A stretch of DNA of 64,000 nucleotides from Microvirga alba (GTDB lineage: Bacteria; Pseudomonadota; Alphaproteobacteria; Rhizobiales; Beijerinckiaceae), in assembly GCF_015694465.1 (NCBI RefSeq), contig NZ_JADQDO010000009.1, forward strand, positions 124,001 through 188,000. Direction: 5' to 3'. The notes below the pieces were generated by a model that had not been told where the DNA came from, searched no databases, and saw nothing but the letters and a program-made list of their open reading frames with translations. Positions 1-64,000 of the stretch are shown piece by piece (the first letter of the stretch is position 1; every line of letters starts with the position of its first letter). Made by a program: the position numbers and the translations under genes.

Positions 1-152
1 TCCTCGCGATCTACACCATTCTCGCGATCATCGAGCTGATCCTGATGGTCCGGGTCATCAAGAAGGGCCCGTCGGATCGGTCGGTTCTCGAAGACAACGT
101 CGCCGGAGGCGCCTACGCGCCCGCGGCAGCGCCCGCCAACGCGAACCGCTGA
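1..152 (+). CDS. cydA: Cytochrome bd ubiquinol oxidase subunit I, C-terminal end (partial)
   Basis: Open frame entering from the left edge (first full codon at base 3) and ending in TGA at 150-152. It encodes about 49 residues: a hydrophobic helix (LAIYTILAIIELILMV) followed by a polar, Ala/Pro-rich tail. This matches the last transmembrane helix and cytosolic tail of CydA, the haem-bearing subunit of the bd-type quinol oxidase in the inner membrane. The identification rests mainly on context, since cydB starts 24 bases downstream and cydX follows. The haem ligands and Q-loop lie outside the window, so bd-I type and cyanide-insensitive type cannot be separated. Confidence 0.85.
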   Translation, partial: LAIYTILAIIELILMVRVIKKGPSDRSVLEDNVAGGAYAPAAAPANANR

Positions 153-176
153 CACGCGCTTTCAGGACAATTTCCC

Positions 177-1328
177 ATGATAGACCTCATCCCCCTCTCC
201 TATGAGATCCTCCGGATGATCTGGTGGCTCTTGCTCGGCATCATCCTGATCGGGTTCGCGCTCACCGACGGTTTCGATCTCGGCATCGGCACGCTTCTGC
301 CCTTTGCCGCCAGAACGGACGCGGAGCGGCGCGTGCTCATCAACGTCGTCGGCCCGGTCTGGGAGGGCAATCAGGTGTGGCTCGTCCTCGGCGGTGGAGC
401 GATCTTCGCCGCATGGCCGCCGCTCTACGCCGTGTCGTTCTCCGGTTTCTACCTCGCCATGCTCGTCATTCTCGTGGCGCTGATCCTGCGGCCCGTCGCC
501 TTCAAGTTCCGCGGCAAGATCGATGATCCGCGCTGGCGCAATCTATGGGACTGGGCGCTTTTCATCGGCGGTGCAGTGCCCGCGCTGATCCTCGGCGTCG
601 CGGTCGGCAACGTGCTGCTCGGCGTTCCCTTCGGTTTGGACGACACGTTGCGTCCGCGCTATGAAGGCAACTTCTTCGGCTTGCTGACACCCTTCGCCCT
701 GCTCTGCGGGCTGGTGAGCCTGTCGATGATCGTCGCCCACGGCGCGGCTGTCATCGGTCTGCGCACCCAGGGCGCTCCGGCGGAGCGCGCGCGCCGCTAT
801 GGGCGGATTGCGGCGCTCACGGCGGCGATTCTGTTCGCGCTCGGTGGTCTTTGGGTCGCCTACGGGCTTGCCGGTTACACCGTGACGAGCGTGCAGAACC
901 CGGCAGGTCCCTCGAACCCGCTCATGAAGACGGTCGCGCGGTCAGTCGGCGCGTGGCTCGCGGGATATTCGGCCCGGCCCTGGACGATGATCGCACCCAT
1001 CCTCGGCTTTGCCGGCTGCTTGCTCGCCTGGCTTGGCATGACGGTGAAAAGCTGGAGAACCGCGCTCATCGGAACGAGCCTTGCCATCTTCGGCATCATC
1101 TCGACGGCCGGTCTCTCGCTCTTCCCGTTCCTGCTGCCGTCCTCGCTGCAACCCAATGCCAGCCTGACGGTGTGGGATGCTTCGTCGAGCCGCCTGACCC
1201 TTTGGACGATGCTGCTCGTCACGGGCATCCTGCTGCCCATCGTGCTCGCCTACACCGCCTGGGTCTATCGCGTGATGCGGGGAACCGTGACCACTGAGAC
1301 CATCGGCCGGAACCCCAACGCTTATTGA
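177..1328 (+). CDS. cydB: Cytochrome bd ubiquinol oxidase subunit II
   Basis: 383 residues, the usual CydB length (about 380), with eight to nine hydrophobic helices spread over the whole protein. The N-terminal region carries the family block [11 protein letters not shown] after the first helix and a DGFDLGIG segment. CydB pairs with CydA in the inner membrane to oxidise quinol and reduce oxygen to water with high affinity. An AGGA-like ribosome site precedes the ATG. It lies between the cydA tail and cydX and is clearly part of the same transcript. No anomalies seen. Confidence 0.97.
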
Positions 1329-1339
1329 GGAATGAAGCA

Positions 1340-1456
1340 ATGTGGTATTTTTCCTGGATCCTCGGCGTCGGCCTTGCATGCGCCTTCGCGATTTTGAACG
1401 CCATGTGGTTCGAGATGCGTGAAGACCGCAGGCTGGAGAAGACGAGGGCGAAGTAA
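1340..1456 (+). CDS. cydX: Cytochrome bd small subunit CydX (38 aa)
   Basis: A 38-codon gene beginning MWYFSWILGVGLA, the hallmark start of CydX (E. coli CydX begins MWYFAWILG), with a single transmembrane helix and a charged C-terminal tail (EMREDRRLEKTRAK). CydX is a small membrane subunit that stabilises the haems of the CydAB oxidase. A GAGG ribosome site sits about 10 bases upstream. The gene starts 11 bases after cydB, and its TAA stop overlaps the hemN ATG by one base (TAATG), so hemN is probably translated by coupling to cydX. It is short enough to be missed by length-filtered gene callers. Confidence 0.93.
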   Translation: MWYFSWILGVGLACAFAILNAMWFEMREDRRLEKTRAK

Positions 1457-2793
1457 TGTCCGACGATCTCGTCCGCCGCTATGGCAGCCTGCCGGTTCCG
1501 CGTTACACGTCCTATCCGACGGCCGCTGAGTTCACCTCGGCAGTCGGCCCATCCGATCACGCGGATTGGCTGCGTCGGCTCGACTTGCGCGACAGCGTGT
1601 CGGCCTACCTGCACGTGCCCTATTGCCGGCAGCTCTGCCACTATTGCGGCTGCCATACCAAAGTGGCGCGGCGGGATGAGGTAATCGAAGGCTATCGGGA
1701 GGTGCTGGAAGCCGAGATCGGTCTCGTCGCCCGGCATCTGCGGGGTCCCTTCAAGGTAGCGCGCCTGCATTGGGGCGGCGGAACGCCGAGCATCCTTGGG
1801 GCAGACGGCCTCGCCTCCGTCATGGACGCGCTCTCGGAGCACGCCTCTTTCGACGACGGGTTCGAGCACGCCATCGAGCTTGACCCGCGCTTTGTCGATG
1901 AAACGCTGACCCGAGGCCTCGTCTCCATCGGTGTCAACCGCGTCAGCCTGGGCGTGCAGGATCTCGATCCCGATGTTCAGGAGGCCATCGGGCGCGTGCA
2001 GCCGCTCGATGTGGTCGCAAGAGCGGCCGAGATGCTGCGCGCCTCCGGCATCAAGCGTCTGAATGTCGATCTGATGTACGGTCTGCCGCACCAGACCGTC
2101 ACCTCGGTCGAGACAACATGCGCCAAGGTGCTTGCGCTGCGGCCCGACCGCATCGCCTGCTACGGCTATGCGCATATGCCCCAGCGCAAGGCTAACCAGC
2201 GGCTTATCGACGAGACAACGCTGCCCGCCCCGGGCGCACGCTTTCAGCAGGCACGCGTGGTCGCGGACGTGTTCACGCAAAACGGTTATGTCGCCATCGG
2301 CCTCGACCATTTCGGCCGCCCGGACGACCCGCTCGCCATCGCGAGCAGCTCGGGCCAGCTTCACCGGAACTTTCAAGGTTATACGGACGACGACCAGCAG
2401 ACCCTGCTCGCGTTCGGCGCATCGGCGATTTCGCAGCTAGCCGACGGTTATGTGCAGAACGTGGCGGATATCGGCAGTTACATGCGCAGCATCGGCGATG
2501 GAAAGCTTGCCTCGACCCGCGGTTATCGCCTGAAGCCGGACGACAGAGTTCGCGCCTCGATTATCGAAGCACTCATGTGCAACTTCCGCATCGACCTGAG
2601 CGCCCTCGGCGACCGGGCAACCTACGCCGACGAGTTGGCATTGTTACGTCCTCTAATGGCAGATGGCCTGGTGACGCTCGACCACAACACTCTAGAAGTC
2701 ACCGAGACGGGACGTCCCTTCGTGCGCCTGGCGGCCGCCGTGTTCGATCAGTTCCGCGCCGAAGACGTCGCGCGGTTCAGCCCGGCGATATAG
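1456..2793 (+). CDS. hemN: Oxygen-independent coproporphyrinogen III dehydrogenase (HemN)
   Basis: 445 residues. A radical-SAM cysteine cluster, C-x3-C-x2-C-x-C, is visible at C57, C61, C64 and C66 in PYCRQLCHYCGC; the fourth cysteine is typical of HemN proper rather than HemW. GGGTPS and the SLGVQD and YGLPHQT blocks follow. The enzyme decarboxylates coproporphyrinogen III to protoporphyrinogen IX without oxygen, in the cytoplasm. Its one-base overlap with cydX places anaerobic haem synthesis directly behind the haem-rich low-oxygen oxidase, which suggests joint induction at low oxygen. I see no Fnr/FixK box because the operon promoter lies left of the window. Confidence 0.96.
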   Translation: MSDDLVRRYGSLPVPRYTSYPTAAEFTSAVGPSDHADWLRRLDLRDSVSAYLHVPYCRQLCHYCGCHTKVARRDEVIEGYREVLEAEIGLVARHLRGPFKVARLHWGGGTPSILGADGLASVMDALSEHASFDDGFEHAIELDPRFVDETLTRGLVSIGVNRVSLGVQDLDPDVQEAIGRVQPLDVVARAAEMLRASGIKRLNVDLMYGLPHQTVTSVETTCAKVLALRPDRIACYGYAHMPQRKANQRLIDETTLPAPGARFQQARVVADVFTQNGYVAIGLDHFGRPDDPLAIASSSGQLHRNFQGYTDDDQQTLLAFGASAISQLADGYVQNVADIGSYMRSIGDGKLASTRGYRLKPDDRVRASIIEALMCNFRIDLSALGDRATYADELALLRPLMADGLVTLDHNTLEVTETGRPFVRLAAAVFDQFRAEDVARFSPAI

Positions 2794-2810
2794 CGATCGA
2801 CCAAGAGGCG

Positions 2811-2836
2811 GTCGCGCCCGTTTTACGGGGCGCGAC
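2811..2836. terminator. Hairpin between convergent hemN and psiF-like genes
   Basis: Perfect 9-bp inverted repeat GTCGCGCCC / GGGCGCGAC around an 8-base loop, 17 bases after the hemN stop and upstream of the end of the convergent psiF-like gene. There is no long T-run on either side, so it is a probable but not canonical terminator. Confidence 0.45.
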
Positions 2837-2888
2837 AGTCGCCCGAGGCCGGCCTAGCTGCCGTTCCGGGCACCTTCAACGCGTGGCG

Positions 2889-3218
2889 TCAGCCTTTGAG
2901 ACAACTGCTCATGAAGTTCTTGCGGGCTTCACCTTTCATGCTGCTGGCCTGCGTGTTGCAGCTCTTCATCTTGGTCTGCTGAGGCGTGAGAGCATGGCCC
3001 GTGGAACCCGTCGCCTTGCCAGCGAGGCAATCGGACATGAAGGTCTTGCGGGCATCCCCGCCCAGATGCTTCGTTCCGGCCTCCGTGTTGCAGGTCTTCA
3101 TGCGCTCCTGTTGCGGGGTCATCATGTGGCCAGCGGCAGGGGCGGCCGATGTCTGCGCCTGCGCGGTCAAGGTCGACAAAGCGAAGGCGACTGACGCGAT
3201 TGCGAGGATCGTGCGCAT
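2889..3218 (-). CDS. psiF: PsiF-repeat exported small protein
   Basis: 109 residues when started at the ATG at 3218, which has a GGGAG ribosome site; a longer in-frame extension lacks one. The N-terminus MRTILAIASVAFALSTLTAQAQ is a clear signal peptide. The mature part holds two similar units of about 35 residues, each with TPQQ, a CNT motif, an (A)RK.FM motif and a second cysteine (CLAG / CLKG), matching the PsiF repeat of the E. coli phosphate-starvation-induced protein. The cysteines probably form disulphides in the periplasm. Molecular function is unknown in the family. It stands alone, convergent with hemN. No Pho box was recognised upstream. Confidence 0.85.
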   Translation of the reverse strand: MRTILAIASVAFALSTLTAQAQTSAAPAAGHMMTPQQERMKTCNTEAGTKHLGGDARKTFMSDCLAGKATGSTGHALTPQQTKMKSCNTQASSMKGEARKNFMSSCLKG

Positions 3219-3328
3219 AGGATTCTCCCATGACAAAAGCCCCCTTGTGGGGAGATAGGTTCGAAATGGGCGTGGTAAAGAAGTGGCGCATCGAGCGCAT
3301 GAGCGCACCCGGCGCAACGGCATGAAAA

Positions 3329-3354
3329 AGGCCCCTTCCGAAGAGAAGGGGCCT
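3329..3354 (-). terminator. Rho-independent terminator downstream of the giant RTX gene
   Basis: Perfect 10-bp stem AGGCCCCTTC / GAAGGGGCCT with a 6-base loop, flanked by AAAA on the left and TTTT on the right of the + strand. It can therefore work for transcripts in both directions. It lies 33 bases after the RTX gene stop. Confidence 0.85.
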
Positions 3355-3386
3355 CGATTTTCCGCGTTACGACCGACGGGAAGCGG

Positions 3387-6300
3387 CTAGATGACGAAGA
3401 ATTCGGCGGCCGTCATCTTGAGGTTCTTCTTGAGGGTGGCGATTTCGACCGCCTTGCCGGCGCCGTCGCCATCGGCATCATAATAGAGGATGCCTTTCTT
3501 GGCGTTGTAGATGATGTAATCGTCCTTGTCCTTGGCGGCGTCACCAATCGTGAAGAAGCCCTTGGTCATCTTGACCGGCTTGTCAGGCGTGCCCTTCTTG
3601 CCGAGCTTCTTGAAGATCGCGTTGTCGAGATAGATGCTGTCATCCTTCACGACGTAGTCCGTGATCTTGTCGAAGTTGGTCTTCTTGTTCAACTTGGTGT
3701 CGAACACGAAGATGTCCTTACCCTTGCCACCAGTCAGGGTGTCGTTGCCGAGACCGCCTGAGAGCGTGTCGTTGCCGAGCTCACCCATCAGCTTGTTCTT
3801 ACCGGCGTTGCCGATCAGCGTGTTGTCGAACGAATTGCCGGACAGAACGAGCGCCGTGACGTCGTCAGGGGACGAAGCCGCAAGCGTCTCGATGCCCGAC
3901 GCGCCGGACAAGGTGTAGCTGACGCTGGTGAACACGATGTCCTTGCCCGACGTGTCGGTGATCGTATCGCCTGCCGAGTCGACATAATAAATGTCGTCCC
4001 CAGCCCCACCCGCCATGCTGTCCGCACCCGCCCCACCATCGAGCGTATTGGCCGCATCATTGCCGATGAGTGTGTTGACGAGCGCGTTGCCCGTCAGGCG
4101 GATCGCTGCGGTTCCCGTGGCGGTAATCGCCTCGATATCAGCGGAGGCCGCACTATAGCTCACGCTTGTCAGAACGGTGTCGTAACCCTGACCGGTGAGC
4201 TCCACCACCATGTCTGCTGCCTGATCGACATGATAGATGTCGTCGCCGGCACCGCCCTGCATGGTATCCGCCCCGGCGCCGCCGTCGAGCACGTTGGCTG
4301 CGTCGTTGCCGATCAGGACGTTGTTGAGCTCATTTCCGGTCAGCTTGAGCGCACCGGTCCCTGAGGCACGCAGGTTCTCCAATCCGGCTCCGAGGGTGTA
4401 GTCGACCGAGGCGACCACCGTGTCCGTGCCGGATGTGTCGATGATGGTGACGTTGGCGCTGTCGACGAAGTAGGTGTCGTCGCCCTTGCCGCCATTCAGC
4501 GTATCAGCACCGCCGCCGCCTCTCAGCGTATCGTCGCCGACGCCGCCGGTCAGGTTGTTGGCCCCGCTGTTGCCGATCAGTTCGACGCCCGTCGTGACCG
4601 AGTCCGCCACCGTAAGGTTCTCGACATTGGGGAAATCGTTGAGGTCGGCCTTAGCGGTGTACACGATGATCGTGTCGTTGCCGCCATCTGCCACTTCCTC
4701 GATCCTCACGCCCGCGCTGGTGAGCAGATAAGTGTCGTTGCCCTTGCCGCCGCGCAGCACATCGGCTCCGCCACCGCCATTGAGCACGTCCGCGCCGTCG
4801 CTCCCGACCAGCGTGTTCGCCAGCGCGTTGCCAGTCAACTTGATCCCGCTGACATCGTCCGCCGCCTTGAGGATTTCAATGCCTGCGCCAGCTGACAGCG
4901 TGTAGTCGAACCCGACGACCACCGTGTCCGTGCCGGAAAGATCCGTGATCTGGTCCTTCGCGCTGCGTACGAAATAGGTGTCGTTGCCCGCGCCGCCGGA
5001 CAGGCTGTCGCCGCCGCCGCCGCCATCGAGCGTGTCGTCGAACCCGCCGCCGAGGAGCGTGTTCTCCAGACCGTTGCCGGTCAGGCGGATCGCCGAGGTT
5101 CCCGCACTCTTCAGCACCTCGATGAACTGGCTCGAACCGAGGGTGAAGTCCACCGACGCGACGACCGTGTCCGTGCCTCCACCGCCGTTAAGGGTCTCAA
5201 CCACGACATACTTCGCGTCGTCCACGAAGTAGGTATCGTCGCCCTTACCGCCGCTCAGCGTATCCGCACCGCCACCGCCTCTCAGGGTGTCGTCGCCGAC
5301 GCCGCCGGTCAGGCCGTTGGCCTCGCTGTTGCCGATCAGCTCAACGCCCGTCGTGACCGAAGCCGCCACCGTCAGATTCTCGACATTAGCGAAGCCGCTC
5401 AGATCGGCCTTCGCGGTGTACACGATCACCGTGTCGTTGCCGCCATCTGCCGCTTCCTCAATCGTCACGCCAGCGCTCTTGAGCTGGTAGGTGTCATCTC
5501 CCTTGCCGCCGCGCAACACATCGGGTCCGCCACCGCCCTCGAGCACATCCGCGCCGTCGCTACCGATCAGGGTGTTCGCCGACGTGTTGCCGGTCAGCTT
5601 GATCCCGCTCACGCCGTCAGCGGCTTTCAGAACCTCGATACCGGTGCCACCGGCCAGCGTGTAGTCGAACCCGACGACGACCGTATCGGCTGTGCCCGCG
5701 AGGTCCGTGATCTGGTCCTTCGCGCTGTGCACGATATAGGTGTCGTTGCCCGCGCCGCCGGACAGGCTGTCGCCGCCGCCGCCGCCATCGAGCGTGTCGT
5801 CGAACCCGCCGCCGAGGAGCGTGTTCGCCAGACCGTTGCCGGTCAGCCGGACCGCCGAGGTTCCCGCACTCTTCAGCACCTCGATGAACTGGCTCGAACC
5901 GAGGGTGAAGTCCACCGACGCGACGACCGTGTCCGTGCCTCCACCGCCGTTCATGGTCTCAACCACGGCACACTTCGCGTCGTCCACGAAGTAGGTATCG
6001 TCGCCCTTACCGCCGCTCAGCGTATCCGCACCGCCACCGCCTCTGAGGGTGTCGTCGCCGACGCCGCCGGTCAGGCCGTTGGCCTCGCTGTTACCGATCA
6101 GCTCAACGCCCGTCGTGACCGAAGCCGCCACCGCCAGGTTCTCGACATTGGCGAAGGTGCTCAGGTCGGCCTTGGCCGTGAACACGATCACCGTGTCGTT
6201 GCCGCCATCCGCGGCTTCCTCGATGGTCACGCCTGCACCAGTGAGGAGATAGGTATCGTCGCCCTTACCACCGCGCAGGACGTCGGGTCCGCCATTGCCG

Positions 6301-9300
6301 TCGAGCACATCCGCGCCGTCGCTACCGATCAGCGTGTTCGCCGACGTGTTGCCGGTCAGCTTGATCCCGCTCACGCCGTCAGCGGCTTTCAGAACCTCGA
6401 TACCCGTGCCACCGGCCAGCGTGTAGTCGAACCCGACGACGACCGTGTCCGTGCCGGAAAGATCCGTGATCTGGTCTTTCGCGCTGTGCACGATATAGGT
6501 GTCGTTGCCCGCGCCGCCGGACAGGCTGTCGCCGCCGCCACCGCCATCGAGCGTGTCGTCGAACCCGCCGCCGAGGAGCGTGTTCGCCAGGCCGTTGCCG
6601 GCCAGTCGGACCGCCGACGTATCCGCACTCTTCAGCACTTCGATGAACTGGCTCGAACCGAGCGTGAAGTCCACCGATGTGATGACCGTGTCCGTGCCCC
6701 CCTCGCTGTTCAGCGTCTCGGATACGACATCGCCCAGGTCATCGACGATATAGGTGTCGTTACCCTTCCCGCCGATCAGGATATCCTGGCCAGCACCACC
6801 ATCGAGCCGGTTGTTCCCCGAGTTGCCGACAAGCCGGTTGTTCCCGCCGTCGCCCGTGAGGTCGATATTGCCAGCAGCGCCGGCTATCTCGGCCGCCTCC
6901 AAGGCTTCCACATTGGCAATTTCGGCAAGCGTGATGCTCTTCGACACAATTGCCGTGTCGTAGCCTCCGGCCTCACCCGCCTCCTCCTTCACGGTAACGG
7001 AGGCATTGCCGATGATATAGGTGTCGTTGCCCGCACCGCCTTCGAGAACATCGGCACCGCCGCCGCCGTCGAGCGTATCGTTGCCGGCTCCACCAATGAT
7101 CGTGTTGACGAGGTTGTTACCGGTCAGAGCGAGCCCAGCGGCGCTCCCTGCCTTCAGGATCTCCACCGACATGTCACGGCTTAGAGTAAACGAACCCTGC
7201 GCGATCGCCGTATCGACGCCGCCTTCCGCCGCTTCGAGAATGATGTCGCCTGTCCGTACAATATAGGTGTCGTCGCCCAAGCCGCCCTGAAGGATATCGC
7301 CGCCGCCGCCGCCATCCAGTGTATTGTCGCCGCTGTTGCCGATGATCGTATTGGCTCGGGCATTACCGGTCAGGCTGGGGACCGCGACGCCCTCCTTGGC
7401 CCGCAATTCCTCCACATAAACGTCGTTGTCGAGGACATAGGCAATTCCGGCGGTCACGACGATGACGTCTCGGCTGATGCCGCCTGGCACAGCTGCCTCG
7501 ACGACCCGATCAGTTTGATCGTCGACGTAATAAACGTCGTCGCCGTCTCCACCCGCGAGATAGTCCGCCCCCTGTCCGCCATCAAGCGTATTGGCTAGCG
7601 CATTGCCTTTGATGACGTTGGCCGCGTTGTTGCCGGTCAGGGTCAGATTTTCGACGCCTGCCGCCGCCTCCAGCGTTTCGACATAGGTGCCATTTTTCAG
7701 CGTGTAGCTCGTGAAGGCGACGATTTTGTCCTCGCCTTCGTTGAGCCCCTCAACGACTACGTCGCCCTTGTGGCGCACGTAGTAAGTGTCGTCCCCATTA
7801 CCGCCCTCGAGTTGATCGGCCCTGTCATCAAGGGCTCCGCCACCATCGAGCGTGTCGCTTCCAACAGCGCCCTTGATCGTATTGGCGAGATTGTTGCCCG
7901 TGAGCGCGAAGGCATTCGCCCCGCCGCTCGTGTCCGCCTTGATGATCTCAATCGAGACATCGGCATCCAACTCGAACTTCGCAGCCGACACGAGAGCCGT
8001 GTCGGTTCCCTGCCCGTCGAGTTCGACCAGCACATCGCCCTGATGGCGAATATAATAGGTGTCGTCTCCCTTTCCGCCCTTGAGCGTATCGACGACCGTA
8101 TCGTTACCGCCATCAAGTCCATTGGCGCCATCGTTGCCGGTAATGATGTTGGCGCCACTATTACCGACGAGGGTGATGTCGCCAGCACTGTTGAGGGCCG
8201 TCAACGCCTCGATGTTTTCGAAGGCCGCGAGCCGATATGTGTGGTCGGCCGCAAAATCCGCGCCGATCACTACGGTGTCGAATCCTTGGTCGTCGCCAGC
8301 CGCTTCAACGACGACATCGCCCTCATCGTCGACGACATAGGTGTCGTTGCCGACACCACCTTCCATATAGTCAGCCCCGCCACCACCATCGAGCACGTTA
8401 TCTGCGTTGTTGCCGACGAGCTTATTAGCAATGCCATTGCCCGTCAGATTGATTTTGGCGGCTCCGGCGACGGCTCTCAGCTCCTCAACTTCCGCATTAG
8501 CATCCAAAGCATAGCTGACGGATGCGATCACGACGTCGATGCCACCGCCGACCGCTTCCTCAACCTTGTCCTTCGCGTCGTCCACAAGATAAGTGTCGTT
8601 GCCGGCGCCACCGATCAGAGTGTCAACCCCCGTCCCGCCATCGAGTGAATCATTTCCCTTGCCGCCAAGCAGCGAATCGTTGCCACCGCCGCCCACCAAG
8701 GTGTCATTGCCGTCGCCGCCGTCGATGACATTCTCGCCGTTGTTCCCGGTCAGCTTATCGCCGAGTTTCGAGCCGATAAGATTTTCAATCGAGATGTAGG
8801 TATCGCCGGCGGCATCGCCGGAATTGGCGGCCGGCGACACCAAGTTCGCGACAACCTCGGCATCCGCGTCAGCGTAGGATGCCGTATCGCTTCCATCGCC
8901 TCCATCGAGGATGTCGGCTCCCTTCCCGCCGACGAGCGTATCATTCCCGCCAGCACCGCGGAGACGATCGTTGCCCTCCTTGCCGCTGAGAGAATCTGCA
9001 AAGTTGGTGCCGATGAAATCGTCGTCGAAATCCTTGCCGGTGAGGGTGATGCCTCTGTCGCGCGGATCGAGAATGCGGGCGTGAACGCCAAGCGGATCGT
9101 CGATCCGCTGCGAGTTAGTTTCGCTCCAGCTGAAGACCAAACGTCCATCGCTCAAAGCGGCCAGATTCGACCTCCAGTTATTGACTGGGCGAGCTCCGAT
9201 CGGCAATTCGAAAATATAGTCGTCACCGGTGCGCTGGCCGGTGCCGTCGAAAGTCGCGATGCCATAGCTGTCAAAGATGTTGTAGTCTTTTCTGCCGTTG

Positions 9301-10337
9301 GTATAGGAAACAGCAAAGCCCCCGTCTGGAAGAGCAACGACGAATGCTCCCTCCTGATGTCCAATCGTCCTCGAGTTGATCAGGAACTCGCCGCGGTACA
9401 TCGAGCCGTCCGCATTGTACATCTGGGCTTTGATACTGCCTTCCGAACCATCGCCCGCATCCGGTGACTGATGCTCCCAAACGACGACGAACTTGCCGTT
9501 CGTCAGGGCTGTCACCGACGGTGCCCCCTTCGGCCCTCGCGAACTCGGCGCCAGGAATTCAGGCGTGACCGGAGTGCCGTCCGGTTTGAAAATGCGCCCA
9601 CGGACGGTCGGCATCACCGGATCGTCCGCGCTCTTGCTCAGGTCTTCCCAGAAGACCGCGTAGTTACCATTGTTCAGACCGACGACTGATGAGGAACGCT
9701 GAGGATTGGTCGTCGTCGTGTTGACGCTGACTTCACCACCGAGGGGCCTCCCGCTCGCGTCATAAGCTTGAGCCCTGATGTCGGGGTCCATACCAGGCGT
9801 GGTCGAATAGGTGATGACAAAGCCGCCATTAGCCAGCGGCGCAATGGACTCGGCGGCCTGCTTCCCCGTGAAGGGTAAATTGACGTGAAAATCGCCCACC
9901 GGGACGAGGGTACCATCCTGATTGTAACCGGGCGCAGGCGTTCCATCCGCGTTGTAAATTCTGGCTCGGACTCCCCCGCCGGGATCCAATACGGTGCCAT
10001 CGACATAGTCGTTGCTATCCGACCAGGCTACGACGAACCGACCGTCGTTCAGGACCGCAATTTTTGCCTCGGATTGCACTCCTGTATAACGCATAGTGCC
10101 GGAGACCATGGTCCCGTTTACGAGAAATTCGGTGCCCTTCTTGGTGCCATCGGCGTAGAAGATCTGGCCACGAACGTCCCAGTCGCTCCCCCCGGCAGCC
10201 GCGATGCCACTCGCGTCATTCCAGATAACCACGAACGTGCCATCCGGGAGGCCCACCGATTGTGGTGCGCCCTGAGCCTTGTCGGTCGTGGTGTTGACGA
10301 GGAAGTCGCTCGTTCCCCAAAGGATCGGCGTGGCCAT
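3387..10337 (-). CDS. Giant RTX (hemolysin-type calcium-binding) secreted protein
   Basis: 2316 residues. Residues 1 to about 430 are a repetitive beta-rich region with recurrent L.DG.FVV.W, RA(Q/R)IYNADGT and (G/E)EFLVN blocks, resembling propeller-like repeats. From about 435 to 2200 there are dozens of RTX nonapeptides (GGxGxDxLx, such as GGAGNDTY and GGKGDDTY), which bind calcium after export. The last about 110 residues are a conserved tail ending EFFVI, with no N-terminal signal peptide, as expected for a type I secretion substrate. The start ATG at 10337 has a GGGGGAC site. The tail and the N-terminal repeats are shared with the second RTX protein at 19539-21713. No type I secretion ABC, adaptor or TolC gene is adjacent. 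No enzymatic domain is recognised; it could be an adhesin, S-layer-like or matrix protein. Confidence 0.9.
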   Translation of the reverse strand: MATPILWGTSDFLVNTTTDKAQGAPQSVGLPDGTFVVIWNDASGIAAAGGSDWDVRGQIFYADGTKKGTEFLVNGTMVSGTMRYTGVQSEAKIAVLNDGRFVVAWSDSNDYVDGTVLDPGGGVRARIYNADGTPAPGYNQDGTLVPVGDFHVNLPFTGKQAAESIAPLANGGFVITYSTTPGMDPDIRAQAYDASGRPLGGEVSVNTTTTNPQRSSSVVGLNNGNYAVFWEDLSKSADDPVMPTVRGRIFKPDGTPVTPEFLAPSSRGPKGAPSVTALTNGKFVVVWEHQSPDAGDGSEGSIKAQMYNADGSMYRGEFLINSRTIGHQEGAFVVALPDGGFAVSYTNGRKDYNIFDSYGIATFDGTGQRTGDDYIFELPIGARPVNNWRSNLAALSDGRLVFSWSETNSQRIDDPLGVHARILDPRDRGITLTGKDFDDDFIGTNFADSLSGKEGNDRLRGAGGNDTLVGGKGADILDGGDGSDTASYADADAEVVANLVSPAANSGDAAGDTYISIENLIGSKLGDKLTGNNGENVIDGGDGNDTLVGGGGNDSLLGGKGNDSLDGGTGVDTLIGGAGNDTYLVDDAKDKVEEAVGGGIDVVIASVSYALDANAEVEELRAVAGAAKINLTGNGIANKLVGNNADNVLDGGGGADYMEGGVGNDTYVVDDEGDVVVEAAGDDQGFDTVVIGADFAADHTYRLAAFENIEALTALNSAGDITLVGNSGANIITGNDGANGLDGGNDTVVDTLKGGKGDDTYYIRHQGDVLVELDGQGTDTALVSAAKFELDADVSIEIIKADTSGGANAFALTGNNLANTIKGAVGSDTLDGGGALDDRADQLEGGNGDDTYYVRHKGDVVVEGLNEGEDKIVAFTSYTLKNGTYVETLEAAAGVENLTLTGNNAANVIKGNALANTLDGGQGADYLAGGDGDDVYYVDDQTDRVVEAAVPGGISRDVIVVTAGIAYVLDNDVYVEELRAKEGVAVPSLTGNARANTIIGNSGDNTLDGGGGGDILQGGLGDDTYIVRTGDIILEAAEGGVDTAIAQGSFTLSRDMSVEILKAGSAAGLALTGNNLVNTIIGGAGNDTLDGGGGADVLEGGAGNDTYIIGNASVTVKEEAGEAGGYDTAIVSKSITLAEIANVEALEAAEIAGAAGNIDLTGDGGNNRLVGNSGNNRLDGGAGQDILIGGKGNDTYIVDDLGDVVSETLNSEGGTDTVITSVDFTLGSSQFIEVLKSADTSAVRLAGNGLANTLLGGGFDDTLDGGGGGDSLSGGAGNDTYIVHSAKDQITDLSGTDTVVVGFDYTLAGGTGIEVLKAADGVSGIKLTGNTSANTLIGSDGADVLDGNGGPDVLRGGKGDDTYLLTGAGVTIEEAADGGNDTVIVFTAKADLSTFANVENLAVAASVTTGVELIGNSEANGLTGGVGDDTLRGGGGADTLSGGKGDDTYFVDDAKCAVVETMNGGGGTDTVVASVDFTLGSSQFIEVLKSAGTSAVRLTGNGLANTLLGGGFDDTLDGGGGGDSLSGGAGNDTYIVHSAKDQITDLAGTADTVVVGFDYTLAGGTGIEVLKAADGVSGIKLTGNTSANTLIGSDGADVLEGGGGPDVLRGGKGDDTYQLKSAGVTIEEAADGGNDTVIVYTAKADLSGFANVENLTVAASVTTGVELIGNSEANGLTGGVGDDTLRGGGGADTLSGGKGDDTYFVDDAKYVVVETLNGGGGTDTVVASVDFTLGSSQFIEVLKSAGTSAIRLTGNGLENTLLGGGFDDTLDGGGGGDSLSGGAGNDTYFVRSAKDQITDLSGTDTVVVGFDYTLSAGAGIEILKAADDVSGIKLTGNALANTLVGSDGADVLNGGGGADVLRGGKGNDTYLLTSAGVRIEEVADGGNDTIIVYTAKADLNDFPNVENLTVADSVTTGVELIGNSGANNLTGGVGDDTLRGGGGADTLNGGKGDDTYFVDSANVTIIDTSGTDTVVASVDYTLGAGLENLRASGTGALKLTGNELNNVLIGNDAANVLDGGAGADTMQGGAGDDIYHVDQAADMVVELTGQGYDTVLTSVSYSAASADIEAITATGTAAIRLTGNALVNTLIGNDAANTLDGGAGADSMAGGAGDDIYYVDSAGDTITDTSGKDIVFTSVSYTLSGASGIETLAASSPDDVTALVLSGNSFDNTLIGNAGKNKLMGELGNDTLSGGLGNDTLTGGKGKDIFVFDTKLNKKTNFDKITDYVVKDDSIYLDNAIFKKLGKKGTPDKPVKMTKGFFTIGDAAKDKDDYIIYNAKKGILYYDADGDGAGKAVEIATLKKNLKMTAAEFFVI
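4440..6740 (-). repeat. Three near-identical tandem units (about 760 bp) inside the RTX gene
   Basis: The same block recurs with offsets of 759 and 762 bases: for example the segment at 4522 recurs at 5281 and 6043. Each unit encodes about 253 residues with several RTX turns and the segments VDFTLGSSQFIEVLKSA and DYTLAGGTGIEVLKAAD (with small variations). Nucleotide identity is high, including silent positions, so this is a recent in-frame tandem amplification or gene conversion rather than ancient repeats. Confidence 0.9.
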
Positions 10338-10535
10338 CGGTTAAGTCCCCCAGCTTTGCAGTTGCGGGCTCTTGCTTTCCCGCCTGCTATAACGTTTCGT
10401 AACACCTTACGCGTCGATACCGGGGGGGCAAGGGGTCCTGGAGCCGGCAAGCCAAGGAAGGGAGGCGGCCCTTGCAAACACGCAATACGACCCCGCGCAA
10501 ACCCTTGATCTGTAATGCGTATAAATATTTTCCTA

Positions 10536-10556
10536 CGTTATGACATTGCAATAACG
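10536..10556. promoter_or_regulatory. Inverted repeat between pbpC and the RTX gene
   Basis: CGTTAT and ATAACG separated by nine bases in the roughly 260-base gap between the end of pbpC and the start of the giant RTX gene. The local sequence is AT-rich compared with the rest of the window, consistent with a promoter or operator for the RTX gene. No regulator is known to match it. Confidence 0.3.
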
Positions 10557-10595
10557 CAAACGGAACCGGCACCCGTACCGTGCAAGCGACCTTCG

Positions 10596-12698
10596 CTACT
10601 CCACCCGCACGAGCACGCTGTCGGTTGCGCCCTTGGCGTCGATGATTGATAACCGCACGAAACCGGCTCCGCCCGGCCGCCAGGAAGCCTCGCGCCGCAA
10701 GGTGCCCGTCTCGACGGGTGCGCCGTCCACCATCCAGGTCAGGGGCGGGACGCCGCCGGAGGCTTTGAGGACGAGGCTGGCTTTTTCCTCGGCAACCTGC
10801 GCGAAACCGAGATCGACCCGGGATCCATCGAGCGGGAACGCGATCTTGAGCGGCGCCTGCACCGTGGAGGCAACCGTTTTCGGAACGTCCTTGCGCACAT
10901 GGCGCAAAGGCGGCGGCAGGGTTGCGGTGGTGGCCTGGAGGGCGAAGGGCGGGATTGCCAACGCCTCCGGCTCGGTGCCGAGACGGCCATAGGCATCGAA
11001 GAGGATAGGCGCGGCGACGAGCCGACCGACGAGGCCCGGAACGGCGGAGCCGTCGGGCCGGCCGACCCAGACTCCGATCGTGAACTGCCGGTCGTAGCCG
11101 ACAGCCCAGGCATCGCGATAACCGAAAGACGTGCCGGTCTTGAAGGCGATGCGTCCGGCAAGCGCGTTCTCGGGCGGCGGTGCGCCACGCAGGATGTCGA
11201 ACACGTACCAGGCGGCGACCGGATCAGCGATCCGCCGCTCGGGCGCCTGCGCCGCACTCTCCCCGACGCGACGCACGAGACCCGGCATATCGCCCCCCCG
11301 CGCGAGACCCGCATAGAGCCGGGTGAGATCGGTCAACGTGATGCCGAGGCCGCCGAGGCCGACGGCAAGGCCGGGGGCTGCCTCCTTCGGCATGGCGATC
11401 GCCACATCGGCCTGACGTAAACGCGACAGGAGACGGGCAGGACCAAGCTCGCTCAACAATTCCACCGCCGGCACGTTGAGGGACAATTGCAGCGCCTTGC
11501 GCGCGGTGACCGTGCCCTGAAAGGCAAGATCGAAATTCTCCGGCTGGTAAGCGCCGTAACGCGAGGGCCGGTCATCCAAAAGCGTCTCGGGATGTGCAAG
11601 CCCGTTCTCGAAAGCGAGCGCGTAGATGAAGGGTTTCAGCGCGGAGCCCGGCGACCGCAGAGCGAGCGTCATATCAATGGCCCCCGCCCGTTCGCGGCTC
11701 ATATAATCGGGGCTGCCCACCTGCGCCCGCACTTCGCCCGTGGCGTTGTCGATCACGAGAATGGCGAGGGAGAGTTTGGCATCGAGCCGCTCAATCCGCT
11801 CGCGCGCCAGCCGTTCGAGATTGGCTTGCAGACGCGCATCGATGGCAAGCCGATGCGTGCTCACGGAGGGCCGTTCCGCCAACGCAGCCTCGGCCGCGTG
11901 AGCGGCGAGCATCGGGAACGGACGGCGCGCGACCGGCACGGGCTCAGCCTTGGCGGTCTCCGCTTCCGCCGCTGTCAGGACTCCACGCTCATGCGCGCGG
12001 TCGAGCACGCGATTGCGCGCCTCCCGCGCCGCATGGGCGGAACGGTCAGGCCGGCGCGCTTCGGGCGATTGCGGCAAGGCGACCAAGAGCGCTGCCTCGG
12101 CGAAGGAGAGACGTTTCGGCTCACGCCCGAAATAGGACAGACTGGCGGCCCGCGCGCCTTCCAGATTGCCGCCATAGGGCGCAAGCGTCAGGTAAAGCCG
12201 CAGGATCTCGTCTTTCGAGAAGCGGCGCTCCAATTGGACGGCGCGCACCATCTGGCGCAGCTTCGCGCTCACGTTGCGGTCTTCGCGCGGCTCCAGGAGG
12301 CGCGCCACCTGCATGGTCAGCGTCGACCCGCCGGACACGACCGCGCCGCTGCGCACCCATTGCGCCGCCGCTCGCAACAAGGCGAGAGGATCGACGCCGC
12401 AATGGCGCTCGAACCGCGCATCCTCGTAGGCTTTCAGGATGGCGAGATAATGCGGGTCCACATCACTCGTGGCGATGGGAAGTCGCCAGCGCCCTTCCGG
12501 TGTTGCAAAGGGACGGAGCAATCGCCCATCGCGATCGAGCACCACCGTCGAGCGGCTTTCCACCATCGTCAGATCGAGCGGACCCAACGCATCGACGAAG
12601 CGCCATAGGCCAAGAGCCGGTAGAACGGCGACGCAAGCCGCGAGCATGAGGATGATCCCCCACGCCCTCGTCTTCCGTCTGTCGCCAGCGTCCATCAT
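10596..12698 (-). CDS. pbpC: Penicillin-binding protein 1C (peptidoglycan glycosyltransferase/transpeptidase-like)
   Basis: 700 residues. One N-terminal membrane anchor lies around residues 13-35. The GT51 glycosyltransferase shows EDARF at about 92 and GGSTLTMQ at 123-130. The transpeptidase-type domain keeps SALK (S352), an SLN-like LSLN, and KTGT (K520). The C-terminal BiPBP_C beta domain, about 90 residues, identifies the 1C class. The protein acts in the periplasm on the inner-membrane outer face. Its ATG overlaps the stop of the alpha-2-macroglobulin gene (ATGA), the same pairing known from E. coli yfhM-pbpC, where the macroglobulin is thought to protect cells when the wall is being repaired. 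All catalytic motifs appear intact. Confidence 0.96.
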   Translation of the reverse strand: MMDAGDRRKTRAWGIILMLAACVAVLPALGLWRFVDALGPLDLTMVESRSTVVLDRDGRLLRPFATPEGRWRLPIATSDVDPHYLAILKAYEDARFERHCGVDPLALLRAAAQWVRSGAVVSGGSTLTMQVARLLEPREDRNVSAKLRQMVRAVQLERRFSKDEILRLYLTLAPYGGNLEGARAASLSYFGREPKRLSFAEAALLVALPQSPEARRPDRSAHAAREARNRVLDRAHERGVLTAAEAETAKAEPVPVARRPFPMLAAHAAEAALAERPSVSTHRLAIDARLQANLERLARERIERLDAKLSLAILVIDNATGEVRAQVGSPDYMSRERAGAIDMTLALRSPGSALKPFIYALAFENGLAHPETLLDDRPSRYGAYQPENFDLAFQGTVTARKALQLSLNVPAVELLSELGPARLLSRLRQADVAIAMPKEAAPGLAVGLGGLGITLTDLTRLYAGLARGGDMPGLVRRVGESAAQAPERRIADPVAAWYVFDILRGAPPPENALAGRIAFKTGTSFGYRDAWAVGYDRQFTIGVWVGRPDGSAVPGLVGRLVAAPILFDAYGRLGTEPEALAIPPFALQATTATLPPPLRHVRKDVPKTVASTVQAPLKIAFPLDGSRVDLGFAQVAEEKASLVLKASGGVPPLTWMVDGAPVETGTLRREASWRPGGAGFVRLSIIDAKGATDSVLVRVE

Positions 12699-15600
12699 GG
12701 CTTCGCCTGTGTCACCTCGACCGTGCCAAACCCCGTGCGGCCATAGCGCTCGGGCCGATACATGTCTTCCACCTGCGCAGAGGGGTGGACATAGCGGCCC
12801 GGCGAAACAGCGCGGACCATATATGCAACGGTGAAGAACGCGGGCTGATCCGGCTCACGGTCGAAGGCGACGACGAAACGGTCGTCACGATATTCCGTGT
12901 GCACGGGCTCCACGTCGCGCTTGAGCCAGGAGAGACTGGCCACGTTGCCGCTGTCCACGAGTTTCGGGTTGTCGATCTCGAAACCCGCCGGCAGTCGATC
13001 AACGAGCAGCACGCGCGCCTGCCGCGCTTCTGTCTCGGTGACTTTCAGAACCACCACCAGCCGCTCGTTCTGCTGCACGGACGAGAGCTCCACCGGCTTG
13101 CCATCGAGCTTGTAGGCGCTGCGCTCGACCACATAACCGCGTGATGCGGCGGGCTCCGGCTCGATCGGGTTGCCTGTCACGGTCACGACCGCCTGCACCG
13201 CCGCCGGTCCCGCATTGGCAACGGTCACCGTGCCGTTTGCCAGCGCGGCGTCCCTGTAGCTGCGATAGAGCGCGCCTTTCTGCTCGGCACCGTTGACCGT
13301 CAAAACCATGGCTCCCGCATCGCGCGCGACGGCCTGCGCGGCCAGGACCAGCCATGCCTCTTCCTGCGTGCTCGTGCGCCGGTTGCCGCGCTCCTCATCA
13401 ATCACTTTCGCGACAGGTTGAATGAGAGCCGGAACGTTGTCGGTCTCAGAGGCGAGGGTCAGGAGTCCCGCCCCGTCGCGCAGGCGCGAGCCATAATCCG
13501 CGCGGTAGTCGCCGCTGTCGCGCTCGCCTTTCAACTGCTCGACGGCGGATGCGAACGCCTTTTGCGCGCGAGCGCGATCCCCCAGCAACGCGAGCGCGGC
13601 GGCAAGCTGGCCACGCGAAAGGGGCGATGTAAACTCGCTTATCTTGGTATCGGCGAGATATCGCAAATCGCCCATCACAGGACGTCCGTTACGCGCCAGC
13701 ACATAGGCCGCATAGGCGAGGTTCGCCGCGTTCTCCCCGACCTGCGTCGTATTGGCGACGAAATTGCGCAACCGGTCGAGGGCGACGTTGAACGCCACCT
13801 GCGGCACCGCAAAACCCCGCTCTCTGGCGCGGGTCAGGAAGTCCATGGTGTAAGCATCGAGCCAGAGATCATCTCCGCCGACCGACCAGAGACCAAAGGA
13901 GCCGTTGGAATCCTGGCGCGCCAGGACACGCTCGATGGCGCTGCGCACGCGCTCATCCGCTTTCTCGTCAAGGGAGAGCTTTTCCTCCTCCGCAAGGCGA
14001 TTGACGTAGAGCAGCGGCAGCGCGCGGCTGACGACCTGCTCCGTGCAGCCATAGGGATAGCGGTCGAGGGATTGGAGCAGGCCGGGGACGTCGAGGCTGG
14101 CAAGCGGCGAGACGGACACCGAGACGGCACCTGTTCCGGCGAGAATATCCGCCACAAGATCTTTCGAGAGGCTGAGGCTTGCACCCGGTTCGAGCGGGCG
14201 CACGACGCGGCGTGCGAGCGCCCCGGTGCCGGGCTGGATTGCGACAGTGAAGCTCTGCGAAACCTCATCGAGGCCCCGCCCTTTCAGGGTCGCCTCGATG
14301 ACGGCCGCACCTCGGCCGCCCGCAGTGACGGGGATCGTGATTCCGCTCTTTGCCTTGGCATCGAGCTTGATCATCGAACGCAAGCTGTCCGCCGGAACGA
14401 CAATGGGGCCGCGAATGTCGAGATCGATCGTGTATTCGCCTGCGGGTCCTTCCACGTTGTCGATCTGCATGAAGAAGCGCGACTGGTCGCCGACGGAAAG
14501 AAAGCGCGGCAAGGTGCCGGCGAGCACCACCGGATCGCGGATGATGACATCCGCCGAGGCATTGCCGACGCGGTCTTTCGTCCAGGCGACGGCCATGACC
14601 CGCGCGGTGCCGTTGAACGCCGGGATGTCGAATTCGATGTTTGCCGTACCATCCGCCTCCACTTTGACTACGCCAGAGAAACGGGCGAGCGGCTCTTGCG
14701 TCGGCGGAATGCCGTCGAGCGGCTTCGGCTCCATGTCGCCGCCGGAGCGGATCGCGCCGCGCGTGCCCTGCATGCCGTCGATGAGAAAGCCGTAGAGATC
14801 TCGGATCTCGGACGAGAGTCGTTTCTGCCCGAAGAAATAGGCCATCGGGTTCGGGGCTTCATAACGCGTGAGGTTGAGAATACCGACATCAACCGCCGCA
14901 ACGGTGATGCGCGCCTCCTCGCCCACTTTCAAACCGTCCACCTTTACCGGCAGCTTGAGGGTTCCGCGTGGCCGGATCTTGTCCGGCGCATTGAGACTGA
15001 CCGCAAGCGCGCGCGCATCGCGATCGATTTCAAACCACGCGGTGCCGAGCGAGCGCCCCGGCATGCGCTTCGCCGCGCGGTCGAGCGGGCGATGGGCGAG
15101 GACGACCACATAAGCGCCAGGCCCCCATTCCGCACGCACCGGCAGGCTCACATTCGTGCCGGAGGCAGTGACATCAACCACGCGAATGTCATGCACACGG
15201 TCGCTCACCACGGCGAGGGTCGCCTTGCCATCGAAACGCGGATTGAGACGAAGCTGCATGGTCTCGCCGGCGCGATAGCTCGCCTTGTCGAGTGTCATGT
15301 CGAGCAGGTCCGGCGTGTTAGCCGTTTGATCGCCCGACCAGCCGACCGTGAAGGACAGGCTTGTCTGCGCCGTCTCGCCGAGATCGGGCGCGCTCACGTC
15401 GAGCCGATATGTTCCCCATTCCACGGGAGCGGAAATGCGAGCCGCCGCATTCGCCACCACATCGACGCGCCCATCCGCGACGCGGCGGGTGTTCTTGACC
15501 GGCTCATAGCCCCAGCGACCGTCGGAATTGTACCATTGGTAGCGGCGCTCGATCTTGTAGAGGCTCCATGAAACATTGCGGCTCGCAAGGCGCGTGCCGG

Positions 15601-17941
15601 TTGGGTCGGACACAACCACATCGAACGTGGCGTTCGCGCCCTCGCCGAGCTGGCCGCTGAAATTCTTCCGCACGGCGACGACCGGGCCCTTCGGCAGGAT
15701 CGGCAGCGTCACGCTGCGCTCGACGGCGCGTCCTCCAGCCTCGGCCACCCGCAAGGTGATGCGCGCCTCCGTTGGACGCGGCGCAGCGACACTCTGCACA
15801 GGGATCTGCAAGGCCGCGCGGCCTTGCGCATCCGTGGTCGCGGCCTGTTCGATTTCAACGCTCGAAGCCTCGACCGATTCATCATCAAGGCCGATCGTGT
15901 AACCTTCGAGCCCCTTGATGCCGTTGACAGAAGATGCCGCAACCGCGACCTCGCCGGTGACATCGAGGCCGGAACCCGGCGCGCCATACAGATAGCGCGC
16001 CGACAGATCGATGGACGCCAACTGGCCGGGCCGCAGAGCCTCCACTTTCGGCACGAGATTCACTTCCAACCGTTCGGGGACATAGTCTTCGACGAGGAAG
16101 CTTGCGTCGCCGATGGAGGGACCCTTGGGGTCGGTATAGGCGGCCACGCGCCATGTTCCGCGCAACGAACCGGGCAGGATCGGAAGGGACAAGGCGCGCC
16201 CGCCGAGACCCTGATCCTCCACCAGCGCGCGGCGATATTCGACGCCATCGGGGCGGCGCACCACGAGGGTCAGCGGCACGCCTGGCACGACGATGCCCCT
16301 GGCATCCCGCAGCAACGCCGTCAGCGCCACGGTCTCGCCCGTGCGATAGACGCCGCGCTCGGTGTAGAGGTAGGCGTCGACCGCGCTCGAGACCGTGCGC
16401 CCTTTCACGCCCCGGTCAGTGAGGTCGAAAGCGGCGGCGCCGAGGTCGAGAAAGCCGTAATCGGCCCCTTCCGTCGCCACCACGAGACCGGGCGCGAGGC
16501 CCCCTTCTCCGCGCGCGAGGCCGGGATCGAACTGCGCGACGCCGGTCTTGTCGGTCTTCTTGGTCGCCAGCACTTCATTATTGCGTGCAACGAGCCTGAT
16601 CTCCACGTCAGCGCGCGGCTCTGCGCTCGCGAGTGAGCGCACGAAAACCTGCACGCCGCCCTTGCCGGTAAAGGCCGTCAGGCCGAGATCCGACACCACG
16701 AACCATTGCGTGGCGATCGCACCGTAACTGTCGTGATCCTCATTGCTCGTGGCGTCGCCATTGCCATGCGCTTTCGCGGTCATGACATAGATGCCGGGTT
16801 CCAGCTTGCCGACCGCCTCCATGACGGGGAACGCCGTGATCACGTCGCGGTTGAGATCGGAGGCGGTATCGAGCGTGCCGTTCCAGATTTTCACGCCCTT
16901 TTCGCGGGCAATCTCGCCCGCTGAATAGCGTGTGAGCTGTCCGAGAAAGTCCTCGGACCGAATGGCCGGCAGAAGATTGCGGTCGCCGATGCGGTAGACC
17001 TCCGCATCCACCTTCGACGTGTTCACCGAGACGACCGGAATGCCCTCCTGCCCCGTGCTCGGCAACACGTAATTGCGGCCCGTGAAGCGAGCGCTCGGCG
17101 CCCGGTCACGGACATAGATTTCATAATCCGCCGCCTTGAGAAGGCTCTCGCCGACGGAGGATGGCAGCCCCTGCCGCAACACGATGGCATAGCGCTCGCT
17201 ATGCTTCAGCCCATCGACGCAAAGCTGCGAGCCCTCGGCGGAGACGGCCGCATTGGCGTTTCCCGACACTGCGACATAAGGCGAGAAATCCACCTTGCCC
17301 ATGACCAGCGGATCGGAGAACTGAAAGCAGACGCGAGGCGAGGCGGCATTCGAATCCACCTTGAAGTCGGTCACGCGAAAGCCGTGCTCTTCGCGCATCT
17401 GCTCGTAGGTGGAGCGCACGCGCGGATCATCCTTTAGCTTCAGGCTCGCGGCATAGGCGTTCAAGGCGGGACGCCAGGCCTGCTGCGCGGCATAAACCTG
17501 GCCGAGCAATGCCAGCGCCGTCGCTTCATCCGCCGGCGTCGTCGCCTTTTGATAGGCGGTGTAGGCCGCTATCGCCTGACGTTCCTGCAGCTTGTAGCGC
17601 TCTTCCCAGTTGTTGCCGGGATCGACCGCAAGCGCCGCACGGGCATAGCCGGCCCAGTTCGCCCAATTGCCGGGCTCATTGGCGATGGTCGTGGTAAACA
17701 ACCCCAAGGCTTGCCGCGCATTCCCGCGCGCCAGGGTTGTCTCCGCATCGCGACGCAGAACCTGAACAGGTTTGTCGAGCGCCGTTCGGCCGCCTTCCGT
17801 CTTGAGGCTCTGTTCCAGCCGAACGCCTTGGCTCGCCAGGTCTTCGCGAACGAAGGCTTTCTGGGCTTGCGCCGGGCTCGCAAGGAAGACGGCGTTCAAA
17901 CCAATCGCGACGATGGCGCTCCGCAGCAACTGTCTGATCAT
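12695..17941 (-). CDS. yfhM: Bacterial alpha-2-macroglobulin family protease trap
   Basis: About 1748 residues, close to the E. coli protein's 1653. ATG at 17941 is chosen because GAGGG sits seven bases before it; the in-frame GTG two codons earlier is too close. The N-terminus is a signal peptide ending SPAQAQ, with no lipobox cysteine, unlike the lipoprotein form. MG-type beta domains follow, then the thioester motif GCTEQ (C1299) and the alpha-helical thioester domain rich in LDRYPYGC/LYVNRL-type segments. The family traps attacking proteases by thioester cross-linking in the periplasm. It is coupled to pbpC by a four-base overlap and is divergent from an exported protease-like protein. 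Confidence 0.95.
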   Translation of the reverse strand: MIRQLLRSAIVAIGLNAVFLASPAQAQKAFVREDLASQGVRLEQSLKTEGGRTALDKPVQVLRRDAETTLARGNARQALGLFTTTIANEPGNWANWAGYARAALAVDPGNNWEERYKLQERQAIAAYTAYQKATTPADEATALALLGQVYAAQQAWRPALNAYAASLKLKDDPRVRSTYEQMREEHGFRVTDFKVDSNAASPRVCFQFSDPLVMGKVDFSPYVAVSGNANAAVSAEGSQLCVDGLKHSERYAIVLRQGLPSSVGESLLKAADYEIYVRDRAPSARFTGRNYVLPSTGQEGIPVVSVNTSKVDAEVYRIGDRNLLPAIRSEDFLGQLTRYSAGEIAREKGVKIWNGTLDTASDLNRDVITAFPVMEAVGKLEPGIYVMTAKAHGNGDATSNEDHDSYGAIATQWFVVSDLGLTAFTGKGGVQVFVRSLASAEPRADVEIRLVARNNEVLATKKTDKTGVAQFDPGLARGEGGLAPGLVVATEGADYGFLDLGAAAFDLTDRGVKGRTVSSAVDAYLYTERGVYRTGETVALTALLRDARGIVVPGVPLTLVVRRPDGVEYRRALVEDQGLGGRALSLPILPGSLRGTWRVAAYTDPKGPSIGDASFLVEDYVPERLEVNLVPKVEALRPGQLASIDLSARYLYGAPGSGLDVTGEVAVAASSVNGIKGLEGYTIGLDDESVEASSVEIEQAATTDAQGRAALQIPVQSVAAPRPTEARITLRVAEAGGRAVERSVTLPILPKGPVVAVRKNFSGQLGEGANATFDVVVSDPTGTRLASRNVSWSLYKIERRYQWYNSDGRWGYEPVKNTRRVADGRVDVVANAAARISAPVEWGTYRLDVSAPDLGETAQTSLSFTVGWSGDQTANTPDLLDMTLDKASYRAGETMQLRLNPRFDGKATLAVVSDRVHDIRVVDVTASGTNVSLPVRAEWGPGAYVVVLAHRPLDRAAKRMPGRSLGTAWFEIDRDARALAVSLNAPDKIRPRGTLKLPVKVDGLKVGEEARITVAAVDVGILNLTRYEAPNPMAYFFGQKRLSSEIRDLYGFLIDGMQGTRGAIRSGGDMEPKPLDGIPPTQEPLARFSGVVKVEADGTANIEFDIPAFNGTARVMAVAWTKDRVGNASADVIIRDPVVLAGTLPRFLSVGDQSRFFMQIDNVEGPAGEYTIDLDIRGPIVVPADSLRSMIKLDAKAKSGITIPVTAGGRGAAVIEATLKGRGLDEVSQSFTVAIQPGTGALARRVVRPLEPGASLSLSKDLVADILAGTGAVSVSVSPLASLDVPGLLQSLDRYPYGCTEQVVSRALPLLYVNRLAEEEKLSLDEKADERVRSAIERVLARQDSNGSFGLWSVGGDDLWLDAYTMDFLTRARERGFAVPQVAFNVALDRLRNFVANTTQVGENAANLAYAAYVLARNGRPVMGDLRYLADTKISEFTSPLSRGQLAAALALLGDRARAQKAFASAVEQLKGERDSGDYRADYGSRLRDGAGLLTLASETDNVPALIQPVAKVIDEERGNRRTSTQEEAWLVLAAQAVARDAGAMVLTVNGAEQKGALYRSYRDAALANGTVTVANAGPAAVQAVVTVTGNPIEPEPAASRGYVVERSAYKLDGKPVELSSVQQNERLVVVLKVTETEARQARVLLVDRLPAGFEIDNPKLVDSGNVASLSWLKRDVEPVHTEYRDDRFVVAFDREPDQPAFFTVAYMVRAVSPGRYVHPSAQVEDMYRPERYGRTGFGTVEVTQAKP

Positions 17942-18110
17942 CGTCACGCCCTCACGTTTTTCCCGTTTGCGGAATGGACCTTAGCACCGCGCAGCCAATC
18001 GACAAGGCAACGGGAGGTGCTTCAACACACCCACCGTCGGCTTTACAGGATGAAACGAGAGGTCTTAGCTTTCGCCGGAAGGCTGAATGGCTTGGCCGGG
18101 GGAGGAATCG

Positions 18111-19517
18111 ATGGCGAACACAGTCCGGGCTCGGTGGTGCCTCACCCGCTTCGCCTTGGTCGGCAGCCTGATGGTTGCCGCGTTCCACCCCGCTATGGCG
18201 CAAGCCCCATCGCCCGCCGCGCGAAACGCCCCCGCTCTCGATGCCGCCCGCGCCGTTTTTGAAGCCCTGCCCGAGGCGGATCGCAAGGCGATCCAGGAAG
18301 GCCTCATCTGGATGGGCGACTATAGCGGCGCTGCCGATGGGACGTTCGGACGCCAGACCTATGACGCCATCGTCGCCTTCCAACAAGGCGCGAAGAAGCC
18401 CGCGAACGGCATCCTGAACCAAGCGGATCGCGCCTCCTTGCAAAACGCGACGCAGCAGGCAAGGAGCGCCAGCGGGTTTACCGTCATCGATGATCCGAGA
18501 AGCGGCGTCCGGCTCGGGATTCCCGCAAAAATTCTTCCGAAACAAGATACCAACCAGAGTGGCGGCAGCCGTTGGCAGAGCGTAGACGACAAGGTCACGC
18601 TCGACACGCGCGTCGCGCCGCCGGATGCGACATTGCAATCCCTCTACGACCGCAACATCGCGATCCAGACACCCGGCCGTCTCGTGACCTACAAAATCCT
18701 GCGGCCGGATTTCTTCGTCATCACCGGCGAGACGCCGACGGGGAAATTCTACACGCGCTATGCCGGCGGCACGCCCGGAATTCGCGGGTTCTCCATCGGC
18801 TACGACAAGGCCCTTGCACCACAGCTCGACCGGCTCGTGGTCGCCATCGCCAACTCCTTCACGCCATTCCCGACAGCTGGAACCGCGGTGAGCGCGAGCC
18901 AACCCGCGACGTCGACCCCACAATCGCCAGCTATGCCGCGAGGAACGGCCTTGCTCGGAACAGGCATTGTCGTCGCGCCCAATCAGGTGATGACGACGGC
19001 GCCGCTGGATTCCTGTTCCAACGTGCGGATCGGAGGCCTCAAAGCCCAACCCAGGAAGGGGCGGTTCTCCTGGCTCCTGACCGTCGCGGATTCCGCGAAG
19101 ACGACCGCGCCCCTCGCGCGCGGCGCGATGACGGACCAATCCGCCCTGTTGATCGTCGCCTTTGCAGACAAGCCGTCCTCCCTTGCCGGGGAAGCGGCGG
19201 AAGCACTCGTTGTCGTTCCCGGCCTTGCCGAGAACGACGGGACATTCACGGCGGCGCTTCAACCTGGAGCAAGCGGTGCGCCTGTCCTCGACACATCGGG
19301 CGCTCTGGTCGGACTTGTCGGCCCCATGCCCTCCGCTCCGGTCAAGATCGCGGGCGTCGCAACAGCGACACGCTACAAGCTTGTTCCTTCTGCAAGTCTC
19401 GTCGAGGATTTCGCAGGTCTTCCGCCAGCAAAGGCGGAAGCCGCGCGAAAGCACAGCGCCGCCGACCTGGCCGCCGCGATGCGGGCCGTGACGGTTCCCA
19501 TCCTGTGCGGACCATGA
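18111..19517 (+). CDS. Exported peptidoglycan-binding protein with degenerate trypsin-like domain
   Basis: 468 residues from the ATG at 18111, chosen for its strong GGGGGAGG ribosome site. A signal peptide ends around PAMAQA. Next comes a peptidoglycan-binding domain of the PG_binding_1 type (QEGLIWMGDYSGAADGTFGRQTYDAIVAFQ), a middle domain of about 130 residues, a Pro/Ser/Thr linker, and a C-terminal trypsin-like fold beginning GTGIVVAP. The expected His motif is replaced by TTAPLDSC and the Asp position reads SALLIV, while GASGAP keeps the nucleophile-position serine. It is therefore probably a pseudo-protease; this is inferred by pattern, not by alignment. It is transcribed away from the macroglobulin-pbpC pair from a shared 169-base gap. 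Confidence 0.8.
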   Translation: MANTVRARWCLTRFALVGSLMVAAFHPAMAQAPSPAARNAPALDAARAVFEALPEADRKAIQEGLIWMGDYSGAADGTFGRQTYDAIVAFQQGAKKPANGILNQADRASLQNATQQARSASGFTVIDDPRSGVRLGIPAKILPKQDTNQSGGSRWQSVDDKVTLDTRVAPPDATLQSLYDRNIAIQTPGRLVTYKILRPDFFVITGETPTGKFYTRYAGGTPGIRGFSIGYDKALAPQLDRLVVAIANSFTPFPTAGTAVSASQPATSTPQSPAMPRGTALLGTGIVVAPNQVMTTAPLDSCSNVRIGGLKAQPRKGRFSWLLTVADSAKTTAPLARGAMTDQSALLIVAFADKPSSLAGEAAEALVVVPGLAENDGTFTAALQPGASGAPVLDTSGALVGLVGPMPSAPVKIAGVATATRYKLVPSASLVEDFAGLPPAKAEAARKHSAADLAAAMRAVTVPILCGP

Positions 19518-19538
19518 GGCGGTCGCCCAGAACCAATC

Positions 19539-21713
19539 CTAGATGACGAAAAAGTCCTTCTCCGACAGCGTCTTGAGGCCCTTCGGCAGGGTCGCGATCA
19601 GGATGGCGGCGGCTTTGCCGGAGCCGTCGGAATCGTAATAAAGCGCACCCTTCTTGAGGTCGTAGATGATCCGGTCGCTCTTGTCGTGCGCCTTCGCGCC
19701 GATCCAGAATGCGTCCTTCGACAGCTGAGCCGGCTTGGCGGGAGTGCCCTTCCTGCCGAGCGCCCTGAAGATTGCATCGTCCAGCCAGATGCTGTCGTCC
19801 TTGACGTTGAAATCGGAGATCACATCGACCTGAGTCTTGGTCTTGTCGATCTTGGTGTCGAACACGAAGATGTCCTTGCCCGCTCCACCGGTCAGCGTGT
19901 CGTTCCCGAGGCCGCCATAAAAGGTGTCATGGCCGGAACCGCCGGCGATCACATTGGCAAGGGCGTTGCCTTTTAACGTCAAGGCGCTCGCGCCCCCGTT
20001 GGTCAGGTTTTCGATCGTCGGCAGGTTCGCAAGCGAATAGCTGATGGAGGTGATGACCGTATCGATGCCGGAGGTGTCAACGATCTGATCGTCAAGGCTA
20101 TCGACGACATAGGTGTCGTCCCCCGCGCCGCCGGCCAGCGTGTCGTTTCCGAGGTCGCCATAAAGGGTGTCATGACCGAAACCGCCGGTGATCACATTGG
20201 CAAGGGCGTTACCTTTCAACGCCAAGGCGCTCGCGCCCCCGTTGGTGAGGTTTTCGATCGTCGGAAGGTTCGCAAGCGAATAGCTTATGGAGGTAATGAC
20301 CGTATCGATGCCAGAGCTGTCAACGATCTGATCGTCAAGGCTGTCGACGACATAGGTGTCGTCCCCCGCGCCACCATTGAGCACATCGGCGCCAGAACCG
20401 CCATCCAGGGTATCGTTACCCGCCTCGCCGGAGAGTTTGTCGTTGCCTGCGCCACCGCTGAGCTGGTCGTCGAAGATAGTCCCGATGTAACGATCGTCAC
20501 CGGCCGTTCCGCTCAGTGAGATCGCTTTCGTGCGAGGATCGATGATCTGCGCGCGCACGTCACCGTCGCGATCCTCGGACGACTTTTCATAGTATTCCGA
20601 CCACGCGAAGACGATACGGCCATCATCAAGAAGGGTGAGGCTCGGCTTTCCCGAAGAAACATCAATTCCATTTTCCGTCGACCGGATCACGACTTCTTCG
20701 CTTGTTGCCACCCCGTCGCTGTTGAAGGTGGCCAGACGATACCGGCCCGTGCCGCCATCGGTATCCTGAAAGGCGACAGCAAAACCGCCATCCGCGAGCG
20801 CGGTCACGACCGACGAATCCTGAGAGGAGTGCACTGTCGCGTTGATCAAGAACTCACCGCGATATTTCGTGCCGTCGGCATTGTAAATCTGCGCCTTGAC
20901 GCAAGGCCCGTCGCCATCGCCGGATTCCGGCGCCGCGTGCGTCCATGTCACGACAAACCGGCCATTGGCGAGGAGCGCGATAGAAGGCGAGGTCTTGTCG
21001 CCCCAGGAGCTCGGCACGATGAACTCGTTGCCCAAAATCGGCGTAGCGCCGTTCAAGGTGACCACGCGTCCCCTGATGGTCTCACTCGGATCACTGGCAT
21101 TGGTTTTGCTGCCGTCAGTATAGACGACGGCATATCCGCTACCGAGCCGAATGACCGAGGGATGGTTTTGGCTGCCCGTCGTGACCCCGTTGATCGCGAC
21201 TTCACCGCCCCATTTTTCGCCCGTGATACCGAAGGCCTGTGCCTTGACTTCGATCCCCTTGGTCGCATCCGAAGCATCCGTGTACGTGACCACGAACCCA
21301 CCATTCGCCAGGGACGCGATGGAGGGTAGTCGCTGCGGCAAGGCCTTGTCCGTGACAGTAATCGCCCCTCCTCCGGTCACCGCCGTGCCCGATGTAAAGA
21401 TGCGGGCCAGGATGTCGGAGTTGCCGTTTGTATAATCGCCCCAGGTCACCACGAAGCGGCCATCGTCGAGCGTTGCGATGGCCGGGTTCATTTTCACCGC
21501 CTCCGAGGGGGCGGCAACAAGGAACTCGCCTCCTTTTCGGGTGCCGTCAGCGTAGAAAACCTGGCCGTGCAAAGAGTATTCACCGCCCTCGGCAGTCATC
21601 CAGACGCCCACGAAGGTTCCATCCTTCAGCTTTGTCAGCTTAGCGTCCTGCTGGTACCCGGCGGCAGGCCTGTTCACGATGAAATCTGTTCCCAAAAGGA
21701 TCGGCGTGGACAT
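19539..21713 (-). CDS. RTX calcium-binding secreted protein, smaller relative of the giant RTX protein
   Basis: 724 residues from the ATG at 21713, which has GGAG seven bases upstream; a longer in-frame extension has no such site. Residues 1 to about 400 repeat the same L.DGRFVVTW / AQIYNADGTKYRGEFLIN blocks as the giant protein and start almost identically (MSTPILLGTDFIVN against MATPILWGTSDFLVN). A short RTX block follows (GGAGNDKLSGEAGNDTLDGG and others). The tail repeats the giant protein's: VKDDSIWLDDAIF, KKGALYYDSDG and final FFVI. This shared tail is the best candidate for the type I secretion signal. It is convergent with the pseudo-protease gene, 21 bases apart. Substrate and role are unknown. 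Confidence 0.88.
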   Translation of the reverse strand: MSTPILLGTDFIVNRPAAGYQQDAKLTKLKDGTFVGVWMTAEGGEYSLHGQVFYADGTRKGGEFLVAAPSEAVKMNPAIATLDDGRFVVTWGDYTNGNSDILARIFTSGTAVTGGGAITVTDKALPQRLPSIASLANGGFVVTYTDASDATKGIEVKAQAFGITGEKWGGEVAINGVTTGSQNHPSVIRLGSGYAVVYTDGSKTNASDPSETIRGRVVTLNGATPILGNEFIVPSSWGDKTSPSIALLANGRFVVTWTHAAPESGDGDGPCVKAQIYNADGTKYRGEFLINATVHSSQDSSVVTALADGGFAVAFQDTDGGTGRYRLATFNSDGVATSEEVVIRSTENGIDVSSGKPSLTLLDDGRIVFAWSEYYEKSSEDRDGDVRAQIIDPRTKAISLSGTAGDDRYIGTIFDDQLSGGAGNDKLSGEAGNDTLDGGSGADVLNGGAGDDTYVVDSLDDQIVDSSGIDTVITSISYSLANLPTIENLTNGGASALALKGNALANVITGGFGHDTLYGDLGNDTLAGGAGDDTYVVDSLDDQIVDTSGIDTVITSISYSLANLPTIENLTNGGASALTLKGNALANVIAGGSGHDTFYGGLGNDTLTGGAGKDIFVFDTKIDKTKTQVDVISDFNVKDDSIWLDDAIFRALGRKGTPAKPAQLSKDAFWIGAKAHDKSDRIIYDLKKGALYYDSDGSGKAAAILIATLPKGLKTLSEKDFFVI
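19950..20440 (-). repeat. Tandem 243-bp duplication inside the second RTX gene
   Basis: Two nearly identical units of 243 bases (81 residues), each encoding DDTYVVDSLDDQIVD and SISYSLANLPTIENL. Matching points at 20081 and 20324 fix the period. Differences are few and mostly single bases. Confidence 0.85.
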
Positions 21714-21798
21714 CGAAAAGCTCCAGGATGATTTTGAACAAGTGATTGCATGCTCGATATAACATTTCTGTGCTTTTCGACACCTCTCCTGACCGCCC

Positions 21799-21830
21799 GC
21801 GTTGAGGAAAGTCTGATCTTTCCTCAACGC
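21799..21830. promoter_or_regulatory. Perfect 13-bp hairpin upstream of the second RTX gene
   Basis: GCGTTGAGGAAAG and CTTTCCTCAACGC around a six-base loop, 85 bases upstream of the RTX start and 86 bases after the ABC exporter stop, all on the minus strand. No T-run follows the stem on the minus strand, so a simple terminator is less likely than an operator or a factor-dependent structure. Confidence 0.5.
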
Positions 21831-21916
21831 GAAGCCGAAAGGCGGAGGCTCCCCGGCATCAGTTTACCTTGCTGAATGCCGGCGCCGACAGCCGGGAAGA
21901 CCGAGGCCGCCGCCCC

Positions 21917-23728
21917 CTACTCGACCGATTCCGAGCGCGTCGCACGATCCCGGAATTCCAGCCCTTGGTGATCGCACAGACGGCGGTAGAGGCCGCCTTT
22001 GCGATAGAGACCCGCGTGGGTCCCCTCCTCCACGATGCGCCCCTGGTCGAAGACCAAAATCCGGTCGAGGGCGCTCACCGTGGAGAGCCGGTGGGCGATG
22101 ACGATGGACGTGCGCCCCTCCATCAGCCTCTCCATCGCCTGCTGGATCAGGACCTCCGATTCCGAGTCCAATGCGGAGGTCGCCTCGTCCAGGATGAGGA
22201 TGGGCGTATCGGCCAGGAAGGCGCGCGCGATGGCGACGCGCTGACGTTCGCCACCCGACAGCTTGACGCCGCGTTCACCGACGAGGGTCGCGTACGCTTT
22301 CGGCAAACGCATGATGAAGTCGTGGGCGTTCGCAAGGTGCGCCGCGCGCTCGATCTCAACCATGGTCGCACCCGGCCGTCCGTAGGCGATGTTCTCCGCA
22401 AGCGTGCGGTGAAACAGGATCGGCTCCTGCTGCACGATGGCGATTTGCGCTCGCAACGAGGATTGGCGCGCATCCGCGATGTCCTGGCCATCGATGATGA
22501 TGCGCCCGCTCGTCAGGTCATAGAGCCGCTGGATGAGCTTGACGAGCGTCGTCTTGCCCGACCCCGACGGCCCGACGAGACCCACGCGCTCGCCCGCGCG
22601 AACCGTCAGCGACAGATCGCGGTAGAGTGCCGTTGCATGCCCGGCATAGTGGAAATCCACGCGGTCGAACGCGATCTCGCCCCGCGCGATGCGGATCGGC
22701 TGGGCGCTCGGGCGGTCCTTCACGCCCACCGGTTCGCGATGCATGCCAACCAGTTCCTCCATGTCGTTCACGGAGCGGCGCAGGTTGTTGATGTGCATGC
22801 CCACATCGCGCAAGTAGCCGTGGATCACGAAATACGTGGTGAGAACATAAGCGAGGTCGCCAGGCGTCGCCTGGCCGTTCCACCAGAGCCACAAGGCCGT
22901 GCCGATGATGGCGGCGCGGATGCCGAGAAGCGCGACAAGCTGCGTCGTGCCGCTCTTGGTACCGCGCTTCCACAGGCGACGGGTGCGGCTTTGCCATTTC
23001 ATCAAGACGCGCAAAAGACGCTCGTCCTCGCGCGCCTCCGCGCCGAACGCCTTCACCACCGCATTGCAGCCCATGGAATCGGCAAGCGTTCCGCCGACCT
23101 TCGTATCCCAAGCATTTGCCAGCCGCGCTGCCGGCGCGACATATCGCGTCGCGAGAAGCGCCGTCATCGTAATGAAGGTGACCGTGCCGAGGAAAATGAC
23201 GAATCCCATCACCGGCCAACGCAAGCCGAGCACGATCATCGAGCCGAGAAGCACCACGAGCGAGGGAAGCAGCGCCAGCAGGAGCGTATCGTTCAAGAGA
23301 TCGAGCGCCCACATGCCGCGCGTGACCTTGCGCACGGTCGATCCGGCGAAACTGTTGGCGTGCCATTCCGTGGAAAAACGCTGAACGCGCGCAAAAGCAT
23401 CCTGGGCCACGCGCGCCATCACGCGCAGCGTCAGCTCGACGATGCCGTAGAACGCGGCGTGTCGCAGGCCTACCATCACGAGACCAAGCCCCGTCATGGC
23501 CGCGAATGCCGTGAGCGCCGCCCGCAAGGCCGCATCCCGGTCGGACGCGCCGAGCGTGATGGCATCGACAAGCTGCCCGGCAAAGACAGGCATGAATACG
23601 TCGGCAAGCGTAGACGCCATCATGGCGGCCATGATCAAAACGACATAGCGCGGCTGTTCGCGCCAATGCCGGAAAGTGAATTTCAACACGTCGCGGGTCG
23701 CATCCCCGCGCTTGGTCTGCTGGTTCAT
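21917..23728 (-). CDS. ABC exporter, fused permease/ATPase (MsbA-like)
   Basis: 603 residues. An N-terminal membrane domain with six hydrophobic helices (residues about 25-330) is fused to an ATPase. The Walker A motif GPSGSGKTT, the signature LSGGERQR and the Walker B motif LILDEATSALD are intact, as is the H-loop (IAHRLST). The family exports lipids, peptides or drugs as homodimers or heterodimers from the inner membrane. It lies upstream of, and in the same direction as, the second RTX gene, but is separated from it by a strong hairpin. It lacks the N-terminal peptidase-like extension and the adjacent adaptor gene of type I secretion systems, so its substrate is open. Confidence 0.92.
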   Translation of the reverse strand: MNQQTKRGDATRDVLKFTFRHWREQPRYVVLIMAAMMASTLADVFMPVFAGQLVDAITLGASDRDAALRAALTAFAAMTGLGLVMVGLRHAAFYGIVELTLRVMARVAQDAFARVQRFSTEWHANSFAGSTVRKVTRGMWALDLLNDTLLLALLPSLVVLLGSMIVLGLRWPVMGFVIFLGTVTFITMTALLATRYVAPAARLANAWDTKVGGTLADSMGCNAVVKAFGAEAREDERLLRVLMKWQSRTRRLWKRGTKSGTTQLVALLGIRAAIIGTALWLWWNGQATPGDLAYVLTTYFVIHGYLRDVGMHINNLRRSVNDMEELVGMHREPVGVKDRPSAQPIRIARGEIAFDRVDFHYAGHATALYRDLSLTVRAGERVGLVGPSGSGKTTLVKLIQRLYDLTSGRIIIDGQDIADARQSSLRAQIAIVQQEPILFHRTLAENIAYGRPGATMVEIERAAHLANAHDFIMRLPKAYATLVGERGVKLSGGERQRVAIARAFLADTPILILDEATSALDSESEVLIQQAMERLMEGRTSIVIAHRLSTVSALDRILVFDQGRIVEEGTHAGLYRKGGLYRRLCDHQGLEFRDRATRSESVE

Positions 23729-24112
23729 GGGACGAACAGGCCGCGCGAAGGCGGACCACTCCTGGAATTATTGAGGAAGCGAATTGGAACGGACAGTCCT
23801 GAGACAGGTCCGGAATCGCTCGAAAGTCTGTGGTGATGGAAGGTCTGGGGCGCGGGACTGTGTCGTCCCGCTTCGTTCAGCCTAGCGTTTGAACGCGGGA
23901 GGAACGATCAGCAAACGTGAAAATACCATGCAGTCCTCCCTCTCTGAAATTAAACCTATGGGAGATTTACCGTATACGATGCGATTTGGCAACAACCCTG
24001 AAGCTCGCCGCGATCAAGACCGCTGATTATCCAAGACGAGTACTCTGCACGTTGAGTCTCTTGTGATAGGGTGAAAAGGCTTGGGGGCTGTCGAGCACAA
24101 GCGAGCGATCCG
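23729..24112. other. Intergenic region between divergent ABC exporter and ABM genes
   Basis: 384 bases without a credible gene. It holds a 7-bp hairpin GCGGGAC / GTCCCGC at 23852-23871 and a more AT-rich stretch around 23925-23995 that could contain the promoters of the two divergent genes. Nothing else recognised. Confidence 0.5.
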
Positions 24113-24415
24113 ATGCCAAAATATGCTCTTTACGTCGCTCTGGAAGCGAAACCCGGCAAGGAAGAGGCGGTCGCGGACTTCCTCCGTCAGGGTCAGGCAC
24201 TGGTCGAGGCGGAACCCGGCACGGTCGCTTGGTTCGGCGTGCGGCTCGGCCCGACAAGCTTCGCGATCTTCGACGCCTTTCCCACGCAGAGCGCGCGCGA
24301 CGCGCACCTGTCCGGCAAGGTCGCCGCCGCGTTGATGGAGAAGGCAGCCGAATTATTCGCCGTTCCGCCTGCGATTCAAAGCGCGGATGTGCTTGCTTTC
24401 AGGCTACCGGGTTAG
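24113..24415 (+). CDS. Small ABM-domain protein (antibiotic biosynthesis monooxygenase fold)
   Basis: 100 residues from the ATG at 24113. A longer GTG-started form is possible, but the domain begins right here (MPKYALYVALEAKPGKEEAVADFL). The pattern of a beta strand, a helix with GKEEAV, then GTVAWFGVRLGPTSFAIFDAF is typical of dimeric ferredoxin-like ABM proteins related to YgiN-type quinol monooxygenases. Such proteins are cytoplasmic and often linked to quinone or aldehyde stress; no active-site assignment is possible from sequence alone. It is convergent with the MOSC gene (20 bases apart) and divergent from the ABC exporter. The ribosome site is weak. Confidence 0.75.
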   Translation: MPKYALYVALEAKPGKEEAVADFLRQGQALVEAEPGTVAWFGVRLGPTSFAIFDAFPTQSARDAHLSGKVAAALMEKAAELFAVPPAIQSADVLAFRLPG

Positions 24416-24435
24416 GCAAGGCCCGAGCACTGGCC

Positions 24436-24975
24436 CTAGACAGGCTGAAGTCGTTGATGCGGTTCAGGCGGAAGCATGACGCGGATCGTATCACCGGGCC
24501 TCACCTCACCGCCGGTGAGCACAATTCCCATAATCCCGGCCTTGCGGATGAGGTTGCTCTGTTCGTAGCGATCCAGGACCGCGTTCATCATGCCCGCCTG
24601 GAAATGGTCGATCTGGAGGCACGGGTTGCGCAGCCCCGTCACTGCGATCGCGGCATCGCCGATGAGCAACCGGGTCCCGGTCGGAAGGCCCAACAGATCG
24701 AGCCCGCGCGTCGTGATGTTCTCTCCCATGTCACCTGCGGAGACCGTGAAACCGGCCGCCTGCAATTCATCATGCAGCTCGGCATGGATGAGATGGACCT
24801 GACGCAAATTCGGCTGGCTCGGATCTTTCGCCACCCGCGAGCGATGCTTCACCGTCTCGCCAGAATGCGCGTCGCCTTCCACACCGAGACCCGCGAGGAG
24901 GCGAATGCCGGCCTGTCTCTGCTTGCTGAAACGATGCTCCGGGCTCGCACTCACCGCCGTTACAATTCCATCCAT
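24436..24975 (-). CDS. MOSC-domain protein
   Basis: 179 residues of a stand-alone MOSC domain. Visible landmarks are the VEGDAHSG block, VSAGDMGENITTRG, LPTGTRLLIGDAAIAVTG and RNPCLQID with the conserved cysteine, then GIMGIVLTGGEVRPGD. MOSC proteins bind or transfer sulphur in molybdenum-cofactor-dependent chemistry (as in YiiM and the molybdenum cofactor sulphurase tail), probably in the cytoplasm. It is the last gene of a three-gene minus-strand set with the DUF488 gene (27 bases upstream) and a membrane protein. No partner enzyme is nearby to specify the substrate. Confidence 0.9.
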   Translation of the reverse strand: MDGIVTAVSASPEHRFSKQRQAGIRLLAGLGVEGDAHSGETVKHRSRVAKDPSQPNLRQVHLIHAELHDELQAAGFTVSAGDMGENITTRGLDLLGLPTGTRLLIGDAAIAVTGLRNPCLQIDHFQAGMMNAVLDRYEQSNLIRKAGIMGIVLTGGEVRPGDTIRVMLPPEPHQRLQPV

Positions 24976-25002
24976 GCGCAGCCCAGCCCTCGATCATTCT
25001 CG

Positions 25003-25521
25003 TCAAGGTTTTATCAGGCGCGTCGCATCGAGCAAAGTCTTCGATGAATGGTGAGGTTTCCTCTCGTCTCGTTGCATCACGAAAAGATCGGTCACCTTCA
25101 TGCCACGGGCAGCCAGGCGCTCCGCGATGATGTGGCGGTGGCAGTTCGTGGGGTCACGTTCAAAGCAGAGCAGGCAGATCGGCTGATGCTTCGCCAGCTC
25201 CGCGACTTCCTCGAGAGCCTCCTGCGCCGGTTTCGTCGAGAGCACCTCATCGCAATAAATCTTCCGCATGAGCGTGGCATCTCCGGCCCGCACGGCCTCT
25301 CGTCCGGATTTCGGCGTACCGAGCTGGATAAAGTGACGATAGCCGATGCCTTCATGAGCCAGCTCGTCACGCAGAAGGAATTTCGAAAACCCGCGCTTTC
25401 GCGATGAAGCGACGGCCCGCACGTCGACCAGCATCGCAACGCCCGCATCCTTCAGCGCGGAGGTGAAGTGATCGATATCAGCGCCCTCGTATCCGATGGT
25501 GAAGACGTGCGGCCTCGTCAT
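25003..25521 (-). CDS. DUF488 family protein
   Basis: 172 residues with the complete DUF488 pattern: FTIGYEGADIDHF at the start, LVDVRAVASSRKRGFSK, the IGYRHF.QLG block and a C-terminal LLCFERDPTNCHRHIIAE with two cysteines. The family is cytoplasmic, common in bacteria, and of uncertain biochemical function. The invariant Cys/His cluster suggests metal binding or a rhodanese-like reaction, but this is inference. It is 15 bases downstream of the membrane protein gene and 27 bases before the MOSC gene, so it is probably co-transcribed with both. Confidence 0.9.
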   Translation of the reverse strand: MTRPHVFTIGYEGADIDHFTSALKDAGVAMLVDVRAVASSRKRGFSKFLLRDELAHEGIGYRHFIQLGTPKSGREAVRAGDATLMRKIYCDEVLSTKPAQEALEEVAELAKHQPICLLCFERDPTNCHRHIIAERLAARGMKVTDLFVMQRDERKPHHSSKTLLDATRLIKP

Positions 25522-25536
25522 AAATGAAACTCCCTT

Positions 25537-25998
25537 TCACATATTCGGGGTCTCGCGAAGCACAAACCGCCGGGGCGGCCAGCCGTCGCGCCGGCCATAC
25601 CTTCGCCACCTCAGAGCTTTCGCGCAAAGAGCATCGATGATCGTGACGCCCGCGACCGCGCCGATCGCCAAGGCCACCCGGTCCCGCTCCGTGTTGATGT
25701 TCGTCAAACCTTTGCCGAGGACGAGAAGGTCCAGCGCATCTCCGGCCAACCGCGCCCGAATCCAAGGGGCGGGATCGTCTCGGGCGAGAACGCCTACACC
25801 GGTTGCGATCTGACGAATCCCGCACGCACGGAGAAGCGTTTCATTTCGTTCCATTCCAAGCCACCGCGCAGCTCGCCCTGCGGCGGCGAGTTCGGCAACA
25901 CCGAGTGCAAGGCTAAACCAGCCGAGCCCGCGCGCCAGCGAGTCGGCGGATCTTGTCGCCTGACGACTTCGAGAGCGCCCCTCAACGACCTGAGCCAT
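25537..25998 (-). CDS. Small membrane protein of unknown function
   Basis: 153 residues. Hydrophobic segments lie around residues 22-45 (LARGLGWFSLALGVAELAAA), 55-72, 80-95 and 105-128 (VALAIGAVAGVTIIDAL), so there are three to four membrane spans with basic ends. It resembles the membrane segment found in front of cyclase/SRPBCC-type proteins in other alphaproteobacteria, but no second domain is present here. It leads the set with the DUF488 and MOSC genes, 15 bases apart. I do not assign a function. Confidence 0.7.
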   Translation of the reverse strand: MAQVVEGRSRSRQATRSADSLARGLGWFSLALGVAELAAAGRAARWLGMERNETLLRACGIRQIATGVGVLARDDPAPWIRARLAGDALDLLVLGKGLTNINTERDRVALAIGAVAGVTIIDALCAKALRWRRYGRRDGWPPRRFVLRETPNM

Positions 25999-26144
25999 AG
26001 CAATACCGCAAGAGATTCGGACAAACCTTCATCGCAATCTTCGACCGAACAAACGTCCTGAAAGCCAAGCTTCGGCCTTCAGTCGTCCCGTCAGGGGAAG
26101 ACTTCTTTATCGCCATTGCGTTCCATGTCAGGCTTTAAATCAGC

Positions 26145-26570
26145 TCAGAGATGGGCCGGGAGACTGCGGATCAGCTCGGCGAGAGCAGGTTCGAGCACTT
26201 GATGCGCGGCCTCTTCCACGTCGAACCATTGCGCGTCACGCTGCCCTTTTTCGCGCCAGGTTTCGAGTTGCTTGGAGACTTCGAGCGGGTAGACCTCGAC
26301 CCGGCACAGGTCGAAATGTTTCGCGCGGCGCTTCCAGTAATCATAGGAACCGAGAGGCTCCTGCCTGATCTCGCCTCTCACGCCCGCTTCCTCGGCTGCT
26401 TCCTGAGCCGCCGCCTTGTGAGGTTTCTTGCCCTTCATCGGCCAGCCCTTCGGAATCAGCCACCGCCTCGTCTCGCGCGACGTCACGAGCAACACCTCGA
26501 TCTTTCCGTCCTTGATCCGGAAAGGAAGCGCTGCAACCTGGCTGAATTCGTCTTTAAGCGTCCGGGGCAT
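26145..26570 (-). CDS. Nudix hydrolase
   Basis: 141 residues from the ATG at 26570, where the family homology begins (MPRTLKDEFSQVAALPFR). An in-frame 40-residue extension upstream looks like non-coding sequence. The Nudix box is GWPMKG...QEAAEEAGV: the catalytic EE pair is present, while the first Glu is Lys and RE is QE, as in the diphosphoinositol-polyphosphate hydrolase-like subgroup with the WLIPKGWP lead-in. It probably hydrolyses a nucleoside or inositol diphosphate derivative in the cytoplasm. It is divergent from the inositol-monophosphatase-type gene across about 195 bases; the two may share control. Confidence 0.9.
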   Translation of the reverse strand: MPRTLKDEFSQVAALPFRIKDGKIEVLLVTSRETRRWLIPKGWPMKGKKPHKAAAQEAAEEAGVRGEIRQEPLGSYDYWKRRAKHFDLCRVEVYPLEVSKQLETWREKGQRDAQWFDVEEAAHQVLEPALAELIRSLPAHL

Positions 26571-26765
26571 TCGATAAGATGGGGATTCCTGCTGCGTGGC
26601 ATTGAAGCCTAGTTGATTGAAGCCGGCTAATAAAGGATCAATTGAAGCGCCTTGGGGGCATCTGCTCACTTTGAGAGAAGCATCCACCACATTTTAACAG
26701 ACAAAGATGAATGTCTCGCGACAGACCGACGGGCATTCGCAACGCTGACAGGCGAAGGGGAGCCC

Positions 26766-27560
26766 ATGACGCACGATGGTTTGGAAACGAGATTTGCGGC
26801 CGCTTGCGCCATTGCCCGGGAAGCCGGCGTTCTCGCGCGCAGGCGCTTTCTCGAACGTCCCCGTTCGCAGCGCCCCGATTTCAAAGGTCCTCAAGACTTT
26901 CTGACCGCGACCGACGCCGAGGTCGAGCAGCTGATCCGTCGCCGCCTGAACGAATTGTTGCCGAGCGACGCTTTCTTTGGCGAAGAGGGCGGCGGATCGT
27001 TCGAGCGTGATGTCTGGGTGGTCGATCCCATCGACGGCACCGCGAATTTCGCGCGCGGTATTCCGCATTTCGCGATTTCGATCGCCTTCGTGCGCAACAA
27101 CCGCACCGAGATCGGCGTGGTCTACAACGTCATGCATGACGAACTCTACACCGCCCAGCGCGGCCGCGGCGCCGCCGTTAACGGCGAGCCGATCCGCGTG
27201 AGCGGTCTTGCCGACATGCGGCAAGCGACCGTGGAAGCGGGCTGGTCCTCGCGTCTGCCGCGCGACCCCTACGTGGCCCTCGTCGACCGCCTGAAGGCAG
27301 CGGGCGTCAATGTGCGTCGCGCGGGCTCGGGAACGCTCGGCCTCGCTTACGTCGCCGATGGACGCATCGACGCCTACTGCGAATTGCACATCAATTCATG
27401 GGATGTTCTGGCGGGCCTGCTCATCATCGAAGAAGCAGGCGGCTGGACCAACAACTTCCTGGCGAAGGATGGATTGCGGACAGGCAACCCCGTGCTTGCG
27501 TGCACGCCCGAACTCGCCGAAGTCGTGATCGCCGCGACCGGAATTGCCAAAGAACCCTAA
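26766..27560 (+). CDS. Inositol monophosphatase family protein
   Basis: 264 residues from the ATG at 26766, preceded by AGGGGAG, the strongest start in the frame. Metal-binding motifs are complete: FFGEEGGG (Glu), WVVDPIDGTANF (DPIDGT) and INSWDVLAGLLIIEEAGG (WD). The family removes phosphate from inositol-1-phosphate, sugar phosphates or 3'-phosphoadenosine compounds using magnesium. It lies 237 bases upstream of an AfuABC-type importer and, with the HAD enzyme downstream, gives two phosphatases around a likely sugar-phosphate transporter. That neighbourhood favours an imported phospho-sugar over a housekeeping role, but this is inference. Confidence 0.93.
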   Translation: MTHDGLETRFAAACAIAREAGVLARRRFLERPRSQRPDFKGPQDFLTATDAEVEQLIRRRLNELLPSDAFFGEEGGGSFERDVWVVDPIDGTANFARGIPHFAISIAFVRNNRTEIGVVYNVMHDELYTAQRGRGAAVNGEPIRVSGLADMRQATVEAGWSSRLPRDPYVALVDRLKAAGVNVRRAGSGTLGLAYVADGRIDAYCELHINSWDVLAGLLIIEEAGGWTNNFLAKDGLRTGNPVLACTPELAEVVIAATGIAKEP

Positions 27561-27565
27561 GCAGG

Positions 27566-27615
27566 ATGGAACGCGATGGAACGCCATCGCTCGAATTATG
27601 GAACGAGATGGAACG
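27566..27615 (+). promoter_or_regulatory. Four direct repeats ATGGAACG upstream of the importer operon
   Basis: Exact copies start at 27566, 27576, 27598 and 27608. They form two pairs with 10-base internal spacing, the pairs being 32 bases (three helical turns) apart, on one face of the DNA. This arrangement is typical of cooperative activator half-sites such as response regulators. They lie 180-230 bases upstream of the binding-protein start; TTGACC hexamers (27668, 27721) between them and the gene are possible -35 elements. Confidence 0.6.
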
Positions 27616-27797
27616 TCCTTCGCCCGACCATCGGACCCTCGCGTGGGCGCTCCTATCCACAAGCACGTTGACCGAAATCCCTTTATTTTCAGGTCAAAAT
27701 CCGAAATTTTCGCAAATCTCTTGACCGGCGGGCGCAATGGATAGAGCTTAGCCGACCAAACAAAAGAAACTTCATAATGTGCACTGGGAGGATACGC

Positions 27798-28844
27798 ATG
27801 AAACTTCGCACGAACTTTGTTGCCGCCACGATGTTGGCGGGCGCCGTGAGCGCCTTCTCGTTCCTGTCCGCTGGAGCGGCGCAGGCGCAGGGCGCGCTCG
27901 TTGTATATTGCGGCGTGCAGGAAGAATGGTGCCGCGGCATGGTCAACGCCTTCGAGCGCGAGACCGGCATCAAGGTCTCGATGACCCGCAAGAGCGCCGG
28001 CGAGGTCTACGCCCAGGTGAAGGCCGAGGCAGCCAACCCCCGCGCCGACATCTGGTGGGGTGGCACCGGCGATCCGCACATGCAGGCGGCCGAAGAAGGC
28101 CTGACGGTCGAATACAAGTCGCCGAAGATGGGCGAGTTGCAGGATTGGGCCGTGCGCCAGTGGGAGCAGTCCAAAGGCAAGACAGTCGGCATCTACTCGG
28201 GCGCGCTGGGCTTCGGCTACAATACGGAACTCGTGAAGTCGAAGGGTATTCCGGAACCCAAATGCTGGGCCGACCTTCTCACGACCAAGCTGAAGGATGA
28301 GGTGCAGGTCGCCGATCCGAACTCGTCCGGCACGGCCTATACGCTGCTTGCCACCATCATTCAGTTGATGGGCGAGGAGAAGGGCTTCGACTACCTCAAG
28401 GCGGTGCACAAGAACATCAACCAGTACACCAAATCGGGCGCGGCGCCGGCCAAGGCCATGGCGCTGGGCGAAACCACGGTCGGTATTGCCTTCATGCACG
28501 ACATCGTGACGATGGTCGTCGACAAGGCCCCGATCAAGGTCGTCGCCCCGTGCGAAGGCACTGGTTACGAGATCGGCTCCATGTCGCTCATCAAGGGCGC
28601 CAAGAACCTCGACAACGCGAAGAAGTTCTACGACTGGGCACTGACGCCCGCAGCGCAGAAGATCGGCGCTGAAACCAAGTCGTACCAGGTGCCGTCCAAC
28701 AAGGCGACGCCGGTTCCGCCGGAAGCGCCGAAGCTCGCCGACATCAAGCTGATCAACTTCGACTTCGCAAAGTACGGCTCGTCCGACGAGCGGAAGCGCC
28801 TGCTGTCCAAGTGGGACAACGAAGTAAAGAACCTGCCGAAATAG
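27798..28844 (+). CDS. afuA: ABC importer periplasmic binding protein, AfuA-like (sugar phosphate rather than iron)
   Basis: 348 residues from the ATG at 27798, with GGGAGG upstream. Signal peptide to about residue 31 (AGAAQAQ). The fold is the Fbp/Afu type (VVYCGVQEEWCRGM, DIWWGGTGDPHMQAAEE). Proteins of this group are often labelled ferric-iron binding, but the tyrosine pair that holds iron is absent. Instead F-M-H-D (H234, D235) and a Glu 24 residues on (E258) have the same spacing as the sugar-contacting His, Asp and Glu I recall from A. pleuropneumoniae AfuA, which binds hexose phosphates. It heads an operon with a fused permease and an ATPase. Confidence 0.85.
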   Translation: MKLRTNFVAATMLAGAVSAFSFLSAGAAQAQGALVVYCGVQEEWCRGMVNAFERETGIKVSMTRKSAGEVYAQVKAEAANPRADIWWGGTGDPHMQAAEEGLTVEYKSPKMGELQDWAVRQWEQSKGKTVGIYSGALGFGYNTELVKSKGIPEPKCWADLLTTKLKDEVQVADPNSSGTAYTLLATIIQLMGEEKGFDYLKAVHKNINQYTKSGAAPAKAMALGETTVGIAFMHDIVTMVVDKAPIKVVAPCEGTGYEIGSMSLIKGAKNLDNAKKFYDWALTPAAQKIGAETKSYQVPSNKATPVPPEAPKLADIKLINFDFAKYGSSDERKRLLSKWDNEVKNLPK

Positions 28845-28865
28845 TCGGCCCGACTGCATTGTTTC

Positions 28866-28893
28866 GGCGAACCGGGTTCCGATCCGGTTCGCC
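28866..28893 (+). terminator. Intercistronic stem-loop after the binding-protein gene
   Basis: Perfect 10-bp stem GGCGAACCGG / CCGGTTCGCC with an eight-base loop, 22 bases after the afuA-like stop and 133 bases before the permease start. It has no T-run, so it probably protects the binding-protein mRNA and lowers permease expression, as between malE and malF. It shares TTCCGATCC with the palindrome at 60855. Confidence 0.6.
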
Positions 28894-29025
28894 GTTCACT
28901 TTGTATCGATCACGACGAGCCTCATCCGGCGAGCCTCAGCTCCCTGAAGAAGGCTTCATTACAAGGTTCCCGCCAGAACGGGCTCAGCTTTGAAGACCCG
29001 CTCTGGCTCTCACGTGAGAATAGAC

Positions 29026-31218
29026 ATGTCACGAGCCACACTCGGCTGGGTCGTCTTGGGTTGGATCGGGTACGCCCTCCTCCCCTGGTACGGCTTCGAT
29101 AGCGCCGCTATTCCCTCTTTCAGCGACTATGTTGTAGGAGGATCGGGACTTGTGCTCGGGTTGAGGGGCGGCGCCTGGTGGCTCCTGCCGATCATCGCGC
29201 CGCTGCTCATGGCGCTGCGACCGACCTTCGCCTCCTCGCGTCATTCCGACAGCGACTGGCTCGTCGCCTCCGGCGTTCTCGGCCTGGCTCTTGTGTTGTT
29301 GCAGGGCTTCACCATCGGCCTCAACGGGTGGACGTTGGATATTCTGAAGTCGCTGTTCGGAGAGCCGGGGCCGCACCAGGCCGGCATGGGCTACGGCGCG
29401 GCCTTGACATCGAGCGCGTTTCTCATCGTTCTCTGCCACGGCCTCGCGGCGCGCGGCTGGTGCCGCGGCGATGCTTTCGTGACATCGTCCATCGGCGTCG
29501 TGATGGCGCTCATCATCGTCTTCGTCTTCTTCCCCGTCAGCACCATTCTCGGAAGCGCATTCGCCGATAACAAGGGCAACTTCGCGCCGCTCGAATTCGT
29601 GACGAAATTCATGGATCGGTCGATTTGGGGGTTGGATTGCGTCACGAGCGACCTGCGTTGCGGCGTCGCGTGGAACACGCTGTTCCTTGGCGTTCTCGTT
29701 GCCTTCGGAACGACGCTTCTCGGTCTCGCCTTTGCACTGATCGCAACCCGCACCGGCTTCAAATACAAAAAGCTCCTGCGCGTGATGAGCGTTCTGCCCA
29801 TCATCACGCCGCCCTTCGTGATCGGCCTTGCGCTGATCCTGCTTTTCGGCCGCTCCGGCGCGCTTTCCGCTGCCCTCTATGAATGGTTTGGCGTTCCACG
29901 CTCGCGCTGGATCTATGGGTTGCCGGGCGTCTTCATCGCACAGCTTCTCGCCTTCACGCCGATTGCCTTCCTCGTTCTCATCGGCGTCGTGCAGGGCATC
30001 AGCCCAACCCTGGAAGAAGCCTCGCAGACGCTTCGCGCCAAAAGCTGGACGACTTTTCTCACCGTGACGCTGCCATTGATGCGTCCCGGTCTCGCCAACG
30101 CCTTCCTCCTCGGTTTCGTGGAAAGTTTGGCGGATTTCGGCAATCCTCTCGTGCTCGGCGGCAACTATGAAGTGCTGTCGACCAAGATCTTCTTCGCCGT
30201 CGTCGGTGCACAGCAGGATCAAGGACGAGCGGCCGTGCTCTCCATCATCCTTCTCGCCTTCACGCTCGGCGCGTTCTGGCTGCAGCACGCCTGGCTCGGC
30301 AAGAAGGTCTACACCACCGTCACCGGCAAGGGCGACGCAGGCATTCCCCTGCCCTTGCCCCGTCGTGTCGCCGCCGCGTCCTACCTCACCGCGATCCCGT
30401 GGGCGCTGTTCACCGTCGCGGTCTATGCGATCATCGTGATCGGCGGCTTCGTGCGCTCCATGGGCCGCGACTACACGCCGACCCTCGATCACTACATCAC
30501 CGCCTTTCGCATCGAGCAGGCCGATTGGGGCCTCTACTTCTCCGGCTCGGCCTGGAACTCGTTCTTCGCCACGGTGAAGGTGGCGGCCCTTTCGGCGCCG
30601 CTCACCGCCGCCATCGGCCTGCTGACGGCTTACCTCCTGACGCGCCAGCGCTTCTCCGGCCAGCGCGCCTTCGAGTTCGGTACGCTGCTCAGCTTCGCCA
30701 TCCCCGGCACCGTGGTAGGCGTGTCGTACATCCTCGCCTTCAACGTGCCGCCCATCGAGATCACCGGCACCGGCTTTGTCCTGGTGATGTGCTTCGTGTT
30801 CCGCAACATGCCTGTCGGTGTGCGCTCGGGCATCGCCACGTTGAGCCAGATCGACAAGAGCCTCGACGAGGCCTCACTCACCCTCGGCGCACGTTCCTTC
30901 ACCACGATGCGCCGAATCGTTCTGCCGCTCCTTCGCCCCGCCATCGTCGCCTCGCTGGTTTATTCCTTCGTGCGTGCGATGACCGCGGTCAGCGCCGTGA
31001 TCTTCCTCGTGACCGCCGAGTACAACATGGCGACGACCTATATCGTCGGCCGTGTCGAGGCGGGTGAGTTCGGTCTCGCGATTGCCTATTCCACCGCGCT
31101 TATCTTCGTCATGCTGATCGCCATCGTCGCGATCCAGCTTGCCGTCGGCGAGCGGCGCCTCGGCCGCCGCAGCGCTAGCGCCCATACCTCCCCTGTCGCC
31201 GTCCAGGCCACGCCATGA
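29026..31218 (+). CDS. afuB: ABC importer permease, fused double module (AfuB/FbpB-like)
   Basis: 730 residues from the ATG at 29026; a TTG 12 codons upstream is possible. There are about 12 or more hydrophobic helices in two homologous halves, each ending in an EAA-type loop that contacts the ATPase (EEASQTLRAKSW near residue 335 and DEASLTLGARSF near 620). An additional N-terminal group of helices (residues 1 to about 200) precedes the first module, as in AfuB. It forms the inner-membrane channel for the substrate delivered by the binding protein. It overlaps the ATPase start by four bases (ATGA). Confidence 0.92.
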   Translation: MSRATLGWVVLGWIGYALLPWYGFDSAAIPSFSDYVVGGSGLVLGLRGGAWWLLPIIAPLLMALRPTFASSRHSDSDWLVASGVLGLALVLLQGFTIGLNGWTLDILKSLFGEPGPHQAGMGYGAALTSSAFLIVLCHGLAARGWCRGDAFVTSSIGVVMALIIVFVFFPVSTILGSAFADNKGNFAPLEFVTKFMDRSIWGLDCVTSDLRCGVAWNTLFLGVLVAFGTTLLGLAFALIATRTGFKYKKLLRVMSVLPIITPPFVIGLALILLFGRSGALSAALYEWFGVPRSRWIYGLPGVFIAQLLAFTPIAFLVLIGVVQGISPTLEEASQTLRAKSWTTFLTVTLPLMRPGLANAFLLGFVESLADFGNPLVLGGNYEVLSTKIFFAVVGAQQDQGRAAVLSIILLAFTLGAFWLQHAWLGKKVYTTVTGKGDAGIPLPLPRRVAAASYLTAIPWALFTVAVYAIIVIGGFVRSMGRDYTPTLDHYITAFRIEQADWGLYFSGSAWNSFFATVKVAALSAPLTAAIGLLTAYLLTRQRFSGQRAFEFGTLLSFAIPGTVVGVSYILAFNVPPIEITGTGFVLVMCFVFRNMPVGVRSGIATLSQIDKSLDEASLTLGARSFTTMRRIVLPLLRPAIVASLVYSFVRAMTAVSAVIFLVTAEYNMATTYIVGRVEAGEFGLAIAYSTALIFVMLIAIVAIQLAVGERRLGRRSASAHTSPVAVQATP

Positions 31219-32330
31219 ACCAGATGAACACCGTGTCCACCCTCACCCGCCCCGGCGCATCCAAGAAACAGGCTGCCTCGGTCGAATTCCGCAACGTGAC
31301 CAAGAACTATGGCGGCGTCACTGCCGTGGACAGCGTGTCCTTCACCATTGATGCCGGTCAGCTGGTGACGCTGCTCGGCCCTTCGGGTTGCGGCAAAACC
31401 ACGACGCTACGCATGATCGCGGGCCTCGAAATGGCAAGCGCAGGTCAGATCCTGATCGGCGGCCGCGACGTGACAAACCTGTCCGCCGCGGATCGCGACG
31501 TCAGCATGGTGTTTCAGTCCTACGCGCTCTTCCCGCACATGTCGGTGCTGGAGAACGTGGCCTACGGGCCGTCCGTTCAGGGCGCGTCGCGGAAGGACGC
31601 GGAAGCGATGGCTGTGGAGAAGCTCTCCCTCGTGGGCTTGAGCGGGCTTGAACGGCGCGCCCCGTCCGAGCTCTCCGGTGGCCAGCAGCAGCGCGTCGCG
31701 GTCGCCCGCGCTCTCGTTCTGGAACCCCAGGTGCTGCTGTTCGACGAGCCCCTCTCGAACCTCGACGCCAAGCTGCGCCGCCGCGTGCGTGAAGACATCC
31801 GCGAATTGCAGCAGAGCCTCAACCTGACCGTCGCCTATGTGACGCACGACCAAGAGGAGGCGCTTGCCGTCTCCGATCGCATCATCGTCATGTCGAACGC
31901 CCGCATCGCCCAGACCGGCACGCCGCGCGAACTCTATGAGGAGCCGGCGGATCTGTTCGTGGCCGACTTCATCGGCGATGCGAACATCCTCGCCGGTACC
32001 CTGACCGGGGTCGAGGGCGCGAGCGCGGATGTGAAGATCGACGGCTTGAGCGTTCGCCTGCCCCATCGCGGCGCTAAACCCGGCGCGGTCAAGCTTGCCG
32101 TGCGCCCGGACGCCATTCTTCTTGGTGAGGGAGCCTCTCACGGCTCCGCCATCGCCGGACGTGTGAAGAAGGCCTCCTATCTCGGCACGCAGATTGAATA
32201 CGACGTGGAAACTGCCACGGGCGATCTCTTTGTGGTTCAATACGGCCGCAAGGAGCCTATCGAGCCGGGCACATCGGTCAACGTGACGTTCGAGACGCAT
32301 CGCGGCGTCGCCATCATCCCGGGCGCTTAA
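31215..32330 (+). CDS. afuC: ABC importer ATPase (AfuC/FbpC-like)
   Basis: 371 residues. Walker A GPSGCGKTTT, Q-loop VFQSYALFPH, signature LSGGQQQR, Walker B LLFDEPLSNLD and the switch His (YVTHDQEEAL) are all present. A C-terminal TOBE domain follows (about residues 255-365), as in the CUT/iron/molybdate-type importers. The start overlaps the permease stop, so translation is coupled. A second Met three codons in is an alternative start. It powers import by the AfuAB partners. The substrate class is inherited from the binding protein. Confidence 0.94.
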   Translation: MNQMNTVSTLTRPGASKKQAASVEFRNVTKNYGGVTAVDSVSFTIDAGQLVTLLGPSGCGKTTTLRMIAGLEMASAGQILIGGRDVTNLSAADRDVSMVFQSYALFPHMSVLENVAYGPSVQGASRKDAEAMAVEKLSLVGLSGLERRAPSELSGGQQQRVAVARALVLEPQVLLFDEPLSNLDAKLRRRVREDIRELQQSLNLTVAYVTHDQEEALAVSDRIIVMSNARIAQTGTPRELYEEPADLFVADFIGDANILAGTLTGVEGASADVKIDGLSVRLPHRGAKPGAVKLAVRPDAILLGEGASHGSAIAGRVKKASYLGTQIEYDVETATGDLFVVQYGRKEPIEPGTSVNVTFETHRGVAIIPGA

Positions 32331-32460
32331 CACGCGGCGATGCGCATGGCTGGGTTGAACGGAGCGGCGTAGACTCCGTTTGACGCTCAGGGTCCTTGTG
32401 CTTCAGACATAAGGCGCGGTCACGCGCGGCGAATAGCTGCGCTTCCTTCGAGACGGTACG

Positions 32461-33120
32461 ATGCTGAAAGCCTTGATCTTCGACATGGACGGAACGCTGG
32501 TTCACAGCGATCCCGTTCACCTGCGCGCCTTCGCCGAAATCCTCGGGCCGGAGGGCATCGAGATCACTGACGAGCTTTATCGTTCCTCCATCATCGGCCA
32601 CACTAACGAGTCGATCTTCGCCTCGCTCCTGCCGCATCTGCCTGTCGCGGAGCACGAGGCCTACGCGGATCGCAAGGAAGCCGCGTTCCGTCGCCTCGCG
32701 TTGGATCTCGAACCTTTGGAAGGTCTGATCGACTTGCTCGATTGGGCAGAGGCGCGCGACATCAAACTTGGCCTCGTCACCAACGCCCCGCTTCTCAACG
32801 CTACCCATATGCTGGATGTGCTGAACCTGACCGAGCGGTTTCAGGTCAAGGTCACCATCGACCAGGTCGAGCGCGGCAAGCCCGATCCGCTGCCCTACCT
32901 GACGGCGCTGGAGCGGTTCGGCATCCGCGCTGAAGAAGCCATCGCGTTTGAGGATTCCCCCTCCGGCATGAAGGCTGCGAAGGGCGCAGGTTTATTCTCC
33001 TTCGGAATCCTGACCGGGCTTTCCGCCGAGGAGATGCTGAATGTCGGCGCCGATCGCCCCGTCGACAACTTCCGCGATCGGGCCCTCTGGGAAGTCCTCG
33101 AGCAGCGGCTTGCCGCGTAG
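32461..33120 (+). CDS. HAD superfamily phosphatase/phosphomutase-like hydrolase
   Basis: 219 residues. Motif I FDMDGTL (Asp nucleophile and second Asp at residues 8 and 10), motif II TNAP, the conserved Lys in GKPDPLPYL and motif IV AFEDSPSG place it in the beta-phosphoglucomutase/phosphoglycolate phosphatase subclass with a helical cap. A GAGACGG ribosome site precedes the ATG. It is 130 bases downstream of the importer ATPase and in the same direction, so it could dephosphorylate or isomerise the imported sugar phosphate. It could equally be a general phosphatase; sequence alone does not decide. Confidence 0.88.
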   Translation: MLKALIFDMDGTLVHSDPVHLRAFAEILGPEGIEITDELYRSSIIGHTNESIFASLLPHLPVAEHEAYADRKEAAFRRLALDLEPLEGLIDLLDWAEARDIKLGLVTNAPLLNATHMLDVLNLTERFQVKVTIDQVERGKPDPLPYLTALERFGIRAEEAIAFEDSPSGMKAAKGAGLFSFGILTGLSAEEMLNVGADRPVDNFRDRALWEVLEQRLAA

Positions 33121-33136
33121 GGTGTGGCCTTAAGCC

Positions 33137-33544
33137 TCAGGCTGCGTCCGAGCGCCTTTCGTCCTGGCCGATTTCGGGCAAATTCGCCCCGTCGAAACGG
33201 CGGCGCGCTTCCAGAATCTCATCGCGGTTCTCGATCGCCCAGACCCCAAGCTCCCGCACAGTCTTGAGCAGAGAGCAACCCAGCCCTGTGAGTGCGTAAT
33301 CGACGCGCGGCGGAATGGTCGGGTAGACGGTGCGCGTCACGAGGCCGTCGCGCTCCAAGCCCCGCAAGGTGAGAGTGAGCATCCGTTGCGAAATACCCTC
33401 GACGATGCGGCGCAATTCGTTGAATCGCTTGGGTCCGTTGCCGAGCTGCACGACGACCTGAACGCTCCACTTGTCACCGACGCGCGACAGAATTTCCGTC
33501 ACGGTTCGGCAATGGTGAGGCACATGGATGTGACTGGGTGACAA
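33137..33544 (-). CDS. HxlR family transcriptional regulator
   Basis: 135 residues with the HxlR winged-helix pattern: CRTVTEILSRVGDKWSVQVVVQL, GPKRFNELRRIVEGISQRMLTLTLRGLERDGLV, and YALTGLGCSLL. A conserved-type N-terminal Cys (in HHCRTV) could sense aldehyde or quinone electrophiles, as shown for HypR, YodB and FrmR-like HxlR members, but this is inference. It is divergent from the FMN reductase gene across 112 bases, the usual layout for a repressor of that reductase. Convergent with the HAD gene. Confidence 0.93.
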   Translation of the reverse strand: MSPSHIHVPHHCRTVTEILSRVGDKWSVQVVVQLGNGPKRFNELRRIVEGISQRMLTLTLRGLERDGLVTRTVYPTIPPRVDYALTGLGCSLLKTVRELGVWAIENRDEILEARRRFDGANLPEIGQDERRSDAA

Positions 33545-33656
33545 GAAAGTGCCTCCTTGCGGCTCGACCCGAAAGTTACCTAATGAGCCTCGGTTACAAA
33601 GCGGAACTTAATTGCTGGTCCGCCCCAATGCAAATTCAGCGAATTCAGGAGACACG

Positions 33657-34232
33657 ATGTCGCTCAAGCTTCACACCGTCATCGCCAGCACGCGCCCCGG
33701 CCGCATCGGCCCCGGCATCGCCAAGTGGTTCAACGAGTATGTTGGCGAGCACGGCGAGTTCGAGCCGGTTTTGGTGGACCTTGCGGATTTCAACCTGCCG
33801 ATCCTCGATGAGCCCGCGCATCCCCGAGCTCAGAAATACACCAAGGACCACACCAAGGCCTGGTCCAATAGCGTGAAGTCGGCTGACGCCTTCGTGTTCG
33901 TGACGCCGGAATATAATTACGGTCCGCCGCCGTCGCTGGTGAACGCGCTGAACTACCTCGTCCTCGAATGGAATTATGCTCCCGTGGGCTTCGTCAGCTA
34001 TGGCGGAATTTCCGGCGGCCTTCGCGCGGTTCAGGCCGCCAAGCCCCTGGTCAGCACCCTCAAGATGATGGCAATTCCCGAAGCTGTGCCGCTTCCGATG
34101 GTGTTCGGCCAGCTCGACGAGGACAAGAACTTCAAGGCGGAAGAAATCCACCGCACCTCCGCGAAGACGATGCTCGACGAGTTGCATCGCTGGGCCGAGG
34201 TGCTGCAGCCGTTGCGCGCGACGGTCCGCTAG
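33657..34232 (+). CDS. NADPH-dependent FMN reductase / NAD(P)H quinone reductase-like flavoprotein
   Basis: 191 residues from the ATG at 33657, with AGGAGA upstream. Flavodoxin-like fold: the FMN phosphate loop STRPGRIG near the N-terminus, FVTPEYNYGPPPSLVNALNYL (the family PEYN motif) and the FVSYGGISGGLRAVQ block. These enzymes reduce FMN, azo dyes or quinones with NADPH in the cytoplasm. With the divergent HxlR regulator the pair resembles YodB/AzoR-type quinone-stress modules. The complete PEYN and loop motifs suggest a functional enzyme. Confidence 0.92.
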   Translation: MSLKLHTVIASTRPGRIGPGIAKWFNEYVGEHGEFEPVLVDLADFNLPILDEPAHPRAQKYTKDHTKAWSNSVKSADAFVFVTPEYNYGPPPSLVNALNYLVLEWNYAPVGFVSYGGISGGLRAVQAAKPLVSTLKMMAIPEAVPLPMVFGQLDEDKNFKAEEIHRTSAKTMLDELHRWAEVLQPLRATVR

Positions 34233-34361
34233 ACACTGCATTTGCCTCGCGCAGAACCGATTCCTCTTCAGCGGAACCCGCTCTAAGGCAAAAGCATCGC
34301 TCAACCGCTGCTTCCCGTCCCATCGCACGACCCCAGGGAATCGTGGGGACGGGAGGCCGGT

Positions 34362-34436
34362 ATGGCGAATTTCATCAAGTCTGCTTCGAGCAATGTCACG
34401 CTGACGCCGTTCATCGTCGGCAGATTGCAGCGGTGA
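34362..34436 (+). CDS. Possible small protein (24 aa), hypothetical
   Basis: ATG at 34362 preceded by GGGAGG with five-base spacing; it reads MANFIKSASSNV and ends GRLQR before TGA. The ribosome site overlaps the 3' arm of the hairpin at 34314-34353, so translation could be masked by the structure. No family recognised and no coding statistics are possible at this length; it may be chance. Confidence 0.25.
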   Translation: MANFIKSASSNVTLTPFIVGRLQR

Positions 34437-34598
34437 TTTCTTTCGGCCGCCAATAGGGCTCTGAACCGCTTCGTCGCAATTCATACTGCCCGCCTTCCTC
34501 TCCCTCGCAGTCCGCCCCCCTTTCCTTCGCCCCCTTCGTGACGGCATGGCGCCTCCCACTGTTCAGGTTGCACGAAGGATGCCGCTCGCACGTTTGAT

Positions 34599-34617
34599 TA
34601 TCCCCTCCAGGGGGATA
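34599..34617. promoter_or_regulatory. Operator of the RcnR/CsoR-type regulator
   Basis: Perfect inverted repeat TATCCCC / GGGGATA with a five-base centre, ending 10 bases before the regulator ATG. G/C tracts flanked by AT-rich arms are the known recognition pattern of RcnR/CsoR family tetramers, so autoregulation of the regulator and efflux genes is likely. Confidence 0.7.
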
Positions 34618-34627
34618 GGATCATGCA

Positions 34628-34906
34628 ATGTCTGACAGCCACACACACCAAAGCCATCCCGAAATCGCCAAGCGGTTGAAGCGGGCGGAAGGCCATCTTC
34701 GCAGCGTCGTCGAGATGATTGAATCAGGCCGCCCCTGCCTCGACGTCGCGCAACAGCTCCATGCGGTCGAGAAGGCGATCGGGCAGGCTAAAAAGACGCT
34801 GATTCAGGATCACCTGGACCATTGCCTTGAAAGCACAATCGGCCAATTGCCGCGACACCAGCGCCAATCGATCGACGAGTTCAAGGCCATTACCAAATAT
34901 CTTTAG
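34628..34906 (+). CDS. Metal-sensing repressor, RcnR/CsoR family (DmeR-like)
   Basis: 92 residues, all-helical, no classical HTH, as in the family. Candidate ligands are Cys37 (GRPCLDVA), His62 and Cys66 (QDHLDHCLES), with His65 alongside and a His-rich N-terminus (H5, H7, H10). Cys/His/Cys is the copper CsoR set, while N-terminal histidines recall nickel/cobalt RcnR. Its operator lies just upstream and an RcnA pump starts 14 bases downstream, so nickel or cobalt is the most likely effector. It should repress the operon until metal binds. The ligand assignment is by position counting only. Confidence 0.9.
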   Translation: MSDSHTHQSHPEIAKRLKRAEGHLRSVVEMIESGRPCLDVAQQLHAVEKAIGQAKKTLIQDHLDHCLESTIGQLPRHQRQSIDEFKAITKYL

Positions 34907-34920
34907 AGAGGCTTGGACCG

Positions 34921-36069
34921 ATGCCATCCTTTGCCGAACTGCTTCAGCAGGGCACCGCCCATGCCTGGCTGTTCATCCCAAGCGCCATCGCGCTGGGTGC
35001 TCTTCACGGTTTGGAGCCGGGCCATTCCAAGACCCTGATGGCGGCCTTCATCGTTGCCGTCCGGGGCACGGTCTGGCAGGCGGTTCTGCTCGGGCTCGCG
35101 GCGACGGTCTCCCATACGCTGGTCGTCTGGGGCATCGCGCTCGGCGGCATGTATCTCTGGCGCGACATGAACGCGGAAACAACGGAGCCCTATTTCCAGC
35201 TCGCGTCGGCTTTCTTTATCATCGGCATCGCGCTTTGGATGATCTGGCGGACGAGGCGGGACCGGAAATTCGCTGACGCCATGGACGGCCACCATCATCA
35301 TGATCACGGCCACACGCATGACCATCATCACCACGATGACATCCGGCATGTCGACACAGGGCACGGCGTTCTTGCGCTCGAAATTTTCGAGAAAGGCGTA
35401 CCGCCGCGCTGGCGCATTCGGCCGCTAAGCGGTCACGCATGGTCTGCGGCGAATGTGACGTTGGAAATCGAGCGCCCCGATGGCCAACGCCAAACCTTCG
35501 CCTTCGCGCAGCGCAACGGTTATCTCGAATCCGTTCAGGAAATTGCGGAGCCGCACGAATTCATGGCGCGGGTGAAGCTTTCACATGGCGATCATTCGCA
35601 TGACTACGACGTGTCTTTCGTGGAGGGACACGGCCATGATCCGATGCATGAGGAAGTCGAGGGGCTGGAACTGACGACCGACGGCTACCAGGACGCGCAC
35701 GAGCTGGCCCACGCCAACGACATCCGCCGCCGTTTCTCAGGCCGCAGCGTGACGACCTGGCAGATCGTTCTTTTCGGCCTGACCGGCGGCCTCATCCCCT
35801 GCCCCGCCGCGATCACGATTCTTTTGATCTGTCTGCAACTGAAGGAAATCACTCTCGGCGCGACGCTGGTGCTGTGCTTCAGCATCGGACTTGCGATCAC
35901 CCTGGTCTCGGTCGGCGCGGCTGCGGCCTTGAGCGTCCGCCACGCATCGGAGCGCTGGTCCTGGTTCAACACCGCCGCACAGCGTGCACCCTATCTGTCC
36001 GGTGCACTGATCATCCTGGTCGGCCTTTATGTCGGCCTGCACGGGTGGTGGGGTTTGCAGACAGGGTAG
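34921..36069 (+). CDS. rcnA: Nickel/cobalt efflux protein RcnA with inserted domain
   Basis: 382 residues against about 274 for E. coli RcnA. The two membrane halves match closely: HGLEPGHSKTLMAAFIVA near residue 27 and TGGLIPCPAAITILLICLQLK near 290. Between them is a His-rich loop (HHHHDHGHTHDHHHH, residues about 123-137) followed by about 100 extra residues (GVLALEIFEKGVPPRWRI through EPHEFMARVKLSHGDHSH) that look like a small beta domain. This resembles the domain at the N-terminus of some CzcB-type adaptors. The protein exports Ni and Co across the inner membrane. It is in an operon with the RcnR-type regulator. Confidence 0.95.
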   Translation: MPSFAELLQQGTAHAWLFIPSAIALGALHGLEPGHSKTLMAAFIVAVRGTVWQAVLLGLAATVSHTLVVWGIALGGMYLWRDMNAETTEPYFQLASAFFIIGIALWMIWRTRRDRKFADAMDGHHHHDHGHTHDHHHHDDIRHVDTGHGVLALEIFEKGVPPRWRIRPLSGHAWSAANVTLEIERPDGQRQTFAFAQRNGYLESVQEIAEPHEFMARVKLSHGDHSHDYDVSFVEGHGHDPMHEEVEGLELTTDGYQDAHELAHANDIRRRFSGRSVTTWQIVLFGLTGGLIPCPAAITILLICLQLKEITLGATLVLCFSIGLAITLVSVGAAAALSVRHASERWSWFNTAAQRAPYLSGALIILVGLYVGLHGWWGLQTG

Positions 36070-36099
36070 ATGATCGCCCTGGAACATTCGCAACAAAAA

Positions 36100-36124
36100 A
36101 GCGGCGGGATCAGGTCCCGCCGCT
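36100..36124 (-). terminator. Strong terminator between convergent rcnA and Fe-ADH genes
   Basis: 10-bp perfect stem AGCGGCGGGA / TCCCGCCGCT with a five-base loop. On the minus strand it is followed by six T residues, a textbook terminator for the dehydrogenase operon. It may also stop rcnA transcripts, with a shorter CTTT tail. Confidence 0.9.
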
Positions 36125-36145
36125 TTCGCATGAAAGATGGCGTAG

Positions 36146-37309
36146 TTAAACGACGCCAGCGAGCGCGTTATCAAAGAGCTTGCGCGCGCTTTCCTTATTG
36201 ATCGGCACCGGGTTGCCGCCGGCGGTGGGATCGTTGGGAGCCATCTCCGACATTTCGTCGAAGCGGGCGTTGTCGACCTTCAGACCAGCGAGAGTGTGCG
36301 GCACGCCGAGATCCTTGCGCAGCTGCAGCACCCAGTCGAGGAAGGCCTGGAACGAGGGCTCAAGGCCGATATAGGCTGCAAGACGCTCGATCCTCTTCTC
36401 GATCGCCGCGCGGTTATAAACCAACACATACGGCATGAAGACCGCATTGGTGAGGCCGTGATGGGTGTCGTAGAGCGCGCCGGTCGGGTGCGAGAGCGCG
36501 TGGATCGCGCCCAGGCCCTTCTGGAACGCGGTGGCGCCCATGGCGGCGGCCGACATCATCTGCGCGCGGGCCTCAATGTCCGCGCCGTCCTTGTAAGCGC
36601 GCGGCAGGTATTCCTTCACGAGGCGGATGCCTTCCGCCGCGATGCCGTCGGCCATTGGGTGATAACCCGGCGCGCAATAAGCTTCGATGCAGTGCGCGAG
36701 CGCGTCGAGGCCCGTGCCCGCTGTGATGTGGGGGGGCATACCGACCGTCAGCTCCGGATCGCAGATCACGATCTTCGGCATCATGAGCGGATGGAAGATC
36801 ACCTTCTTGGTGTGCGTCGCTTCCTGCGTGATGACGCCGGCGCGACCGACTTCCGAGCCCGTGCCGGCGGTCGTCGGCACGGCGATGATCGGCGCGATGC
36901 CCTTGGGGTCCGCGCGGGTCCACCAATCGCCGATATCCTCGAAATCCCACATGGGGCGCGTCTGGCCCTTCATGAAGGCGATGACCTTGCCAGCATCGAG
37001 CGCCGAGCCGCCGCCGAAGGCGACGACGCCATCGTGATTGCCCGCCTTCAATGCCTCGAGGCCCTTATAGACATTGGTCTCAACCGGGTTCGGCTTGATG
37101 TCGGAGAAAATGCCCGCCTTGAGACCAGCGGCCTTCAGCGCTTCAAGCGCATTCTTCGTCATCGGCTGCGTCGCGAGGAACGGGTCGGTGACGATCAGCG
37201 GCGCGCTCATGCCGACAGCCTTGCAGGCCTCGGCGAGTTCCGAGATGCGGCCTGCGCCGAAGCGGATCGGGGTAGGGTAGCTCCAGTTGGAACGAGGAGA
37301 AACGGTCAT
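36146..37309 (-). CDS. Iron-containing alcohol dehydrogenase
   Basis: 387 residues from the ATG at 37309 (MTVSPRSNWSYPTPIRFG); a longer upstream extension is not family-like. Group III ADH fold: nucleotide binding GGGSALDAGK, TTAGTGSEVG, and the metal site with DALAHCIEAY, GAIHALSHPTGALYDTHHG. It oxidises an alcohol to an aldehyde with NAD(P) in the cytoplasm. It follows the aldehyde dehydrogenase gene by 11 bases, so the two steps alcohol to aldehyde to acid are co-expressed. In the context of the GS-like ligase and ethanolamine-type permease, a gamma-glutamyl amino-alcohol is a plausible substrate (inference). Confidence 0.94.
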   Translation of the reverse strand: MTVSPRSNWSYPTPIRFGAGRISELAEACKAVGMSAPLIVTDPFLATQPMTKNALEALKAAGLKAGIFSDIKPNPVETNVYKGLEALKAGNHDGVVAFGGGSALDAGKVIAFMKGQTRPMWDFEDIGDWWTRADPKGIAPIIAVPTTAGTGSEVGRAGVITQEATHTKKVIFHPLMMPKIVICDPELTVGMPPHITAGTGLDALAHCIEAYCAPGYHPMADGIAAEGIRLVKEYLPRAYKDGADIEARAQMMSAAAMGATAFQKGLGAIHALSHPTGALYDTHHGLTNAVFMPYVLVYNRAAIEKRIERLAAYIGLEPSFQAFLDWVLQLRKDLGVPHTLAGLKVDNARFDEMSEMAPNDPTAGGNPVPINKESARKLFDNALAGVV

Positions 37310-37320
37310 GTCAGTCACAC

Positions 37321-38712
37321 TCAGATCTGGCGGAGGTGGAAGGATTTCGGACGGGTGAGAGATTCGTAGGCAAGCTTCGACAGGCTGGCGCCGCGGCCCG
37401 TATCCTTCACGCCGGTCCAGGCGAGAGCGGGATCGAGATAGTCGCAACGATTCATGAAGACGGTGCCGGTCTCGAGCTTGTCACCAATGGCTTCCGCCGC
37501 ATCGATGTCGGAGGTCCAGATCGCGGCGGAGAGACCGTAGGGCGAGTCGTTCATGAGGCGGATCGCCTCTTCGTCGCCCTTCACCTTCATGATGCCGACG
37601 GTCGGCCCAAAGCTCTCTTCGCGCATGACGCTCATGGAGTGATCCACGTTGGTCAGTACCTGCGGTGCGAGGTAGGCGGTGTTGCCGACATCGGCGGCAA
37701 AACGCTTCGTGTCGATATGGGCTTTTGCGCCCTTCGCCACCGCTTCCGCATTTTGCTGGCGCACGAGATCGGCGAAGCGTTTATGCGCCATCGGGCCGAG
37801 GGTCGTGGCTTCATCGAGCGGGTTGCCGAGCACATACTTGTTCACGAGATCGACCGCGCCTTCGACGAAGCGGTCATAGTGACTCTCATGCACATAGATG
37901 CGCTCGATGCCGCAGCAGCATTGTCCCGAATTGAAGAACGCGCCGTCGACAAGGTTCTCGATGGCGTTCTCGATATTGGCGTCCGCCCGCACATAGGCCG
38001 GATCCTTGCCGCCGAGTTCGAGACCGAGCGAGGTGAAGGAACCCGCCGCCGCACGCTCGATGGACTTACCGCCGGAAACCGAGCCAGTGAAGTTGCAGTG
38101 ATCGACGAGGCCCTGGCCGAGGATGCGACTCGTCTGGTCGTGGCTGAGAACGAAGGTCTGGAACAGACCTTTCGGCAGACCAGCGCGGTCCGCTGCCATC
38201 TGGAAGCGCTCGCCCGCGAGGATCGTCTGCGAGGCGTGCTTCAAGAGTACCGCATTGCCGGCCATGAGCGCGGGCGCGATGCTGTTGATGGCCGTGAGAT
38301 ACGGATAGTTCCAAGGCGCCACGACCAGCACGAGACCGACCGGCTCGCGCTTGATCATGCGGCGGAAGCCCTCCTTCGGATCGTCTGCCGGAATCGCCTT
38401 GAGGCTCTCTTCCGCAATGCGCACCATGTAGCGTGCGCGCTCCTCGACCCCGCGGAATTCGCCGCCGTAGCGGACCGGGCGGCCCATCTGCTGAGCGATT
38501 TCCGGCACCACCTCCTGATTCATGGCGACCAGCGCGTCGAGCATGCCGAGCACCTTGGCGGCGCGTTCTGCAAGCGGCACGTGACGCCACTTGGCTTGCG
38601 CCTCGCGCGCTGCCTTGATCGCGGCGTCGATGGCAGCCTCGGACATGATGGGACGACGGACAAGTTCGCGCCCGTCGATGGGGGAAATACAGACGATATC
38701 GGTCTCGGCCAT
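37321..38712 (-). CDS. Aldehyde dehydrogenase (PuuC-like role)
   Basis: 463 residues from the ATG at 38712, with AAGAGAG upstream. Motifs: VAPWNYP, catalytic Glu in LELGGKDPAYV, catalytic cysteine in NSGQCCCGIERIYV (three adjacent cysteines), and EESFGPTVGIM. It oxidises an aldehyde to a carboxylate with NAD(P). It starts downstream of the terminator that follows the GS-like gene, so it likely has its own promoter within 38713-38780; a half-site TTGAACGA at 38722 matches half of the palindrome near the RpiR gene. It leads the Fe-ADH gene. Confidence 0.94.
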   Translation of the reverse strand: MAETDIVCISPIDGRELVRRPIMSEAAIDAAIKAAREAQAKWRHVPLAERAAKVLGMLDALVAMNQEVVPEIAQQMGRPVRYGGEFRGVEERARYMVRIAEESLKAIPADDPKEGFRRMIKREPVGLVLVVAPWNYPYLTAINSIAPALMAGNAVLLKHASQTILAGERFQMAADRAGLPKGLFQTFVLSHDQTSRILGQGLVDHCNFTGSVSGGKSIERAAAGSFTSLGLELGGKDPAYVRADANIENAIENLVDGAFFNSGQCCCGIERIYVHESHYDRFVEGAVDLVNKYVLGNPLDEATTLGPMAHKRFADLVRQQNAEAVAKGAKAHIDTKRFAADVGNTAYLAPQVLTNVDHSMSVMREESFGPTVGIMKVKGDEEAIRLMNDSPYGLSAAIWTSDIDAAEAIGDKLETGTVFMNRCDYLDPALAWTGVKDTGRGASLSKLAYESLTRPKSFHLRQI

Positions 38713-38780
38713 GATGCTCTCTTGAACGACTATGATCCCTGATGGGACCATAGCTTTCTTCTCTTGAAATGCCTCAAAAA

Positions 38781-38812
38781 ATCCGGGGAGGCCAATCGCC
38801 GCCTCCCCGGAT
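38781..38812 (-). terminator. Strong terminator after the GS-like ligase gene
   Basis: 12-bp stem ATCCGGGGAGGC / GCCTCCCCGGAT with an eight-base loop, followed on the minus strand by a run of six T. It lies just after the GS-like stop and separates that gene from the aldehyde dehydrogenase gene. Confidence 0.92.
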
Positions 38813-38819
38813 GCAGCGG

Positions 38820-40211
38820 TTAAATGATCTCGAAATAGCGGGCGAGCTGCCAGTCGGTGATGGCTTTGCGGGCCTCTCTTTCTTCCCATTCGCGCGTCGC
38901 CGCGTAATGGTCAACGAAGGTGTCGCCGAAGAGCTGACGGGCCGGCTTCGAGGCTTTTAGACGTTCTGCCGCTTCGCCGAGCGAACGCGGCAGCGCCCGC
39001 TTCTTCGGATGTTTCACGGCATAGGCGTTGCCCTGAATCGGCTCACCCGGATCGACCTTGTTCTCGATACCCCACAGGCCGGATCCGATGGCGGCGGCAA
39101 GCGCAATATAGGGATTGATGTCCGCCGCGGCGACGCGGTACTCGACGCGCTGCGACTTTTCGGAGCCCGGAATGACGCGAAGCGCGGTGGTGCGGTTTTC
39201 CACGCCCCAGGCGGAATCGGTCGGTGCCCAATAGCCCGGGATGAGGCGCGTATAGCTGTTCACCGTGCACGCAACCATCGACAGGAATTCCGGCATCAGC
39301 TGCTGCTGACCGCCGACGAACCAGCGCATGGTATCGGACATGTTGTGCGGCTTCTTGGGATCGTAGAACGCGCCCTTGCCGGTCTTAGTGTCCTTCAACG
39401 ACGCATGCAGATGGCCCGACTGGCCCGGCCAATCGCGCGACCACTTCGCCATGAAGGTCGCCATCAAACCGCGACGCTGAGCGAGGATCTTGGTGTAGGT
39501 CTTGAACAGAGCGGCCTTGTCGGCGGCCCTCAAAGCTTCGTCGACGCGGATCGCCGCTTCGAGAACGCCAGGGCCGGTCTCGGTATGAAGACCCTCGATC
39601 TCGAAATCCATTCGCGTTCCGAGATCCAGTAGCTCGTGATAGAATTCCGAGTGTACGCCGGAGCGCAGCACCGAGTAGCCGAAGAAGCCGGGCGTAAGGT
39701 TTTTCAGATCGCGATAGTTCTTCTCGCGCACCGAATGCGGTGTTTCCTCGAACATGAAAAATTCGAATTCCGCTGCCGCCGAGACGGCGAAGCCCATGTC
39801 GTCCGCCTTCTTCAACACGCGCCGCAGCAGACCGCGTGGGCAGGCTGCTTCCGCGTAGCCGTCGAACTCGGCCAGGAAGAACGGGAGGTCATTCTCAAAG
39901 GGGATGAGACGCATCGTTTCCGGCAGAATGCGCGCGGCTGCATCGGGATAGGCGGTGTGCCAACCGGTGAGCGTCGTGTTGTCATAGAGCTGGTCGTTCG
40001 AGTCCCAGCCGAGCACGACATCACACATGGCGAAGCCGCTTTGGAGGGCGGATTCGAACTTGTCGCGGGCCATGTATTTGCCACGCATGACGCCGTCGAC
40101 ATCGACGACGCCGATTTTCACGAAGGGCAGGTCACGGCTGCGCACATAAGCCGCGGCCTCGGCTGCCGTCTTGATCTTGGGAGTGTCCATACGGAGTGTG
40201 GGGGCGTTCAT
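38820..40211 (-). CDS. Glutamine-synthetase-like gamma-glutamyl-amine ligase (PuuA/GlnA4-like)
   Basis: 463 residues of the GS fold: an N-terminal beta-grasp part (KIGVVDVDGVMRGKYMARDKF), metal-binding AAEFEFFMFEE, GPGVLEAAIR, and the phosphate/ATP region HLHASLKD and RVIPGSEKSQRVEYRVAAADINPY. The group joins glutamate through its gamma-carboxyl to an amine such as putrescine (PuuA) or ethanolamine (Streptomyces GlnA4) at the cost of ATP. Genomic context, an ethanolamine-type permease directly upstream and alcohol and aldehyde dehydrogenases downstream, favours an amino-alcohol. A strong hairpin separates it from the permease gene and a terminator follows it. Confidence 0.92.
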   Translation of the reverse strand: MNAPTLRMDTPKIKTAAEAAAYVRSRDLPFVKIGVVDVDGVMRGKYMARDKFESALQSGFAMCDVVLGWDSNDQLYDNTTLTGWHTAYPDAAARILPETMRLIPFENDLPFFLAEFDGYAEAACPRGLLRRVLKKADDMGFAVSAAAEFEFFMFEETPHSVREKNYRDLKNLTPGFFGYSVLRSGVHSEFYHELLDLGTRMDFEIEGLHTETGPGVLEAAIRVDEALRAADKAALFKTYTKILAQRRGLMATFMAKWSRDWPGQSGHLHASLKDTKTGKGAFYDPKKPHNMSDTMRWFVGGQQQLMPEFLSMVACTVNSYTRLIPGYWAPTDSAWGVENRTTALRVIPGSEKSQRVEYRVAAADINPYIALAAAIGSGLWGIENKVDPGEPIQGNAYAVKHPKKRALPRSLGEAAERLKASKPARQLFGDTFVDHYAATREWEEREARKAITDWQLARYFEII

Positions 40212-40241
40212 GCCGAAAACCTAACGGATATGAAGAAGGGA

Positions 40242-40263
40242 GGGAGCGCACGAATGCGCTCCC
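40242..40263 (-). other. Intercistronic hairpin between permease and GS-like genes
   Basis: 9-bp stem GGGAGCGCA / TGCGCTCCC closed by a CGAA tetraloop, between the permease stop and the ligase start. There is no T-tract on the minus strand, so it is more likely an mRNA stability element or attenuating structure than a terminator. Confidence 0.6.
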
Positions 40264-40270
40264 GGAACGG

Positions 40271-41803
40271 TCAATGGGACTTGTATTCGCTCTCACCTTT
40301 GGTGAGGGCGAACTCTTCCTCGGGGGAGAGAATGAGCTTGTGGCGACCCCAGATCAGGAAGTAGGCCATCATCACGGCGTAGTAGACGGCAACGCCGAGC
40401 ACCCCTACCTGGAATACGGGATCCGTGAACTGGAAGTAGAGCGTGATCGCCGCGATGATCATGCAGACCACCGCGCCCGCGTTTCCGAACGGGCTCTTGT
40501 AGGGCCGGTTGATGTGCGGGAACTTCTTCTTCAGGGTGATGTAGGACATGCCCTGCATGAAGTAAGCCAGCATCGCACCCGCCACCGCCATGTTGAGCAG
40601 CGTGCCGCCGATGACGTTCGCACCGGCCTCGGCACCGACCGCGAACCAGATGATCAGCATCACCACAAGACCGATCACGGCACCTGCGATCAACGCCACG
40701 TGCGGCGTCTTACGGCTGCCGTGGGTGATGGACAGGAACCTCGGGAAATAGCCCGCCCGCGAGAGCGAGTAGATCTGCCGACCGAAGGCGAAGATGATGG
40801 TGTGGAACGAGGCGATGAGGCCGATCACCGCGATGGCGGCAAGAATCTTCGCGATATCCGAACCGAAGATGGTGCGGAAGCCGTCCAGCAGAGGCTCGCC
40901 CGATTTGGCAAGACCCGCCGCACCCGGCGCGATGCTCGTGTTCAGGAAGGTCACGAGAAAGGCCGAGACGATGAGCGTCATGATGCCTGCGATGATGCCC
41001 TTGGGCATATCATTCTGCGGATCGTGCGACTCTTCCGCCGCCAACGGCAACTGCTCGATGGCAAGGAACAGCCAGACCGCGAACGGCATGGTCATGAAAA
41101 TGCCCTTGATGCCGAAAGGCAGGAACGGTCCGCCGCCCTTCGGCAGCTCCGCGCCATCAGCGCCGATGTTCAGCGCCCAGCGGGAAAAGTCGAGCTGACC
41201 CGAGAACAAGACTGACAGATAGAATGCGACGAGAACCGCGAGAGCCATCACGGTCACGGTCACAGTGACTTTGAACGAGAGTTCGACGCCGACGATGTTC
41301 AGACCTACGAACAAGGCGTAGGACAACACCCAGTAGACCGGCTGGAATTCGGGCGCCGTGCCGAAGATGGCCGAAAGATACGAGCTGATGAAGAATACGA
41401 TCACGGCCGGTGTCAGCACGAATTCGATATTCTCGGCGATGCCGGTGATGTAGCCCGCCCACGGACCCATCGCGGTGCGTGCGAAAGAATAAGCGCCACC
41501 CGTGTGCGGAAGCGCCGGCGACATCTCGGCGAGCGAGAATGTCAGGCCCAGATACATCGTCGCGATGATGATGGTCGCGAAGAGCATCGAACCGTAGCCC
41601 TGCGCCAAGCCCAGATTCCATCCGGAATAGTGGCCCGAAACGACCGCGCCGACGCCGAGCGCCCACAATGACCAGACGCGGGCGTAACGTTTCAGACGCC
41701 GTGCCTCGAAATAACTGTCATCCACTTTAGTGTAGGTGATGCCGGCAGCGCCTTGCGCTCCGGCGGAGGCTTGCGCCCCCGTGCTCCCCCGTCCGACTGA
41801 CAT
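40271..41803 (-). CDS. Amino acid/amine permease, ethanolamine permease-like (APC superfamily)
   Basis: 510 residues from the ATG at 41803, which has a strong GGAGGAAGAG site; a GTG 23 codons upstream overlapping the previous stop is less likely. About 12 membrane helices. The N-terminal block YTKVDDSYFEARRLKRYARVW, then SGHYSGWNLGLAQGYGS and MYLGLTFSLAEMSPALPHTGGAYSFAR, is characteristic of the ethanolamine permease group of the APC family. It would import ethanolamine or a similar amine with protons. It lies between the amidohydrolase and ligase genes in one minus-strand block, 65 bases after the former. Confidence 0.88.
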   Translation of the reverse strand: MSVGRGSTGAQASAGAQGAAGITYTKVDDSYFEARRLKRYARVWSLWALGVGAVVSGHYSGWNLGLAQGYGSMLFATIIIATMYLGLTFSLAEMSPALPHTGGAYSFARTAMGPWAGYITGIAENIEFVLTPAVIVFFISSYLSAIFGTAPEFQPVYWVLSYALFVGLNIVGVELSFKVTVTVTVMALAVLVAFYLSVLFSGQLDFSRWALNIGADGAELPKGGGPFLPFGIKGIFMTMPFAVWLFLAIEQLPLAAEESHDPQNDMPKGIIAGIMTLIVSAFLVTFLNTSIAPGAAGLAKSGEPLLDGFRTIFGSDIAKILAAIAVIGLIASFHTIIFAFGRQIYSLSRAGYFPRFLSITHGSRKTPHVALIAGAVIGLVVMLIIWFAVGAEAGANVIGGTLLNMAVAGAMLAYFMQGMSYITLKKKFPHINRPYKSPFGNAGAVVCMIIAAITLYFQFTDPVFQVGVLGVAVYYAVMMAYFLIWGRHKLILSPEEEFALTKGESEYKSH

Positions 41804-41868
41804 CGACTCTTCCTCCAAGAAGTAAGTCTGCCCTCTGAGCCACGGCACACCTCGCGCCATGGCCGTCG

Positions 41869-42657
41869 TCACAGCGTCTGCGCACCCTCCCTCAAGAGTG
41901 GCGCAAGACGATTAGACCACGACGCCTGTCCGTCTTCTGTGCGAATCAGGTCGTTGCGGATTTCGATCATCAGGGGCACGAGGCCGCGCCGCACTGCATG
42001 GCGGTCGAGGGTGTGGAACACCCGATCCGCCGGAGAATAGGGTTCGTTCATGCCGATGGTGAGCGCGGGATCGCGCTTCAGGCCGGCCTCGACATTGCGC
42101 GCGTAGCGCGCGTCCTCATCGAAGATCAGACCGATCTCCCAGGGGCGCTGGACGCCCTTGTAAACCGGTGTGAAGGAATGGATCGAGACGACCGCGGTGA
42201 CCTGCCCCGCCGCCTTGCGCGCCTCGGCGAATTCATCCACGGCGCGGTGGAACGGCTCATAAACCTCCGCAACGCGGCGGGCGCGTTCTGTCGGGTCGAG
42301 GTCGAGATTGCCGGGAACGGTGGTGCGCTCGCTCAATGCCGTGATCGAGTCCGGCGCGGATGGAGCACGGTTGAGGTCGAGCACGAGGCGCGACACCGTT
42401 GCGTGAACCAAAGGCGCATCGAGCAGGCGCGACAAACCGCGCGCAACGCCCAACGCGCCGGGATCCCAGGCGATGTGGCTCTCGAGCTCAGCAGGCCCCA
42501 GGCCAAGCATGCCGTAACGAGATGGAAGATGCCTGGAAGCGTGCTCGCAGATCAGCAGAACAGGCGAGCGCCCCTGAGCATTCTCGACGCGAGCGACCGG
42601 CTCGCCGGCCTGCGCAGCAGACCGGGCATCGGCATCCATACGACTCGCATGCGTCAT
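41869..42657 (-). CDS. N-formylglutamate amidohydrolase-like enzyme
   Basis: 262 residues of the FGase (HutG-type) family: LLICEHASRHLP near residue 35 with the metal-binding Glu and His, HIAWDPGA, LVLDLNR, VSIHSFTPVYKG and IEIRNDLI. A GGAGGG site precedes the ATG. Known members hydrolyse N-formylglutamate to glutamate, and related ones act on other N- or gamma-linked glutamate amides. Here no hut genes are present; position at the head of the permease-ligase block suggests it cleaves a gamma-glutamyl product, releasing glutamate (inference). Confidence 0.9.
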   Translation of the reverse strand: MTHASRMDADARSAAQAGEPVARVENAQGRSPVLLICEHASRHLPSRYGMLGLGPAELESHIAWDPGALGVARGLSRLLDAPLVHATVSRLVLDLNRAPSAPDSITALSERTTVPGNLDLDPTERARRVAEVYEPFHRAVDEFAEARKAAGQVTAVVSIHSFTPVYKGVQRPWEIGLIFDEDARYARNVEAGLKRDPALTIGMNEPYSPADRVFHTLDRHAVRRGLVPLMIEIRNDLIRTEDGQASWSNRLAPLLREGAQTL

Positions 42658-42701
42658 GCGGCCCTCCGTTGGCTCGTCATTGCGAGCCTCATTCCCTACG
42701 T

Positions 42702-42720
42702 TGAACGATTGATACGTTCA
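42702..42720. promoter_or_regulatory. Candidate RpiR operator
   Basis: Perfect inverted repeat TGAACG / CGTTCA with a seven-base centre, in the 138-base gap between the divergent amidohydrolase and RpiR genes and 45 bases upstream of the amidohydrolase start. A half-site TTGAACGA recurs just before the aldehyde dehydrogenase start. GAAATTTC at 42740-42747 is a second small palindrome. Confidence 0.55.
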
Positions 42721-42795
42721 TTCTTGTTTTTGCTATTTTGAAATTTCTGATACAGCTTTTCGAAGGCGTCAAGGAGGGGGACCGAACAATCTCAC

Positions 42796-43662
42796 ATGCG
42801 TGATGAAACTCTTGCCCCCGTTGCCGACCAGCCGAGTCTCGCGGAGCGCATCCGCCACGAGATGGATTCGTTCACGCCGAGCGAGAAGCGCGCCGCCCAT
42901 CTCCTTCTGAGCCATTATCCGTTCGCCGGTCTCGACACCGTGGCAGGATTTGCCTCCCGGGCAGGAATCTCCGGGCCCTCGGCCTTGCGTTTCGTCACCC
43001 GGCTCGGTTTCAGCGGTTTTCCGGACTTCCAGAAGCATTTGCGCGAGGAGTTGGAGGCGCAACTTCTGTCGCCGCTCGCCAAGTCCGGTCCGATCGACAC
43101 AGGACCAGGTGCCTCGGCACTCGCCTCGTTCGCCAACGCGGTGATCGGCAATCTCAAAGCAACGGTGGAAAACATCGCGCCGGCCGAATTCGATGCGGTC
43201 GTGACCCTGCTGAGTGATCCGCGACGGAACATCCATTTCACCGGTGGACGTTTCACCGGCGCGGTGGCGCGCTACGCCGAAAGCCACTTCCGAATCGTCC
43301 GCAGTCACGTCGATTTCATCGAAGGGCAGCCCGCCCTGTGGCGCGACCGGATGATCGAGATCGGCCGCAAGGACGTTATCGTCGCCTTCGACATCCGTCG
43401 TTATCAGGAGGACGTGACCGCCCTGTGCGAGACCGGGGCAAAGCAGGGCGCAACGATCGTCCTCCTCACCGACCCCTGGCTCTCGCCCATCGCCCGGGTG
43501 GCGCGCCATGTCCTGCCCGCCCACATCACCGCGCCCTCGAACTGGGATTCCTCGGCAGGTCTTCTCCTCCTGACCGAAGCGCTCGTCTCAGCGGTAACGA
43601 AGCGCCTGTGGGATACCGCGAAGCCGCGCATGGAGGCCGTGGAGCGGCTACGCAACAGATGA
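42796..43662 (+). CDS. MurR/RpiR family transcriptional regulator
   Basis: 288 residues. The N-terminal HTH_6 domain spans about 1-90 (PSEKRAAHLLLSHYPFAGLDTVAGFASRAGISGPSALRFVTRLGFSGFPDFQ). The SIS sugar-isomerase-like effector domain covers about 130-260 (NIHFTGGRFTGAVARYAESHF, DVIVAFDIRRY). RpiR proteins bind phosphorylated sugars or other small metabolites. It is divergent from the amidohydrolase-permease-ligase block and is its most likely regulator. The only strong ribosome site (GGAGGGGG) is unusually far, about 15 bases, from the ATG, so the true start context is uncertain. Confidence 0.92.
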   Translation: MRDETLAPVADQPSLAERIRHEMDSFTPSEKRAAHLLLSHYPFAGLDTVAGFASRAGISGPSALRFVTRLGFSGFPDFQKHLREELEAQLLSPLAKSGPIDTGPGASALASFANAVIGNLKATVENIAPAEFDAVVTLLSDPRRNIHFTGGRFTGAVARYAESHFRIVRSHVDFIEGQPALWRDRMIEIGRKDVIVAFDIRRYQEDVTALCETGAKQGATIVLLTDPWLSPIARVARHVLPAHITAPSNWDSSAGLLLLTEALVSAVTKRLWDTAKPRMEAVERLRNR

Positions 43663-43749
43663 TCGCAGGCTGTCAGAGGTTCGAGGCTCGAACCAGCACG
43701 GCTGGCTGATGCGCCCCGATGCCGAGGCCGCGCTTTTTTCGTCAGCCGA

Positions 43750-44784
43750 TCATCGATCTCTCTGCAGCCATGCCACCACGAACGGCACGACAAGTCCGAT
43801 GCTGAGGAAGCGCACGAGATGGTGGCTGCCCACGTAAAGCGGGTCGAGCCCCAAGATCAGGGCGAGAACGGTCATGGCCTCGAGACCACCCGGGGCGAAG
43901 GCGACGAGACCATTGGCGAAGCTCACCCCCGCCAGCCAGGCCGCAAGGATCGCGAACGCGACCGCCACCACCATGCCGATGGTCAGCGATCCGAGGGCGG
44001 CGAAAAGCGTCTTCTTCAAGGTCGAACGCTGCAGGTCACGGAAGCGTTCGGCGATGAAAATACCGATGAGAACAAGTCCGCCGGTGGCGATGACCGGCGG
44101 AATGACGCCCGTCACGAGTTCCGTGCCATGGCTGGCCGTGCTGACCAACGTCGCGCCGAGAAGGATGGGCGCAGCGACTTTGAGCCGATTGAAGAGCGCC
44201 CCGACAATCAGACTGCCGCCAAACACGAAAGCCATGCCGGCGGGCGTCTCCACGGGCAATCCTTGACCAAGCAGCGCAGCGCCGTTTCCGCCCTCTCCCA
44301 CCATGACGACAGCGCTCGGCAACAGCGCGATCAGCACGAACAGGCGGACGTTCTGGACGATGGCGATGGAGGCGACCTCCGCCTTGCGATCGACGGCGAT
44401 GGCGAGAACCGTGGAAAGTGCACCGGGCACGGAGGCCAGCACGGCATCGTCCGTGCGCCACCCCGAGACCCGCGTCAGCCAGAGCACGGAGGCGCAAGAG
44501 ATCACCACGACAGCGACGATCAAGAGGATGAGGCTCGACGGATAGCGGCCCATCGCGGCGATCGCCTCAGGTGTCACGGCCGCGCCCATCGACGCGCCGG
44601 AAATCAGCATCGCGGCGTCGGCGAGCGCGCGGGGCATCGGCACGGCCCAGCGCGTCAGACCCCATAAAGTCATTGCAATGGCGGCGCCGGAGAGCCAGGC
44701 CGCAGGCACGCCGAGAACCTGAAAGAGCAGGCCGCCGAGACCGGCAATCAGAATTTGAGCAAGATGAGCGAAGATCAGACGCAT
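43750..44784 (-). CDS. AbrB family membrane transporter
   Basis: 344 residues from the ATG at 44784; the long in-frame N-terminal extension is not membrane-like and is rejected. About ten hydrophobic helices in two homologous halves: LLFQVLGVPAAWLSGAA / ISGASMGAAVTPEA in the first and AWLAGVSFANGLVAFAPGGLEAM in the second. This is the AbrB membrane duplication family (ammonia monooxygenase regulator-like name, but a transporter-like protein), found next to many catabolic genes. Convergent with the RpiR gene. The substrate is unknown. Confidence 0.88.
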   Translation of the reverse strand: MRLIFAHLAQILIAGLGGLLFQVLGVPAAWLSGAAIAMTLWGLTRWAVPMPRALADAAMLISGASMGAAVTPEAIAAMGRYPSSLILLIVAVVVISCASVLWLTRVSGWRTDDAVLASVPGALSTVLAIAVDRKAEVASIAIVQNVRLFVLIALLPSAVVMVGEGGNGAALLGQGLPVETPAGMAFVFGGSLIVGALFNRLKVAAPILLGATLVSTASHGTELVTGVIPPVIATGGLVLIGIFIAERFRDLQRSTLKKTLFAALGSLTIGMVVAVAFAILAAWLAGVSFANGLVAFAPGGLEAMTVLALILGLDPLYVGSHHLVRFLSIGLVVPFVVAWLQRDR

Positions 44785-44885
44785 GACCGGATAGCGGAGC
44801 CCCCTCTTCTTCGCTCCATGACCGCCTGAAGCTTTCAGGTCAATCGGTGTCGACGCGGGTGGGGCATGCGCCCCGTGCCTCGACC

Positions 44886-46088
44886 TTACGCGGCAAGCCG
44901 TGGCAGGGCCTCGGCTATGCGGCGGACCGCTTCTTCCACGTCCTCGGCCTTGCGGAGATAGCACAGGCGCAAATACCCCTCGCCCGCGTCGCCAAAGGCG
45001 GAGCCCGGCGCAAGGCCCACATTAGCTTCATCGATGAGCCGCATCGCGATGTCCTTCGCGTTCTTGGCTCCCCGGATCTTGAAAAAGGCATAGAAGGCTC
45101 CGCTCGGAGGCGGCAGTTCGACGAGACCCGACTCGGTCAGGCGCTGCACGATCGCCCGACCGGCCCGGGCCCGCGCGATTTGATCGGCCAGGAAGCTCTC
45201 ACCCTCATCCAGCGCGGCGATGCCCGCGCGCTGGATGAAGACCGGCGTTCCGGAGGTTTGGTACTGGATCAGATTTTCAATGACGGGACCAAGCGGGGGC
45301 GGAGCCTCGAGCCAGCCGAGTCGCCAACCCGTCATGGCCCAATTCTTAGAAAAGGTCTGGATGAAGAGGACGCAGTCCTCGGGTGTCATCACATCCCGGA
45401 ACGAGGGTGAACGTCCGCCGACGGTCAGTGTCGGGTCGTGAATGAAGCGGCCATAGATCTCGTCCGCGATGATCCAGAGACCGTGCCGCCGCGCGATATC
45501 GAGCAAAGCGCTCAGATCGTCATGGCTCGCCGTCCAGCCGGTCGGATTGGAGGGCGAGTTGATGACGAGGGCGCGGGTGCGGGGCGTAACCGCCTTTTCG
45601 AGCCGTTCGAGGTCGATGTTCCAACCGTGCGCGTCGATATTCATGGGAACTCCGACGGCCTGCGCGCCCGCGATGACTATCGCGCCGACGAAATTGGGCC
45701 ACGCGGGTGTGGGGACCAGCACCTCATCGCCAGTTCCGGCGACCATGCGGATCGCGATCTGCAAGGCGGGCATGCCGCCCGAGTTCACGAAAAAGCGCTC
45801 CGGATCGGAAGCCTTTCCGTAGAGCCGCTCGTGATAGCGGGCGAGTGCCTCGCGCAGCTCCGGAATGCCGCTCTGATAGGTGTAGAAAGTCTCGCCTGTT
45901 GCCAGCGAGCGCGTTGCCGCTTCGCAAATGAAGGCCGGCGTCGGCAGATCGCCCTCGCCAACCCAAAGCGGTATGATGCCCGGACGTCCCCGGCCATAAT
46001 TCGCCACATCGACGATCCCGCTGGCAGGAGCCTGCTCGGCCTCCGGGCGCAGTTTCGAAAGCGAAGGGATCGCAATGGATGAGTCCAT
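44886..46088 (-). CDS. Class I/II pyridoxal-phosphate aminotransferase
   Basis: 400 residues from the ATG at 46088, with GAAGGAAG upstream. AspC-like fold type I: YTYQSGIPELREALA, NSGGMPALQIAIRM, PTPAWPNFV, INSPSNPTGW, ADEIYGRF and the PLP lysine in FSKNWAMTGWRLGW, then RLCYL. Probably transfers amino groups between an amino acid and a keto acid in the cytoplasm. Immediate neighbours, the AbrB-type transporter downstream and mscL upstream, do not define the substrate. No anomaly seen. Confidence 0.92.
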   Translation of the reverse strand: MDSSIAIPSLSKLRPEAEQAPASGIVDVANYGRGRPGIIPLWVGEGDLPTPAFICEAATRSLATGETFYTYQSGIPELREALARYHERLYGKASDPERFFVNSGGMPALQIAIRMVAGTGDEVLVPTPAWPNFVGAIVIAGAQAVGVPMNIDAHGWNIDLERLEKAVTPRTRALVINSPSNPTGWTASHDDLSALLDIARRHGLWIIADEIYGRFIHDPTLTVGGRSPSFRDVMTPEDCVLFIQTFSKNWAMTGWRLGWLEAPPPLGPVIENLIQYQTSGTPVFIQRAGIAALDEGESFLADQIARARAGRAIVQRLTESGLVELPPPSGAFYAFFKIRGAKNAKDIAMRLIDEANVGLAPGSAFGDAGEGYLRLCYLRKAEDVEEAVRRIAEALPRLAA

Positions 46089-46195
46089 GAAGACTTCCTT
46101 CAACAGGCAGACAACGGTGCCCCCTGTTTAAAGCAAGTCGCGATTCTCCATCCATGAAAAGAAAAAGGGTGACCGATCGAATCCGGTGATGGATC

Positions 46196-46621
46196 TCAAG
46201 CGGGCCGTTTGTCCTTCAGAAGGTCGCGGATTTCCGACAGGAGCTTCACGTCTTCGGGAGTTTCCGGAGCCTTCTCGGCCTTGGCCGCTTCGGTCCGTTG
46301 CAGCTTGTTCAACGCTCTCACCACCAGGAAGAGAACCCAGGCGATGATGATGAAGTTGATGGCGATGGTGAAGAAGTTGCCCCAGGCGAGCACCGCCCCC
46401 TGTTTCTTTGCTTCGACAAGCGATGTCGAAGTGACGTTGTGCGACAACGCCGTGAAGTAATTCGAGAAGTCGAGGCCGCCTGTGACCGCGCCGATAATCG
46501 GCATGAAGATGTCGCCGACGAGCGAGTCCACGATCCGTCCGAACGCCGCGCCGATGATGACGCCGATGGCAAGATCCACCACGTTGCCGCGCAAGGCGAA
46601 TTTCTTGAACTCGTTCAACAT
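46196..46621 (-). CDS. mscL: Large-conductance mechanosensitive channel
   Basis: 141 residues from the ATG at 46621 with GAGGG upstream; a nine-codon upstream extension lacks a site. The signature [21 protein letters not shown], the first pore helix with [22 protein letters not shown], a periplasmic loop and the second helix [23 protein letters not shown] are complete, followed by a cytoplasmic helix ending [11 protein letters not shown]. It opens on membrane tension to release solutes during hypo-osmotic shock. A single-gene unit by its spacing. Confidence 0.97.
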
Positions 46622-46679
46622 GGTCGATCCCTCGTTCGTCAGCTCCACTAGGATTAAGCTGTCCGAACGAGGGATTTAG

Positions 46680-47210
46680 TCAAGCCTCCCGGCTGGCGAG
46701 AAGCCCCTGAAGGTCCAGGCGCTTTGTGAACATCTGGAGCGCGCCGTCGGGCGTCCGGGGCCATTCCTCCTTGGGGCGATCCCAATAGAGCTCGACGCCG
46801 TTCTTGTCGGGATCGCTGAGATAAAGAGCCTCGCTCACGCCGTGATCGCTCGCACCCTCAAGCGGGATACCCGCTTGCGCCAGCCGATAAAGCGCATCGG
46901 CCAGCGCCGCCCGCGTCGGGTAGAGAATGGCGGTATGGTAAAGCCCCGTCGTGCCGGGAGGCGGCGGCGAGCCGCCCAGGCTTTCCCAGGTGTTCAAGCC
47001 GATATGGTGGTGATAGCCCCCAGCCGAAATAAAGGCTGCCTGGGTGCCATAGCGTTGAATCAGCTCGAAGCCGAGGACGCCGCAATAGAAGGCGAGCGAA
47101 CGGTTCAGATCGGCCACTTTCAGATGCACGTGGCCGATGCGGGTGCCCGGATGGATGGGACGTGCCGCCGGAGTTCCGGCGGTATCCGATGATGTGATCG
47201 TTGCACTCAT
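46680..47210 (-). CDS. VOC-fold dioxygenase/glyoxalase-like protein (CatE-like)
   Basis: 176 residues from the ATG at 47210 with GGAAG upstream. Two beta-alpha-beta-beta-beta modules: RIGHVHLKVADLNRSLAFYCGVLGF with a metal His, SAGGYHHHIGLNTWES, YHTAILYPTRA and GVELYWDRP with the metal Glu. This matches the catechol-2,3-dioxygenase-like (CatE/MhqO) group, though it is shorter than the two-domain CatE. It follows the DoxX gene by 10 bases; this gene order matches Bacillus catDE, a quinone/catechol detoxification pair. The substrate is inferred. Confidence 0.88.
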   Translation of the reverse strand: MSATITSSDTAGTPAARPIHPGTRIGHVHLKVADLNRSLAFYCGVLGFELIQRYGTQAAFISAGGYHHHIGLNTWESLGGSPPPPGTTGLYHTAILYPTRAALADALYRLAQAGIPLEGASDHGVSEALYLSDPDKNGVELYWDRPKEEWPRTPDGALQMFTKRLDLQGLLASREA

Positions 47211-47220
47211 GGTTCTTCCA

Positions 47221-47655
47221 TTACGCTGAGCGAGCCGAAAGCGAGCCCGAAGTCTTTGCCGAGCCGGTGCTGAGGGCATAGGCTCCGTCACCGAGAAGGG
47301 CCTGGACGACAAGAGCCGCAATCCAGAACGCCAAATATTCCCAGCCGCCATTCGGATTGTTGAAGAAGAAGCCGGCCGGGCCATGCACGGTAAAGATCGC
47401 CCCGAGGAGGATCGGGATCAAGGCCAGAGCGGCCCAGCGGGTCAGGAAGCCGAGGATCAGAGCGACGCCGCCGGCGACCTCCGCGAGGATGGTCAGATAG
47501 GCGAGTGTCGGGGGAAGACCGAGGCTGCCGAAGAACTGCGCTGTGCCCGCAGGCGTGAAAACGAAGATCTTGAGGCCTGCATGGGCCAGGAAGAGAATGC
47601 CGAGCGTCACGCGGAGAACGAGGGCGGCATAAGGAGCGGTGCGGGTATCGATCAT
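47221..47655 (-). CDS. DoxX family membrane protein (CatD-like)
   Basis: 144 residues with four hydrophobic helices and the DoxX pattern LRVTLGILFLAHAGLKIFVFT, FFGSLGLPPTLAYLTILAEVAGGVALILGFLTRWAALALIP and NNPNGGWEYLAFWIAALV. Family members are small inner-membrane proteins linked to redox reactions of thiosulphate or quinones. It is the first gene of the pair with the VOC dioxygenase and is divergent from a LysR regulator; together they resemble catD-catE under local control. Confidence 0.92.
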   Translation of the reverse strand: MIDTRTAPYAALVLRVTLGILFLAHAGLKIFVFTPAGTAQFFGSLGLPPTLAYLTILAEVAGGVALILGFLTRWAALALIPILLGAIFTVHGPAGFFFNNPNGGWEYLAFWIAALVVQALLGDGAYALSTGSAKTSGSLSARSA

Positions 47656-47706
47656 GATGATCTCCAGGGGAAACGTAGTATCCCTTATGACTTCAAACCG
47701 CCAATG

Positions 47707-47731
47707 TGATAATCATCGCCATGGAATATCA
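47707..47731. promoter_or_regulatory. Candidate LysR-type site
   Basis: TGATA and TATCA separated by 15 bases in the 105-base gap between the divergent DoxX and LysR genes. It has the loose T-N11-A style symmetry expected for LysR-family activators, but short arms, so it is a suggestion only. Confidence 0.35.
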
Positions 47732-47760
47732 ATTCACACCACGAGAGTGAGATAACCTCT

Positions 47761-48675
47761 ATGCTCGACCGCGTAACCAGCATGCAGGTCTTCGTGCGCG
47801 TTGCTGCGCTCGGCAGCTTTTCCGCCGCCGCGCGGGCGCTTCATCTCTCGCAGACGATGGTGACGAAGCATGTGGCAGCGCTTGAAAACCGCCTCGGCGT
47901 CAAGCTTCTGAACCGCTCGACGCGGAGCCTTGTTCTGACCGAGGGCGGGCGCGACTATTTGGCCGCCTGCGAGCGCATCCTCGCCGAGATCGAGGAGGCC
48001 GAAGCCTCCGCGAGCCTTGATCGCATCGAGCCGCGAGGAACGTTGCGGCTCAACGTGCCGCTTACCTTCGGGTTTCGCCAGATCGTACCGGCGCTTGCTG
48101 AATTCAGCGGCCAGTATCCTGCTCTGACGGTGGATCTGGGCTTGGCCGACCGTTATGTGGACCTGATCGAGGAGGGGTGGGACCTCGCGATCCGGATTGG
48201 ACGGCTGAAGGATTCAAGCCTCGTCGCCCGGCGCATCGCCCCTTGCCGCATCGCGGTCTGCGCCGCCCCATCCTACCTCAGGGCCCACGGCACGCCGAAG
48301 ACTCTCGACGATCTCAGCGCGCACAATTGTCTCGGCTACACCCTCCCCAGCGCCGTGAACGCCGATCGCTGGCTGTTCGGCAAGGATGGGGACATGGCTG
48401 TTCCGGTCAAAGGCAATCTGCGCGCCAATAACGGAGATGCCTTGCTCGCGGCGGCGCTCGCCGGACAGGGGTTGATCTATCAGCCGACCTTTTTGGTGGG
48501 CGATAGCCTGCGCGATGGCAGCCTCGTCCGGGTCCTGGCCGATTATCCGGCACAGGAGCTTGGCGTTCACGCAGTCCTGCCCTCCGGCCGTCAGACTCCG
48601 GCCAAGGTGCGCGCCTTCAGCGAGTTCCTGGCCGCCCGCTTCGCGCCCGAGCCGGGCTGGGACCGGAATTTGTAA
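47761..48675 (+). CDS. LysR family transcriptional regulator
   Basis: 304 residues. The N-terminal winged HTH (MQVFVRVAALGSFSAAARALHLSQTMVTKHVAALENRLGVKLLNR) and the effector domain (LRLNVPLTFGFRQIVPALAEF, DLAIRIG, YLRAHGTP) belong to the common AaeR/DsdC-like subgroup that senses aromatic or quinone-like effectors. It is divergent from the DoxX-VOC pair, so it is probably their activator or repressor. Full length with no odd features. Confidence 0.95.
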   Translation: MLDRVTSMQVFVRVAALGSFSAAARALHLSQTMVTKHVAALENRLGVKLLNRSTRSLVLTEGGRDYLAACERILAEIEEAEASASLDRIEPRGTLRLNVPLTFGFRQIVPALAEFSGQYPALTVDLGLADRYVDLIEEGWDLAIRIGRLKDSSLVARRIAPCRIAVCAAPSYLRAHGTPKTLDDLSAHNCLGYTLPSAVNADRWLFGKDGDMAVPVKGNLRANNGDALLAAALAGQGLIYQPTFLVGDSLRDGSLVRVLADYPAQELGVHAVLPSGRQTPAKVRAFSEFLAARFAPEPGWDRNL

Positions 48676-48757
48676 GGGCCCTGGGGGTCAACCGGCAGTG
48701 GCATTCGCCACCGTGACCAGCTAAATCTGTCGAGGGTTTTTCTCGCGAGGATCGCAC

Positions 48758-51700
48758 ATGGTCGCCAGTTGGGCGGTTATCCTATCGGCCCTGGTCTATC
48801 TCTGCCTGTTGTTCATGGTCGCCCATTGGGGCGACAATGGCGGGCGGCGGATCATCCAGGGGCCTGCCCGCTCCACCATCGCTGCCTTGTCGCTCGCGGT
48901 CTATTGCACGTCCTGGACGTTCTTTGGATCGGTGGGGCTTGCCAGCCGCTCCGGCCTGGACTTCCTCACCATCTATATCGGGCCCATCCTCGTCATCGGT
49001 CTCGGCCACACTCTCGTCACGCGCATCGTGCGGATCGCCAAGACACAGAACATCTCGTCCATCGCCGACTTCGTCGCCGCGCGCTACGGCAAGAGCGAAC
49101 GCGTCGCAGCCATCGTCAGCCTGATCGCGCTCATCGGCTCCATTCCTTATATCGCGCTGCAATTGAAGGCGGTCTCGTCCTCGCTCGACGTGTTTCTCAG
49201 CGCGGCGAACGGCACGACCCATCCCCAGATCCCGTTTTTCGGCGATCTGGCACTCGTCGTCGCACTCGTGCTTGCCGGTTTCGCTGTCGCGTTCGGCACG
49301 CGCCATACGGACGCGACCGAGCATCAGGACGGATTGATGATGGCGATTTCGCTTGAATCCGTCGTGAAGCTGATCGCGTTTCTCTTCGTCGGCGGCTATG
49401 TCACCTTCGTCATGTTCGGCGGCTACGGCGCCATCGTCGAGCGCCTCAGCGCGAAGGGGATCGATCCGAGCCTCTTCGACCGGACCTCCGGTTTCGGCAG
49501 CTACATCACGCTCATTCTTCTCTCGAGCTGCGCGGCGCTACTTCTGCCGCGCCAGTTTCACATGACCGTGGTCGAAAACCGGGCCATCGAAGACGTGAAG
49601 CGGGCGGCATGGCTGTTCCCGCTCTACCTCGTGCTCATCAACATCTTCGTCATCCCCATCGCGCTCGGCGGCCTGGCAATCTTCCCCGAAGGCACGGTCG
49701 ACCGCGACATGACCGTTCTCGCTCTGCCCCTGTTCGACCAGTCGGGGGTGGTTGCGGTCATCGCGTTTCTGGGCGGTTTCTCGGCGGCGACTGCCATGGT
49801 CATCGTCGATTCCGTCGCGGTCGCGGTGATGATCTCGAACCATCTGGTCATGCCGATCGTTCTGCGGCGGCGGGCTTTCGCAGGCGTCGATCTCGGCGGC
49901 TTCGTGCTTGGCGTGCGGCGCGCCTCGATCATGGTGGTGATCCTGCTCGCCTATGCCTATTACCGCGCCTCCGGCGAAGCGGCGCTTGCCGCCATCGGCC
50001 TGTTGTCGTTCGCCGCCATCGCCCAGGTCGCGCCGGCCTTTCTCGGCGGTCTCATCTGGTCGCGGGGCACGGCCTTCGGCGCCAGCGCGGCGCTCATTGT
50101 CGGATTTGTCACCTGGGCCTACACGCTGCTTCTCCCCAGTCTGGTCTGGGACGGCGTGTTCTGGTCGGATGTGGTAATCACCGGCCCGTTCGGGATTTCG
50201 GCGCTCAAACCGACGGCGCTATTCGGAGTCGATCTGCCGCAGCTCACCCACGGCGTCATTTGGAGCCTGACCCTCAACATCCTGACCTATGTCGGCTGCT
50301 CGCTCTGGAAACCGGTGACCGCGCTCGAGCGGGTCCAGGCCACGATCTTTGTCGGCGAGCCGGATCTCTCCGCGACCCCGAGTTTCCGCCTGTTCCGGGC
50401 GAGCGTGACCGTTGACGAATTGCGCGCGACCGTCGCGCGCTATCTCGGCGAGGAACGCACGACCCGATCCTTTGAAGGCTTCGCCCATAGCCGCGGACAA
50501 GCGCTTGAGACCCGTGCGGAAGCGGATGTGCATCTGCTACGCTATGCCGAACACCTCCTCGCCTCCGCCATCGGCACCGCCTCGTCGCGACTGGCCCTGT
50601 CGCTGCTGCTGCGCCGCCGCACCGTCTCGACCAAGGCGGCGCTCAAGCTTCTCGACGATGCGTCGGCTGCCATCCAGCACAGCCGCGATCTGCTGCAGCA
50701 TGCGATCAACTACGCCAAGCAGGGCATCACCGTGCTCGATCGCGACCTGAAATTGCTCGCATGGAATCAGGCCTTCGTCGATCTCTACGAACTCCCGCCC
50801 AACCTCGTCCGCGTCGGCATCGGCATGGATGCCATCTTCGCCTTCAACGCGGAGCGCGGCTCCTACGGACCGGGCGACACCAACCAGCTGATTGCCGCGC
50901 GCATCCATTCCTTCCTGCACGATCTCGAGCCGGTGCGCCTGAAGCTGCGGCCCTCCGGCAAGGTGATCGAGATCCGCTCGAACCAATTGCCCGATGGCGG
51001 CCTCGTCACCACTTATACGGACGTCACCGAGACAGTCGAGGCGGAGGAGGAGAGCCGGCGTGCCAACGAGACGCTGGAGCAGCGCGTCCGCGAGCGCACC
51101 GAGGAGCTGACCCGCCTCAACGAGGCGCTCACCAGCGCCAAGGCGGAAGCGGACGAAGCCAACATCTCCAAAACCCGCTTTCTCGCCGCCGCCAGCCACG
51201 ACATTCTGCAACCGCTCAACGCCGCGCGCCTTTACGCCACGTCGTTGGTCGAGCGCGACCGGGAAGCAGGTGACTCGAGCCTGGCGGAAAATATCGACGC
51301 CGCCCTCGACGCGGTTGAGGAGATCCTCACCGCTCTGCTTGACATCTCCCGCCTGGATTCCGGCGCGATGAGACCGCAATGGTCGAGCTTCCGCATCGAC
51401 GAATTGTTCCGCCAGCTTCAGCGCGAGTTCGATCCGATCGCCCGCAAGAAGGGGTTGCAGCTCACCTTCGTACCGTCCTCGCTCACCATTCGCTCGGATC
51501 GCCGCCTGCTGCGCCGCGTGCTCCAGAATCTCGTTTCCAACGCCATCAAATATACGAGTGCAGGACGGGTCATCGTTGGCGGGCGTCGCAAGGGGGCTCA
51601 TCTCGCCATCGAGGTTTGGGACACCGGCCTGGGCATCCCTCCCTCCAAGCAAAGAATTGTGTTCCGGGAGTTCCAACGTCTCGATCAAGGCGCGAAGGCG

Positions 51701-52267
51701 GCGCGAGGTCTTGGTCTCGGCCTTTCCATCGTCGAGCGCATCGGCCGCGTTCTCGCGCATCCGGTGGCGTTGAAATCGGAAGCCGGGCGCGGGTCCGTGT
51801 TCCGCGTCGATGTGCCGGTGGTTGCAGCCCTCCCCGCCTCGACCCTCCCCACCGAACCGCCGCAACCGCCCGTGACCCTCCTGTCGGGATTGCGCGTGCT
51901 CGTGATCGACAACGAGCCCGCCATTCTGGAAGGCATGCGCCTACTACTGGCCAACTGGGGTTGCGAGGTCTGGACAGCGTCGGACCTCGACAGCGCGCTA
52001 CAGACCCTCAAGGCGCACAAGACACCGCCGGAGGCGATCATCGCGGACTATCATCTCGATGAGGGCGACGGTCTCGACCTCATCAAGAACCTGCGCTGGA
52101 AGACGCAGGTCGACACCCCCGCCATGCTCGTGACCGCCGACCGCACGCCGACCGTGCGTGACGCGGCGACGGCGATGCATGTTCACATCCTCAACAAGCC
52201 GGTGAAGCCAGCGGCTTTGCGCGCATTGCTGACGCAATGGCGCGCGACGCGGGTGGCGGCGGAATAG
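48758..52267 (+). CDS. Sodium/solute symporter-like hybrid histidine kinase with receiver
   Basis: 1169 residues. Residues 1 to about 490 form a sodium:solute symporter fold with 12-13 helices (NISSIADFVAARYGKS, SIPYIALQLKAVSSS). A PAS domain follows at about 650-760 (KQGITVLDRDLKLLAWNQAF), then a coiled coil and a HisKA with the phospho-acceptor H814 (AASHDILQPLNAAR). The ATPase N-box is NLVSNAIKY (near 925) with DTGLGIP, and the C-terminal receiver has D1097 (IIADYHLDEGDG). It resembles the CbrA/NahK-type group that couples a transporter-like sensor to phosphorelay control of carbon use. No response regulator gene is adjacent. Confidence 0.95.
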   Translation: MVASWAVILSALVYLCLLFMVAHWGDNGGRRIIQGPARSTIAALSLAVYCTSWTFFGSVGLASRSGLDFLTIYIGPILVIGLGHTLVTRIVRIAKTQNISSIADFVAARYGKSERVAAIVSLIALIGSIPYIALQLKAVSSSLDVFLSAANGTTHPQIPFFGDLALVVALVLAGFAVAFGTRHTDATEHQDGLMMAISLESVVKLIAFLFVGGYVTFVMFGGYGAIVERLSAKGIDPSLFDRTSGFGSYITLILLSSCAALLLPRQFHMTVVENRAIEDVKRAAWLFPLYLVLINIFVIPIALGGLAIFPEGTVDRDMTVLALPLFDQSGVVAVIAFLGGFSAATAMVIVDSVAVAVMISNHLVMPIVLRRRAFAGVDLGGFVLGVRRASIMVVILLAYAYYRASGEAALAAIGLLSFAAIAQVAPAFLGGLIWSRGTAFGASAALIVGFVTWAYTLLLPSLVWDGVFWSDVVITGPFGISALKPTALFGVDLPQLTHGVIWSLTLNILTYVGCSLWKPVTALERVQATIFVGEPDLSATPSFRLFRASVTVDELRATVARYLGEERTTRSFEGFAHSRGQALETRAEADVHLLRYAEHLLASAIGTASSRLALSLLLRRRTVSTKAALKLLDDASAAIQHSRDLLQHAINYAKQGITVLDRDLKLLAWNQAFVDLYELPPNLVRVGIGMDAIFAFNAERGSYGPGDTNQLIAARIHSFLHDLEPVRLKLRPSGKVIEIRSNQLPDGGLVTTYTDVTETVEAEEESRRANETLEQRVRERTEELTRLNEALTSAKAEADEANISKTRFLAAASHDILQPLNAARLYATSLVERDREAGDSSLAENIDAALDAVEEILTALLDISRLDSGAMRPQWSSFRIDELFRQLQREFDPIARKKGLQLTFVPSSLTIRSDRRLLRRVLQNLVSNAIKYTSAGRVIVGGRRKGAHLAIEVWDTGLGIPPSKQRIVFREFQRLDQGAKAARGLGLGLSIVERIGRVLAHPVALKSEAGRGSVFRVDVPVVAALPASTLPTEPPQPPVTLLSGLRVLVIDNEPAILEGMRLLLANWGCEVWTASDLDSALQTLKAHKTPPEAIIADYHLDEGDGLDLIKNLRWKTQVDTPAMLVTADRTPTVRDAATAMHVHILNKPVKPAALRALLTQWRATRVAAE

Positions 52268-52281
52268 GCCTCCACTGCGTC

Positions 52282-53079
52282 TCAAAATGCGACGCGGTGC
52301 AGCGGGATGCGAATATCCAGTGTGTCGAGGATTTGCGCGAACGCCTCGTAGGGATAGCGCTCGTCCTCCGTCACATGCCCTTCGACACGCCCTGAGCCGG
52401 TCGTGACGTACGGTTCAAGCGCCGCGACCACAGTCGCCGCCGGATCGAGGAAGGTCACGTCCGGCGCCGCTTTCTCGAAAAAGTCGGACAGCCAAGGCAG
52501 ATGCGTTGACGAAAGCGTCATCACGTCGATGTCGGGGAAAGCCGCACGTACTTTGTCGACGAACCGCGAGACTTTGCCCTGGGTGCCGGGCTTCTCATTG
52601 AGAAAGGCCGCGTTTTCGATCAGGGCGACCAGATCGGACGCATCGAAGGCATGAACACCGCCCTGCCCTTGCGCAGCCCGATCGATGAACGTACGAATTT
52701 CCGAGCTCTCGACCATCGAGCGCACGCCCAGAACGGCGACCTGTTTCGACCGCGAACGCACAAGCGCATCCGCGACCGGGGGATAGACACCGAAGAGCGG
52801 CTTCCTCGCCATGTCCTTCAACACATCGAAGGCCACCACGGTCGGCGCGTTCGACGCCAGGACGACCGCGCACGGATCGAAGGTCTCCAGATACGCAACC
52901 GCCTTGCCGACGACGGCCACGAGATCGGCCTTGCTCTTCCCGCCATAAGGAAAGCTCGCGCGGTCCGCGAGGTAGAGAATGTCCTGCTCCGGATAGGTGT
53001 CATGCAGGAGCCTGACCGCAGCATAGCTCCCCAGGCCGGCGTCGAAGACCGCGAGCGGCTTGTGAAGAGGCGGCGTCAC
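52282..53079 (-). CDS. Glutamate racemase-like protein with both catalytic Cys replaced by Ser
   Basis: 265 residues, the usual MurI length. The MurI scaffold is clear: VFDAGLGSYAAV (D13), SFPYGGKS, then ASNAPT where MurI has ACNTA, and LSSTHLP where it has GCTHYP. Both catalytic cysteine positions are serine (S76, S191); D13 and H193 are kept. Codons were checked on the DNA (TCG and TCA). MurI interconverts L- and D-glutamate for peptidoglycan using these two cysteines, so this protein is probably inactive or has changed chemistry. It starts 2 bases after the HCCA-isomerase-like gene stop. Essential racemase activity must come from elsewhere in the genome. Confidence 0.88.
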   Translation of the reverse strand: MTPPLHKPLAVFDAGLGSYAAVRLLHDTYPEQDILYLADRASFPYGGKSKADLVAVVGKAVAYLETFDPCAVVLASNAPTVVAFDVLKDMARKPLFGVYPPVADALVRSRSKQVAVLGVRSMVESSEIRTFIDRAAQGQGGVHAFDASDLVALIENAAFLNEKPGTQGKVSRFVDKVRAAFPDIDVMTLSSTHLPWLSDFFEKAAPDVTFLDPAATVVAALEPYVTTGSGRVEGHVTEDERYPYEAFAQILDTLDIRIPLHRVAF

Positions 53080-53081
53080 TT

Positions 53082-53711
53082 CTATCCCGCGACCGAAGGC
53101 CGATAGGGCGGCCGCCCGGTCCGTAGGGCATCGTCGAGCAGATCCAGCCGGTCCTGCCCCCAGAACACCTCGTCATCGAGCACATAGGCCGGCGAGCCGA
53201 AGACGTCGCCTGCCACGGCGTTCTCCAGGTTGAGCGCATAGATCGCCTCGGTGACGCTGCCGGTGGCTAGGTCCATCAAAGACGAGGAATCGAGGCCCGC
53301 CGCCTCGGCCAGCTCCGCGAGAACGACGGGGTTGCCGACATCGCGTTCCTCCTCCCAGATGGCGGCAAAGATGCGGCGCAGGAAGGGGTCCGGGCTCTTG
53401 CCCGAGACCGTAATCGCGATGATGAAGCGGTCGGGCAGATTCACGTCGAAGGGCCAGTATTTCGGTTGAAGATTGAATGACAGCGCGCGCTTTTCGCGCC
53501 ACCGCTGCAATTCGACCATCCGATAGCGCTGCCGCACCGGATGGCGCTGGGCGAGCGGCAAACCGCCCGTTTCCGAGAAGACACGACCGAGGAAAACGGG
53601 CTTGTAATTCACCTCAACCCCATGCCGGTGCGTGATGTCCATGAAGGGGGCATGCCCGAGATAGGCCCAAGGGCTCGTAAGCGAGAAATAGTAGTCGATG
53701 GTGCGGGGCAT
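53082..53711 (-). CDS. 2-hydroxychromene-2-carboxylate isomerase/DsbA-like thioredoxin-fold protein
   Basis: 209 residues. The N-terminus IDYYFSLTSPWAYLGHAPF and the C-terminal GDVFGSPAYVLDDEVFWGQDRLDLLDDAL are the HCCA isomerase/kappa-class GST pattern. There is no CXXC; the SPWAY region supplies the serine used with glutathione. Members isomerise aromatic intermediates of naphthalene breakdown, but many act on unknown substrates. It is nearly contiguous with the racemase-like gene (2 bases), so the two may act together; no aromatic-degradation genes are adjacent. Confidence 0.9.
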   Translation of the reverse strand: MPRTIDYYFSLTSPWAYLGHAPFMDITHRHGVEVNYKPVFLGRVFSETGGLPLAQRHPVRQRYRMVELQRWREKRALSFNLQPKYWPFDVNLPDRFIIAITVSGKSPDPFLRRIFAAIWEEERDVGNPVVLAELAEAAGLDSSSLMDLATGSVTEAIYALNLENAVAGDVFGSPAYVLDDEVFWGQDRLDLLDDALRTGRPPYRPSVAG

Positions 53712-53768
53712 GGAATCAACTTCTCGGTTGTGACGGGCGATAGAAAGTTACCGCCTCACCGTGAACCA

Positions 53769-54317
53769 TCAAGCCGGTCTCTTCAACGTCTCTTCAGCCT
53801 TCAGGAACGCCTCGACCTCAGGGGGCACTTCGGGCGCGGGGGCGTGCAAGCCGATTTCCTCGAACATGCGCTCGATGGTGACGAAGCTTTTCGCTTGCCG
53901 ATCATAGAGCCCGGCCCGGACCAGCGCGACCGCATTGAGGATGGATGCGCCATCCTTGGTGTTCGAGACAAGCCGATGCTCGATCATGACCTGACCTTCG
54001 AGCCAGGTGAGAATCCGCGTTTCCAGCGTGAATGGCTGAAAGAGCCTCATTTCGCGCCGAAAACGGATCTGCCCCGCACCCACCACCGGCAGCCATCCGT
54101 GCTTCATGATGGGCCGCCACAACCCGGACCGGATCATCAGATCGGCACGCCCGAGATCCATCAACGTCCAGTAGCGCCCGTTATTCATGTGGAGCGAGGT
54201 GTCGAGATCGTGAGGCCAGACGCGAAACGACAGGCGCGACACCTCGTTGACCGGATCAAGTTTCGACCGGAAGAACGATGCGATGATCAGGTGGAGAACC
54301 CGCAGCCAAAGATTCAT
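53769..54317 (-). CDS. Acyl-CoA thioesterase-like protein (4HBT fold, THEM6-like)
   Basis: 182 residues. A short hydrophobic N-terminus (LWLRVLHLIIASFF) is followed by the hot-dog pattern SRLSFRVWPHDLDTSLHMNNGRYWTLMDLGRADLM, with the DLDTSLHMNNGRY active-site-type motif, and the beta strands IRFRREMRLFQPFTLETRIL. Typical hydrolases of this shape cleave acyl-CoA thioesters. Its ATG overlaps the DinB stop (ATGA), so it is coupled to that gene; the beta-oxidation genes lie just upstream of both. Its N-terminal hydrophobic segment may be a membrane anchor. Confidence 0.88.
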   Translation of the reverse strand: MNLWLRVLHLIIASFFRSKLDPVNEVSRLSFRVWPHDLDTSLHMNNGRYWTLMDLGRADLMIRSGLWRPIMKHGWLPVVGAGQIRFRREMRLFQPFTLETRILTWLEGQVMIEHRLVSNTKDGASILNAVALVRAGLYDRQAKSFVTIERMFEEIGLHAPAPEVPPEVEAFLKAEETLKRPA

Positions 54318-54823
54318 GACATGCCAATGCCGCTTTCGCGCTGGAACAGGGCGAGGTCGAGCGGCGGCGCGTCAAGGTCAAAGCCCGTCAGCAGAGTATG
54401 CACCTGCCCGCGGTGATGGGTCTGATGGTTGAAGACATGAAGCAGCGCCGATGCCAGCGGCTGCTCGACATCGGATGGCCCGGTGAGGGTGCGATAACGG
54501 ACCCGGCCCGCAAGCTGGGCGTCCGGCAGGTTTTCGACGTAGGCGACGATCCGCGCGTCTTCCGCCTCACGCGCCGGACGGAGATCGGCGAGCGTCTCGC
54601 GGACAATCGCATCAAGCCGGGTCGGCGCGTCGCCCTCGCCGGTGAATCGCTTCATCCAGATGCGGTCGGCCGCGAGCAGGTGATTCAAGGTGCCGTGAAC
54701 CGATTTGAAAAACGCGCCGCGATCCGCGCGATAGTCCGCGTCGGAAAGCTGCGCGGCGGCCTCGTAGAGACGATGATTGCACCAGGCGTTATAGCCCGCG
54801 AGCATGGCGAAGATGGGTTTCAT
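54314..54823 (-). CDS. DinB family metal-dependent protein
   Basis: 169 residues from the ATG at 54823 with GGAG upstream. DinB four-helix fold: YNAWCNHRLYEAAAQLSDADY, LNHLLAADRIWM with the first His, and HVFNHQTHHRGQVHTLL with the HxxxH pair, giving the usual three-His metal site. Related proteins are thiol-dependent transferases or unknown. It is coupled by a four-base overlap to the thioesterase gene. Function is uncertain. Confidence 0.9.
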   Translation of the reverse strand: MKPIFAMLAGYNAWCNHRLYEAAAQLSDADYRADRGAFFKSVHGTLNHLLAADRIWMKRFTGEGDAPTRLDAIVRETLADLRPAREAEDARIVAYVENLPDAQLAGRVRYRTLTGPSDVEQPLASALLHVFNHQTHHRGQVHTLLTGFDLDAPPLDLALFQRESGIGMS

Positions 54824-54903
54824 GGGAACTCCTGTCTCCTCTCCTGCAGTAACGAGGTGAACGTCCTGCGACCGGGGCAAAACTCATCGGACCGACAACA
54901 TGT

Positions 54904-54930
54904 CAACTCGGGCGTGAAACGCCCGAGTTG
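54904..54930 (-). terminator. Hairpin between the beta-oxidation operon and dinB
   Basis: 11-bp perfect stem CAACTCGGGCG / CGCCCGAGTTG with a five-base loop, 51 bases after the last beta-oxidation gene. No T-run follows on the minus strand, so it is a probable but weak or factor-dependent terminator. Confidence 0.6.
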
Positions 54931-54981
54931 ATCGTGCCAGTATTCCTTCCAACTCCCCCTCAAGGGGGGAACGGCGAGGCC

Positions 54982-57189
54982 TTACGCTGCTTTCTTGGCT
55001 TTGGCGCGCCCGTAGAAGGTCTCGCCCGACGCCGCCATTTCGAGGAGAATCCGCGGCGGTGCGAAACGGTCGCCGTGCTTGGCTTGCAGGGCTTTGCACA
55101 GATCGACGAAGGTCTTCGCGCCCATGAAGTCGATGTAGGACAACGCGCCGCCCGTGAACGGCGCAAAACCGAAGCCGAGGATGGAGCCCACATCCGCCTC
55201 GCGCGGATCGGTAATCACGCCCTCCTCCACCGTGCGCGCGGCTTCCAACGCCTGCGTCACGAGGAGGCGCTGCTTCAACTCCTGCATGTCGATGCCTTCG
55301 GCGTCGAGGCGCTTCGGCTGCAGATCCTTCAAGCCCGGCCAGAGGTGCTTGGGGCCGCTCTCGGGGTAGTCGTAGAAGCCCTTCTTGTTCTTGCGGCCGA
55401 AGCGTCCTTCCTGCTCCACGAGGCGCGTCAGCAGCGCCTCCTGCTGCGGGATGATGGCGGCATCGCCCAGCTGCGCCTTCGTCGCCTTGAGGATCTTCAA
55501 GCCGAGATCGACGCCGACCTCGTCATTAAGCGACAGCGGGCCGACGGGCATGCCCGCCTGCTTTCCGGCATTCTCGATCATCGCCGGCGGCACGCCCTCG
55601 GTGAGCATGAGATGGCCTTCGAGAATGTAAGCCAGCACGCAGCGATTGGCGAAGAAGCCGCGCGAGTCGTTGACGACGATCGGGGTCTTCTTGATCAGCC
55701 GCACGTAGTCGAGCGCGGTCGCGAGCGCCTTGTCGCCCGTCTGCTTGCCGAGGATGACCTCGACCAGCATCATCTTCTCGACCGGCGAGAAGAAATGGAT
55801 GCCGATGAATTCATCGGGGCGCTTCGACGACTTGGCGAGACCGGAGATCGGCAGGGTCGAGGTGTTGGAGGCGAAGATGCAATCGGGACGGATCGCGGCT
55901 TCTACCTTCGCGATCACCTCGGCCTTCACCTTCGGGTCCTCGAACACGGCTTCGATGATGAGGTCGCAGTCGCTCAAGTCATTGTATTCCGCACTCGTCT
56001 TGATCCGTGCGAGCAGCGCATCGCGGTCCGCCGTCTTGGCGCGGCCCTTCATGATCTGGTCGGACATGAGCTTGTGCGAGTACGCCTTGCCCTTTTCCGC
56101 CGATTCCAGGTCCTTGTCGATGAGCACGACCTCAAGTCCCGCATTGGCGGTGACATAGGCGATGCTCGCACCCATGAAGCCCGCGCCGACGACGCCGACC
56201 TTCTTCAGGTGTGTCGGCGGTACTTCCTTCGGACGGCGCGCGCCCTTGTTCAGCTCCTGCATGGAGACGAAGAGCGTGCGGATCATCGCCGCCGCTTCCT
56301 TCGAGCGCAGGATTTTGGCGAACCACCGCGACTCCACCTTCAACGCCTGGTCCATCGGCAATTGCAAGCCCTGATAGACCGCTTCCAGAATGGCATAGGC
56401 CGCCGGGTAATTGCCTTGCGTCTCGCGGCGATAGATGGCGTTCGCGGCAGGCCAGATCTGCATGCCGGCGGCCGAATAGACCTTGTTCGACGGCAGCTTG
56501 AAGTTCTTGTTGTCCCACGGCGCTTCCGCCGAGCCACCGTTCTTGATCCACTCTTTCGCCGTCTTGACGATTTCATCGCGTGGCGCGACCGCATGGGCGA
56601 GGCCCATATTGCGGGCCATGAGCGCGCGGATTTGTTCGCCCTTGAACAGCATCTGCAACGCATCACCCGTCTGCATCAGACGCGCCACACGCTGCGTGCC
56701 GCCCGCGCCAGGAAACAGACCGACCTTGATCTCCGGCAGGCCGACCCGCGTCGCCTCCGAATCCGAGAGAACGCGGAAATGGCAGGCGAGCGCCAGCTCG
56801 AACGCGCCGCCGAGGCACACGCCGTTCACTGCCGCCGCGAAAGGCTTGCCGCAGGTTTCAAGCCGCCGATAGAGCAGCGAGAGCTTGCGCGACTCCTCGA
56901 AGAAGAAGCTCATCGCCTCTTCCTCGCCCTTCTCCTTGGCGAGCTTGGCGTATTGCGCGCCGAGCCCCTGAAGCATGGCGAGATCCGCGCCACCCGAAAA
57001 GCTGTCTTTCCCCGAAGTGATGACGCAACCCTTGATCGCGGCGTCACCCGCGACCTTCTCGACGATCTGCGACAGCTCCTCCATCACTTGCGGTGTGATG
57101 ACATTCATGGAGCGGTCCGACATGTCCCAGGTCGCGAGCGCAATGCCGTCGCCGTCGACATCGAAACGGAAGTTGGTGAAGTTCGTCAT
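54982..57189 (-). CDS. fadB: Enoyl-CoA hydratase / 3-hydroxyacyl-CoA dehydrogenase, fused (FadB/FadJ-like)
   Basis: 735 residues from the ATG at 57189 with GGGAGAG upstream. An enoyl-CoA hydratase domain comes first (about 1-190; NGVCLGGAFELALACHF, GLPEIKVGLFPGAGGTQRVARL). The 3-hydroxyacyl-CoA dehydrogenase domain begins near 330 (VGVVGAGFMGASIAYVTANAG, IEAVFEDPKVKAEV, ASNTSTLPI, GIHFFSPVEKMMLVEVI) and is followed by the C-terminal part. It performs the hydration and NAD-dependent oxidation steps of fatty acid beta-oxidation. It follows the thiolase gene by 20 bases and ends the operon. Confidence 0.96.
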   Translation of the reverse strand: MTNFTNFRFDVDGDGIALATWDMSDRSMNVITPQVMEELSQIVEKVAGDAAIKGCVITSGKDSFSGGADLAMLQGLGAQYAKLAKEKGEEEAMSFFFEESRKLSLLYRRLETCGKPFAAAVNGVCLGGAFELALACHFRVLSDSEATRVGLPEIKVGLFPGAGGTQRVARLMQTGDALQMLFKGEQIRALMARNMGLAHAVAPRDEIVKTAKEWIKNGGSAEAPWDNKNFKLPSNKVYSAAGMQIWPAANAIYRRETQGNYPAAYAILEAVYQGLQLPMDQALKVESRWFAKILRSKEAAAMIRTLFVSMQELNKGARRPKEVPPTHLKKVGVVGAGFMGASIAYVTANAGLEVVLIDKDLESAEKGKAYSHKLMSDQIMKGRAKTADRDALLARIKTSAEYNDLSDCDLIIEAVFEDPKVKAEVIAKVEAAIRPDCIFASNTSTLPISGLAKSSKRPDEFIGIHFFSPVEKMMLVEVILGKQTGDKALATALDYVRLIKKTPIVVNDSRGFFANRCVLAYILEGHLMLTEGVPPAMIENAGKQAGMPVGPLSLNDEVGVDLGLKILKATKAQLGDAAIIPQQEALLTRLVEQEGRFGRKNKKGFYDYPESGPKHLWPGLKDLQPKRLDAEGIDMQELKQRLLVTQALEAARTVEEGVITDPREADVGSILGFGFAPFTGGALSYIDFMGAKTFVDLCKALQAKHGDRFAPPRILLEMAASGETFYGRAKAKKAA

Positions 57190-57209
57190 GTTGCTCTCCC
57201 GTCTCGTTC

Positions 57210-58418
57210 TCAAACGCGCTCGATGATCGCCGCCGTGCCCATGCCGGCCGCGACGCACAAGGTGATCAACGCCGTCTGCTTGCCCGTGCGCTCCAATTCG
57301 TCGAGCGCAGTGCCGAGAAGCATGCCCCCGGTCGCGCCGAGCGGGTGGCCCATGGCGATGGCACCGCCATTGACATTGACCTTGGCGGGATCAAGCTCCA
57401 TCGCCTGCAAATACCGCAGCACGACCGCCGAGAACGCCTCATTGATCTCGAAGAGATCGATGTCCTTCGTGGTCATGCCGGCTTTCTTCAGCACGAGCTG
57501 GGACACCTCGATGGGGCCGGTCAGCATGAGCGCAAGGTCGGAACCGAGCGAGGCGAATGCCTTGATGCGGGCTCGCGGCTTCAGGCCGGCCTTCGCACCG
57601 CCTTCCTTCGAGCCGACGAGAACGGCGGACGCGCCATCGACGATGCCCGACGAATTGCCCGCGTGGTGGACGTGGTTGACGGCTTCCACATCCGGATGCG
57701 CATAGATCGCCACCGCATCGAAGCCGCCCATCTCGCCCATCTGCACGAAGGACGCCTTCAATTGGCCGAGCGACTGCATATCGGTGGACGGGCGCATGTG
57801 CTCGTCCTTGGCAAGCAGCGTCAGGCCGTTGATGTCCTTCACCGGAATGATCGATTTCTTGAACCGGCCTTCATCCCAGGCCTTCGCCGCGCGCTTCTGC
57901 GACTCGACCGCATATGCGTCCACATCGTCGCGCGAAAATCCGTATTTCGTGGCGATGAGATCCGCCGAAATGCCCTGCGGCAGGAAGTAATTGGCGATCG
58001 CGATGCCGGGATCCACCGGCCACGCACCGCCGGACGCGCCCATGCCGACGCGGCTCATGGACTCGACACCGCCACCGATGGCGATGTCCTTCATGCCGGC
58101 CATCACCTGCGACGCTGCAAGCGCCACCGCATCGAGGCCCGAGGCGCAGAAGCGGTTGATCTGCACGCCCGGCACTTCCTTGCCGAAATTGGCCTTCAAC
58201 ACGGCCGCGCGGGCGATGTCGCCGCCCGCCTCACCGACCGGATCGACGCAGCCGAGGACGACATCCTCGACCAGTTTCGGATCGAGATGATTGCGGTCGC
58301 GGATGGCGTTGAGCGTAGATACCGCCAGATCGACCGCCGGCACTTCGTGCAACGAACCGTCCGGCTTGCCTCGCCCGCGCGGCGTGCGCACGGCGTCGTA
58401 AATAAAGGCTTCAGACAT
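57210..58418 (-). CDS. fadA: Acetyl-CoA acyltransferase (thiolase)
   Basis: 402 residues. Catalytic nucleophile C91 in NRFCASGLDAV, the GGGVESMSRVGMG loop, NEAFSAVV, the active His in GGAIAMGHPLGATGG, and the second Cys in ITLCVAAGMG are all intact. It cleaves 3-ketoacyl-CoA to acetyl-CoA, the last step of beta-oxidation. A GAGGAGGATCCC site leads the ATG. It is between the acyl-CoA dehydrogenase (70 bases upstream) and the fused hydratase/dehydrogenase. Confidence 0.96.
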   Translation of the reverse strand: MSEAFIYDAVRTPRGRGKPDGSLHEVPAVDLAVSTLNAIRDRNHLDPKLVEDVVLGCVDPVGEAGGDIARAAVLKANFGKEVPGVQINRFCASGLDAVALAASQVMAGMKDIAIGGGVESMSRVGMGASGGAWPVDPGIAIANYFLPQGISADLIATKYGFSRDDVDAYAVESQKRAAKAWDEGRFKKSIIPVKDINGLTLLAKDEHMRPSTDMQSLGQLKASFVQMGEMGGFDAVAIYAHPDVEAVNHVHHAGNSSGIVDGASAVLVGSKEGGAKAGLKPRARIKAFASLGSDLALMLTGPIEVSQLVLKKAGMTTKDIDLFEINEAFSAVVLRYLQAMELDPAKVNVNGGAIAMGHPLGATGGMLLGTALDELERTGKQTALITLCVAAGMGTAAIIERV

Positions 58419-58488
58419 GGGATCCTCCTCCCGGCTTGTCTCGTGTCATCCCGGACAAGCGAAGCGCGAGCCGGGATAACGAGGTGTC

Positions 58489-60282
58489 CTAAAAAGCTTC
58501 CGCCGGCATCGCCATTGTCGCATCCGCGCCTGTGGTGATGCAGGCAAGGCGCGTCGCCGTCTCCGGCATCAGGCGCTCCATGAAGAAGCGGCCCGTCATC
58601 AGCTTGGCATCCATCTTGTCCGCAGCGCCGTCGCCTTGCGCCTTCCTGACATTCGCGGCCTTCGCCATCTTGGCCCACATGTAGCCCAGCGCGACGATGC
58701 CGAAGAGGTGCATGTAGTCGGTCGCGCCCGCGCCGGCGTTGTCGGGCTTCGCCATGGCGTTGTTCATGAACCACATGGTGGCTTGCTGGAGATCCGCCAA
58801 GCCTTTCTGCAGCGGGGCAACGAAACCCTTGAGGCTCTCGTCGTTGGCGTTTTCCTGACAGAACGCACCGACCTCGTTGAAGAAGCCCATGACGGCGCGT
58901 CCGCCATCCTTCGCCAGCTTGCGGCCGACAAGATCCATGGCCTGAATGCCGTTCGCGCCCTCATAGATCATGGCGATGCGGGCATCGCGCACGAACTGCG
59001 ACATGCCCGATTCCTCGATATAGCCGTGGCCGCCGAACATCTGCTGCGCCTTGACCGCGTTGTCGAAGCCGAGATCGGTCAGCACGCCTTTCACAACTGG
59101 TGTCAGGAGGCCCATATGGTCATCAGCAGATTGGCGCTCCGCCGCATCCGAGGACCGATGGGCGATGTCGCTCTTCAACGCCGTCCAGACCAGAAGCGCG
59201 CGGGCCCCCTCGTTGAACGCCTTGATCGACAGAAGCGTGCGGCGCACGTCCGGGTGCACGATGATCGGATCGGCGGGCTTGTCGGGATATTTCGCCCCCG
59301 TGAGAGCGCGGCCCTGAAGACGATCCTTCGCGTAGGCGACGGCGTTCTGATAGGCGACCTCCGATTGGGAGAGCCCCTGCACGCCCACCGCCATGCGGGC
59401 CTCGTTCATCATCACGAACATGGCGTTGAGGCCGCGATTGGCTTCACCGATGAGCCAGCCCTTCGCGCCGTCATAGTTCATGACGCAGGTGGCGTTGCCG
59501 TGAATGCCCATCTTGTGCTCGATCGAGCCGCAAGACACGCCGTTGCGCTCGCCGAGGGAGCCGTCGCCCTTCACCAGGAATTTCGGCACCACGAACAGAG
59601 AGATGCCCTTGGTGCCCGCCGGTGCGCCCTCGATCCGTGCCAACACCAGATGGACGATGTTCTCCACCATGTCGTGCTCGCCGGCGGAAATGAAGATCTT
59701 GGTGCCGGTGATCGAATACGTGCCGTCGCCATTCGGCACGGCCTTGGTCTTGAGAAGCCCCAGATCCGTTCCGCAATGGGGCTCGGTGAGGTTCATGGTG
59801 CCGGTCCAGGTGCCTTCGACCATTTTCGGCACATAGGTCTTCTTGATGTCCGCGGGCGCGTGGACGAGAAGCGCGGCGATCGCGCCTTGCGTCAGGCCGG
59901 GATACATGGCGAGCGCCAGATTCGCCGAGGAAACAAACTCCTGCATGACCGTATTGAGGGTCGAGGGCAGACCCTGGCCACCATATTCTTCCGGCATCGA
60001 AAGGCCCATCCAGCCCCCGCCGGTATAAGCGTCGTAGGCCTCCTTGAAGCCCTTGGGCGTGGAAACGGAGCCATCCGGGTGTCGCACGCAGCCCTCTTGA
60101 TCCCCCGAAAGATTAAGCGGCGCAAAAGCCTCCTCGCAGAGTTTGGCGCCCTCGCTCAAAACCGCTTCCACCACATCCGGCGTCGCGTCGGCGAAGCCCG
60201 GCAGGTTGTTGTGGCGCTCGATAGGAAAGACGTCGTTCAATAGGAACATCACATCGTCGACGGGGGCCTTGTAGACCGGCAT
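58489..60282 (-). CDS. Acyl-CoA dehydrogenase (long-form, FadE/DmdC-type)
   Basis: 597 residues from the ATG at 60282 with GGGAGGAG upstream. The longer form with an extra C-terminal region contains YGGQGLPSTLNTVMQEF, the FAD/substrate block TGTMNLTEPHCGTDLGLLKTKAV, GTKIFISAGEHDMVENIVHLVLARI and the C-terminal catalytic-Glu context MIYEGANGIQAMDLVGRKL. It introduces the first double bond into acyl-CoA and passes electrons to ETF. It heads the beta-oxidation operon. A palindrome upstream and a MerR regulator gene nearby suggest its control. Confidence 0.95.
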   Translation of the reverse strand: MPVYKAPVDDVMFLLNDVFPIERHNNLPGFADATPDVVEAVLSEGAKLCEEAFAPLNLSGDQEGCVRHPDGSVSTPKGFKEAYDAYTGGGWMGLSMPEEYGGQGLPSTLNTVMQEFVSSANLALAMYPGLTQGAIAALLVHAPADIKKTYVPKMVEGTWTGTMNLTEPHCGTDLGLLKTKAVPNGDGTYSITGTKIFISAGEHDMVENIVHLVLARIEGAPAGTKGISLFVVPKFLVKGDGSLGERNGVSCGSIEHKMGIHGNATCVMNYDGAKGWLIGEANRGLNAMFVMMNEARMAVGVQGLSQSEVAYQNAVAYAKDRLQGRALTGAKYPDKPADPIIVHPDVRRTLLSIKAFNEGARALLVWTALKSDIAHRSSDAAERQSADDHMGLLTPVVKGVLTDLGFDNAVKAQQMFGGHGYIEESGMSQFVRDARIAMIYEGANGIQAMDLVGRKLAKDGGRAVMGFFNEVGAFCQENANDESLKGFVAPLQKGLADLQQATMWFMNNAMAKPDNAGAGATDYMHLFGIVALGYMWAKMAKAANVRKAQGDGAADKMDAKLMTGRFFMERLMPETATRLACITTGADATMAMPAEAF

Positions 60283-60347
60283 AGAGCTCCTCCCAGGTCG
60301 GATATCAGGCATTGGCGACAGCTCTTCAGAGCGCGGCCAGCCATTCA

Positions 60348-60369
60348 GATAGTTCACATATAAACTATC
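60348..60369. promoter_or_regulatory. Palindrome upstream of the acyl-CoA dehydrogenase operon
   Basis: GATAGTT and AACTATC around an eight-base AT-rich centre, 66 bases before the operon's first ATG. On the minus strand it overlaps a TTGATA -35-like element, the position typical of MerR-family regulators. Confidence 0.6.
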
Positions 60370-60839
60370 AACTCACCCTGGGGAAGAGGTAGGGCGCGAA
60401 ATGTTCGACGGAACACGCGAAATTGAGTTTTCTGAAATTCGCAGAGGCGGTCCTTCAGGGACGCTCGGGCCGAGTGGCGCACGCGTCGGTCAGCCGGAGG
60501 GTCGGGCCGATCAGATCCACCGGTCAGGCGCGCTCTTCGATGGCTCAGAACCGGATAAGGGAGCGGCGGTAAAAACGCGCCATAGGCCAAGCAAACCCGG
60601 CAGCGCTCTCAATAAAGAGTCAAGAGATAGGCAGCAGTCGGGAGATAGGCGAAATGCGCCAAGCCAACAACGGCTATCGCGCGAGTGTCATGCACTCGGT
60701 CGAAAGGCCTGGCCCCTAGAGCGCCATCTGGAAAGCAGCCGGCGATTTCAGTCATTGCTGCCGGGCTGGAGGCAGCGATTTCCATCCCGCCGCTTCTGTC
60801 GAGTGGCGAAAGACTATCAAGACGAAGGATTATCAACCA

Positions 60840-60886
60840 CCCGCCGAGGCGGGAGCGCATTCCGATCCAATTGAATCGGAATGCGC
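60840..60886. repeat. Pair of adjacent hairpins, REP-like intergenic element
   Basis: CCCGCC / GGCGGG at 60840-60853, then GCGCATTCCGAT / ATCGGAATGCGC with an eight-base centre at 60855-60886. The second is a nearly perfect 32-bp palindrome and resembles the palindromic intergenic repeats common in Hyphomicrobiales genomes. Confidence 0.6.
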
Positions 60887-60963
60887 GATAGAAACTCTTA
60901 CTTTGTCGCCTTTTCCGGCGCAGATCCGCTTCTGCGGAAGCGAACCCAGAGAGGGCTCGGCCG

Positions 60964-61389
60964 TTACGCTGCGACCGCCAGATTCGCGCGGCGTGCCTTC
61001 AGCTCGATCAGAGCCTGCTCGATCTCTTCCTTTTGCTGCTCCAGATGGCCGATCTGATCTTCAATCTGGTCCAGCGAAAGCTTGAGGTTGGTAGCCTGTC
61101 CATCGCTCAGGCGCTCCTCGGCCAGCATGGCCCGAATCTCGGTGAGCGTGAATCCGAGCTGCTTCCCTTTGAGAATGACCGAGAGACGGTCGCGGTCGCG
61201 AGCGTCATAGATACGGGCCGTTCCATCGCGTCTGGGCGAGAGAAGCCCGCGATCCTCGTAGAACCGGAGGGTTCGCAAGGTTACGCCAAATTCGCGCGCC
61301 AAGTCACCGATCGTATAGGACTTTGCGCTTTCCGAAACATCCTCCGCTTCAGAAATGGCCGCATAATTCCCTGGGATATCTTTATTCAT
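60964..61389 (-). CDS. MerR family regulator of fatty acid oxidation (LiuR-like role)
   Basis: 141 residues from the ATG at 61389. The MerR HTH (YTIGDLAREFGVTLRTLRFYEDRGLLSPRR, ARIYDARDRDRLSVILKGKQLGFTLTEIRAML) is followed by a long dimerising coiled coil (LDQIEDQIGHLEQQKEEIEQALIELKARR). It contains no cysteine, so metal or redox sensing of the CueR/SoxR kind is excluded. MerR proteins of this type control branched-chain or fatty acid degradation genes in proteobacteria, and it lies beside a complete beta-oxidation operon. The effector, perhaps an acyl-CoA, is inferred. Confidence 0.92.
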   Translation of the reverse strand: MNKDIPGNYAAISEAEDVSESAKSYTIGDLAREFGVTLRTLRFYEDRGLLSPRRDGTARIYDARDRDRLSVILKGKQLGFTLTEIRAMLAEERLSDGQATNLKLSLDQIEDQIGHLEQQKEEIEQALIELKARRANLAVAA

Positions 61390-61775
61390 GCCGTGCCCCA
61401 CCATTCTTCGTTTTGCTTACCGGGATGGGGGTCCCGATATAGAACCCTCGATTCACCAATAATGAAATGATAGAACATTAAATATATCAACTGCAAGTGT
61501 GTTGCAACACATTCAACCGTAAGGATAGGACGGGCCCTCTCATTGCCGGACGCCGCAAAGTAAGCTGCGCTGCATCCCCCGAGGGCATCCCGGCTAAATG
61601 CTTTCCCTTTAACGGCTTTTTTACCACGCCGGTCAAAAGCTGCGCCGTCGGCTTCAAGGATCCCGGGGCGTTTCTAATGATTCGCATCCCATGCCGGATC
61701 CAAGGCCGTCACGACGGGATCTGGTGTGGGGACATGTCCGTCGTTGTTGGGCTTTACTTCCCCACAGGCGCGGCC
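61390..61775. other. Intergenic region between the MerR gene and the PodJ-like gene
   Basis: About 386 bases between divergent genes. It contains the imperfect inverted repeat CGGGA / TCCCG near 61421-61436, an AT-rich stretch at about 61455-61490 likely to hold promoters, and the perfect palindrome at 61498-61511. No gene recognised. Confidence 0.5.
61498..61511. promoter_or_regulatory. Perfect 14-bp palindrome
   Basis: TGTGTTGCAACACA, a perfect palindrome directly beside the AT-rich likely promoter region between the divergent MerR and PodJ-like genes. It has the size of a dimeric repressor site. The protein that binds it is not identified. Confidence 0.4.
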
Positions 61776-64000
61776 ATGAGACGACACGTTCTCTCGACAC
61801 TTGAAGGTCTGGACCTGCACGTCCGCGAGGTGGCCGAAGCCGCCGCGCGCCGGTCGGGCCTGAGTCTTGAGGAATGGGTGGCGGCGGCACTGGCTGAGGA
61901 GACAGATCCCGGGCCGAAGCCTCCTCTCCCGAGCCGGGCGGGCGAGGATTTCGACAGCATCGTCGCACGGATCGCCAAGACGGCGACCGCCCGCAAAGCA
62001 CCAAAAGGGGATTATGAGACCCTTATGAGCGCCGTCGCGGCCCAGCACGAGCGCCGCGCTCAGGACCAGGCTTCAAGAACAGCCATCGCGCTTGAATCCA
62101 TGGCGAGCTGGATCGAACATGCCGAGGAACGGCTGAACGAAACGGCAAGGGCTTCGGCACACCACCAGGATCGCATGGCCTCCGCCCTTTCGGACGCCCT
62201 GTCCGCGCTGAAAGGCCGTCTCGACACGGTCGAGCGCCATGTCGTTTCCGAGCGGCCAGCCCCCGCGCGCATCGAATTTCCGGTTCAAGACGCCATCAAG
62301 GCGCTCGAACCTCTGTCCGAGACATTGGTCGGGCTGCGGACGGATATGTCGCGCCTCGCCGAGCGGCTGGAACAACCGGCCAATCCGGCGGTGGAGGCCA
62401 TTCGCACAGAAATCGAGCGTCTTCGCTCAAGCATGGCCGGTCTCGCAACACGGGACGAGATCGCGACATTGGATCACGCGCTCCGCGACGTCACCAAGGA
62501 TCTGGATCAGGGGCGCTCCAGCAAGGATTTGCTGACGCTCGCCCATTCGATTGCCGCCATCTACCAGCAGGTCCAGGGCCTCTCCGACGAGTTGGCCGAA
62601 GGCTTGCATCGCCGGATCGGCGCCGAAATCGACGCGATCAAGCGCAAAATCGACGGCGTCGCCGAGACCGGGGTCGACCGCTCCGTCATCGATTTTCTCA
62701 GCAGCCAGATCGTGGACATGCGTCACGACCTGTCCCGCCGCGCCGAGCCGCAGCAGATCGAGCGCCTGACCGGCGACGTCGCTTCGCTCAGCCGGCAACT
62801 TGCGGATCTTCGCGCCCATCAGGTCGGCCGCAGCGATTTCGCCGCGTTGAAAAGCTCGCTTGAGAATGTGTGTTCCGCCCTCACCCGCACCGTTGCGGCC
62901 CAGGAGGCGAACGATGTCCCCGGGCACCTGCAGGATCTGAGCCGCCGCCTCGACATTCTGGCGAGCCGACCGGAACCGGAGCCCGCCAATCTCGAACCGA
63001 TTGCGGAACAACTGGCGTTGCTGACGGAGCGGATGGCGACCCTGACCGACAGCCGTTTCGCGCAGCATGACACGCTGACGGCGATGATTACCCGCCTCTC
63101 TTCACAGGTTCAGGCCGTCGCCGATACGCCGCCGCCCTCGCACGAGCCCCTGCTGACGCGGTTCGACAGGCTTGAGGACGAGTTGCGGCAGGTCGGCCGG
63201 CAGGCCGACACATCGAGCGTGGAGCTGATGCTGCGTTCGATCAGTGCGCGGCTGGAGGAGACGCCCTCGCCCGCCTCGGCGTTTGACGCCCTCGAAAGGC
63301 GAATTGTGGCCCTGTCCGAGCGGTTCGACCGCACGCCGGCCGATCCGCTGCACCAGGTCGTCGCAGAAGCGGCGTCTCACCTACAGAAGCTGCGGAGCGA
63401 GACGCAGGCCATCGCCGAGCAGGCCGCAAAGGCAGCCTTGAGAGATGTTCAGCCGAGCGCGCCGGCCATCGGCGACCTTGATGCCCTGAAGCAAGGCTTT
63501 GTCGAGCTGAAGGCCCTTCAGACCCGATCCGACAAGAAGACCCAGCAGACCCTTCGCGCGGTTCACGACGCTCTTGAAACGCTCGTCTCCCGCTTCCCCG
63601 ATCAAGGTCCGATGACACGCGGCGCCGGTTCCCCGACACAATCGGCGGACGACATGGCCCCCGCCGATCGCCTGGAAGCCGCCGTGCGCAGGCTTCACGC
63701 GGCAGCTTTGTCCCAGATGGAAGAGGTGTCCGCGGCGTCACCGGAGCCGGTGCTCACGCAGGAGTCGGAAAGGCTGGATGTCGCGGCTGACACACCGCGC
63801 GGCGCGGGCACAGCGTTTTCGTCGCACGCAACCGATTTGGGCCAAGTGCGCGCGAGCTTCATCGCGGCAGCGCGCCGTGCGGCACAGACCGCACCGCAGG
63901 AAAAATCGGCGACCGAGTCTCTCCCAGAGCCGCATTCGGACGTTCAGGCTGAAGACGCGGATGCGACTGCGTTGGAGATGGCAGCTCTTTCTGCCCCCTC
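61776..64000 (+). CDS. podJ: PodJ-like polar localization factor, N-terminal part (truncated by window edge)
   Basis: An open frame of 741 codons without stop to the edge of the window. ATG at 61776 is used; an in-frame ATG at 61734 is possible and has a GGGGA nearby. The start VREVAEAAARRSGLSLEEWVAAAL matches the N-terminal motif of alphaproteobacterial PodJ/PodJL proteins. The rest is predominantly charged, heptad-like coiled coil with many LxxLxxRL patterns. In the family a membrane segment, Sel1 repeats and a peptidoglycan-binding domain follow beyond this point. Such proteins mark a cell pole and recruit polar machinery. The C-terminal part is not visible, so the family call is by N-terminal pattern. 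Confidence 0.8.
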   Translation, partial: MRRHVLSTLEGLDLHVREVAEAAARRSGLSLEEWVAAALAEETDPGPKPPLPSRAGEDFDSIVARIAKTATARKAPKGDYETLMSAVAAQHERRAQDQASRTAIALESMASWIEHAEERLNETARASAHHQDRMASALSDALSALKGRLDTVERHVVSERPAPARIEFPVQDAIKALEPLSETLVGLRTDMSRLAERLEQPANPAVEAIRTEIERLRSSMAGLATRDEIATLDHALRDVTKDLDQGRSSKDLLTLAHSIAAIYQQVQGLSDELAEGLHRRIGAEIDAIKRKIDGVAETGVDRSVIDFLSSQIVDMRHDLSRRAEPQQIERLTGDVASLSRQLADLRAHQVGRSDFAALKSSLENVCSALTRTVAAQEANDVPGHLQDLSRRLDILASRPEPEPANLEPIAEQLALLTERMATLTDSRFAQHDTLTAMITRLSSQVQAVADTPPPSHEPLLTRFDRLEDELRQVGRQADTSSVELMLRSISARLEETPSPASAFDALERRIVALSERFDRTPADPLHQVVAEAASHLQKLRSETQAIAEQAAKAALRDVQPSAPAIGDLDALKQGFVELKALQTRSDKKTQQTLRAVHDALETLVSRFPDQGPMTRGAGSPTQSADDMAPADRLEAAVRRLHAAALSQMEEVSAASPEPVLTQESERLDVAADTPRGAGTAFSSHATDLGQVRASFIAAARRAAQTAPQEKSATESLPEPHSDVQAEDADATALEMAALSAP

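Follow-up and report, generated by a model that had tools for sequence, protein, structure and literature searches.

Ethanolamine derived from phospholipids commonly serves as a source of nitrogen, and its degradation via gamma-glutamylation requires neither microcompartments nor B12. A pathway of this type was reportedly described for Chromohalobacter salexigens by Vetting et al. in 2015. In the accessible part of a 2022 review, the protein families PF00120, PF00465, PF00171 and PF05013 are given for the Chromohalobacter route. For Streptomyces coelicolor, the available text of a 2019 paper reports the GS-like protein GlnA4 (cluster SCO1610-1615) as a gamma-glutamylethanolamide synthetase and assigns SCO1615 to the formylglutamate amidohydrolase family, and the legend of its Fig. 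2 names a short-chain dehydrogenase and lists orf5 as a glutamine amidotransferase (PMC6529630). Finally, the accessible parts of a 2023 paper describe an operon of Phaeobacter sp. (MED193_10021-10056) with the order RpiR regulator, gamma-glutamylglycine amidohydrolase, transporter, ligase, aldehyde dehydrogenase (ALDH) and alcohol dehydrogenase (ADH), five of whose eight products (the hydrolase, EtoX, the ligase, ALDH and ADH) are raised on phosphorylethanolamine (PMC10132767).

The DNA analysed here (the window, 64,000 nucleotides from Microvirga alba) contains six genes together at positions 36146-43662, coding for an RpiR-family regulator, an FGase-family amidohydrolase, an APC-family permease, a GS-like ligase, an ALDH and an iron-containing ADH, which confirms the cluster claimed in an earlier note with all named families. 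The window thus holds the complete published family set of the gamma-glutamylation pathway for ethanolamine (PF00120, Gln-synt_C; PF00465, Fe-ADH; PF00171, Aldedh; PF05013, FGase), and its order, with RpiR and the hydrolase upstream of transporter, ligase, ALDH and ADH, is that published for Phaeobacter. Gene starts were corrected from the sequence, the ADH most likely starting at 37309 (not at the TTG at 37447), the ALDH at 38712 and the permease at 41803. With these starts, the five genes on the minus strand are spaced 11, 107, 59 and 65 bp apart; since these distances are short, and 138 bp separate the FGase gene from the divergent RpiR gene, a single transcription unit appears plausible.

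Gene families, their order and conservation, and the fact that related parts are linked to a protein binding ethanolamine were observed directly; reactions, substrate and regulation are those we infer as follows. The permease (40271..41803, minus strand; PF13520/PF00324) would import ethanolamine, which the ligase (38820..40211, minus strand; PF00120, 320 bits), the proposed ethanolamine gamma-glutamylase, would join with glutamate at the expense of ATP to give gamma-glutamylethanolamide. The ADH (36146..37309, minus strand; PF00465+PF25137) is proposed to act as gamma-glutamylethanolamide dehydrogenase, and the gamma-glutamylacetaldehyde formed would be converted to gamma-glutamylglycine by the ALDH (37321..38712, minus strand; PF00171, 386 bits) as the proposed gamma-glutamylacetaldehyde dehydrogenase. 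The FGase (41869..42657, minus strand; PF05013, 143 bits), a zinc-carboxypeptidase-like amidohydrolase and the proposed gamma-glutamylglycine hydrolase, would then cleave this product as an N-acylglycine, yielding glycine and returning glutamate, and the RpiR regulator (42796..43662, plus strand; PF01418 and PF01380) probably governs expression of these genes by acting in the 138-bp gap.

It is highly probable that the window carries an ethanolamine catabolic operon of this known gamma-glutamylation type, because the four enzyme families have already been published for the route, and the gene order for Phaeobacter. The series of import, ligation, two oxidations and amide cleavage claimed earlier therefore holds as the best supported reading, considering families, order and likeness to EtoX operons, but not its novelty: the pathway itself is already published, and new here is a ligase from a branch unlike that of similar operons. 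The reading is further supported by the lack of any match to EutB or BMC shell proteins in the whole M. alba genome, with an E. coli control being detected; this extends the claimed absence of microcompartment ethanolamine genes to the entire genome and rules out a Eut-type route.

The best NCBIfam model for the permease is TIGR00908 ("ethanolamine permease"), which also argues for ethanolamine, although the score of 341.2 bits over residues 35-498 lies below the cut-off of 381.75, which counts against this reading. The APC permease stands in place of the TRAP transporter EtoVWX, and EtoX gave no match in the M. alba genome at E<=1e-80. Among 40 surveyed loci holding the ethanolamine-binding protein EtoX, RpiR, FGase, TRAP genes, GS, ALDH and ADH occur together in 8, and a window-like gene order is found in 8 (one with rearranged TRAP genes). 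The FGases, ALDHs and ADHs of the eight EtoX/FGase operons are similar to those of the window (42-49%, 58-62% and 56-63% identity, respectively), which supports the ethanolamine reading, and their regulators are 34-41% identical to the RpiR protein. An FGase is encoded near EtoX in 15 of the 40 loci, and its absence nearby in the other 25 weakens the reading. As for the NCBIfam models of the dehydrogenases, the top match of the ADH is 4-hydroxybutyrate dehydrogenase (340.6 bits, under the cut-off of 500), its score against EutG is 192.5 bits (cut-off 556), and the ALDH reaches no cut-off among the matches listed (25 of 44).

The ligase of the window is not orthologous to that of the EtoX/FGase operons. 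It shares 30-33% identity with the ligases of the eight operons, and because it aligns with three EtoX-locus ligases at 31-32% identity and matches 5dm3, which we take to be a Chromohalobacter protein, with 199 bits compared to 774 bits for one of the EtoX-locus ligases, specificity is not transferable by orthology. Sequence comparison places it in a separate branch (A), the ligases of the EtoX/FGase operons constituting branch B. Weak similarities to the NCBIfam models of PuuA-type ligases (GGputSyn, NF045547; 199 bits) and GlnA (224 bits) might suggest that the gene serves polyamine glutamylation or ammonia assimilation instead, but we consider this very improbable, as these scores fall far under the cut-offs of 650 and 429.15, which rules out PuuA or GlnA; the type III GS model gives 187 bits (cut-off 469.6). 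Moreover, the genome contains a separate GlnA-like gene, Pfam reveals neither a polyamine oxidase nor a PuuD-type hydrolase among the six genes, and the ADH would be left without a role.

Branch A was surveyed in 121 non-redundant loci, 95 of them with full context, by counting genes from tblastn tables within set distances of the ligase. Five queries were used for class I glutamine amidotransferases (GATase), L180 and L181 being identified by record annotation and the other three by Pfam, and a second permease type was provisionally labelled APC2 by its appearance. In some records, glutamine synthetase is the name given to the ligase, and the hydrolase appears as GMP synthase or N-formylglutamate amidohydrolase. 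The conservation survey proposed in the earlier note found all six gene types within the counted distances in 13 of the 121 loci, 12 of which are Microvirga-type, while the 13th (L105) differs in gene order. Neighbourhoods otherwise vary from locus to locus: among the full-context loci, FGase is found in 22/95 and GATase in 27/95, and since 46/95 contain neither hydrolase and both dehydrogenases are present in 62/95 only, some branch-A ligases may act on other amines. FGase and GATase never occur together within the counted distances (0/95), a statistic inflated by kinship, with 12 of 23 FGase loci being Microvirga-type, and they are swapped by at least five changes on the GS tree, which again supports the ethanolamine reading. 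In locus L074, a GATase gene lies at +4.0 kb and an FGase gene at -6.5 kb, beyond the counted distance.

A branch-A ligase adjoins EtoX in 9 of the 121 loci, and the EtoX proteins next to two such ligases match 4uab at 517 and 552 bits; according to the accessible text of PMC12410723, this is the ethanolamine-bound structure of Csal_0678. These links also favour ethanolamine, but none of the nine loci contains FGase and four contain GATase (the context being cut in three), so that the window-type FGase is linked to EtoX only via operons with the other ligase. The same chemistry might serve another amino alcohol, such as 3-aminopropanol or alaninol, with ethanolamine as a minor substrate or none; the distinctness of branch A, its variable neighbourhoods and the many amines known to undergo gamma-glutamylation (GoaS class; available part of PMC11335346) would fit this view. 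We nevertheless regard it as unlikely, given the similarity of FGase, ALDH, ADH and RpiR to their EtoX-operon counterparts, the EtoX-adjoining branch-A loci and the best model of the permease. By reasoning, the ALDH would have no role with a secondary alcohol, 1-amino-2-propanol for instance, since its oxidation would yield a ketone.

Regarding the last step of the ethanolamine route, the FGase might alternatively be a HutG (N-formylglutamate deformylase) neighbouring the operon by chance, as its family name (PF05013) and the presence of five FGase genes in the genome could suggest. This is the least credible of the alternatives: the score of 22.6 bits against the HutG model (TIGR02017; cut-off 278.75) rules out such an identity, and the recurrence of FGase near branch-A ligases and EtoX, as well as its replacement by GATase, which never accompanies it within the counted distances, argue against a chance neighbour. 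The structure model of the FGase (mean pLDDT 92.9) has Atu2144 (2odf) and an N-formylglutamate amidohydrolase (2q7s) as top Foldseek matches, followed by weaker matches to YndL/poly-gamma-glutamate hydrolase (5onj, 3a9l) and carboxypeptidases; the distant relation to poly-gamma-glutamate hydrolases suggested by the modelled fold supports the ethanolamine reading. The proposal that an FGase-type last hydrolase would be new had to be dropped, as this step was already in print for Streptomyces (2019) and Chromohalobacter (2022 review).

RpiR genes lie close to FGase in 16 of the 22 full-context branch-A FGase loci. Within the FGase-RpiR gap, a block of the window at 42739..42755 (TGAAATTTCTGATACAG) aligns with its counterparts in 12 Microvirga-type loci and, more weakly, with the Roseiarcus locus L069. 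Because a wider search for a shared RpiR operator motif was mostly negative (patterns in only 4 of 21 RpiR gaps among those listed), the block is put forward as a candidate operator/promoter element for Microvirga-type loci only.

On balance, we lean slightly towards viewing these systems as a modular kit, in which a conserved ADH/ALDH pair is combined with two distantly related GS-like ligases (A and B), two unrelated hydrolases (FGase and GATase) and transporters of several types. On this view, branch A would represent an uncharacterised ethanolamine ligase family across Proteobacteria, and GATase an unrecognised gamma-glutamylglycine hydrolase. No description of the GATase variant was found in the listed titles and abstract openings of the literature searched, with subscription papers mostly outside that scope. 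The window operon reveals no new biochemical principle, the noteworthy point being the swapping of parts; if swapping of ligase and hydrolase around constant dehydrogenases is shown, annotators could recognise the pathway where its genes are misnamed.

Compared with known systems, the window ligase resembles the PuuA and GoaS-class enzymes in being a GS-like gamma-glutamyl amide ligase, but it stays below the PuuA-type cut-off, reaches 142 bits against 8wwu (presumably the GoaS enzyme NpaA1), and the later steps differ. The ligase of C. salexigens probably belongs to branch B, because a branch-B protein gives the 774-bit match to 5dm3. As far as the accessible texts go, the C. salexigens pathway comprises the same four enzyme families as the window, but uses a TRAP binding protein, unlike the APC permease found here (PMC9397018, PMC10132767, PMC6529630, PMC4646407, PMC12410723). 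The S. coelicolor cluster SCO1610-1615 likewise combines a GS-like ligase with the same proposed later steps, whereas the available legend, compared by description, names a short-chain dehydrogenase in contrast to the iron ADH of the window (PMC6529630). The Phaeobacter MED193 operon, known here from its published description only, shares its gene order with the window but contains EtoVWX instead of an APC permease (accessible parts of PMC10132767), and the surveyed operons of Phaeobacter order differ from the window in their branch-B ligases.

The earlier note had described a possible operon of six genes, coding for an iron alcohol dehydrogenase (ADH), an aldehyde dehydrogenase (ALDH), a GS-like ligase, an APC permease and an FGase (a PF05013 amidohydrolase), with a divergent RpiR regulator; their positions (36146-43662 of the window) and families were both borne out by open reading frames (ORFs) and domain assignments. 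After correction of the starts from the ORFs, the gaps within the minus-strand series of five genes (ADH to FGase) measure 11, 107, 59 and 65 bp, with 138 bp between the FGase gene and the divergent RpiR gene. An ORF for a histidine-rich membrane protein, nickel/cobalt exporter-like by appearance only, adjoins the operon (window 34921-36069). As compared with NCBIfam models, the ligase remains below the cut-offs of GlnA, gamma-glutamylputrescine synthetase and type III GS, the ADH reaches 192.5 against the EutG cut-off of 556, and the permease matches best to the ethanolamine permease model TIGR00908, with a score under that model's cut-off. The reported absence of microcompartment genes holds genome-wide for the 4.42-Mb assembly (25 contigs, 99.98% complete), in which neither EutB nor a BMC shell protein was found by searches that were both positive for the E. 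coli control. The operon is real and conserved, and very probably a member of the known gamma-glutamylation pathway of ethanolamine.

The ligase is matched at E<=1e-60 in 77 genomes of a sample of 289 alphaproteobacterial genomes; the identity is 60-100% in 46 of them, which include the own genome, and 46% or less in the remainder. At the family level, matches at E<=1e-100 occur in 23 of 149 genomes, including six of the same genus (with the own genome), which is represented by none of the 20 unmatched genomes listed (106 more unmatched ones are outside the list). The closest named relative among the best 80 of 586 is from Microvirga flavescens (95% identity), records very near the window's genome being possibly excluded; this points to Microvirga or a close relative as the most likely source. 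The branch of the window's ligase (branch A) yielded 128 loci, gathered as best matches rather than as a random draw; removal of seven near-duplicates (>=99%) left 121, 95 of them with full context. These 95 loci contain genes for ALDH (73), ADH (75) or both (62), for APC permeases (30, a mixed class reaching down to 34% identity to that of the window), a second permease type (11) and TRAP transporters (12). An FGase is present in 22 and a class I glutamine amidotransferase (GATase) in 27 loci, both in none and neither in 46 within the counted distances (Fisher p 2.8e-4 for mutual exclusion, a value inflated by the kinship of the loci); beyond the distance counted, the two enzymes occur together in locus L074 (GATase at +4.0 kb, FGase at -6.5 kb). 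RpiR occurs in 20 of the 95, 16 of these with an FGase. In the proposed survey of six-gene conservation, 13 of the 121 loci contained all six types; 12 of these are of the window's kind (Microvirga-type), and the thirteenth (L105) differs in gene order. A quick GS tree, the first version of which had many weak forks, requires at least five changes of hydrolase type and at least 15 of transporter type.

Some loci deviate from this organization. In five Reyranella-type loci (L101, L124, L128, L099, L114), the branch-A ligase and TRAP genes are followed by a protein resembling dimethylglycine/sarcosine dehydrogenases by appearance only; an ADH is found in L101, L124 and L128, the usual ALDH is absent next door, and the amine substrate is perhaps a different one. 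Related ligases on Rhizobium leguminosarum plasmids (L180, L182; 54-56%) adjoin genes for an ALDH, a GMC oxidoreductase, a LysE exporter, a gamma-glutamyl-GABA hydrolase family member and an aminoethylphosphonate transaminase, which looks like a separate gamma-glutamyl amine pathway. Those on plasmids of Rhodobacteraceae M382 (L177) and Pseudorhizobium (L178; 55-57%) adjoin a transaminase, a P1 peptidase, a polyamine-type ABC transporter and a dimethylformamidase-like gene, L177 additionally containing an FGase and an ALDH.

A link to ethanolamine is provided by EtoX, the binding protein of the TRAP transporter EtoVWX. The TRAP binding proteins next to branch-A ligases of Litchfieldella (L125) and Thalassospira (L084) score 517 and 552 bits against 4uab, which is Csal_0678 with ethanolamine bound (PMC12410723). 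Of the 121 branch-A loci, nine have EtoX beside the ligase; four of these nine also contain a GATase, and an FGase is present in none of them. EtoX is present in 46 of 385 alphaproteobacterial genomes, and in the 40 of these whose neighbourhoods were examined, an FGase is nearby in 15, RpiR plus FGase in 14, a GATase in one, and a co-oriented GS-like gene downstream in 12 (11 of branch B, the ligases of EtoX/FGase operons, and one of branch A). The eight loci with a full set of RpiR, FGase, GS, ALDH and ADH show identities to the window of 34-41, 42-49, 30-33, 58-62 and 56-63%, respectively, so the window has the regulator, hydrolase and dehydrogenases in common with them, but not the ligase. 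Branch B was set apart from branch A by identity rather than by a common tree: three EtoX-locus ligases (two from full sets) share 47-82% identity among themselves and 31-32% with that of the window, and one of the three scores 774 bits against 5dm3. The EtoX matches of four genomes (G033 at L227, G105 at L234, G162 and G260) each contain one in-frame stop codon, three being TGA (one genus) and one TAG; the genes may be decaying or the stop may be read otherwise.

The FGase scores far short of the NCBIfam HutG model, and an assignment as HutG was rejected. Its confidently predicted structure (mean pLDDT 92.9) is matched best in Foldseek by Atu2144 (2odf), with 48% identity, and by an N-formylglutamate amidohydrolase (2q7s), with 21%; weaker matches (TM by query length <0.5) are YndL, a phage poly-gamma-glutamate hydrolase and carboxypeptidases. 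Residues N96-R97 are invariant across all rows of a 30-row FGase alignment. In carboxypeptidase-like enzymes, an Asn-Arg pair grips the carboxylate adjoining the scissile amide. Such a grip would fit gamma-glutamylglycine, an N-acylglycine, but not gamma-glutamylethanolamide, and would place the FGase in the final step. In the FGase tree, the enzymes of the window, the Microvirga-type loci, Roseiarcus (L069) and two other loci fall into one cluster. The 15 from EtoX loci form a separate group, which also includes four more FGases, two of them from other branch-A loci and two from the survey of the family. Four changes are needed between operon-associated and other FGases, indicating that operon association was gained or lost several times, or that the latter set hides unrecognised operon members; an FGase of that set (L046) is adjoined by a divergent RpiR gene. 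The window's genome contains further hydrolases, as judged from a total of five FGases and nine Peptidase_C26-type matches.

In the FGase-RpiR gap, the window and 12 Microvirga-type loci share, apart from minor differences, the block TGTAtCArAAATTtCA, which is kept more weakly in Roseiarcus and is a candidate RpiR operator as judged from sequence; a wider search with operator patterns gave matches in 4 of the 21 RpiR gaps listed.

The gene set closely recalls systems already in print. Table 2 of PMC9397018 assigns ethanolamine utilisation in C. salexigens to the families PF00120, PF00465, PF00171 and PF05013, and PMC6529630 assigns the last step, as a proposal, to the formylglutamate amidohydrolase family. 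The order given for Phaeobacter is RpiR, gamma-glutamylglycine amidohydrolase, EtoVWX, ligase, ALDH and ADH, with five of eight operon products up on phosphorylethanolamine (PMC10132767). Since these three sources already give the pathway, the FGase-family step and the gene order, the earlier suggestion that an FGase-type final hydrolase would be new has to be dropped. In PMC6529630, the legend of Fig. 2 names orf5 a glutamine amidotransferase and the text refers to the formylglutamate amidohydrolase family, if orf5 is SCO1615; in view of the FGase/GATase swap seen here, the identity of that hydrolase is worth checking. No description of the GATase variant was found in searches of the open-licence literature, as judged from the titles and abstract openings listed. 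Mildly new is the modularity, in which one dehydrogenase pair is combined with either of two ligase branches and either of two hydrolase families.
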